Shown: piece by piece, positions 1 to 32,496 of the stretch
Position numbering within the stretch: position 1 is the first letter of the stretch
How the letters are laid out: each line of letters begins with the position of its first letter
Source: Candidatus Methanoperedens sp.
Lineage (GTDB): Archaea; Halobacteriota; Methanosarcinia; Methanosarcinales; Methanoperedenaceae
Direction of reading: 5' to 3'
NCBI GenBank assembly: GCA_021409285.1
Contig: JAGFND010000015.1
Location: forward strand, 1 to 32,496
DNA length: 32,496 bases
Notes under the pieces: generated by a model
The model's database searches: none
Told to the model about the DNA's origin: nothing
The model's input: only the letters and a program-made list of their open reading frames with translations
Translations under genes and position numbers: made by a program

Positions 1-1078
1 GCAGAACGTGCACAGAACCTGACCAAGTTATGCCGAACTTTTTGGCATAGTAGGAGTCCACGTCCTTGGTCACTATTCTTGCATATCTTTCTGGCATCTT
101 TGAATCTGTTTTCCATCCCCGCTGTTTGCACATAATAGACCTGGGAACACCATCGAGTTCGTCTCTGGTCTGGGCGTGGTAACGGAAAAGGTGCGTGTGG
201 ATACGCTTGGTTATTTTGGGAAGAACGAGTCTTTCTGCACGCTTGTTGTGTCTTTCAACAGTTCTAAGTATCATGGCTCTGAAGCCATTGTAGTCTAAAG
301 GAACAGGGCCATTTGCAGTCTTTTCGAGGTCTATCCATAGGGGAGCCTCAGGATTAGTTTTAAATGGGTGGTTATCAAGCCAGACATGCAAGTAGGAAGA
401 TGAAGAAACGAATCTAACAGGCTCCCCTCTCATGGTTTTATCATACATTGTGACTTTAGCTCCAAGTTCATCAAAAGTGACATGCTTGATCTGGCGCGAG
501 CCTATGCCGCCGATCCTGATGCCGACTTCTCTTGCCATCTCAAAAAAGGCTTTGTCCCTGGGATTGATCGAAGCGTCGCTGAGGAATTTCATTTCTTCTT
601 CTGTGGGGATATCCTCTCCAGCTTTCAGCTTTTGCGGCTTACTGACTTTTATCTTTATGACTTCACTTGGATACTTGAGGACAGGGATCAAACGAGTCAT
701 CTCTTCTTTCTGTGGATAACCGTCAGGATAGCCGTATTCGTTTCTCAACCACGATACGAACTTCCTGAGTACAACTCTGTAGTCATGTTGAGACCATTCG
801 CCTTTATTTGGGTCAGTATCTATCTTATCCAGAATGTCCCTGACATCATCTTTTGTGATCCAGTCCCAATCTTTGTTTATCATTTCAGATAACCGTTTCA
901 TGCTCGATAACAGCTTGAGTATTCTGGATTGAGAAAGTTTCTTATCGCCCCAGCCTGTGTGGCAATCTGCAGAAAATTTGAGTAATAACAGCTTATTTCG
1001 TTCACCTATTCTTGTTGATTTCCTGATCTGCTCCTTCAGAGCATCAAGGTTTTTGCTAAAATGATGTATGTCTATCAT
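1..1078 (-). CDS. Tyrosine recombinase / phage-type integrase, C-terminus cut by window edge
   Basis: This frame is open from an ATG at 1078 to the left edge, giving 359 residues without a stop; the C-terminal tail lies outside. The N-terminal half (about 1-145) looks like a SAM-like core-binding domain. The catalytic half carries the expected residues: Arg188 in GIRIGG, a candidate Lys in YDKTMRG, His296-x-x-Arg299 in THLFRYHAQT, a GW at 321-322, and the nucleophile Tyr332 in MPERYAR. It therefore looks intact and able to cut and rejoin DNA. Family knowledge: archaeal integrases of this type drive site-specific integration of proviruses and plasmids, often into tRNA genes. It starts 86 bp beyond the 3' end of tRNA-Thr on the same strand, which suggests an integrated element extending leftwards out of the window. 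A TATA-like stretch lies near 1105-1115. Confidence 0.9.
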   Translation of the reverse strand, partial: MIDIHHFSKNLDALKEQIRKSTRIGERNKLLLLKFSADCHTGWGDKKLSQSRILKLLSSMKRLSEMINKDWDWITKDDVRDILDKIDTDPNKGEWSQHDYRVVLRKFVSWLRNEYGYPDGYPQKEEMTRLIPVLKYPSEVIKIKVSKPQKLKAGEDIPTEEEMKFLSDASINPRDKAFFEMAREVGIRIGGIGSRQIKHVTFDELGAKVTMYDKTMRGEPVRFVSSSSYLHVWLDNHPFKTNPEAPLWIDLEKTANGPVPLDYNGFRAMILRTVERHNKRAERLVLPKITKRIHTHLFRYHAQTRDELDGVPRSIMCKQRGWKTDSKMPERYARIVTKDVDSYYAKKFGITWSGSVHVL

Positions 1079-1163
1079 GTCCAATCACTTCCGTATTCTT
1101 GTACGATACTATAATGCTTTGGAGTGCAGGACGAAAGTAATCGGATTCGTACTAATAACAAGA

Positions 1164-1237
1164 AGCCCCGGGAGGGGTTTGAACCCTCGACCTAGAGATT
1201 ACAAATCTCTCGCTCTGCCAGGCTGAGCCACCGAGGC
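1164..1237 (-). tRNA. tRNA-Thr (TGT)
   Basis: The reverse strand folds as a complete cloverleaf. The acceptor arm GCCTCGG pairs with CCGGGGC with one G-T pair. A five-pair anticodon stem closes the loop TTTGTAA, giving anticodon TGT. The T arm reads GAGGG-TTCAAAC-CCCTC. CCA is not encoded. An integrase gene follows its 3' end on the same strand, so this tRNA is a candidate attachment site. Confidence 0.93.
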
Positions 1238-1304
1238 TAATGGAAAAGCTTTCGCTTGTAAGGATTGATTTGCATTTAAAAGCTTCGGTGAATCGGAAGA
1301 ACTG

Positions 1305-1511
1305 TCATGGAGGGGCGATGAATCTGTTCTTTGTGAATTCCTCGATAACAAGGTCTTTTACAGGGATATCTTCTTCTTTGCATTTTTCCTCTTTCCATGC
1401 TTCTATAGATCGAAAAATATGGAAAACGCCGTCTTTTTCCAGGGAGGCCTGGAGGTTTGGATCTTCCGCCTTATTTAAAAATGTCCGATACCCTTCCAGA
1501 AGTGTCTTCAT
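1305..1511 (-). CDS. Small conserved-looking protein, function unknown
   Basis: A 68-residue acidic protein whose ATG overlaps the stop of the upstream UPF0179 gene by four bases (ATGA), so it is probably translated by coupling. It is soluble and mostly helical in character, with one cysteine in a KEEKCKEED stretch; no recognised domain or signal peptide is visible. It is the last gene of the egsA-UPF0179 run and ends 68 bp before tRNA-Thr. The family is not recognised. The ATGA overlap and the lack of a competing frame are the main reasons to accept it. Confidence 0.65.
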   Translation of the reverse strand: MKTLLEGYRTFLNKAEDPNLQASLEKDGVFHIFRSIEAWKEEKCKEEDIPVKDLVIEEFTKNRFIAPP

Positions 1512-1960
1512 GTTCTTTTCACTTCAACTACCTTTAAAGAAAAACCTTTCTCGCATTGTTCTGACAGTTCATCAAGTACATCAATTATCGTGAATTTTTC
1601 ACCCTTTTTTAATCCTGAAGGACGGCACATGACATAGTTTTCACAGTCTGAATTATTGCAATTTGCAAGATCATATACTATTGTTGAACCTTTGATAGCT
1701 TTCCTGGACTCAACCGTCATTCTTACAGGTATTTCCATGACTTCAACCGCCAGAACACCTGTATCATGAACCGCACATTCATGTTTCACACCTTTTCGAA
1801 GATTGATGATCTTGTATGTGCTCCCTGAATTTAGCCCCAGACAGGTTTTATTGAGTTTGCATGGTTCGCATTCTCTTGCGCCTCCTTTGAAAATGAATTC
1901 GTTCCCAACCTTTGCAAGTTTTGTCCCTATCAAAGTTATTATTATATCCGATTCTTCCAT
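1508..1960 (-). CDS. UPF0179 family cysteine-rich protein
   Basis: A 150-residue protein matching the archaeal UPF0179 family, recognised by the N-terminal ITLIGTKLAKVGNEF block, the CEPCKLNKTC cluster and the AIKGSTIVYDLANC region. It has eight cysteines. Six form two CxxC/CxxxxxC-style groups, suggesting bound zinc or an iron-sulfur cluster (inference). The ATG at 1960 is chosen because GGTGA stands 5 nt upstream; a longer frame needs a TTG at 1975 with no ribosome site, and family members usually start right before the ITLIG block. It lies 21 bp after egsA on the same strand. The biochemical role of UPF0179 is not known to me. Confidence 0.87.
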   Translation of the reverse strand: MEESDIIITLIGTKLAKVGNEFIFKGGARECEPCKLNKTCLGLNSGSTYKIINLRKGVKHECAVHDTGVLAVEVMEIPVRMTVESRKAIKGSTIVYDLANCNNSDCENYVMCRPSGLKKGEKFTIIDVLDELSEQCEKGFSLKVVEVKRT

Positions 1961-1981
1961 ATTATTCACCTTCAATTATTA

Positions 1982-3043
1982 TTAGATCACATTTGTTATT
2001 CTTGCCATTTTCTCTGCTGCTTCAAGGGTTAATCCTGTGCCAAGTATTGTGTATCTCTCCGGTCTGATATTATGTGCAATAAGGAGTGCCCTGATAATAT
2101 ACTCTTCCTCTATCCCGAGTTCGGAAGCGCTCACAGGTGCGCCGATTTTATGGAGAGCCGAACGTATCTCCATCCAGTTCCCGCCGTGAAGGTACATCAT
2201 CATGATCGTCCCTACCCCGCATTGCTCCCCATGTAATGCAGGGTTGGGTGCTATCTCATCAAGAGCGTGGCTGAATTTATGTTCTGAACCGCTTGCAGGA
2301 CGTGATGAACCTGCAATACTCATGGCGACTCCGCTTGCCACAAGCGCTTTCATCACTGTCCATGCCGACTCTTCAATGCCCGGTTTTATTGTGTCGGCGG
2401 ATTCTATCAATATTCTAGCAGTCATTTTTGAGATTATTGAAGCATATTCCGAGAAGGGTTCGTTTCGCAGCCTGTATGCAAGTTCCCAGTCACGAACCGC
2501 TGTGTAGTTGGAAATGATGTCGCCACATCCTGCTGCCAGCAGCCTGTACGGGGCCGCAGAAATGATAGCGGTATCTGCGACCACAGCAATGGGTGTATTT
2601 GCATCCTCTGAAACTGTCGTTTTGCCCTTTATTATAGATGCTCGCCCCGACACGATACCGTCATGCGATGCAGCCGTAGGAACGCTTATAAAGGGAAGGT
2701 CAAGCTGTTTTGAAGCAAGTTTGGCTATATCTATAGATTTCCCACCTCCCACTCCAAGCACAAAAGATGATCCCGTCTCGTTTGCTATTTGTTTTACCTT
2801 ATATACCTCCTCTATCGTTGGATCTTTTACGATCGCAATATTCACATTGAAATCCTCATCTTCAAGTATCACTTCAACAGTTTTCCCCGCAGCTTTTTGT
2901 GTTTGAGCTCCTGAGACTACCAGCGCGTTCCCATTAAGCTTAAGGTCTTTACATACCTTACCAGTGTCATTTATTACACCATGACCAACCACAACGTTTC
3001 TCGGAAGCTGCATCCATTTGTTCTTGTGTTTATTTTCTATCAT
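1982..3043 (-). CDS. egsA: sn-glycerol-1-phosphate dehydrogenase
   Basis: A 353-residue enzyme that reduces dihydroxyacetone phosphate to sn-glycerol-1-phosphate with NAD(P)H. This sets the stereochemistry of archaeal ether lipids and acts in the cytosol. It belongs to the iron/zinc alcohol dehydrogenase-like fold. The dinucleotide-binding glycines are at [12 protein letters not shown] (98-108). The metal ligands expected for the family are present: Asp175 in GCGDII, His255 in SGSEHKF and His271 in LHGEQCG. Length is normal for archaeal members. The ATG at 3043 is kept, although the conserved part begins at [10 protein letters not shown], residue 11. It heads a run with UPF0179 and a 68-residue protein, and starts only 11 bp from a divergent gene. 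Confidence 0.96.
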
Positions 3044-3072
3044 AAAGGCCCTTTATGAATATAATAGATACA
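3026..3072. promoter_or_regulatory. Overlapping divergent promoters of egsA and the DUF63 gene
   Basis: Only 11 bp separate the two start codons. A TATA-like TATTATATTC on the minus strand (about 3058-3068) lies roughly 20-25 nt ahead of the egsA ATG, inside the first codons of the DUF63 gene. A TTTATTTT on the plus strand (about 3027-3034) lies about 25 nt ahead of the DUF63 ATG, inside egsA. Each gene would be leaderless and each promoter would sit in the other's coding sequence. The TATA calls are by eye. Confidence 0.5.
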
Positions 3073-3915
3073 ATCTGGCAGTTCATAAATACATATTACA
3101 TCGATGGCATAAAGAACGATACATCTTATAATATCGTGGATACCGTTACTTATGCAATAATACTTGGTATTAGTATTTTTGGAATCTTAAAGCTACTGAG
3201 AAAATCAAAGATAGTTATCGATACACGCTTCATAATAGCGATTGTGCCGTATATCCTGGCCGGGTCGTCACTGCGCGTTCTCAAGGATTCGGGGTTTTTC
3301 GCACCTCCCTGGAAATATCTGTTCGTCACCCCTTTTATATATTTTGTCATCTTCGCTGTTGCTATCAGTGTTCTTGCGCTTTGTGTTTATCTTGAGAGAA
3401 GTGGAAAAATCAGAGACTATCATCCATTTTTTGCTTATTTCGGGCTGGCCTGGACAATATTCAATCTGGCCATCCTTTTAATGGTAGATCAAATAAAATA
3501 CCCAGTGGCTGCAGCAGCTATATTTACTCTCGGTATCGGAATAACATTTGCGATATATTTCATTTCAAAAAGAATCAATTTCGAACTCCTGACCGATAAA
3601 CTCAATATATCAATCCTCTTCGCCCATATGTTAGATGCGTCTTCCACATTTATCGGGATGGACTGGCTTGGCTATTATGAAAAGCATGTGGCTCCGTCAT
3701 TTTTTATTGATCTGGCAGGGAATTATATGGAGCATCCTGCAATCATCATGTATGTATTGAAATTATCAGTATTCATACCAGTATTATATATGATCGACAA
3801 CAAATTTGAAAATGAAAGAGAAAAAGAGCTCATAGCCATGATGAAACTTGCAATACTTGTCCTGGGGCTTTCGCCAGCAGTCAGGAACACTCTCCGCATC
3901 CTGATGGGAGTATGA
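3055..3915 (+). CDS. DUF63 family integral membrane protein
   Basis: A 286-residue archaeal membrane protein with about seven to eight hydrophobic segments. It matches DUF63 through the early VDTVTYAIILGI segment, the RxLxDSGFF-x-PPWKY-x-xVTPxIY block and the DASSTFIG block in the second half. Function is unknown. It is divergent from egsA, and the next gene, a SpoIIM-like membrane protein, starts one base after its stop, so the two are surely co-transcribed. A role in membrane or envelope biology would fit the company it keeps, but that is inference from neighbours only. Confidence 0.85.
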   Translation: MNIIDTIWQFINTYYIDGIKNDTSYNIVDTVTYAIILGISIFGILKLLRKSKIVIDTRFIIAIVPYILAGSSLRVLKDSGFFAPPWKYLFVTPFIYFVIFAVAISVLALCVYLERSGKIRDYHPFFAYFGLAWTIFNLAILLMVDQIKYPVAAAAIFTLGIGITFAIYFISKRINFELLTDKLNISILFAHMLDASSTFIGMDWLGYYEKHVAPSFFIDLAGNYMEHPAIIMYVLKLSVFIPVLYMIDNKFENEREKELIAMMKLAILVLGLSPAVRNTLRILMGV

Positions 3916-3916
3916 T

Positions 3917-4501
3917 ATGGGAAATGATCTTGATTATCTCAGATCTTCTACAAAATATATCATTCTAATGACGATTATTTTCATTCTTTCTATGATAGCC
4001 GGACTGCTTGTTGCCATTAAGTATCCTGGGCTTTCTGCAGGCTATTTGAAGGAATTCGAAGGATCATATGGCTGGCTGAAGACCGTCGATCCATTATTGA
4101 TCATGCTTGTGATATTCGCAAATAATGCATTAAAAAGCCTGGCTGCTCTTGTGATGGGCGCCGCGCTGGGAATAATCCCTATCCTCTTTGTTATCGGGAA
4201 TGGGATGATCATAAGCATTCTGGCTGATGCGGTTTCAAGACAGCATGGAACTCTTTTTGTGATAAAGGCCCTCCTTCCGCACGGTATAATTGAGGTTCCG
4301 ATGATATTGATCAGTACAGGGATCGGTCTCAGGATCGGACATTTGATGTTCATGTCTTTTATGGGACAGAGGGCTGACATCAAAAAGGAATTAAAGATGG
4401 GAACAGGATTCTTCCTCAGGAGAATTGCTCCGCTCCTTTTTGTTGCAGCTTTCATCGAGACCTTTGTTACGCCGTATATTGTAATGTTCCCGGGTCCGTA
4501 G
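3917..4501 (+). CDS. SpoIIM-like (stage II sporulation protein M / DUF95) membrane protein
   Basis: A 194-residue protein with about five membrane segments. The block FANNALKSLAALVMGAALG followed by NGMIISILAD and the LLPHGIIEVPMILIS motif are hallmarks of the SpoIIM family, which in archaea is common and unrelated to sporulation. The conserved HGIIE-P motif in the membrane suggests a transport or membrane-remodelling role, but the function is not established. It directly follows the DUF63 gene and precedes tRNA-Ser by 44 bp. Confidence 0.88.
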   Translation: MGNDLDYLRSSTKYIILMTIIFILSMIAGLLVAIKYPGLSAGYLKEFEGSYGWLKTVDPLLIMLVIFANNALKSLAALVMGAALGIIPILFVIGNGMIISILADAVSRQHGTLFVIKALLPHGIIEVPMILISTGIGLRIGHLMFMSFMGQRADIKKELKMGTGFFLRRIAPLLFVAAFIETFVTPYIVMFPGP

Positions 4502-4545
4502 GCAATATTAATAAGCAATGCCGACCATTCCGAATAAAATATTCT

Positions 4546-4630
4546 GCCGAGGTAGCCAAGCGGCCCACGGCGCTGGTCTTGAAAACCAGTTGTGCTACGC
4601 ACAGCAGGAGTTCAAATCTCCTCCTCGGCG
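4546..4630 (+). tRNA. tRNA-Ser (TGA)
   Basis: A class II tRNA with a long variable arm (GTGCTACGCAC region). The acceptor GCCGAGG pairs with CCTCGGC. The anticodon loop CTTGAAA gives TGA. The T arm is GGAGTTCAAATCTCC. The discriminator is G, as expected for serine, and CCA is not encoded as a full triplet. It ends 18 bp from the convergent zinc-finger gene. Confidence 0.95.
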
Positions 4631-4648
4631 CCTTTGTTCTTCTTTAAC

Positions 4649-5521
4649 TCATGGAGAATGATTATTCTTCATATGTATAATCAGCTTCCTTCCTTCTATC
4701 ACAACACCACATTTCGGGCACTGCCTGAAACCATGTTCCTCTTTTAAATGAGAATCCATTTTTACATGTGATCTCAGAACACCGCAGACCTCACATTCGA
4801 TATAAAAATGTACTTTCTTAAGATGCTCATTAAGGCTATTACTCTCGATTAGGTCTGCACATCTTGGACATACCTTCTTATTATGATAGGTGAGAATATG
4901 TGCCTTGAACTCGTTCTTCAAAACGAACCTGCTGCATACGGCACACTGAACCATATCATGGATCTGCATATGTTCTGTCAACCAATCAGGTTTTACGGGA
5001 TTGCTGCAGACGTCGCACAATAAATATGCATGAACATTTCTTAGGTGAGACGAAATATCCTGCATATCTATCAATAGACTGCATTCATGGCAAACGCTTT
5101 TTCCATGTTTTCCTATGAGATGTTCATCCAGATCCTTTGAATACTCTCTGCAAATGGCGCAGCATTGCATACCATGTGATATCAGCATATGCTTCTTAAT
5201 GTCTTTTTCTGCACATACCATCATGCAGAAACTGCATTCTGTGTAATTATGTTTTGATAAGAGATGTTTCCCATACTCAAAAAAGAATATTTGTTCATTA
5301 CATTCGATGCACCTGAATCTTTCATCACGATAATTTTTATAGATTTGTTTATGATACCGTTCTAAATGTTCATTAAGCCTGCAAGAACTGAAAAGATGAT
5401 TACAATGCGGACAATTTTCATAGCCGTGGGAATTGATCAGATGATCGTCAAACTCCATGAAAGAAATCATCTCACCGCATTCGAAACATCTAACTGGATC
5501 AAAAAGAGAATGATCTGGCAT
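4649..5521 (-). CDS. Protein of eleven tandem C2H2-type zinc fingers
   Basis: A 290-residue protein built almost wholly from eleven C2H2 units of the form C-x2-C-x(10-12)-H-x(3-4)-H. The first starts at CFEC near residue 12 and the last ends at HMKNNH near the C-terminus. Linkers from the last His to the next Cys are nearly all four residues (HGYENC, HNYTEC, HGKSVC, HGFRQC), tighter than the TGEKP linkers of eukaryotic fingers. The longest break, about 12 residues, lies between fingers 2 and 3. No other domain is visible. Such arrays usually bind nucleic acid or protein; which one here is unknown. The ATG at 5521 is preferred over a TTG four codons upstream, because it sits about 26 nt from a TATA box and would be leaderless. 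Confidence 0.88.
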   Translation of the reverse strand: MPDHSLFDPVRCFECGEMISFMEFDDHLINSHGYENCPHCNHLFSSCRLNEHLERYHKQIYKNYRDERFRCIECNEQIFFFEYGKHLLSKHNYTECSFCMMVCAEKDIKKHMLISHGMQCCAICREYSKDLDEHLIGKHGKSVCHECSLLIDMQDISSHLRNVHAYLLCDVCSNPVKPDWLTEHMQIHDMVQCAVCSRFVLKNEFKAHILTYHNKKVCPRCADLIESNSLNEHLKKVHFYIECEVCGVLRSHVKMDSHLKEEHGFRQCPKCGVVIEGRKLIIHMKNNHSP

Positions 5522-5542
5522 CGAAAATCTCAATGTGGGGAG

Positions 5543-5580
5543 AAATATAAATAATATCGGTCATCTATCAGGGCGATAGA
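5543..5580 (-). promoter_or_regulatory. TATA box and 6-bp inverted repeat ahead of the zinc-finger gene
   Basis: An A/T-rich TATA element (ATTTATATTT on the minus strand, about 5543-5552) lies some 26 nt before the ATG at 5521. Immediately behind it, at 5564-5580, is the inverted repeat TCTATC-agggc-GATAGA, well placed for a regulator next to the TATA site. No protein is known to bind it. Confidence 0.45.
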
Positions 5581-5678
5581 ATTCAGAACACTGTTATTAG
5601 ATTTATTACTGCCAGTTATCAAGTCAAACAATAAATATTATATATGGTAATGTTGTATTAAGCTGCGGTGAAGATCAA

Positions 5679-6953
5679 ATGAGTCACGTCATCGGATTAA
5701 AATGCAGGGAATGCGGTGCAGAATACCCTGCCGTTATCCAGAATACATGTTATGAGTGTTTCGGCCCACTTGAAGTCAACTACGACTGGGATTTCATTTC
5801 AAATAATATTAGCAAAGAAAAAATTGCATCAGGTCCAAAATCCATCTGGAGATATTCAGACCTCCTGCCGCTTGAATCCGAAAAAAGAATAGACCTTGGT
5901 GCTGGTTTTAATAAGCTTCACCGTGCAGAGCGCCTGGGTGCGGCATTCGGACTTGATGAACTATACATCCTTGATGAATCCGTGAATCCGACCAATTCCT
6001 TCAAAGATCGAGTGACATCAGTCGCTATTTCCAAGGCCATTGAATTCGATGTAAAAGCTGTTGGATGCGCGAGCACAGGTAACCTTGCGGCAGCGGTCGG
6101 TGCTCATGCAGCAAAAGCAGGGCTGCCGGCATACATATTCATTCCTGCTACGATAGAGCTTGGGAAGATCGTGCAGATGCTTGTCTACGGTCCCAACGTG
6201 ATCGCGGTCGAAGGCACATATGATGACGCCAACCGCCTCGCAAGCGAAGTGGCAGACTCACATCCGGATTGGGCTTTTGTCAATATCAATATCCGTCCAT
6301 ATTATACAGAAGGTTCAAAGACTCTGGCATATGAGACAGCCGAACAATTAAATTGGGAGGTGCCTGACCACATAGTTGCTCCCATGGCAAGCGGGGCTCT
6401 CCTTTGTGCCATCTCGCGCGGTTATAAAGAACTTGAGCGCATCGGTCTCGTTGACGTTGCAGATGTCAGGATATCCGGTTCACAGCCGCTAAACTGTTCT
6501 CCGATATCATGCGCAGTACAGCGGAATAGTGAAGTCGTGCCAGTCAGGAAATTTGAAACAGTGGCGCACAGCCTTGCAATAGGAAATCCTGCTGACGGCT
6601 ACTATGCCAAGAAGACGATCCTTGATTCCGGAGGCTATGCTGCCACGCCAACTGATGTAGAAATAATTGAAGCGATACATCTTCTTGCAAGAACAGAAGG
6701 CATTTTCACTGAGCCTGCAGGAGGAACGACAGTTGCGGGTTTAAAGAAACTTGTGGAGAGCGGCCATATACAGCACGATGAACGAGTCGTGATATATGTG
6801 ACCGGGAACGGCCTTAAAGCTCAGGACACACTGCTTAAGTCACTTCAGCGTCCGCCCGTTATCAAACCGACCTTGAGCGAGTTCGAAAACCTGACAAAGC
6901 CAAAACTTGAGATTCATGAACATATAGAGGCTGCATCTCTTGCTAATATATAA
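5679..6953 (+). CDS. thrC: Threonine synthase
   Basis: A 424-residue PLP enzyme converting O-phosphohomoserine to threonine. The N-terminal zinc-ribbon-like segment has Cys9, Cys12, Cys24 and Cys27. The PLP lysine is Lys109 in NPTNSFKDR. The phosphate-binding region is ASTGNLAAAVGAHA, and a C-terminal VTGNGLKAQD matches the threonine synthase end motif rather than threonine dehydratase. The ATG at 5679 has GGTGA 7 nt upstream, and a TATA stretch lies at about 5635-5645. It is followed 11 bp later by a small ubiquitin-like protein gene that is probably co-transcribed. Confidence 0.96.
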   Translation: MSHVIGLKCRECGAEYPAVIQNTCYECFGPLEVNYDWDFISNNISKEKIASGPKSIWRYSDLLPLESEKRIDLGAGFNKLHRAERLGAAFGLDELYILDESVNPTNSFKDRVTSVAISKAIEFDVKAVGCASTGNLAAAVGAHAAKAGLPAYIFIPATIELGKIVQMLVYGPNVIAVEGTYDDANRLASEVADSHPDWAFVNINIRPYYTEGSKTLAYETAEQLNWEVPDHIVAPMASGALLCAISRGYKELERIGLVDVADVRISGSQPLNCSPISCAVQRNSEVVPVRKFETVAHSLAIGNPADGYYAKKTILDSGGYAATPTDVEIIEAIHLLARTEGIFTEPAGGTTVAGLKKLVESGHIQHDERVVIYVTGNGLKAQDTLLKSLQRPPVIKPTLSEFENLTKPKLEIHEHIEAASLANI

Positions 6954-6964
6954 AGGTGATACAA

Positions 6965-7240
6965 ATGGTCAAAGTAAGATTTTCTTCTGCATTGAGCAAT
7001 GTTACTCATGCTCGTGAAACGACTCTTGAACTCGGAGATACAACCGTTAAAACAGTGCTGGATAAACTCATTGAGAATTTTGGGCCTGACTTTGAAAAAA
7101 GGATTCTTGACAAAGGCGAAATAAGGCGGTTTGTCAACCTGTATGTGAACGGTGAGGATATAAGGCATCTGAAAGGTCTTGCAAGCCCTGTAAAAGATGC
7201 TGATGAAATATCAATTCTGCCAGCAGTGAGTGGCGGTTAG
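6965..7240 (+). CDS. Ubiquitin-like small modifier / MoaD-ThiS family sulfur carrier
   Basis: A 91-residue beta-grasp protein ending in SGG, the terminus that MoaD, ThiS and archaeal SAMP proteins need for adenylation and thiocarboxylate or isopeptide formation. The region LPAVSGG and the central VNLYVNGEDIRHLKG fit MoaD-like members. The ATG at 6965 is chosen because AAGGTGA lies 5-6 nt upstream; a GTG at 6956 overlaps that site and is unlikely. It lies directly behind thrC. It could supply sulfur for molybdopterin, tRNA thiolation or amino-acid synthesis, or act as a protein modifier; sequence alone does not decide. No E1-like partner is in the window. Confidence 0.9.
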   Translation: MVKVRFSSALSNVTHARETTLELGDTTVKTVLDKLIENFGPDFEKRILDKGEIRRFVNLYVNGEDIRHLKGLASPVKDADEISILPAVSGG

Positions 7241-7247
7241 GAAAATT

Positions 7248-8570
7248 TTAGCGAGTTCTTTTCATCATCGCACCGATCTTAACCGCCAGTCCTGCAACCT
7301 CCAGTGCATCCCTTCCAAGAAGCCTTATCATCGCTTCCTTCCCCATTCCTCCAGTATCATAGATCACATCCGGGACACTACCAGTTGTTCCTATTGCTTC
7401 CGCAACCCCCCATTCCATTGTTGAAACGCCTTCTGGCTCATCTTCTCTCAGAAATGAAGAAATGTTAAGTTCGAAATCCTCACACGCTTCAAGAGCGGCC
7501 TGAGAATACCGTATATTCATGGCAGCCCTCATCGAACTATCAGAATGCATCGCAGTAAGCACGATCCTGGCAATATGGGAACTTGCACCGAACGAAACAC
7601 ATCCAACCACATGAGGCACGCCCTTTAATTTTACGATCCTGCCCGAAATGGCAGCCACATCAGAAACCAGAGAGGCGTTGGGGAGTCCCATTGCGATATT
7701 GCATCCAACTTCTGCTATCAGCTCTGGAAAGTTCCTGTCATTCTCAATTAGATATGCAGCATCTTCCACATTTTTCAAGACAGTATATTTTTCAGCTTTG
7801 TCAAGAAGATGCCCGAGCTGGTTCACGGGTGCTGCACCCTTCCCTATTTTCATGCTTTTCAATATCGCATTCTCAACAAATTTCTTGGCAAGCCTTGCAG
7901 CTTCTGCAAGCGGTGTTCCTTTTGCAAGTTCTGCTGTTATTGCGGCTGAGTGAGTACATCCTGAGCCGTGAGTACCGCCTTTTAAGAGTGTTCCTTCAAT
8001 AAGCGTGAATTCGCCTTCTGCATAGAGGACATCAGTTCCCTGAAGATGACCCCCTGTCACAATAACGGCCTGCGCGCCAATTTCATGAATGTTCATTGCC
8101 GCTTTTTTGGCCTCATATATATTTTTTATCTTAAATCCAGTGAGCCTTTGCGCTTCAGATATGTTTGGCGTGACAACTATGGCAAGAGGCAGCAGTTCTT
8201 CTATCAGGACGTGGACTGCGCCTTCCTCGAGTAATGCTCCCCCTGCTTCTGCGGTCATTACAGGATCGATAACAAGAGGGAGTTTTTGTTCTTTTATCGA
8301 CATGGCAACAACATGGACAATATCTGGTGAAGATAGCATTCCTGTCTTTGCGCAATCAATCCGAATATCTCCCGTGACCGCGTTAAACTGCTCCCTTACG
8401 AAGTCTGCAGGGATATTAAAAGAGTTCAATACGCCTTTTGTATTCTGCGCCGTGACAGATGTGATCACACTTGTTCCATGAACCCCCAATGCTGCAAATG
8501 TTTTGAGGTCTGCGGCAATACCTGCGCCACCGCCAGAATCCACACCTGCTATTGTCATTACTGCTGGCAT
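7248..8570 (-). CDS. thiDN: Bifunctional HMP(-P) kinase / thiamine-phosphate synthase (ThiD-ThiN fusion)
   Basis: A 440-residue fusion. Residues about 1-255 are the ribokinase-fold ThiD domain, which phosphorylates hydroxymethylpyrimidine and its monophosphate: [16 protein letters not shown], the [12 protein letters not shown] block and the [12 protein letters not shown] anion-hole motif are all present. Residues about 265-440 form a ThiN domain, the archaeal replacement for ThiE that joins pyrimidine and thiazole phosphates; [21 protein letters not shown] is characteristic. The fusion is common in archaea. The gene converges on the sulfur-carrier gene with a 7-bp gap. A TATA box 28 nt upstream of the ATG suggests a leaderless transcript. 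Confidence 0.95.
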
Positions 8571-8594
8571 AGTATATTGAGATGATCTGCATAC

Positions 8595-8602
8595 ATTATA
8601 AT
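8595..8602. promoter_or_regulatory. Palindromic TATA box placed midway between thiDN and a methyltransferase gene
   Basis: ATTATAAT is its own reverse complement. It is the only convincing TATA element in the 58-bp gap. Its centre lies about 28 nt from the thiDN ATG and about 30 nt from the methyltransferase ATG, both right for leaderless archaeal transcription. One box may serve both directions. Confidence 0.5.
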
Positions 8603-8628
8603 AGTTCCAGTTAAAATGAAGTTCGTAT

Positions 8629-9249
8629 ATGGCAGAACATATTAAAGCATGGAGAAATGAGTATAAACGCAGTACATGGAAAGGGTATTATTCCCTCGAT
8701 ATCCTGGAGCCTTACTATAAAAAGGGGCGCTTGCTTGATGCGGGTTGTGGAAGCGGAAAATATGCAATTCCCTTATGCATGCGAGGATTTGATGTGGTTG
8801 CCGTTGATATTTCCTCCGGGGCTATCGGGCTTTCCATGGACATCTGCGAACAGAGGGGACTGGTCATCGATTTTCTGGCTGCAAATGTTTTCGAACTTCC
8901 TTTTTATGACAGTTCATTTGACGTTGTCTGGTGCTATGGAGTCGTCCAGCATCTATTATTGAAAGAGAGAGAGGCTGCGATCAGTGAATTTGGACGAATA
9001 TTAAAAAACGGCGGCATCTTGTTCATTGAGGTCTTTGGGGAAGAGGACATGAGATATGGCGGGAATATTGTTGAACCCGGAACTTTCAAAAGAAAAAACG
9101 GCATTATTTACCATTATTTCAACAGGACTGAATTGACTGATCTCTTAAAAAGCTTCACATGCGATATTTTTGAATCGAAAAAACAAAAGCGATTTGAAGG
9201 GAAGTATTATATGAGGCATATGATAACGGCTGCGGCCAGAAAATCATGA
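8629..9249 (+). CDS. Class I SAM-dependent methyltransferase
   Basis: A 206-residue cytosolic methyltransferase of the Methyltransf_11/25 type. Motif I is LLDAGCGSGKYA (about 35-46), the acidic residue closing strand 2 is in VVAVDIS, and the motif IV region reads SFDVVWCYGVVQHL. The C-terminal half has the usual FGRILKNGGILFIEVFG strand-helix pattern. The substrate cannot be read from sequence. It is divergent from thiDN across a shared 58-bp promoter region, which might hint at a link to cofactor metabolism, but this is weak. A small molecule rather than nucleic acid is the more common substrate for this subgroup. Confidence 0.88.
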   Translation: MAEHIKAWRNEYKRSTWKGYYSLDILEPYYKKGRLLDAGCGSGKYAIPLCMRGFDVVAVDISSGAIGLSMDICEQRGLVIDFLAANVFELPFYDSSFDVVWCYGVVQHLLLKEREAAISEFGRILKNGGILFIEVFGEEDMRYGGNIVEPGTFKRKNGIIYHYFNRTELTDLLKSFTCDIFESKKQKRFEGKYYMRHMITAAARKS

Positions 9250-9308
9250 TTTGATAACATAAAAATGGCAGAAAGATATATATCCCACGATAGTATAATG
9301 TTCCCTAA

Positions 9309-9743
9309 ATGAAATCTGCTATCATTGTCCTTGTGATACTTATACTGTCATCTTTTTTGCCATTTGCCGAAGGTGCATCGCAACGGAGTTCCCTTGACAT
9401 CACAACGCTCATCATAAAATTTGACAAAACCGATGCAGAGTTCATTGTTAATTATGATATTGGCAGATTGCCAAAATTGTATATTATCCTTATGGGAAGT
9501 AAGAGCATTAAGCCAAAATTGAAAAATGTGTTCTCAGGCTTTGATTATAATATAATTAAAATGGATCAGGATAAGGCGATCCTGCATGTAAAGAACATCT
9601 CAAGGTATGAGAAAGGTTTTTATCTGCATGACTCCATCGCATTTGGCGAAACAATAAACATCCTCAGGATATATATGCCAGATTCCGACCGGCCTGTGGA
9701 ATATTACAGTGTCAATTCGACGCCAAATAAATTCTACCGCTGA
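9309..9743 (+). CDS. Small exported protein of unknown function
   Basis: A 144-residue protein with a clear signal peptide: Lys2, a hydrophobic core IIVLVILILSSFL, and a likely cleavage site after FAEGA (about residue 23). The mature part of about 120 residues has alternating beta-like segments (IIKFDKTDAEFIVNYDI, LYIILMGSKS) and no cysteines, suggesting a compact beta-rich domain outside the membrane. No family is recognised. A TATA stretch (AGATATATAT, about 9274-9283) lies some 30 nt before the ATG. Its last 10 bp overlap the tail of the convergent oapC gene. Confidence 0.75.
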   Translation: MKSAIIVLVILILSSFLPFAEGASQRSSLDITTLIIKFDKTDAEFIVNYDIGRLPKLYIILMGSKSIKPKLKNVFSGFDYNIIKMDQDKAILHVKNISRYEKGFYLHDSIAFGETINILRIYMPDSDRPVEYYSVNSTPNKFYR

Positions 9744-10162
9744 TTATGTTTTTTTTTCTGGAAAACCGATGGAAGATGAACAATATAAGTGCCATCTTCC
9801 CTTAGCGCCATTACGATCTCCTCTCGTTTCAGGATCGAATCAAGGTTTAGCTCATATTGGCCGGGAGATAATATTCTCACCGATTCCACCCGGTTACCGA
9901 TCTCTTCAGGTTTCTTTACTTCTTTCACATCTTTTTTTTCAGACGATACGTCCTTATGGGAAAGAATATCATCGACTTCCTGAATGAATTTAGTGGCAGC
10001 CTGCGGGATTGAACCCTCTGATCTTTCTGTCTTTTCCGCAGGATCCATTTTTTCATCTCTGACATAGAGGAACTTATTCCAGCCACATTTTGGGCAGCCG
10101 TTCAAAATTATGGCTGCACCGTCCTTGAATATGCTATCGCATTTTGTACATTTATGTGGCAT
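9734..10162 (-). CDS. oapC: OapC-like zinc-ribbon protein (DUF2072)
   Basis: A 142-residue protein starting with a zinc ribbon: Cys5-x2-Cys8 and Cys23-x2-Cys26 within the first 30 residues, matching the archaeal DUF2072 family. A charged, probably disordered middle (about 45-95, rich in Glu and Lys) leads to a short conserved C-terminal region containing SPGQYELNLDSILKREEIVMA. It follows oapB by 3 bp. DUF2072, DUF2073 and an Era-like GTPase are known as neighbours of archaeal replication origins and cdc6 genes, and that arrangement is reproduced here. The molecular role is not settled; RNA or replication functions have been suggested for the group. Confidence 0.85.
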   Translation of the reverse strand: MPHKCTKCDSIFKDGAAIILNGCPKCGWNKFLYVRDEKMDPAEKTERSEGSIPQAATKFIQEVDDILSHKDVSSEKKDVKEVKKPEEIGNRVESVRILSPGQYELNLDSILKREEIVMALREDGTYIVHLPSVFQKKKHNQR

Positions 10163-10165
10163 GGT

Positions 10166-10531
10166 CTATGGTGAGACAAGTGCGCTTATAAGATCTCTGT
10201 CCTTTTTTATTGTCTTTAACTGTGCTGCCGGCCCTATGACTGTAAGCCTTGTTTTCATCGTATTCTTTCCGAGCAGTTTACTGAAAAAAGAGTCATTCTG
10301 CTTCACAGGATAGCTTTCTATTTCAATTCCTGCAAAATCATCCGGTGCAATTTCTGTCATCGTGAGCTCAATGAGTTTTGTCTGTTCATTCGGAGTAAGT
10401 CCTTTTTCGAGCACAAGGATCTTCCCATTTCTAACTTCATCAAGGATCAGCCGAACCTTTTCCATCGAGGTCATGCCGTCCAGTTTATCTTCTGATATTA
10501 AGTCCAACTGAATTCCCTTCATTTTTTTCAC
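10166..10531 (-). CDS. oapB: OapB-like protein (DUF2073)
   Basis: A 121-residue protein of the DUF2073 family, recognised by its opening GIQLDLISEDKLDGMTS and by the EVRNGKILVLEKGLTPNEQ and GIEIESYP blocks. Members of this family (OapB, origin-associated protein B) have been reported as RNA-binding in other archaea; that is family knowledge, not seen here. Its ATG overlaps the stop of the upstream GTPase gene by four bases, and the downstream zinc-ribbon gene begins 3 bp after its stop, so the three are translated as a unit. Confidence 0.87.
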   Translation of the reverse strand: MKKMKGIQLDLISEDKLDGMTSMEKVRLILDEVRNGKILVLEKGLTPNEQTKLIELTMTEIAPDDFAGIEIESYPVKQNDSFFSKLLGKNTMKTRLTVIGPAAQLKTIKKDRDLISALVSP

Positions 10532-11160
10532 CCGAAGTGTTCTGCGATTTGTTTATATAGTAGATCAATGTTCTGCCCTTCAAGAGCCGATATTGGTATA
10601 AGAGGATGCTGAGGAAACGCGCTGTGTATCCTTGCAGGCGAGGATGTAGGGAGGTCGATCTTGTTAGCCGCGATAAGAAGAGGAAGTTTTCGCGCTTCCA
10701 TATTGCCGATGACAGTGACATTCACCTGTGTATATGGATCTTCTGTAGCATCCATCACAAGTATAACACCGTCAAGATCATCCAGCCATTTTACAGCTTC
10801 AATGACCCCTTCGGTCGCTTCTTTGGCGCGTCTCTTGGAGTCCTCTTCGCTCATCCCGAATGCCATAAAATCCTTAAAATCGATTTTTGTAGCAAGCCCG
10901 GGAGTATCGATTATATCCAGAGTTACGGAAGAACCATTTGAATCTATCGTTACACCCTGACGTCTCCTTGCCCTTCGGGTCTCATGAGGTATATTTGATA
11001 CAGAACCCATTGCATCGCCTGTCCAGTCCCTCACGATCCTGTTTGCCAGCGTGGTTTTACCAGCATTTGGAGGGCCGTATATTCCAATTCTTGCAATTTT
11101 TTTCTTGAATAAATTTTTGAACCAGGTAAAATTGAGCCCAAGCTTTTTTATTATGCCCAT
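10528..11160 (-). CDS. Era-like GTPase of the origin-associated cluster (OapA-like)
   Basis: A 210-residue GTPase with full motifs: G1 GPPNAGKTT, a G2-like threonine in RRQGVTIDS, G3 DTPG, G4 NKID and G5 ISALEG. A short amphipathic N-terminus with KNLFKKK precedes the G domain. The ATG at 11160 is preferred because TGAGG lies 7 nt upstream; the ATG two codons earlier sits too close to it. It leads the OapB-OapC run and is divergent from cdc6, the arrangement seen at archaeal origins. I believe this GTPase is the one called OapA, but hold the name with less certainty than the function. Confidence 0.86.
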   Translation of the reverse strand: MGIIKKLGLNFTWFKNLFKKKIARIGIYGPPNAGKTTLANRIVRDWTGDAMGSVSNIPHETRRARRRQGVTIDSNGSSVTLDIIDTPGLATKIDFKDFMAFGMSEEDSKRRAKEATEGVIEAVKWLDDLDGVILVMDATEDPYTQVNVTVIGNMEARKLPLLIAANKIDLPTSSPARIHSAFPQHPLIPISALEGQNIDLLYKQIAEHFG

Positions 11161-11225
11161 AGTCATGCCTCAGTGTCTAATATCTGTTCTCTCTTTTTAA
11201 GTTTACTGTCTTCAATCAGGAAATC

Positions 11226-11236
11226 TTATTTATAGC
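11226..11236 (+). promoter_or_regulatory. TATA box of cdc6
   Basis: TTATTTATAG lies about 27 nt ahead of the ATG at 11258, so a leaderless mRNA beginning at that ATG is expected. The same 97-bp gap must also hold the promoter of the divergent GTPase gene. No origin recognition box of the usual sequence was seen in it. Confidence 0.5.
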
Positions 11237-11257
11237 TGGGTGAAAGTAATATACTTT

Positions 11258-12367
11258 ATGAAAGACCTTCTCTCATGGGATCAGACACTTTTCAAAGACA
11301 GTGAGCTTTTCGAGCTTGACCATATCCCTGAACATTTCCTGCACAGGGATACCCAACTTCAGTCCCTGATATACAGTATTCGTCCAGCCATGAGCGGCGG
11401 ACGGCCATTGAATTGCCTGTGCAGCGGGCCGCCAGGAACAGGAAAGACAACAGCGGTGCAAAAAGTATTTGAAGAGATCGAGAGACAGACGAGCAAAATA
11501 ATACCGGTCATTGTTAACTGCCAGGTAAATTCTACCAGATATTCAGTATTTTCCCAGATTTTCAGGAAGCTCATCGGATATGCTCCTCCCGCATCGGGAG
11601 CGTCATTTAAGAGAATATTCAGCGAAGTGGCAAAACATATAGCAGAGCATGAGAAAGTGCTTCTGGTCGCGCTTGATGATATGAATTATCTATTCTATGA
11701 GAATGAGGTCAATGACGTTCTCTATTCTCTCCTTCGGGCGCATGAGACACATCCTGGCGCTCGGATGGGAGTTATTGCTATACTGAGCGATACAGGTGTC
11801 CCGCATTTGCTTGACCCGAAAGTAGAATCAGTTTTCCTCCCTGAGGAGATAAAGTTCCCGCAGTATTCAAAGAATGAATTGAGGGATATCCTGGCAAATA
11901 GGGTGAAACTCGGTTTCTTCCCGAATGTGCTTGACGAGGGTGTCCTTGAGAGTATTACAGAACATGCATTCATTCTCGGTGATCTGAGGGTCGGGATAGA
12001 TCTTCTTAAGCGTTCAGGGCTTAATGCCGAGAAGCGGGCAGGCAAGGCGATAGGCCTTGAAGATGTGGAAACAGCTTATGATAAATCAAAGCTTGTTCAT
12101 CTTTCCTACATAATGCGGACATTGAAAAAAGATGAAAAAAATCTTCTTGGTCTGATACTGGATTCACCGCACTCAAATTCAGGTGAGCTTTATGAAAAAT
12201 TCCATGAAAAAACTTCCCTGGGTTATACACGGTTCTATGAAATGCTGAACAAGCTCGGTTCTATCAAGCTCCTGGATGCTGATTTTACAGGAAAAGGCCA
12301 GCGAGGAAGAAGCAGGGTGGTGACGCTGCGATATCCCGCCGACGAGATAAAGATTAGATTGGCTTGA
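11258..12367 (+). CDS. cdc6: Orc1/Cdc6 replication initiator AAA+ ATPase
   Basis: A 369-residue initiator that binds origin DNA and loads the MCM helicase. Walker A is GPPGTGKTTA and Walker B is LLVALDDMNYLF. Arginines suited to sensor functions occur in the ILGDLRVGIDLLKRS block. The C-terminal winged helix (about 290-369) contains SGELYEKFHEKT and a basic GKGQRGRSR wing. The ATG at 11258 is chosen over a GTG at 11240, because homologues begin MKxLLxWDxTLF and a TATA box lies about 27 nt upstream. The divergent OapABC-type genes support a replication-origin neighbourhood. Length is normal. Confidence 0.95.
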   Translation: MKDLLSWDQTLFKDSELFELDHIPEHFLHRDTQLQSLIYSIRPAMSGGRPLNCLCSGPPGTGKTTAVQKVFEEIERQTSKIIPVIVNCQVNSTRYSVFSQIFRKLIGYAPPASGASFKRIFSEVAKHIAEHEKVLLVALDDMNYLFYENEVNDVLYSLLRAHETHPGARMGVIAILSDTGVPHLLDPKVESVFLPEEIKFPQYSKNELRDILANRVKLGFFPNVLDEGVLESITEHAFILGDLRVGIDLLKRSGLNAEKRAGKAIGLEDVETAYDKSKLVHLSYIMRTLKKDEKNLLGLILDSPHSNSGELYEKFHEKTSLGYTRFYEMLNKLGSIKLLDADFTGKGQRGRSRVVTLRYPADEIKIRLA

Positions 12368-12381
12368 TTGGGAAGATTGTA

Positions 12382-12453
12382 TGCGCCGGTCGGGACTCGA
12401 ACCCGAGTTTAAGCGTTGGCAACGCCTAGTGATAACCGCTACACTACCGGCGC
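12382..12453 (-). tRNA. tRNA-Gly (GCC)
   Basis: On the reverse strand the acceptor GCGCCGG pairs with CCGGCGC. The anticodon loop TTGCCAA gives GCC. The T arm reads CTCGG-GTTCGAG-TCCCG-like with a normal TTC loop. The discriminator is A and CCA is not encoded. It lies 14 bp downstream of cdc6 on the opposite strand. Confidence 0.95.
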
Positions 12454-12535
12454 AAACCGAAATGTATACTCAAATTAAACTTCTGTACTACCTTAGGGTT
12501 GCTTCCTAATTACTTCCTTACTAATAAAACCTTTC

Positions 12536-14266
12536 TCACCGATCAGTTGTAAGGATTCTCCCAGATTGAGATACAAGTTTCGGTAATATTATGTGGAATG
12601 TACTTCCTTTGCCACTGCTTCTTGCCCTGATCGACCCATAGTGTTTCTCAAGAACACTCTTGCATATCGATAAACCAAGACCCATTCCGCCATATCTTCT
12701 GTTATTTGAACTGTCTATCTGGTAGAATCTGTCAAATATCCGGTCAACTTTATCTGGCGGTATCCCGATACCCGTATCGGTCACACAGATATTAAGCCCG
12801 TTTACGTCTTCGTATCCGGTTATCTTTATCATTCCTCCAGGCAGGGTGAACTTTATCGCATTGGCAAGAAGATTTGTTATCACCTGCATAAGTTTTTCTT
12901 TATCACCCCAGATATGGGGAAACTGCGGAATATTCTGGATTATGGAAATTTCCTTTGTCTTTGATTGCGGATGTATATCCATGATCGCCCTTGAGATTAT
13001 ATCGTTCATAGAAACGAGCTCAAACTGCAAACCCAGCTTGTTCTTATCAAGATTCGAAACATCCAGCAATTCTCTTATAAGACGGATCAATCTGTCAGAA
13101 TTTCTTTTTATGATCTCCAGACTCTTTCTTTGTTCCTCATTGATCTGGCCGGATGTTCCATCGAAAAGCAATTCTGTAAATCCTTTAATTGATGTGAGAG
13201 GCGTTAAGAGTTCATGTGTGATAATGGATATGAATTCTGTTTTTATTCTGTCGGTTTCTTTGAGTTCTTCATAAGATTTCTCTAATTTCTTATGATATTC
13301 TATAAGCTGTTGTTCAAGCCTTATTTTATCAGTTACATCCCTGGTTATGCCATGGGTTCCTATTACTTTGTCGCCCTCCTTTATCAGGCTGATCCTGATT
13401 TCGCCCCATCTATGTTCCCCATTCTTGCAGATCACTTCGATCATGACAGGCTGCTGCAGTTTTTCTCCCTTGTATATCTTTGATACCAGGTCAAGAAAAA
13501 GTTTGAAACTTTCTGGAGTGAGCCATTTTGAAACATGCGTGCCTATGAGTTCTTCTCTTGAGCAGCCAAATGCTTCAAGCCCTGTCTTATTTACATCCAG
13601 GAAATAACCATTGATGTCATATGTGTACATCGAGTCATGAGCATTCTCAAAAATTTCCTTGTATCTGGTTTCCGATCGTTTCAGATTCAATTCAAGATTT
13701 TCTTTGTAATCTGTGAGATCCAGGATTTTGTCTCTTAAGTGGCTGCACAAACGGGCGTTCTGGACAACTGATGAAGCCTGCGAGGCGGCGATCATGACAA
13801 AATCGATCTCTTCTTCCGTGAATTGATAGGGCACTGCCATATAAATATTTAAAAGACCGATGACTTCAGATCCCCTTTTCATTGGAGTGAATATCTGGGA
13901 CAAAATCCCTGATATTTTTGCCAGATGCATCCATGGTCTGGCTCTTGGTTCTTCATAAACGTTCGGGACAAGATAATATTTGCCCGTCTCAAGAACAACT
14001 CCCGAGGGGCTTGATGTCAATGTCACTCCTGCTTTTTCTCTGGCTTCATTCACTAATTCGATATAATTATATGGAAGTCCATACGAAGCCACCATTTTTA
14101 GCACTTTCTCATCTCCTTCAAAGAGCATCATTGTGCCAGAATTGGCATTCATACCAACACATGTGATCCTGAGGATATTCTGCAAGATTGTCTCAAATGG
14201 AAGATCAATGTCTATTGATGCTATATCTGAAAGTGCTTTTAATTTCGAATATTCTTTTTTGACCAT
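12536..14266 (-). CDS. Cytosolic sensor histidine kinase (GAF-PAS-HisKA-HATPase)
   Basis: A 576-residue kinase without membrane segments. Domains in order: GAF (about 15-175), a short coiled linker, PAS (about 195-315, with YKEIFENAHDSMYTYDINGYFLDVN), HisKA with phospho-acceptor His351 in IITHELLTPLTSIKGF, and HATPase_c with the N box NLLANAIKF, G1 DTGIGIPPD and G2 GGMGLGLSI. It should sense an intracellular or diffusible signal and autophosphorylate. No response regulator is adjacent. The ATG at 14266, with GGAG about 10 nt upstream, is preferred to one at 14305 that would overlap the preceding gene by 35 bp. The ligands of the GAF and PAS domains are unknown. Confidence 0.93.
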   Translation of the reverse strand: MVKKEYSKLKALSDIASIDIDLPFETILQNILRITCVGMNANSGTMMLFEGDEKVLKMVASYGLPYNYIELVNEAREKAGVTLTSSPSGVVLETGKYYLVPNVYEEPRARPWMHLAKISGILSQIFTPMKRGSEVIGLLNIYMAVPYQFTEEEIDFVMIAASQASSVVQNARLCSHLRDKILDLTDYKENLELNLKRSETRYKEIFENAHDSMYTYDINGYFLDVNKTGLEAFGCSREELIGTHVSKWLTPESFKLFLDLVSKIYKGEKLQQPVMIEVICKNGEHRWGEIRISLIKEGDKVIGTHGITRDVTDKIRLEQQLIEYHKKLEKSYEELKETDRIKTEFISIITHELLTPLTSIKGFTELLFDGTSGQINEEQRKSLEIIKRNSDRLIRLIRELLDVSNLDKNKLGLQFELVSMNDIISRAIMDIHPQSKTKEISIIQNIPQFPHIWGDKEKLMQVITNLLANAIKFTLPGGMIKITGYEDVNGLNICVTDTGIGIPPDKVDRIFDRFYQIDSSNNRRYGGMGLGLSICKSVLEKHYGSIRARSSGKGSTFHIILPKLVSQSGRILTTDR

Positions 14267-14270
14267 CGCT

Positions 14271-15350
14271 CTAAAGCTCCGGATTTTGTGGGCACGAAAC
14301 AGCATTACCGCTCATCAATAAAGACATACATTTGCCGCAGTCAATGCATTCAACGACTGGCTGTCCATTGATAGATTTCTTTACAAATAAGGGATCAGCG
14401 ACCTGTGGTCTGCATATTGCGACAAGATCGGATTTTTTTTCAGATATTATCTGGTCTGCATATTCAAGACTTCGTATATTATCCACGCTGATAACAGGCA
14501 CATCCACTGAAGATCGTATCTCTTTTGCAAGATATACATGAACGCCGATGCCCATTGATAACGGAGGAGCCATGTGTTTCATACTTGCATATGTGCCTGC
14601 TGCGACACTTATAATATCTGCACCGGCATCCACAAGCCTGGGCGCGATCTTACGCGTCTCATTGAGGGTAAGTCCTCCATCCACGAATTCGTCAGCGCTT
14701 ATGCGGCAGGAAACTGGTATATCCCCGACCTTTTGTTTGACTTTTTCTATGATCTCAGTAAAAAAAAGCGATTTATCTTTTCCATATCCATCACTCCGTT
14801 TGTTTGAAAAGGGTGAAAGGAATCCTCCGATAAGATAGCCGAAAGCGCCATGGAGCTCTATCAACTCTGCTCCTGCTTTCTTGACTCTTCTTGCCGCCGT
14901 CACAAAATCGTCCTGTATCCTGTTAATTCCTTTAATATCAAGTTCTATTGGCATCTCTTTTATAATAGGGCAGGGTATTGCTGAGGGAGCAAAACTGGGA
15001 TGACCAGTCATGACCGACAGGGTCTGCCTACCAGCGTGTATTAACTGGGCGCCAGGGACTGAACCGTTTTTCCTGATGACAGAGAAGAGTTCCTTCAGCC
15101 CGGAAATGTGCTTATCACTATTTATTCTTAATGGGTTCGGACCTGGTGCCCCATCATCTGAAATTGAGATAGCTCCAGTTATTATCAGGCCGCTTTTGCC
15201 TGCTGCCAGCATTTTGTACATTCGCATCAATCTTTCGGTTATGAATCCGTCCCTTGTTGCGAAATTTGTCTGAAACGCGGGGAAAACGATGCGATTAGGT
15301 ATGCTTATGTCATTAATAATTAGAGGTTCCAATACACTTTTTAAACCCAT
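14271..15350 (-). CDS. Old yellow enzyme family NADH:flavin oxidoreductase, short form with Fe-S motif
   Basis: A 359-residue TIM-barrel flavoprotein related to the N-terminal half of 2,4-dienoyl-CoA reductase and trimethylamine dehydrogenase. The opening LEPLIINDISIPNRIVFPAF, the GAQLIHAGRQT strand and ELIHGAFGYLIGGFLSPFSNKRSD-type block (here ELHGAFGYL and FLSPFSNKR) are typical. Near the end CIDCGKC and a further Cys eleven residues on (NAVSCPQNP) fit the [4Fe-4S] site of that subfamily, yet the protein stops there: the FAD and NADH domains of the long form are absent. The next gene, a sensor kinase, starts 4 bp after its stop. Substrate unknown; an enoate or enone is expected. Confidence 0.88.
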   Translation of the reverse strand: MGLKSVLEPLIINDISIPNRIVFPAFQTNFATRDGFITERLMRMYKMLAAGKSGLIITGAISISDDGAPGPNPLRINSDKHISGLKELFSVIRKNGSVPGAQLIHAGRQTLSVMTGHPSFAPSAIPCPIIKEMPIELDIKGINRIQDDFVTAARRVKKAGAELIELHGAFGYLIGGFLSPFSNKRSDGYGKDKSLFFTEIIEKVKQKVGDIPVSCRISADEFVDGGLTLNETRKIAPRLVDAGADIISVAAGTYASMKHMAPPLSMGIGVHVYLAKEIRSSVDVPVISVDNIRSLEYADQIISEKKSDLVAICRPQVADPLFVKKSINGQPVVECIDCGKCMSLLMSGNAVSCPQNPEL

Positions 15351-15440
15351 ATATAATTACTGAATAGGCTATTGGTATATTTTAATATTAGCTATAATTA
15401 TCCGATGGTTTCATAAATAGAAACAATAATAGTCAAAAAG

Positions 15441-15860
15441 ATGATCTCAGACTATCAGGATATAGCGGAATATATCCGGAAAAACTATAAAACTAAAGTT
15501 GTAGAGGTTGGAATTGGCAGTCTTCCCCAGGTCGCTATTGCCTTGAAAGACAGCCTGGATGTTATAGTTACTGATGTAGTTGAACTTAAATATACAGAAG
15601 TCCATTCTGTCATAGATGATATATTTTCACCCGATATTGAAATATATCAGGATGCATCGCTGATTTACTCAATAAGACCACCTGTGGATATCCAGGAAGC
15701 GATTGCCAGGGTGGCAAAAGAGGTGGGGGCGGATCTGCTTATCAGGCCGTTCGGGAACGAGAAAGCTGATCTCAGGAAGTTTTTCAAAAAATGCACGCTC
15801 TTGAATTATAAGAAAGCCAGGTTCTATTTGTATATGGCAGGAGAGTCCAGCCCGGTTTAA
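15441..15860 (+). CDS. UPF0146 family protein
   Basis: A 139-residue protein matching archaeal UPF0146. The first half has a degenerate methyltransferase-like nucleotide-binding strand, VVEVGIGSLPQVAIALK, followed by VIVTDVVEL; the second half carries LIYSIRPPVDIQEAI and DLLIRPFGNE. The fold is therefore probably Rossmann-like, and related to but shorter than SAM methyltransferases. Function is unknown. A TATA-like TTCATAAATAG lies about 26 nt before the ATG, suggesting a leaderless mRNA. It points the same way as the KaiC-GTPase genes, 84 bp ahead of them, but those have their own TATA elements. Confidence 0.85.
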   Translation: MISDYQDIAEYIRKNYKTKVVEVGIGSLPQVAIALKDSLDVIVTDVVELKYTEVHSVIDDIFSPDIEIYQDASLIYSIRPPVDIQEAIARVAKEVGADLLIRPFGNEKADLRKFFKKCTLLNYKKARFYLYMAGESSPV

Positions 15861-15892
15861 GAATCGTCATATGTTTATGTTCTCACAGTAGC

Positions 15893-15919
15893 TATTTATA
15901 TATACTAAAATTTAAATAG
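15893..15919 (+). promoter_or_regulatory. Promoter region of the KaiC-GTPase-Roadblock run
   Basis: Two A/T elements are candidates: ATTTATATATAC at about 15894-15905 and TTTAAATA at 15911-15918. The second is about 30 nt from the ATG at 15945, the first about 45 nt. The gap contains no other obvious signal. Confidence 0.4.
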
Positions 15920-15944
15920 TATAGTTGGTACTTAGGCAAAAAGA

Positions 15945-16649
15945 ATGAGCGATTATACAACGGGTATTAAAGAATTAGATGCTGAAATAGGTGGCATAAA
16001 AAAAGGTTCGAACATAATGCTGATAGGCCCTCCTATGAGCGGGAAAGAAGTCATTCTTTATAATATCATGTATCATGGGGCAGTAAGAAATGAAAATGCT
16101 GTGATATCTGTAACTACTAGGGAATCTGCGAACAACATAATTGAATGGTTCAAAGAGAACAATCTCATCCTCCCTATGTCAAGGATAGGGATCGTGGATT
16201 GTGTCATAAAAACACTTGGTGGAGCCGTGAATGAAAACGAGAGTATCAAGATCGCAAGCAGCCCGGTCGATCTCACTGGCATTGGAGTAAAAATCAGTCA
16301 GTTCTTTGAAGAGTTCTTTATGAAAAAGAACATCAAGAAAAACCAGCTTCATATTAATTCACTTTCAACCATATTGATGTACTCAAATATCCAGACCGTA
16401 TTCAGGTTCCTGCATGTGTTTACAGGACGCATAAAAGCCGCAGGCGCTATTGGAATATATGTTATCGAGAGTGGAATGCATGATGATCAGTCAATAGCTA
16501 CGCTAAAACAGCTTTTTGATGGCATGATCGAGGTAAAAATTGAAAATGACCGGAATTTCCTCCGGATGGTAGGTCTATCCCCGAAACCCACCAGATGGCT
16601 CGAATATGAGATAGAAGGAGCCAATGTAAAGATATTAGGAGGAAAATAG
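15945..16649 (+). CDS. KaiC/RadA-like ATPase homologue with altered active-site motifs
   Basis: A 234-residue single-domain protein of the KaiC/Rad55 branch of the RecA superfamily; the start TTGIKELDAEIGGIKKGSNIMLIGPP is diagnostic. The Walker A reads GPPMSGKE (28-35): the lysine is kept, but the residue that should be Ser/Thr and bind magnesium is Glu35. The Walker B strand reads LHINSLSTIL, with Asn138 where KaiC proteins have Asp. ATP hydrolysis is therefore doubtful although nucleotide binding may remain. The next gene begins one base after its stop with GGAGG as ribosome site, so the two products are likely partners. No membrane segment is visible. Its role is not established. Confidence 0.85.
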   Translation: MSDYTTGIKELDAEIGGIKKGSNIMLIGPPMSGKEVILYNIMYHGAVRNENAVISVTTRESANNIIEWFKENNLILPMSRIGIVDCVIKTLGGAVNENESIKIASSPVDLTGIGVKISQFFEEFFMKKNIKKNQLHINSLSTILMYSNIQTVFRFLHVFTGRIKAAGAIGIYVIESGMHDDQSIATLKQLFDGMIEVKIENDRNFLRMVGLSPKPTRWLEYEIEGANVKILGGK

Positions 16650-16650
16650 A

Positions 16651-17820
16651 ATGATAGAGACCGGTGTTCCAAAGCTGGATGAGTTTTTGGCCGGAGGTAT
16701 ACCCAAAGGGAAAAGCCTTATATATTATATCCAGCCAGGCGTTGAGGGGGAGGTTTTCGGGATGCAAACAGTTTATAATTCTTTAAAGAGCGGAGGAACC
16801 TGTGTTTTTGTTGCATCAAGCACCATACCTGAAATAATAAAGACTCAATTCAAGGAATTCGGCTGGGATATAGGCCCATACCAGAAAAAACTTTTTTTTG
16901 TTGATGCATACAATCCATTGATAGGCGTCCCTTCAAATGAGAAGTACGTTGTGCAGAATCCGGACAGGATTGACGAATTCAATAAAACCATCCTCAACAT
17001 ATTAAAGGAGCTACCGCCGAGCACAATCGTGTTTGGCTCTTTATCAACCGTAATGGATCTTTGCGGTGAGAAGGAAACTATCGATGCTGTAAGGAACTGG
17101 AATAAGATGGCGATGCTGTACGATCATATAATGGTCTATAATTTCACAGCGTGGCCATATTCACAGGAAACCCTGGATACAATAAGGAAAGACCTTTTCA
17201 ATGCGGTCATCTCCATTGGGGGAATAGCTGAAAGGGTCATATTTGGTCAGTATTTTGGAATTTCAAAATCAGACTGGACAAATGAAACAAAGAAATCGAT
17301 GCTTTTCAGGGTTTTAAGACCGGGAGGTATCAGACTATTCATTCCCAAGATACTTGTTACAGGGCCTTTTGATGCAGGTAAATCCACATTTGTTCATGCC
17401 CTCTCATCAAGAGCGATATCTGTGGACAGGCTCGGGACCACAATAGCGCTTGATCACGGCCATATTGATTATAAAGGTTTCAGCGCGGACATATTCGGAA
17501 CACCAGGCCAGGAGCGATTTGATCCGATCATAAAACTGTTGAGTGGCGAATCAATGGGAGTTTTTCTTATTGTTGATTCCACAAACCCAACAGATTTTGT
17601 ACGAGCAAAACATATGCTTGAGATCACAAAATCATATGGGCTGCCTTATGTGGTCATAGCCAATAAACAGGACCTGTCAGGTGCTCTGACGCCTGCAGAA
17701 ATAAGAAAACAATTCAATTTACCGGATGATGTACCTATAGTTCCTGCAGTAGCAAAAGATAAGATAGGAATATTTGAGGCATTTGAAGTTTTGCTTGATA
17801 AAATAACAGGAGGTATCTGA
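16651..17820 (+). CDS. Fusion of an inactive KaiC-like domain and an MglA/CvnD-type small GTPase
   Basis: A 389-residue two-domain protein. Residues 1-215 are KaiC-like (TGVPKLDEFLAGGIPKGKSL), but the P-loop is PGVEGEVF with no lysine, and the Walker B strand is IVFGSLSTVM with Gly for Asp, so this half should not use ATP. Residues 230-389 are a Ras-like GTPase with G1 GPFDAGKST (238-246), the switch threonines LGTT (261-264), G3 FGTPGQERF (282-290), G4 NKQD (338-341) and a G5-like AVAKD. FGTPGQ in place of DTAGQ is usual for prokaryotic MglA/CvnD-type GTPases. The stop overlaps the start of a Roadblock gene, the usual partner of such GTPases. The KaiC fusion is what stands out. Confidence 0.88.
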   Translation: MIETGVPKLDEFLAGGIPKGKSLIYYIQPGVEGEVFGMQTVYNSLKSGGTCVFVASSTIPEIIKTQFKEFGWDIGPYQKKLFFVDAYNPLIGVPSNEKYVVQNPDRIDEFNKTILNILKELPPSTIVFGSLSTVMDLCGEKETIDAVRNWNKMAMLYDHIMVYNFTAWPYSQETLDTIRKDLFNAVISIGGIAERVIFGQYFGISKSDWTNETKKSMLFRVLRPGGIRLFIPKILVTGPFDAGKSTFVHALSSRAISVDRLGTTIALDHGHIDYKGFSADIFGTPGQERFDPIIKLLSGESMGVFLIVDSTNPTDFVRAKHMLEITKSYGLPYVVIANKQDLSGALTPAEIRKQFNLPDDVPIVPAVAKDKIGIFEAFEVLLDKITGGI

Positions 17821-18188
17821 TGGCTGACACTATTGATCTGATAGATCATTTGCTTTCTGATCTTAAAAAAGTCGGAGGGGTCGAAGCATGCGCAGCTGCA
17901 AGCCGTGATGGCCTGCTGATCCGTGCTATTATGCAAAAAGAGCAAATCTCTGAATCATTTGCAGCAATGTCAGCCACAATGCTTGGGGCAGCTGAAACGG
18001 CCACAACTGAACTTGGAAAAGGCATACCTAATCGGATCGTTGTGGAAGCAGAACACGGACGTTTGATCGTGGTTGGAGCCGGACCTAAAGCGCTCCTTAT
18101 CGTGCTTATAGATCCTTCAATAGGACTTGGATTGATACTTCTTGAACTTGAAAAAGCTGCAGAAAAGCTCAAAGAGCTATTGACATGA
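17820..18188 (+). CDS. Roadblock/LC7 domain protein (MglB-like)
   Basis: A 122-residue protein made of one Roadblock/LC7 domain: helix 1 IDLIDHLLSDLKKVGGVEACAAAS, the strand RDGLLIRAIM, the long helix AAMSATMLGAAETATTELG, then RIVVEAEHGRLIVVGAG and a C-terminal helix. Such proteins form dimers that bind and often activate MglA-like GTPases. It starts on the last base of the stop of the GTPase fusion gene (TGATG) behind a strong AGGAGGT site, so equal expression is likely. Its own stop overlaps the next ATG. A GTPase-activating role toward the fusion protein is inference from family and position. Confidence 0.92.
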   Translation: MADTIDLIDHLLSDLKKVGGVEACAAASRDGLLIRAIMQKEQISESFAAMSATMLGAAETATTELGKGIPNRIVVEAEHGRLIVVGAGPKALLIVLIDPSIGLGLILLELEKAAEKLKELLT

Positions 18189-18457
18189 ACAGCAAACAGC
18201 AATATAAGGCCGATACTCCAGGACTTGAAGTTTCGCTTCATGTCGGTAAATCAGGTATCGATAAGGTTGTTGAAGAATTAAGGATGCAGCTTAAGAACAA
18301 AAGAATTGTAAAAGTAAAATTCCTGAAGACGGCGATCATTGACGGGAATAAACAGGAATTAGCAGAAAAACTGGCTAACCTGACAGATTCAGAAGTTATT
18401 GAAGTTCGCGGGAATACTGCAGTATTCTGCCGAAAAGGATTAAATACTATACGATAA
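18185..18457 (+). CDS. YhbY/CRM-domain RNA-binding protein
   Basis: A 90-residue protein made of one CRM domain: VSLHVGKSGIDKVVEELRMQLKNKRIVKVKFLKTA includes the conserved GKxG-like loop (GKSG), followed by a helix rich in ELAEKLANLT and the strand pair VIEVRGNTAVFCRK. Such proteins associate with pre-ribosomes in bacteria and archaea, so a role in ribosome assembly is likely. Its ATG overlaps the stop of the Roadblock gene by four bases. It stands before the S19e gene, consistent with ribosome biogenesis. No zinc or extra domain is visible. Confidence 0.92.
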   Translation: MNSKQQYKADTPGLEVSLHVGKSGIDKVVEELRMQLKNKRIVKVKFLKTAIIDGNKQELAEKLANLTDSEVIEVRGNTAVFCRKGLNTIR

Positions 18458-18460
18458 ATA

Positions 18461-18509
18461 AGACCCCTGAAAGACTCAAAGGATTACCTCAGAATTAATT
18501 CCGGGGTCT
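18461..18509 (+). promoter_or_regulatory. Inverted repeat in the S19e leader
   Basis: AGACCCC (18461-18467) and GGGGTCT (18503-18509) are perfect complements separated by 35 nt, in the 90-bp gap between the CRM gene and S19e. In RNA this would form a large-loop hairpin ending about 38 nt before the start codon. It could be a processing, termination or autoregulatory element; no known ribosomal-protein leader motif was recognised. Confidence 0.45.
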
Positions 18510-18547
18510 ATGCTCTAATAAATATGATTCTACGGAGGATTAACAAA

Positions 18548-18997
18548 TTGACAACAATATATGATGTGCCGGCAGATTTGCTCATAAACAACGTGGCACA
18601 GAAATTGAAAACAGAGGAGAAAGCCAAACCCCCCGAATGGGCAAACTTTGCCAAGACCGGAGCCCATAAAGAACTTGCACCAGATAATGCAGACTGGTGG
18701 TACGTAAGATGTGCTTCAATATTAAGACGCGTTTACATCGATGGACCTGTTGGCATTTCACGCCTTAGAAGTTTTTATGGCGGACGGCACAGGAATGGAG
18801 TAACAGGAATACACTTCTCAAAAGGCAGCGGCTCTATCGCAAGAGAAGCATTGCAGCAGCTTGAAAAAGCAGGGTTCATAAAAACCCAGAAAATCGGGAG
18901 AACACTTTCACCGCAGGGTCAGTCGTTCCTGAATAATGCAGCAAACGAAGTCAAAACAGAACTTATAAAGACGAATCCGGCTCTTGCCAAATATTAA
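18548..18997 (+). CDS. rps19e: 30S ribosomal protein S19e
   Basis: A 149-residue small-subunit protein present in archaea and eukaryotes. Recognised by TTIYDVPADLLI at the N-terminus, the ADWWYVRCASILRRVYIDGPVGI core and the RSFYGGRHRNGV basic loop. The TTG at 18548 is chosen as start: GGAGG lies 9 nt upstream and homologues begin MTTxYDVP. An ATG eight codons earlier (18524) would put that ribosome site inside the coding region. The next gene starts within 10 bp, the usual archaeal S19e-PDCD5 pair. Confidence 0.95.
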   Translation: MTTIYDVPADLLINNVAQKLKTEEKAKPPEWANFAKTGAHKELAPDNADWWYVRCASILRRVYIDGPVGISRLRSFYGGRHRNGVTGIHFSKGSGSIAREALQQLEKAGFIKTQKIGRTLSPQGQSFLNNAANEVKTELIKTNPALAKY

Positions 18998-19006
18998 TAA
19001 GTGAAC

Positions 19007-19345
19007 ATGGAAGACGATATTGAAGAGATAAGACGTCGCAAACTTGAGCAACTGCAGCAACAGCAATATAGTGCTCAGGCGCAGGCCTCACAGAATGAGC
19101 AGGCTCGTGCTGAATTCGAAGCAAAAAAACAATCAATTCTTCGCCAGATACTCACTACCGAGGCGCGGGAGAGATTGAATACCCTCAAGATGACAAAGCC
19201 AGAGCTTGTGGCAAACGTCGAGGTGCAGCTTATTTCCCTTGCTCAAGGTGGACGGATTAATCAAAAGATAGATGATGCGAAGCTTAAAGCTCTTCTTCTT
19301 CAATTACAACCAAAGAAGCATGAGATGCAGATCAGAAGGGTTTAG
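19007..19345 (+). CDS. PDCD5-family DNA-binding protein
   Basis: A 112-residue basic-acidic helical protein of the PDCD5/TFAR19 family: DIEEIRRRKLEQLQQQQ at the start, a glutamine-rich helix, then the compact helical core with ILTTEARERLNTLKMTKPELVANVEVQLISLAQGGRI. Members bind DNA and occur next to S19e in many archaea. The ATG at 19007 is favoured over a GTG two codons earlier since homologues start close to the DxIEEIRR motif. In many archaea L39e, L31e and eIF6 follow; here the cluster ends and a convergent acyl-CoA dehydrogenase follows after 5 bp. Confidence 0.93.
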   Translation: MEDDIEEIRRRKLEQLQQQQYSAQAQASQNEQARAEFEAKKQSILRQILTTEARERLNTLKMTKPELVANVEVQLISLAQGGRINQKIDDAKLKALLLQLQPKKHEMQIRRV

Positions 19346-19350
19346 AATAT

Positions 19351-20550
19351 TCAGTGCGGCGCGAACTCCTTCCCCAGAATTTCTCTGCCGATTATTAACT
19401 TCATAATATTCTGGGCACCTTCAGCCCCTATTATATACGAATATACTCCTCTCAGACCGCGTTCAAGTCCTGCTTCCCTTGTATAGCCGTATGCCCCATA
19501 CCATGTAAGCACATCCTTGATTATGTCAAACGCTGTTGTCGGAGCAACGAGTTTGGCACATGCTACTGCTTTATTAACATCATTTTGACTGATGCGGTCT
19601 TCAACATACATTCGGTCAAGCATCCATGCAGCCTTGTACACGAGAAGTCTTGCGGATTCAAGTCTTGTATAATCATCTGCCAGCTGGAACTGCATCCCTT
19701 CATATTTTGCCAGCGGTGCTCCGAAAGCGTGTCTTTCTTTAATATACTCGATCCCGGATTCAAGAGCTTTTTCAGCAGCACCGATGCATGCTGCAGCCAC
19801 AAGCGTCCTGGCGCAGTTAAAACCTTCCATCGCGTAATAAAATCCGCTGTTCCATTCGCCTATGAGATAATGCTCCGGTACCTCTACATTGTTTATGTCA
19901 ATCGTACCCGTGGATATTCCTTCCCTGCCCATTTGCTTGAAGATACTGGTAGTTACGCCGGACGTATCTTTCACCGGCATGTAGCAGAGTGACAGGCCTT
20001 TATGACTGAGTTGTGGGTCTGTCTTGACTACCGTCACATAACCTCCACCATACCTGGTGGCCTCTCTGACACCGCTTATGAAGCTTTTTGCTCCGTTAAT
20101 AACCAGTCTCTCGTTTCTTTTTTCCATCGTGGTGGAGATAGAGGCAATATCAGAGCCCCCTGATGCTTCTGTTGAGGCTATGCCCAGAAATTTTTTACCT
20201 GTTGTCACATCGGGTAGAATTTCCTCTTTAGCTATTCTGGTGCCATAACGGTTCATGAGAAAACCCCACCCTGCTCCAACAAGATAATAAACGGCAGTTG
20301 CCATACTGATATCTGCCCTGGCGATTTCCCCGGCAACTATTGCGGCTGTAGTGAAGTCTGCTCCCGAACCCCCATATTCTTCAGATATAGTTATTCCAAG
20401 TAGTCCAAACCCAGCCATACTTTCAAGAACTTCATGAGGTATCTCCCCTTTTTCATCGATTTCACTTGCACGGGTTGCTATGTTTTTTGTGCAGAACTCC
20501 CGTACAGATTTTCTGAAAAGTTCCTGTTCTTCATTAAATGAAAAATCCAT
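19351..20550 (-). CDS. Acyl-CoA dehydrogenase
   Basis: A 399-residue FAD enzyme that introduces an alpha,beta double bond into an acyl-CoA. The N-terminal helical domain (FNEEQELFRKSVREF), the beta domain with GIASTEASGGSDIAS, and the C-terminal helical domain are complete. The catalytic base is probably Glu377 in GAEGAQNIMKL, equivalent to Glu376 of medium-chain enzymes. GGGGG precedes the ATG. Substrate length or type is not readable. It lies 40 bp downstream of the flavodiiron gene on the same strand. Acyl-CoA dehydrogenases are uncommon in methanogens, so it may be acquired or part of acyl-CoA metabolism specific to this lineage. No electron-transfer flavoprotein genes are nearby. Confidence 0.94.
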   Translation of the reverse strand: MDFSFNEEQELFRKSVREFCTKNIATRASEIDEKGEIPHEVLESMAGFGLLGITISEEYGGSGADFTTAAIVAGEIARADISMATAVYYLVGAGWGFLMNRYGTRIAKEEILPDVTTGKKFLGIASTEASGGSDIASISTTMEKRNERLVINGAKSFISGVREATRYGGGYVTVVKTDPQLSHKGLSLCYMPVKDTSGVTTSIFKQMGREGISTGTIDINNVEVPEHYLIGEWNSGFYYAMEGFNCARTLVAAACIGAAEKALESGIEYIKERHAFGAPLAKYEGMQFQLADDYTRLESARLLVYKAAWMLDRMYVEDRISQNDVNKAVACAKLVAPTTAFDIIKDVLTWYGAYGYTREAGLERGLRGVYSYIIGAEGAQNIMKLIIGREILGKEFAPH

Positions 20551-20590
20551 AAATTACCCCCTTGTGTTATTTTCTTTGCTGGATATTAAG

Positions 20591-21790
20591 CTATCCCGCT
20601 TTCACCATTGAAGCTATTTTTTGCCCCAGAGCATAGCACCTGGAAAGATCCTGCCCATCCGGCCTGAAAATCACCTCGATCGACTCAACAGGTTCATATC
20701 CTCCGGTTTTTAATTTTTCATTGACAGCCCTGACAGCGCCGCCTGCCCAGCCGTAGGAGCCAAAAGTCGCCCATAGCTTATTCTTTGGTCGCAAACCCAT
20801 GAGATAAGTTAAGAATCCGCCTACTGTCGGGAACATTCCGTTATTCAATGTAGGAGTGCCGATAAGAATAGCTTTTGATTCAAGAATTTCTTTTACTATC
20901 TCACTCCAGTCGTTCTTGCGAAGATGAAATAACGCTACCTCGATCCCTGAATCCGCTGCGCCTCTTAAGATCTCATTTGCCATAATCTCAGTGCTGTTCC
21001 ACATAGTATCATAAATAACCAAGATTTTCTGCTTTGTCTCCCCTTTTCCCCATTTCAAATAAGCTTCTATTATCTTTCCGGGGTCCGTCCATATCATACC
21101 ATGCGAGGGAGCGATCATTTTTATTTCTATTCCCATTTTCTGCACTTCCTCAATTTTCTTAAGGATAATCCCGCCAAAGGGCATGAGGATATTGGCATAA
21201 TACTTGGCGGCCTCGTCCATCACTGTATCGCATTCATATCCAACAAGACTGCATAGACTCTCATCGAACCTGAACGATGAGGCAAGATGCTGCCCGAAAC
21301 CATCATTCGAGAGAAGTATTTTATCTTCCTTGAGGTAAGTGAACATGTTATCTGGCCAGTGGAGCATTGACGCGGTAATGAAGAAGAGTGTCTTTTTACC
21401 CAGTTTCAACTCATCCCCGGTCTTGACAGTCCTGAAATTCCAATTTCTTCCGAAATGCCTTAGAAGTCCTTCTTTTCCTTTCTCGGTACAGATCATCTCT
21501 GCCTTTGTGGCAATTCCCATAATATCCGCAAGAGAGCCCGAATGATCCATTTCCACATGGTTCGAAACAACATAATCTATTTTTTCAGGGTCTATGATCT
21601 CCTTTATCCTCTTTATCATCTCACCCGCAAAACCATGTTTTACAGTATCCACAAGCGCAATTTTTTCGTCAACTATCAGATATGCATTGTAAGTTGCTCC
21701 GCGCGGAGTCGTGTATCCATGGAAATCCCTCAGGTTCCAGTCAATAGCTCCAACCCAGTAAACTCCGGATGTCAATTCAATTTTTGCCAT
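20591..21790 (-). CDS. fprA: A-type flavoprotein / flavodiiron protein (FprA-like)
   Basis: A 399-residue protein with an N-terminal metallo-beta-lactamase-like diiron domain and a C-terminal flavodoxin domain. The diiron ligands begin with His78-x-Glu80-x-Asp82-His83 (NHVEMDHSG), with further His in MLHWPDN and PSHGMIW. The flavodoxin FMN loop is YDTMWNSTE. It reduces O2 to water (some relatives reduce NO); in methanogens the F420H2 oxidase FprA is of this type. The ATG at 21790 is chosen: it lies 4 bp after rubredoxin and begins MAKIELTSGVYWVGA as in homologues, whereas the longer frame overlaps rubredoxin. Oxygen defence is the likely role. Confidence 0.94.
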   Translation of the reverse strand: MAKIELTSGVYWVGAIDWNLRDFHGYTTPRGATYNAYLIVDEKIALVDTVKHGFAGEMIKRIKEIIDPEKIDYVVSNHVEMDHSGSLADIMGIATKAEMICTEKGKEGLLRHFGRNWNFRTVKTGDELKLGKKTLFFITASMLHWPDNMFTYLKEDKILLSNDGFGQHLASSFRFDESLCSLVGYECDTVMDEAAKYYANILMPFGGIILKKIEEVQKMGIEIKMIAPSHGMIWTDPGKIIEAYLKWGKGETKQKILVIYDTMWNSTEIMANEILRGAADSGIEVALFHLRKNDWSEIVKEILESKAILIGTPTLNNGMFPTVGGFLTYLMGLRPKNKLWATFGSYGWAGGAVRAVNEKLKTGGYEPVESIEVIFRPDGQDLSRCYALGQKIASMVKAG

Positions 21791-21794
21791 ATGT

Positions 21795-21950
21795 TCACAC
21801 TTTTTCAAACATGTCTTTGCCGACCCCGCATACAGGACATACCCAGTCATCAGGGAGATCCTCAAAAGCCGTACCTGGTTTTATTCTTGGTGCATCTCCG
21901 ATTTCGGGGTCATAGATATAGCCACAGGCCAGACACCTATATTTTATCAT
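21795..21950 (-). CDS. Rubredoxin
   Basis: A 51-residue one-iron electron carrier, too short to be noticed on length alone. The four iron ligands are Cys6, Cys9, Cys38 and Cys41 (CLACGY and CPVCGVGK), and the [21 protein letters not shown] core is standard. The ATG at 21950 has AGAGGT 7 nt upstream. The same frame runs open to 22259, but that extension is low-complexity and passes through the promoter, so it is not coding. It sits directly ahead of the flavodiiron gene and probably passes electrons to it, or links to the acyl-CoA dehydrogenase downstream (weaker). Confidence 0.95.
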
Positions 21951-21980
21951 ATAATAACCTCTATGCGTATCTGCTTTTTT

Positions 21981-22008
21981 ACTATAAATAATTACGTATA
22001 GTATACGT
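21981..22008 (-). promoter_or_regulatory. TATA box and 15-bp palindrome ahead of the rubredoxin-fprA genes
   Basis: TATTTATAGT on the minus strand (21981-21989) lies some 30-38 nt before the rubredoxin ATG. Right behind it, at 21994-22008, is the perfect palindrome ACGTATA-G-TATACGT. That position, against the upstream side of the TATA box, suits a repressor or activator dimer. The regulator is unknown; oxygen or redox control would fit the genes. Confidence 0.6.
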
Positions 22009-22247
22009 TTATTAAACAAAAAACTCGAAAAGACTGATTGATGTTTTTTCTTTTCCAGGATAGATGAATTTGGAAAATTCTTATCCTCTTTCTTCCAAAA
22101 AGATATTCTTTTTTTAAGTCCTCTTGAAGTAACCTGTAATATTTCTGCAAGTAGCATCTTGTTGCCGATCATCGTGTCAGGCCGGGATTTCCCACTCCCC
22201 AACCCACCACGTTCATGTAAAACAATTTTTGTCTTACCAAAATATGT

Positions 22248-22305
22248 GTGTAGTAGCACTCATAAATAGCATAGTATGAATAAAGTAGTATTCGTAGTGC
22301 TACAC
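22248..22305. repeat. Imperfect inverted repeat in the intergenic region
   Basis: GTGTAG-tag-CACT at 22248-22260 and AGTGCTACAC at 22296-22305 are complementary apart from a three-base bulge, with 35 nt between them. It lies in the 533-bp stretch between rubredoxin and a small plus-strand gene. That stretch also holds two similar 20-bp A/T-rich segments, starting at 22342 and 22411 (AATAATTGTTT followed by AA or GA). Beyond the promoter and these repeats I see no gene in it. Confidence 0.4.
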
Positions 22306-22483
22306 TTGAAATGAAGCGGTAGATTATGGATTTTATACTCAAATAATTGTTTAAATCTTGAATTCTGATTGTAGTAGTAACTGGATATTACTGATAAATC
22401 AAAGAGTTTTAATAATTGTTTGAATTCTTAATCTCTGTATAACAGGAGAAAAACGGGGTATAATAACCTGGAGAGGTAAATCT

Positions 22484-22654
22484 ATGAAATACACTATCGG
22501 AGACGTCGTAAGATTCAAATTGAAATCTGGTGAAGTACAGGAAGGAAATATTCAATTTATTGAAAAGGACAGATATGAAGAAATGGTCTATATCAATAGT
22601 TTTAGCAGATGGGCTTATAAAATTCCTGAAACAAAAATCATATCAAAAATTTAA
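22484..22654 (+). CDS. Small 56-residue protein, possibly SH3-like
   Basis: A short frame from an ATG with GAGAGGT 6 nt upstream to a TAA. The sequence MKYTIGDVVRFKLKSGEVQE, followed by IQFIEKDRYEEMVYIN and a C-terminal KIPETKII, reads as a small beta-barrel of SH3/KOW-like character: GDVVRFK opens many such domains and IPETKII resembles a typical closing strand. No family is firmly recognised. It precedes the cytochrome by 144 bp with a separate TATA, so it may be its own unit. The clear ribosome site and protein-like composition argue that it is real. Confidence 0.65.
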   Translation: MKYTIGDVVRFKLKSGEVQEGNIQFIEKDRYEEMVYINSFSRWAYKIPETKIISKI

Positions 22655-22769
22655 CGGATTTCATTTGTGGAATAGCAAGAAATAATCCCCTTAAACATAT
22701 CTAATGTATGGAGATAGAATTAAAGGTTCCAATTTTGATCAGGTAAATTAAACAAATTGGAACTGTTTT

Positions 22770-22794
22770 GAAATATATAAATTGCGGGGGTAAT
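22770..22794 (+). promoter_or_regulatory. TATA box and ribosome site of the cytochrome gene
   Basis: AAATATATAAATT at 22771-22783 is a good TATA box, and GGGGG at about 22786-22790 lies 8 nt before the ATG at 22799. The TATA would place the RNA start very near the ribosome site, so either the leader is extremely short or another promoter is used. Confidence 0.4.
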
Positions 22795-22798
22795 AAGA

Positions 22799-23809
22799 AT
22801 GATTAAAGAGAACATAGCTAACATAGCTAAGTTATTAATCGTCGCAGGGGCAGCTCTTTCATTCATTCCGATCCACACCATTGTAGATCCAATTTATTGC
22901 GGGGCGTGCCACCCTGAACAAATGGATGAAATGAATACAACACACTTGGCGCATTTCTCACACGATATTTACGAAACTGCTGAAAAGATTGCAAATCCAA
23001 GTACAGCCAATCTAACTAAAGAAGAAGCCGATAGCTACGCTTGTCTGATGTGCCATGAAACATGGTATATTCGTGAAAAAGTCTATGTCAATGGTTACAC
23101 ACTGTCGCCTATTGTGAGCGGAAGCGGTACCTATAGACTGACTTTCAACGACATAGTTATACCGGGAACAAACATGTCTACGCAGTATGATCTTCCCGTC
23201 ACTGCCGATAGATTTTCAACCCAGTTTATACGACTTGGTACAGCCATTACAAACCCAACTGTCACAGTGCAAAATCCAGGCACTTCAGGCCTAACAACAG
23301 GGATTAAGTTGATACGCGATATTGATTACACGACTAACAGTACTGGTGTAATACTTGACGGTTCTTCAAGCCAGGTTTCAGCCTTATATAATGGAAACGG
23401 TTCATTGAAAATCACATACATCCTAACCTCAATTGAAGTAAGAAGCTTTAAAAATATTTGGGGAGAATTAAGTGCACTGTCACCCATACAAGGAGTATTT
23501 TATGATGATAAGATAGGAAGGGATACCTGCGAAAAATCGGAGATGGGACTATGTCATGCAGCTTCAACTGCTTTAGCAATGAACATGGCCGGTGGCGGCA
23601 TCTACTTCACTCATGAGATTGCATCTACGTCAACAGAATACACACCAAAACAGGTAAAAATGTGCGCAGTTTGCCATTTCAATATGCTGCCGCCTATGAC
23701 AGAAGAAGGTGAGTTAATTCCTGGCAATATTTCCCAAATGGAACCGATGTGGGCACATAAACAAATTCAATGCATCATGTGCCATTCTTATGCTGGAAAT
23801 TTAATCTAA
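22799..23809 (+). CDS. Membrane-anchored multiheme c-type cytochrome
   Basis: A 336-residue exported protein. An N-terminal signal or anchor (hydrophobic about 9-28) is followed by two CxxCH heme sites at Cys34-His38 (CGACH) and Cys82-His86 (CLMCH). A heme-free beta-rich segment (about 95-235) comes next, then CAVCH (289-293) and CIMCH (325-329). Between the halves is Cys244-x7-Cys252-His253, which may be an unusual heme site. Several spare histidines (49, 52, 55) could be distal ligands. It probably carries electrons outside the membrane. Few archaea make such proteins; ANME-2d and some Methanosarcinales and Archaeoglobales do. No cytochrome maturation genes are in the window, and the exact family is not recognised. 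Confidence 0.88.
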   Translation: MIKENIANIAKLLIVAGAALSFIPIHTIVDPIYCGACHPEQMDEMNTTHLAHFSHDIYETAEKIANPSTANLTKEEADSYACLMCHETWYIREKVYVNGYTLSPIVSGSGTYRLTFNDIVIPGTNMSTQYDLPVTADRFSTQFIRLGTAITNPTVTVQNPGTSGLTTGIKLIRDIDYTTNSTGVILDGSSSQVSALYNGNGSLKITYILTSIEVRSFKNIWGELSALSPIQGVFYDDKIGRDTCEKSEMGLCHAASTALAMNMAGGGIYFTHEIASTSTEYTPKQVKMCAVCHFNMLPPMTEEGELIPGNISQMEPMWAHKQIQCIMCHSYAGNLI

Positions 23810-23845
23810 TGAATTACCTCCGGCCTTATAGGCGGCGGTAATTCA
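23810..23845 (+). terminator. Hairpin after the cytochrome gene
   Basis: Immediately after the stop codon, TGAATTACC and GGTAATTCA form a 9-bp stem, extended by a partial GC-rich inner stem around the loop TTATA. No T-run follows on the plus strand, so it may stabilise or process the 3' end rather than act as a classical archaeal terminator. Confidence 0.5.
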
Positions 23846-24293
23846 TGTTAAAACAAAAAATGATTAACAAAATATGTAGGGATTGATGAGCTGACCCTTA
23901 CTTATTTTCCCCAAGGGCTTGCCGCATCTTCGCACAATTAAATTTGTGCTTGCTTTGCAGCAAATTGCGCTCCCCGCGCTTTCTTAAAGCACCCAATTGG
24001 GAGAAATCTTAGTCGAGTCACTTCCTTTTAGACCTTGCTTGGTCACAGGACAATTACATCCGAGAAACTTGGAAATTTAAATATATTTCCAATAATGCCT
24101 CTTCTGCCGATTCCTCGCTAGCTCATCATAGCGTGCCCCATATCACATTCAATTCATGATATGGTAATTGATTATTTTTGTTTTACTAATTCAAATAGTT
24201 TTTGATAACAAAATTGATAAAAATTATGATAAGCAAGGATGATCTGTTAGAAGTTTTGAATTCATAGGCACTACACCATATCAAAAAATAGAT
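23846..24293. other. Gene-free stretch with a GC-richer, structured island
   Basis: No convincing gene was found in about 450 bp on either strand; the longest frames are under 40 residues with no start site. Between about 23925 and 24005 the sequence is richer in G+C than its surroundings and holds local inverted repeats: GCACAA-ttaaat-TTGTGC (23932-23949) and CCCAATTGGG (23992-24001). A further one, GGAAAT...ATTTCC, lies at about 24070-24090. It could be a non-coding RNA or a decayed element. Confidence 0.4.
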
Positions 24294-25502
24294 TTATTGA
24301 AAGCGTAATCCAAAAATTGAATTCAAGGACAAGAGAATTTCAAGTATCTTTTCAGATGATCTTTTATTTAAATTCATATATCTGACTTTCTCAACTAACT
24401 CTTCCAATAACCTTAATCCTTCCCCCGAATTCAGATTATCGTCCATCACCCGCTCAAACTTCTTCTTAAATTTTAGAGCTATTTTCTCTGCATCATCACT
24501 GCCGTTAGCGTTCTTGAGTTTCTCAATCGTACTCTGTATATTCTTGATCTTTCTTCCTGCATCCTCTAATCCCTCGAATGTGAAATTCAACCGTTTCCTG
24601 TAGCTTTGCGAAAGCAAAAGGTACTTTATCGCCATCGGATCATATCCTTTTCCAAGAAGGTCGCGCAGGGTAAAGAAATTCCCCGCGGATTTAGACATTT
24701 TTTTGCCTTCGACCATAAGATGCCGGCAGTGGAGCCAGTATTTTGAAGGATTATTTCCGAACGCCCCGAAATTCTGTGCGATAACGGATTCATGATGCGG
24801 GTAAATATTATCCACGCCGCCCACATGAATATCAAAACGAGTGCCAAGATGCTTCGTGCTCATTGCCGAGCATTCAATATGCCATCCAGGACGTCCTTTT
24901 CCAAGTTCAGTTTCCCAGAAAACATTACCATCTTTCTTCTCGTATGATTTCCAGAGAGCAAAATCCGAGAGTATCCCGGAGTCTTCTCCCCATTCATCAC
25001 GTTTTATCTTTCTTTTCCCTGCTTTTAAGGTTAAATGCGAAAGTTTTCCCCAGCCCTTGAATTTTGACACATCGTAATAAACTGAACCATCTTTTCCACA
25101 GTATGCATAACCCTTATCCATATTTCTCTTTATTATCTCGATGATCTCCGGGATATGTTCCGTGGCTTTTGAGAAAACGTCAGCATGCATTAATCCCAGG
25201 GTATCCATATCCTCAAAAAAAACTTTTGAATAAAATTCTGTCAGGTCCCCAAGCATTTTTCCATATTTTTTGGCTGTGGCTATCGCCTTATCCTCAACAT
25301 CAGTCAGATTCATGACCCTTTTTACGCTGTAACCTTTCCACCTGATATAACGCACGAGTACATCCTCAAATGCAAAAGTCCTGAAATTACCGATATGTGA
25401 ATACTGGTATACGGATGGGCCACAGGTGTAGATGCCAACAACATCCCCAAGAGGTCTGAAGGTTTCTTTTTTTCTTGTAAGTGAATTATAAAGCTTAAGC
25501 AA
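24294..25502 (-). CDS. cysS: Cysteinyl-tRNA synthetase
   Basis: A 402-residue class I synthetase charging tRNA-Cys. HIGN (36-39) and KMSKS (268-272) are the ATP-binding motifs. The zinc ligands Cys27, Cys211 (HIECS) and the histidine/glutamate pair in PHHES (236-239) select cysteine. It is shorter than the roughly 460 residues of E. coli CysS, as the C-terminal anticodon-region extension is reduced. Translation begins at TTG 25502: AGGAGG lies six bases upstream inside the last codons of the permease gene, and the permease stop touches the TTG. It is last in a run with an ABC exporter. Confidence 0.95.
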   Translation of the reverse strand: MLKLYNSLTRKKETFRPLGDVVGIYTCGPSVYQYSHIGNFRTFAFEDVLVRYIRWKGYSVKRVMNLTDVEDKAIATAKKYGKMLGDLTEFYSKVFFEDMDTLGLMHADVFSKATEHIPEIIEIIKRNMDKGYAYCGKDGSVYYDVSKFKGWGKLSHLTLKAGKRKIKRDEWGEDSGILSDFALWKSYEKKDGNVFWETELGKGRPGWHIECSAMSTKHLGTRFDIHVGGVDNIYPHHESVIAQNFGAFGNNPSKYWLHCRHLMVEGKKMSKSAGNFFTLRDLLGKGYDPMAIKYLLLSQSYRKRLNFTFEGLEDAGRKIKNIQSTIEKLKNANGSDDAEKIALKFKKKFERVMDDNLNSGEGLRLLEELVEKVRYMNLNKRSSEKILEILLSLNSIFGLRFQ

Positions 25503-26249
25503 TTACATCCTCCTGAAACTCCATACACCTGCTGCCATTGTGATCATGGCAAAAAGGAGCATTATCGAAAGATCATACAATAACGAAAACTTGAATATCC
25601 CCAGGATAATTCCACGTACAGCATCAACGCCATAAGTCAGCGGATTGATATAAGTGATCGCGTAAAGCCACCGTGGGAGGTTGTTGACAGGGAAAAGCGC
25701 GCCGCTAAAGAAGAACATGGGCCACATGACAAAATTTATAACAAGGCTGAACCCTTCAGGATTGTTAAGGTTCGCACCGATAACGAGCCCGATGCTTACC
25801 ATCGCGATCGCAATCAAAAGAAGTGTAAGAAAGGACTCGATTATGATCAGGGGGGTTAAAGGGACATTAATAAACAGGCCGATAATCAACAGGAATACCA
25901 CCTGTATCATAGCATCGGTTGCCCCACCAAGCATCTTTCCGGCAAAAACGCTTGCTCTTGACACGGGCGCTACAAGCACTTCTTTTAAGAAATCAAGTTT
26001 CCTGTCCCATATAATATATATCCCGTAAAAAAGGGACGTGAAAAGAACACTCATTACAATTATTCCAGGATATATGAAAACCTGGTATGGATAGCCCTGA
26101 ATAACATCCACGGTCGAACCAATGCCAGCCCCTAAACCAAATAACCACAGAAGCGGTGAGGCTATAGATGAGATGATGCGCTCTTTTTCTCTTGCATATA
26201 TCTTTGCCTCTCGCAGCCATACTGCATAGATGGCTTCTATCTCGCTCAT
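25503..26249 (-). CDS. ABC-2 type transporter permease
   Basis: A 248-residue membrane protein with six segments, the first near residues 25-45. The segment MLGGATDAMIQVVFLLIIGLF and the later NFVMWPMFFFSGALFPVNNLPRW are typical of the ABC-2 exporter family. The ATG overlaps the stop of the ATPase gene by four bases, so the two form one transporter, probably an exporter of a lipid, drug-like compound or polysaccharide; the substrate is unknown. It ends at the ribosome site of cysS. Confidence 0.94.
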   Translation of the reverse strand: MSEIEAIYAVWLREAKIYAREKERIISSIASPLLWLFGLGAGIGSTVDVIQGYPYQVFIYPGIIVMSVLFTSLFYGIYIIWDRKLDFLKEVLVAPVSRASVFAGKMLGGATDAMIQVVFLLIIGLFINVPLTPLIIIESFLTLLLIAIAMVSIGLVIGANLNNPEGFSLVINFVMWPMFFFSGALFPVNNLPRWLYAITYINPLTYGVDAVRGIILGIFKFSLLYDLSIMLLFAMITMAAGVWSFRRM

Positions 26250-27199
26250 TTTTTCATCATCCTTTCCCAGAATCCGCCCTCTGCCTCACCCTCTCGGATC
26301 TCTCTTCCAGTATAATACATAAATACATCGCTAAGAGTCCCGCTTCTTACTTCGACAGAATCGATCTGGCCGGTATGAGCCAGAAGGTCCTGGAGATGCT
26401 TACTTGCATCCTTGATAGAAATAAAGAGCAAACCATCTTTTTCCTGGACATTCATCACATAATCAAGTTTCCTTATCTTTTCTTTATCAGGATTCTTTTG
26501 TTTCAGTTTTACTATGTCGCCAACAATCCTGTTCTTCAATGTCTGCGGCGAATCAAGAGCCACTATTTTCCCGTAATCTATAATGGCGACCCTGTCGCAT
26601 AATTGTTCCGCCTCTTCCATATAATGTGTGGTAAGAAGTACTGTCATGCACTCTTTTTCAGCCAGCTCCTTGATATAGTCCCAGATATGTTCCCTTGTCT
26701 GCGGATCAAGTCCGAGAGTAGGCTCATCAAGAAAAAGGATCTTCGGATGATGCATTATGCCGCGGGCAAGTTCAAGCCGCCGCCGCATTCCTCCTGAGTA
26801 AGTATTCACAAGATCGTCAGCGCGCTTCTCAAGGTTCACAATAGCCAGGACTTCCTCAATTCTTTGCTTTCTTAATTCACGCGGAACTCCAAAAAGAAGG
26901 TTATGCATGGAAAGGTTCTCACGTCCTGTAAGAAGGTCGTCCACGCTTGGCTGCTGGAATACGATACCAATGGATTTCCTGACCTTTGAAGGTTCTTTAA
27001 CGATGTCAAAACCATTCACCCATGCCCTGCCGGATGTGGGTTTCAGGATAGTGCACAGCATTGATATAAGGGTGGTCTTGCCGGCTCCGTTTGGCCCGAG
27101 AAGCCCGAATATCTCGCCTTCCTCTATATCAAGATTCATTCCATCGACTGCTATTATTTTACCGTAAGATTTGGCAAGAGCCCGGGTCTTTATGACCAT
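26246..27199 (-). CDS. ABC transporter ATP-binding protein (DrrA-like)
   Basis: A 317-residue ATPase. Walker A is GPNGAGKTT (about 35-43), the signature is YSGGMRRRLELARG, Walker B is ILFLDEPTLGLD, and the switch histidine is in LLTTHYMEEAEQL. A C-terminal extension of about 90 residues, ending MYYTGREIREGEAEGG, resembles that of DrrA/CcmA-type exporters. It pairs with the permease encoded next. It starts 45 bp after an OB-fold gene on the same strand, and the three may share a promoter. Confidence 0.95.
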   Translation of the reverse strand: MVIKTRALAKSYGKIIAVDGMNLDIEEGEIFGLLGPNGAGKTTLISMLCTILKPTSGRAWVNGFDIVKEPSKVRKSIGIVFQQPSVDDLLTGRENLSMHNLLFGVPRELRKQRIEEVLAIVNLEKRADDLVNTYSGGMRRRLELARGIMHHPKILFLDEPTLGLDPQTREHIWDYIKELAEKECMTVLLTTHYMEEAEQLCDRVAIIDYGKIVALDSPQTLKNRIVGDIVKLKQKNPDKEKIRKLDYVMNVQEKDGLLFISIKDASKHLQDLLAHTGQIDSVEVRSGTLSDVFMYYTGREIREGEAEGGFWERMMKK

Positions 27200-27244
27200 A
27201 CCTGATTATATGAATGTAATAGATAAAAAATTAATCTTTTTTAT

Positions 27245-27607
27245 TCACAAAAGAACAACATCTTTTGCGTTCTCAACTACAATTTCCCTTGCATTCCTGT
27301 ATTCCTGGACTTTTCCAGCAATTCTTATTTTGTCCCCCTTTTTCACAAAATCGTAAACTTCTTTAGCGCCATTATCTTTTTGAATGAATACTTTTATATT
27401 CAGGTTCGAGATCGTCAAAATGAGATTATCGCCTTTTCCTGTCATCTGTTTTGAAAGAACGGTTCCTTCTGCATAAATACTTTCTCCAATCTTCGTATCC
27501 TGGGAATAAGCGGTTTTTTGTGTTGAAAAACCAAGATAACCGATCGTGAGAGAAAGCGCAGCCATTATGAGAAGGACAATTACTATTTTTTCTTCTTTTT
27601 GCATCAT
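27245..27607 (-). CDS. Membrane-anchored OB-fold protein
   Basis: A 120-residue protein with an N-terminal hydrophobic anchor (about 8-26) followed by a small OB-fold like domain: IYAEGTVLSKQM, LILTISNLNIKVFI, GDKIRIAGKVQEYRNAREIVVENAKDVVLL. The closing pattern matches nucleic-acid-binding OB folds of the tRNA_anti type, but exported versions also bind other ligands. Two adjacent Met codons could start it. It precedes the ABC exporter on the same strand and might act with it on the outer face; this is inferred from position only. Confidence 0.8.
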   Translation of the reverse strand: MMQKEEKIVIVLLIMAALSLTIGYLGFSTQKTAYSQDTKIGESIYAEGTVLSKQMTGKGDNLILTISNLNIKVFIQKDNGAKEVYDFVKKGDKIRIAGKVQEYRNAREIVVENAKDVVLL

Positions 27608-27715
27608 TTTTCTATAACTCCAGGGTTAGTTTTGAGCATTTCACTTCAATATAAGATATAAAACCTTTCATAGAAGACAAGCCTCAATGTCCAATACTCA
27701 TCATTATAAGGATAA

Positions 27716-27725
27716 TAATATATAG
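27716..27725 (+). promoter_or_regulatory. TATA box of the pilus/secretion genes
   Basis: TAATATATAG lies about 28 nt before the ATG at 27750, which indicates a leaderless transcript; no ribosome-binding sequence precedes the ATG. Confidence 0.45.
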
Positions 27726-27749
27726 TTTGATAATCAAAACATTACATTC

Positions 27750-29393
27750 ATGATTAAACTGAAGATTTCTGATAAAATTACCGGATTTATAAAGCTTCTT
27801 CAGGATGTGATAAAAGAAGTCCGGGTTGTTGATGGCAGAGTCAAAGAGATCCCGATGTATGACGAAAGCATGTATGGGGAGATCGTAACTTTTGTTCCAC
27901 CGGTAGATTTCGAAGTGGTTGAGCAATCCTGGATCATGAAACCATTTGTCCTTGTAACGATAATGAATAAAAGGGCCATACATAAGAATATATATTATGT
28001 ATCAGAGCCTGCTCTTGATAATTTTGAAAATGAACTTTTCATTAGAATAATTGAGAATCTCAAGATATTTCTTCTTGACAATGAGATCAATATGGAAAGC
28101 ATGGATAAAGAGCTAATTCTTTACAATAATTATATAAAACTCCTCAATATATATGGTATCAAGCTGGAAACCCGATCCATGTATAAGATCTGGTATTACA
28201 TTAGAAGGGTTTATGTGGGTTATGATAAACTTGACGCCCTCGTAAAAGATCCAATGATCGAAGATATATCGTGTGTTGGATATGACACGCCTGTATATCT
28301 CTATCATAGAAAATACATTAATATTGAAACCAACGTTGTTTTCAAAGAAGAAGAACTCAATAGCATGATAATGAAGCTTGCACAGTTATGCGGGAAATCG
28401 ATATCTACCGGATATCCCATTATGAATGCAAGGCTGCCGGATGGATCACGCCTTGAGGCTACACTGGGTCGTGAGGTCACGACCCGTGGCGGCACTATCA
28501 CTATCCGGAAATTCAGGGAATTGCCTTTTACACCTCCCGATCTCGTAAAATACGGGACTTTCAACACAGAGGTTATTGCATATCTCTGGCTTGCAGTCGA
28601 GAATAATAAAAGTGCAATATTCGTGGGAGCGACAGCTGCAGGAAAGACCACAACCCTGAATGCGATATCGCTTTTTATTCCTTCTGAATCAAAGGTAATA
28701 ACTATAGAAGACACAAGAGAGATCACTTTATATCACAGGAACTGGATCCCTGGAGTTGTAAGGGATACCTTCATGGGGCAGGAAGCAGCGGCAATAGACA
28801 TGTTTGAGCTTCTTCGTTCAGCGCTGCGGCAGCGTCCTGAGTACCTGATTGTCGGAGAAGTCAGAGGCAAGGAAGCCTATACTTTGTTCCAGGCAATGAA
28901 TACAGGGCATACTACATATTCGACCATGCATGCAGACAGCATACAGGCGGCGGTGAACAGATTGCTGAACGAACCTATAAACGTGCCTCTTATGATGCTG
29001 AGTTCTCTTGATATAATGACCGTGCAGGTTCTGAAATACGTTGGCGGAAGGAGAGTGCGAAGGCTTGAATCCCTTTCAGAGTTGGTGGGCATCGATCCCT
29101 CAAGCGGCAATATAAGCATACGGGATATCTACACATGGAATCCCTCCAACGATACGATAGAACGGTCGGGCTCATCAAGAGTCCTTGAAGAAATAATGCT
29201 CAGCCGGGGCTGGAGCAGGGAGAAGATAAATAAAGAATTAAAAAATAGAGAGACTGTTCTGAAATATATGATGGATAACGATATCGGTGATTACCGTGAC
29301 GTTTCACTAATAATCAGGATGTACTCTACTGAGCCTGAGAATGTTATAAACCTGATAAATGAAGGAAAAACCCTTGTATTAGAAGGTAAATGA
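27750..29393 (+). CDS. Type II/IV secretion system ATPase (archaeal pilus assembly ATPase)
   Basis: A 547-residue hexameric motor of the GspE/TadA/ArlI family. The N-terminal domain holds the archaeal block DKLDALVKDPMIEDISCVG; the RecA core has Walker A GATAAGKTTT (about 292-301), the Asp box EDTREI, Walker B LIVGEVRGKEA (about 367-377) and the His box TGHTTYSTMHADS. The region after the core (about 440-547) is longer than in minimal ATPases. Its stop overlaps the start of the platform gene by four bases. It should drive assembly of type IV pili or secretion; it is not obviously the archaellum motor, because no archaellin genes are present. Confidence 0.94.
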   Translation: MIKLKISDKITGFIKLLQDVIKEVRVVDGRVKEIPMYDESMYGEIVTFVPPVDFEVVEQSWIMKPFVLVTIMNKRAIHKNIYYVSEPALDNFENELFIRIIENLKIFLLDNEINMESMDKELILYNNYIKLLNIYGIKLETRSMYKIWYYIRRVYVGYDKLDALVKDPMIEDISCVGYDTPVYLYHRKYINIETNVVFKEEELNSMIMKLAQLCGKSISTGYPIMNARLPDGSRLEATLGREVTTRGGTITIRKFRELPFTPPDLVKYGTFNTEVIAYLWLAVENNKSAIFVGATAAGKTTTLNAISLFIPSESKVITIEDTREITLYHRNWIPGVVRDTFMGQEAAAIDMFELLRSALRQRPEYLIVGEVRGKEAYTLFQAMNTGHTTYSTMHADSIQAAVNRLLNEPINVPLMMLSSLDIMTVQVLKYVGGRRVRRLESLSELVGIDPSSGNISIRDIYTWNPSNDTIERSGSSRVLEEIMLSRGWSREKINKELKNRETVLKYMMDNDIGDYRDVSLIIRMYSTEPENVINLINEGKTLVLEGK

Positions 29394-31246
29394 ACATCTA
29401 TATTTTAGATCGCTTATCATACAGGATTTTTGGAAAATACGTAACTGCAAAACGCGGGGAATATGCTGAACTATCTAAAAAGTTATTGCAGGCCCGCATA
29501 AATGTGCCTTTTGATATTTATGTCTCAAGAGCGTATTTTCTATCGATCCTGTTCTCGTTGCCTCTTGGACTGTTATTATATTTTCTTTTAGGGGAAGTTT
29601 TCACATCTTTTTTCGGAAGTGTTTTATTCCTTATGATACCTCTCTTTGCATTTTTTTCCGGTTTTTCTATTTATAAATTGCTTCTTCTTTATCCTTCATT
29701 TGAAGCAAAACTCAGGGGCCGTAAAATTGATATCGTTTTGCCTCATGCAATCGCACTAATGCATGCGCTGAGCCGGGGTAGTAATGATATAATCAGCTTT
29801 TTTGAAGTTATCTCAAAAAACAAAGCTATTTATGGAGAAGTCTCAAAAGAGATCAGGAGCATACCTATAGATACCGAAATATTAAACATCGACCTCAGGA
29901 CAGCCCTTAAAAACTCAGCGGCAAACTCACCCTCTGAAAGTTTCAAGAATTTTCTTGAAAGCCTTTCCACTATCATAACATGCGGGGGGAACCTTGTTGC
30001 ATTTTTTCTAACCAAATCCGAGCAATACAGGCTGAAAGCGCTTGATGAGAATAAGGCGTTCATGGATACACTGGGGCTTTTCTCTGAGATATATGTCACG
30101 GGTTTCGCGGCAGGCCCACTTTTTATAATTGTGCTGCTTGTGGTTCTCGGTTTGGTCGGAGGAACAAAATACGTTCTGCTTCTTGGTATTATTTATCTTT
30201 TTATACCTGGTGGTTCGATACTTTTCATACTTTTCCTTTCATCCATCACAGAAGGAACAGGTTCGAATTGTCCTGCAGGGAATGAGGACGGTTACAGAGA
30301 AAAAACCAGAAATCCAGTTATACAAAAGGCAGAATTGCGGATGAAGATATATGATCTTTTAAAAAACCCAATAAAAAATTTGATTGAATTACCAGAGAGG
30401 GTGCTGTACATTACGATACCGGCCGGACTGATATTTTTTGCGGCTGCCACGTATAATAATTACGGCCTTGAGTTCAATGAGCTTGTATATAAAGTCGATG
30501 ATTTTCTCATTTTCACAGTTTTCATAATTCTCTTTCCTTATATGCTGCTTGTGGAAGCACATTTTAGAAGGATTAAGAAAATATCCGATAATTTTCCTGA
30601 CCTCCTGAACCGGCTCGCCAATCTTCATGAATCTGGTCTTACGCTCATATCCTCTATAAAGCGTCTGGGAACATCCAATCTCGGAATACTGAACAACGAA
30701 GTTGCCAGGATGAACACTGATATTGAGTTAAGCGGAAGCATTGTCGATGCATTTAGAAATTTTGGCGAACGCGTGAATACTGTTTCGGTAAAAAGAGTGG
30801 TCTTATTGATCGAGAATGCAAGCAGGATAACCGGTAACATCAAGGAAAACCTTGTAATAGCTGCGACTGACGCAAACTCTCTCAAGTCTCTAGAAGAAGA
30901 GAGAAAAAGATTTACACAGATGCACATAATCATTTTATACATCACATTTTTTGTTTTTCTATATGTAATATATTCTCTGGTCACACAATTCCTTCCTGAA
31001 GTCCCGGGTGTTTCATCAAATGCGGTCCAGGAGATCGTTGGTGAGGGAATCGCTTTTTCAGGCATAGATAAGCAGCTCTATGTGAGGCTTTTCTTCCATG
31101 CTTCAATACTTGAAGGATTTTTTTCCGGTCTTGTTGCCGGACAGATCGGTGAGAACGATGCAAGGCTCGGTTTGAAACACAGTGTCGTCATGATAATGTC
31201 AGCATATCTTCTATTCATGTTCATTCCCAATAACTTCACTGGATAG
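29390..31246 (+). CDS. Type II secretion system F family membrane platform (TadC/ArlJ-like)
   Basis: A 618-residue membrane protein with two T2SSF-type halves: about 1-290, with segments near 50-95 and 235-290, and about 335-618, with segments near 340-390 and 510-618. Conserved DIVLPHAIALMHALSRG and DNFPDLLNRLANLHESGLTLISSI are the cytosolic T2SSF signatures. The tandem form is typical of archaeal pilus platforms. The central hydrophilic linker TEGTGSNCPAGNEDG is unusual in having a cysteine. It is coupled to the ATPase by an ATGA overlap. No pilin genes follow; after its stop comes an integrase remnant. Confidence 0.92.
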   Translation: MNIYILDRLSYRIFGKYVTAKRGEYAELSKKLLQARINVPFDIYVSRAYFLSILFSLPLGLLLYFLLGEVFTSFFGSVLFLMIPLFAFFSGFSIYKLLLLYPSFEAKLRGRKIDIVLPHAIALMHALSRGSNDIISFFEVISKNKAIYGEVSKEIRSIPIDTEILNIDLRTALKNSAANSPSESFKNFLESLSTIITCGGNLVAFFLTKSEQYRLKALDENKAFMDTLGLFSEIYVTGFAAGPLFIIVLLVVLGLVGGTKYVLLLGIIYLFIPGGSILFILFLSSITEGTGSNCPAGNEDGYREKTRNPVIQKAELRMKIYDLLKNPIKNLIELPERVLYITIPAGLIFFAAATYNNYGLEFNELVYKVDDFLIFTVFIILFPYMLLVEAHFRRIKKISDNFPDLLNRLANLHESGLTLISSIKRLGTSNLGILNNEVARMNTDIELSGSIVDAFRNFGERVNTVSVKRVVLLIENASRITGNIKENLVIAATDANSLKSLEEERKRFTQMHIIILYITFFVFLYVIYSLVTQFLPEVPGVSSNAVQEIVGEGIAFSGIDKQLYVRLFFHASILEGFFSGLVAGQIGENDARLGLKHSVVMIMSAYLLFMFIPNNFTG

Positions 31247-31261
31247 AAGAATATTTATTTA

Positions 31262-31912
31262 AAGACATTGGAAAGCCTGAAATAGTCACATGGACAAGCG
31301 CCGGATATAGAAAAGTCATCCTTCCTTTTAGTTCTCAATATATCAAAATCTAAAAACATACACAGCATCAGTAAAAGATGATACTGTTTTCAGGTTATCC
31401 TATTCTGCTACAATTCTTGATATAAAACAAATAGCAAAGAAAGCAGGAATAGAGAAACCTATAAGCCCGCATAAACTCCGACATGCTCAAGCCACTGACA
31501 TGGTTAAAAGAGCCTATAATGAAGCCATAATCAGAAAGAAATTAGGATGGACACCCACAAGTTCAATGATAGCGAGATATCAGCATCTGAATGATGAAGA
31601 TGTAATCAATGCAACCTTAGAAAATACCGGAAAGCTGCCACAAAATGCCAGCCCCAGGATTGAGATAAAAGAAGCTGAAAGATTAAACTTTGTAGATGCA
31701 GCCATGCGTTTTCGAAGCTATCCGATGATAATGAGACCTTGAAAGAACGACTCATCAAACAAGAAGAAAGACAGAAAGAATTGGAATCATTGATCTTGAA
31801 ACTAACACGTTCACATGATTTTTATGATGTTATGGAATATGAAAAAGATATGGAAGAAGATGATATGATTGATGCAGAGTTAGATGATGAAGACAAGAAA
31901 GGTAAGAGTTAA
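31262..31912 (+). pseudogene. Decayed tyrosine recombinase (C-terminal remnant)
   Basis: Three reading frames carry pieces of one integrase. From 31262 a stretch reads GYRKVILPFSSQYIKI then stop. The next frame (about 31353-31742) contains the catalytic end: the H-x-x-R motif PHKLRHAQAT, the GW of KKLGWTP, and the nucleophile Tyr in MIARYQHL. From about 31678 a third frame continues with KLCRCSHAFSKLSDDNETLKERLIKQ to a TAA at 31910, a Cys pair plus coiled-coil tail common in archaeal integrases. The N-terminal domain and first catalytic arginine are missing, so at least two frameshifts and a truncation have inactivated it. Its sequence differs from the integrase at the left edge. Confidence 0.8.
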
Positions 31913-32496
31913 TCTTTATTCTGACAGGATGTTTATAAAGAGACCTTACATAAATCAGCATGATAAGCATTTTTTATGAAAAAGTATCAATTTATGTTGG
32001 TAATTGCCCTAATGTGCAACACTTCTTACTTGATTGTCTAAAAACAAGCTATATCTTCAATTTTTGATTATTATTAAAATAAAGGTTCTTCCTTCATTAT
32101 TATAGACATATTATTTTGTATTAATTATTGTATATGTGCCGAACCGCACTAAAAATGTTTGAGAGTGTCACGGCGAGGAACGACCCGCCGAGAAATAAGT
32201 TATTTGGGGACATTGTTGAATTGTTCTATATTCTAATAATAAAAAAACTCTACAAAAATGTGCTGGTTATTTTTTGGTGATCGTTATTATTTGTGATGGT
32301 AATTATCCTAAAATACAATATTCTACTATTCTATTATAGGGCGATCGAAGTTAGACCTATAACATCATAAACCCGTTGTTTTAGTTATCAACTTGCTTCA
32401 TTTTCCATATCAAAACCATCTATGTCGTTGTCTTTTTCAAATTTTTGATATAGTATGTATAAATTAATAGTATATCTTTATAAACTTAAACGTCAA
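31913..32496. other. AT-rich stretch without a recognised gene
   Basis: About 580 bp at the right edge with no frame longer than about 35 residues on either strand. It is strongly A/T-rich apart from a short island near 32139-32190 (GGCG-aggaacgacc-CGCC pairs). TATA-like sequences at about 32470-32485 could belong to a gene outside the window or to the minus-strand side. No repeat of the tRNA-Thr 3' end was seen here. Confidence 0.4.

Follow-up and report, generated by a model that had tools for sequence, protein, structure and literature searches.

In Myxococcus and Thermus, the gene for the small GTPase MglA stands beside that for the Roadblock protein MglB, which is both a GAP and a GEF (PMC11016934). 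The census of Wuichet & Sogaard-Andersen 2014, which classified GTPases of up to 240 aa, describes MglA Groups 2-5 as having GTPGQ in G3, a G2 Thr where Group 1 has Arg, and an MglB partner with an Asp-Gly pair (PMC4316618). The conservons CvnA-D of Streptomyces (MglA Group 2) and mfp of Mycobacterium likewise hold a GTPase with GTPGQ in G3 and a Roadblock protein in one operon. In Asgard archaea, the combination of GTPase, Roadblock and V4R proteins has been discussed for the origin of eukaryotic TRAPP/Ragulator, and the GTPase genes of MK-D1 are reported to lie generally outside operons with Roadblock or TRAPPC3/V4R partners (PMC10933270). The KaiC fold is represented by KaiC and by archaeal KaiC-like ATPases (PH0284, SSO2452).

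We analysed a window of 32,496 nucleotides (the whole stretch of DNA under study) from a 2.78 Mb genome whose close relatives are Ca. Methanoperedens, or ANME-2d. A compact operon in this window encodes a KaiC-like protein (KaiC1), a KaiC:GTPase fusion and a Roadblock protein, with YhbY packed behind them and all four genes on the + strand. In the feature list and throughout the text, motif counts refer to 110 distinct fusions, 87 KaiC1 proteins and 91 Roadblock proteins.

15945..16649, + strand: KaiC1, KaiC-like protein of DUF7504/DUF7090 type, 234 aa (Pfam); adjoins the fusion in nearly all loci
16026..16049, + strand: altered Walker A of KaiC1, GPPMSGKE, with Lys retained and Glu for Ser/Thr (sequence)
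16356..16358, + strand: Walker B position of KaiC1, Asn138, in LHINSLST (sequence)
16651..17820, + strand: KaiC2:GTPase fusion, 389 aa, 1 bp past the KaiC1 stop (sequence, Pfam)
16651..17340, + strand: KaiC2 domain, residues 1-230 (Pfam KaiC 1.2e-18; AlphaFold2; Foldseek)
16732..16758, + strand: former P-loop of KaiC2, QPGVEGEVF, the replacement motif (homologue alignment, n=110)
17341..17817, + strand: small GTPase domain, residues 231-389, MglA Group 2-5 type (Pfam Arf 6e-11, Ras 2e-9)
17362..17388, + strand: G1, GPFDAGKST (Lys 110/110)
17494..17511, + strand: G3, FGTPGQ (Gly283 110/110, Gln287 106/110)
17662..17673, + strand: G4, NKQD (Asn 110/110, Lys 107/110, Asp 109/110)
17820..18188, + strand: Roadblock/LC7 protein (122 aa), start codon ATG overlapping the fusion stop at 17820 (Pfam Robl_LC7 5.8e-13)
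17907..17912, + strand: Asp-Gly pair of the Roadblock protein, in SRDGLL (Gly 91/91, Asp 84/91, Glu 7/91)
18185..18457, + strand: YhbY, its start overlapping the Roadblock stop (Pfam CRS1_YhbY)

An earlier note on this DNA had reported a Glu in the GPPMSGKE of KaiC1 and an Asn in its Walker B, a P-loop devoid of Lys and a Walker B Gly in the second KaiC, G1, G3 and G4 motifs in the GTPase part, and the overlap of the fusion stop with the Roadblock start. All of these observations are confirmed in the sequence, where the Walker B Gly of the second KaiC stands in IVFGSLST; the interpretation built on them, in which the KaiC fold is a scaffold or nucleotide sensor, the GTPase a switch and Roadblock its regulator, is partly supported. 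A short element, TTTATATA (15895-15902), resembles an archaeal TATA box and lies ~43-50 bp upstream of the KaiC1 start.

We assign a probability of about 0.6 to the reading that these genes encode a GTP-switch module, in which Roadblock would regulate an MglA-type GTPase seated on a pseudo-KaiC platform and KaiC1 would be a partner. The MglA-family GTPase (Group 2-5 type), placed behind the KaiC2 fold, would act as the switch. KaiC2, devoid of an ATP-binding P-loop, would probably serve as an assembly or docking platform and perhaps assembles with KaiC1, for which ATP binding may persist in some lineages. A dimer of the Roadblock protein would bind the GTPase and set its nucleotide state, putatively as GAP, GEF or platform, and sensors encoded nearby in other genomes (V4R, six-PAS, one protoglobin) may feed signals into the module.

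The GTPase, the two KaiC proteins and the Roadblock protein

The GTPase domain matches the MglA Group 2-5 type, an assignment that rests on motifs and Roadblock coupling. The Lys of G1, Thr264 of G2, Gly283 of G3 and the Asn of G4 are invariant in all 110 homologues, which fits the proposal of the earlier note that the GTPase is the switch, as the part likely to cycle between nucleotides. G3 reads GTPGQ and lacks the Asp of DxxG (Gly283 in 110, Gly286 in 106 and Gln287 in 106 of the 110), G2 carries TT with Thr replacing the intrinsic Arg, and an MglB/Roadblock gene lies within four genes, except in a Methanomicrobiales-like group and in three second copies. The resemblance to MglA/MglB and CvnD/CvnB that had been proposed is thus borne out by the Group 2-5 motifs of Wuichet & Sogaard-Andersen 2014. 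At 389 aa the fusion exceeds 240 aa and is not a single-domain GTPase, and it lies outside the published census because of that limit, which is a feature of the census and not of the mechanism; KaiC does not occur in the main text of that paper (PMC4316618).

The module shares with MglA/MglB a small GTPase gene beside a Roadblock gene, and with the archaeal MglA Group 4 of methanogenic Euryarchaeota (PMC4316618) the GTPGQ motif, a classical G4 and MglB coupling. Unlike MglA/MglB, it has its GTPase joined to a pseudo-KaiC and includes KaiC1 as well. Whereas MglA Group 1 has an intrinsic Arg and TVPGQ, the module GTPase has a second Thr in G2 and GTPGQ, and the long C-terminal extension that MglB uses for GEF activity is absent from the 122-aa Roadblock protein. 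The likeness to conservons and mfp extends to the single operon and the GTPGQ of G3; unlike them, the module has a KaiC pair, lacks a histidine-kinase-like CvnA or a CvnC (no kinase-like or CvnC-type gene was found in the operon by sequence or Pfam) and reads NKQD rather than NxFD in G4. A known annotated family was considered and rejected: no NCBIfam equivalog scored above its cut-off, the generic small_GTP domain alone passing, and neither Pfam nor NCBIfam places the fusion in a common family of known function. No other protein of the window's genome matches the Arf model, and there are five Roadblock proteins.

The KaiC2 domain of the fusion has kept its fold and changed its P-loop. The Walker A Lys is found in none of the 110 homologues, and in most of them the motif P-G-V-E-G-[DE] stands in its place (P in 105, G in 97, V in 99, E in 90 and G in 97 of 110), while in Walker B most have Gly or Glu instead of Asp. 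KaiC2 is predicted to be incapable of binding ATP in the usual way. Because the G motifs are near-invariant, the KaiC2 Lys is gone everywhere and PGVEG is conserved, the pattern points to re-use of the P-loop as a new conserved motif, not to decay. The AlphaFold2 model of the window's fusion (mean pLDDT 90, pTM 0.82) has as its best PDB match in Foldseek the KaiC-type ATPase PH0284 (2dr3; target TM 0.86), and KaiC2 thus retains the fold without the P-loop. Judged as a KaiC ATPase, it has the KaiC/RecA fold and lacks the Walker A Lys and the Walker B Asp. Its fold is like that of PH0284, SSO2452 and KaiC; it differs from all three in the absence of the P-loop Lys and of the catalytic Glu pair and in its fusion to a GTPase. 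As a side observation, one locus (L050, 5001-6650) encodes a homologue of the KaiC domain of the fusion with an unrelated C-terminal region of ~320 aa (weak CN_hydrolase match) and no GTPase.

KaiC1 belongs to DUF7504 (4.9e-23; 82.9 bits against a gathering score of 27), with further matches to KaiC (3.8e-11) and DUF7090 (1.4e-10). With Methanomicrobiales left out, its P-loop Lys is present in 83/87 homologues, and the Ser/Thr position of Walker A holds Glu or Asp in 71/87 and Ser in 11, including Archaeoglobi. In Walker B, Asn occurs in 64 of the 87 and Asp in 19. The ability of KaiC1 to bind ATP may therefore differ from lineage to lineage, because Lys, Ser and Asp are retained unevenly between lineages. 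The earlier description of two motif-degenerate KaiC proteins thus holds in full for the KaiC domain of the fusion alone: the two are unequally degenerate, since KaiC1 keeps its P-loop Lys and some of its homologues are fully intact, and the idea that both are equally dead was rejected. Intact Walker motifs in homologues, which had been named as evidence against the proposal, were found for KaiC1 and not for the KaiC domain of the fusion. Sequencing error or a local artefact was ruled out, the motif changes recurring in more than 100 homologues.

These data bear on an alternative in which KaiC1 is the sensor and its ATP/ADP state is relayed via KaiC2 to the GTPase, the module being an energy sensor and not a scaffolded switch. 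The widespread P-loop Lys favours it, as do the intact Ser and Walker B Asp of Archaeoglobi (GPPLVGKS plus Asp) and of the ANME-2 paralogue (GPPKTGKS plus Asp). However, even these intact-Walker proteins lack the KaiC catalytic Glu pair (ITTKDT, LMTD), the window's KaiC1 has no complete Walker A and B (GKE with Glu at the Mg-ligand Ser/Thr, and Asn), and the P-loop Lys is lost entirely from KaiC1 of the Methanomicrobiales-like group. We consider an energy sensor unlikely.

Under the preferred reading of a scaffolded GTP switch, the Roadblock protein is the likely regulator of the GTPase, as the earlier note had proposed; it adjoins the fusion in nearly all loci and is fused to it in cis in one. 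It contains a Robl_LC7 domain (Pfam 5.8e-13) and the Asp-Gly pair published as the signature of MglB proteins coupled to Groups 2-5 (PMC4316618). It scores 22 bits against the MglB equivalog NF052242 (cut-off 200), and among solved structures it comes closest to other Roadblock proteins (9jue, 7f8m and 7yh1), followed by CvnB5 (3leq) and MglB. We take 7f8m and 7yh1 to be chains from the Asgard work introduced above. In a model of a natural KaiC:GTPase:Roadblock protein, the KaiC and GTPase parts are confident and the Roadblock part has a pLDDT of ~42-74, so we claim no GTPase-Roadblock interface from it.

The neighbours of two further Roadblock genes of the window's genome were also read. One, similar to that of the window, lies directly before a canonical two-domain KaiC with intact motifs (locus L176, contig C176, 4565-6380), and by coordinate comparison such Roadblock-KaiC pairs recur in many Methanoperedens and some ANME-2a/b genomes, which counts in favour of the preferred reading. 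The other precedes an OBG-like GTPase gene (L178, 2881-4461; sequence reading).

Conservation of the gene set and its neighbourhood

Gene order was read in loci from close relatives, a phylum sample and named public contigs; the evidence from beyond the phylum comes from the named-contig scan, which covers the best 80 of 175 matches. The fusion had matches in 55/60 close relatives (E<=1e-3; KaiC-only matches counted). After removal of duplicates and exclusion of a diverged group (L154-L167, likely Methanomicrobiales), 98 distinct fusions were retained, 91 of which had enough flanking sequence. KaiC1, fusion and Roadblock are all present in 87 of these 91 evaluable loci, which belong to ANME-2/3, Archaeoglobi, Methanocella-like and other archaea, in agreement with the earlier view of the genes as one module. 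Because the trio is kept in 87/91 loci and the motif losses recur, neither chance nor local error accounts for the arrangement.

Among the 87 complete loci, 80 have the order of the window, four (ANME-2 paralogues) have the inverted order Roadblock-fusion-KaiC1, two (Alkanophaga) have Roadblock-X-fusion, where X is a very weak KaiC1 match (the L137 copy has no Pfam family at all), and one carries Roadblock in cis, the KaiC, GTPase and Roadblock domains forming a single protein of 546 aa (L152). Intergenic gaps within the module have a median of 2-4 bp. The persistence of the set in permuted order, together with the cis fusion, is the best argument from sequence for joint action of the three products. 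At the level of sequence, the components, their conserved linkage, the gains and losses of motifs and the cis fusion of Roadblock are established. Given its joint retention across many archaeal lineages, the module has the appearance of a genuine signalling system that is still undescribed.

The four incomplete loci comprise three Methanoperedens second copies that lack Roadblock (L047-L049) and a single locus that lacks KaiC1 (L150). The excluded group L154-L167 retains KaiC1 and the fusion, has no Roadblock nearby and in some members has altered G3/G4. Roadblock is thus not always required, since this group and the three second copies do without it. The alignment also revealed a tandem repeat in the KaiC-GTPase linker of the second copies, at least two of which have GTPDQ as G3. 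In the three loci of L154-L167 that were examined, the module lies between FeoB-like GTPase and diphthine-synthase-like genes (sequence reading).

Downstream of the window's module, positions 18185-19345 encode YhbY, ribosomal protein S19e and a PDCD5-type DNA-binding protein, a succession that is near-universal at the Methanoperedens loci read. A module placed directly before these genes, with the YhbY start overlapping the Roadblock stop, could be a housekeeping factor of ribosome or translation, a membrane- or ribosome-targeting GTPase with an SR-beta-like role; ANME-2a/b and ANME-3 retain parts of this context, and the GTPase domain of two homologues has weak SRPRB similarity. Yet the trio or pair stays together beside other neighbours in ANME-2c, Archaeoglobi, Alkanophaga, Methanocella-like and Methanomicrobiales-like loci, and the paralogue adjoins a PAS sensor, which makes this role quite improbable. 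That the genes are linked for expression only, their three products having no joint action, is more improbable again: the second copies and the Methanomicrobiales-like group, lacking a Roadblock neighbour, would agree with it, but the permuted orders, the cis fusion and the joint occurrence of Roadblock with the fusion in a survey of 186 genomes speak against it.

For the GTP-switch module, the neighbours in other lineages offer candidate inputs; none of the neighbours of the window's own module is a sensor gene. In Archaeoglobi, a V4R-domain gene overlaps Roadblock or follows it directly. In another euryarchaeal MAG (L132) V4R likewise overlaps or follows Roadblock; the V4R genes there number three, and Roadblock is present a second time. 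Two ANME-2c loci have V4R genes farther away, one of them on the contig of the paralogue, and the ANME-2a/b paralogue has a six-PAS protein upstream. Among solved structures, those most similar to the V4R protein belong to phenol-sensing regulators such as MopR. This distribution suggests that the V4R and PAS neighbours are interchangeable, lineage-specific sensors of the module. At one Archaeoglobaceae locus (L149, 1846-2955), a protoglobin gene and then a V4R gene come after Roadblock. With V4R, the module comprises the three folds known from Asgard archaea as small GTPase, Roadblock and TRAPPC3/V4R proteins (PMC10933270); in contrast to what is reported for MK-D1, the three share operons here, with KaiC in addition.

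Distribution, inheritance and significance

Of 186 genomes of the order Methanosarcinales, 71 carry the fusion (E<=1e-60) and 76 carry Roadblock, and all 71 fusion-positive genomes were also Roadblock-positive, the archaeal co-occurrence that the earlier note had proposed to look for. Within the family Methanosarcinaceae (~112 genomes by subtraction, 95 of the negative genomes carrying no family names), matches are limited to one genus (g149) and a single genome of another (g144). The former includes HMMV2, which is ANME-3, Ca. Methanovorans (Chadwick et al. 2022); the main text of that study does not mention KaiC, Roadblock or GTPase. In Methanosarcinales the module is thus kept in anaerobic methanotrophs, including ANME-3 inside a methanogen family; hardly any of the other genomes searched there has it.

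Outside Methanosarcinales, Archaeoglobaceae carry the module. So does another family, which we take to be Methanocellaceae. Four incomplete genomes of one genus (g9 of family f4) lack it. The module was therefore rejected as a general ANME marker, and its link with methanotrophy is limited to Methanosarcinales and is a correlation only, because Archaeoglobaceae and the presumed Methanocellaceae carry it.

In the fusion tree, ANME-2c, ANME-3 and a group of Methanoperedens with ANME-2a/b form separate well-supported clades, with weak deep branches. Horizontal transfer among ANME was considered and set aside, these clades giving no sign of recent transfer. The history of the fusion is compatible with inheritance and loss.

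We found no published description of the module in the literature searched, of which the KaiC survey of Makarova et al. 2017 (mBio) was not a part. We tentatively propose an undescribed archaeal GTPase system, in which an MglA-type switch on a nucleotide-blind KaiC assembly would be regulated by Roadblock, served by interchangeable sensors (V4R/TRAPPC3-fold, PAS) and retained by ANME in Methanosarcinales, suggesting a methanotrophic or syntrophic role. If true, two signalling folds, KaiC and the MglA/Roadblock switch, would be joined in a pairing undescribed in the literature searched. The fusion is also a clear example of a new conserved motif taking the place of the P-loop in a KaiC fold, and the Archaeoglobi operon unites GTPase, Roadblock and V4R (TRAPPC3-fold) in euryarchaea. 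Genomes outside Methanosarcinales carry the module too; within the order, it divides ANME from almost all other genomes searched and is therefore a candidate, and only a candidate, for lifestyle-specific regulation.
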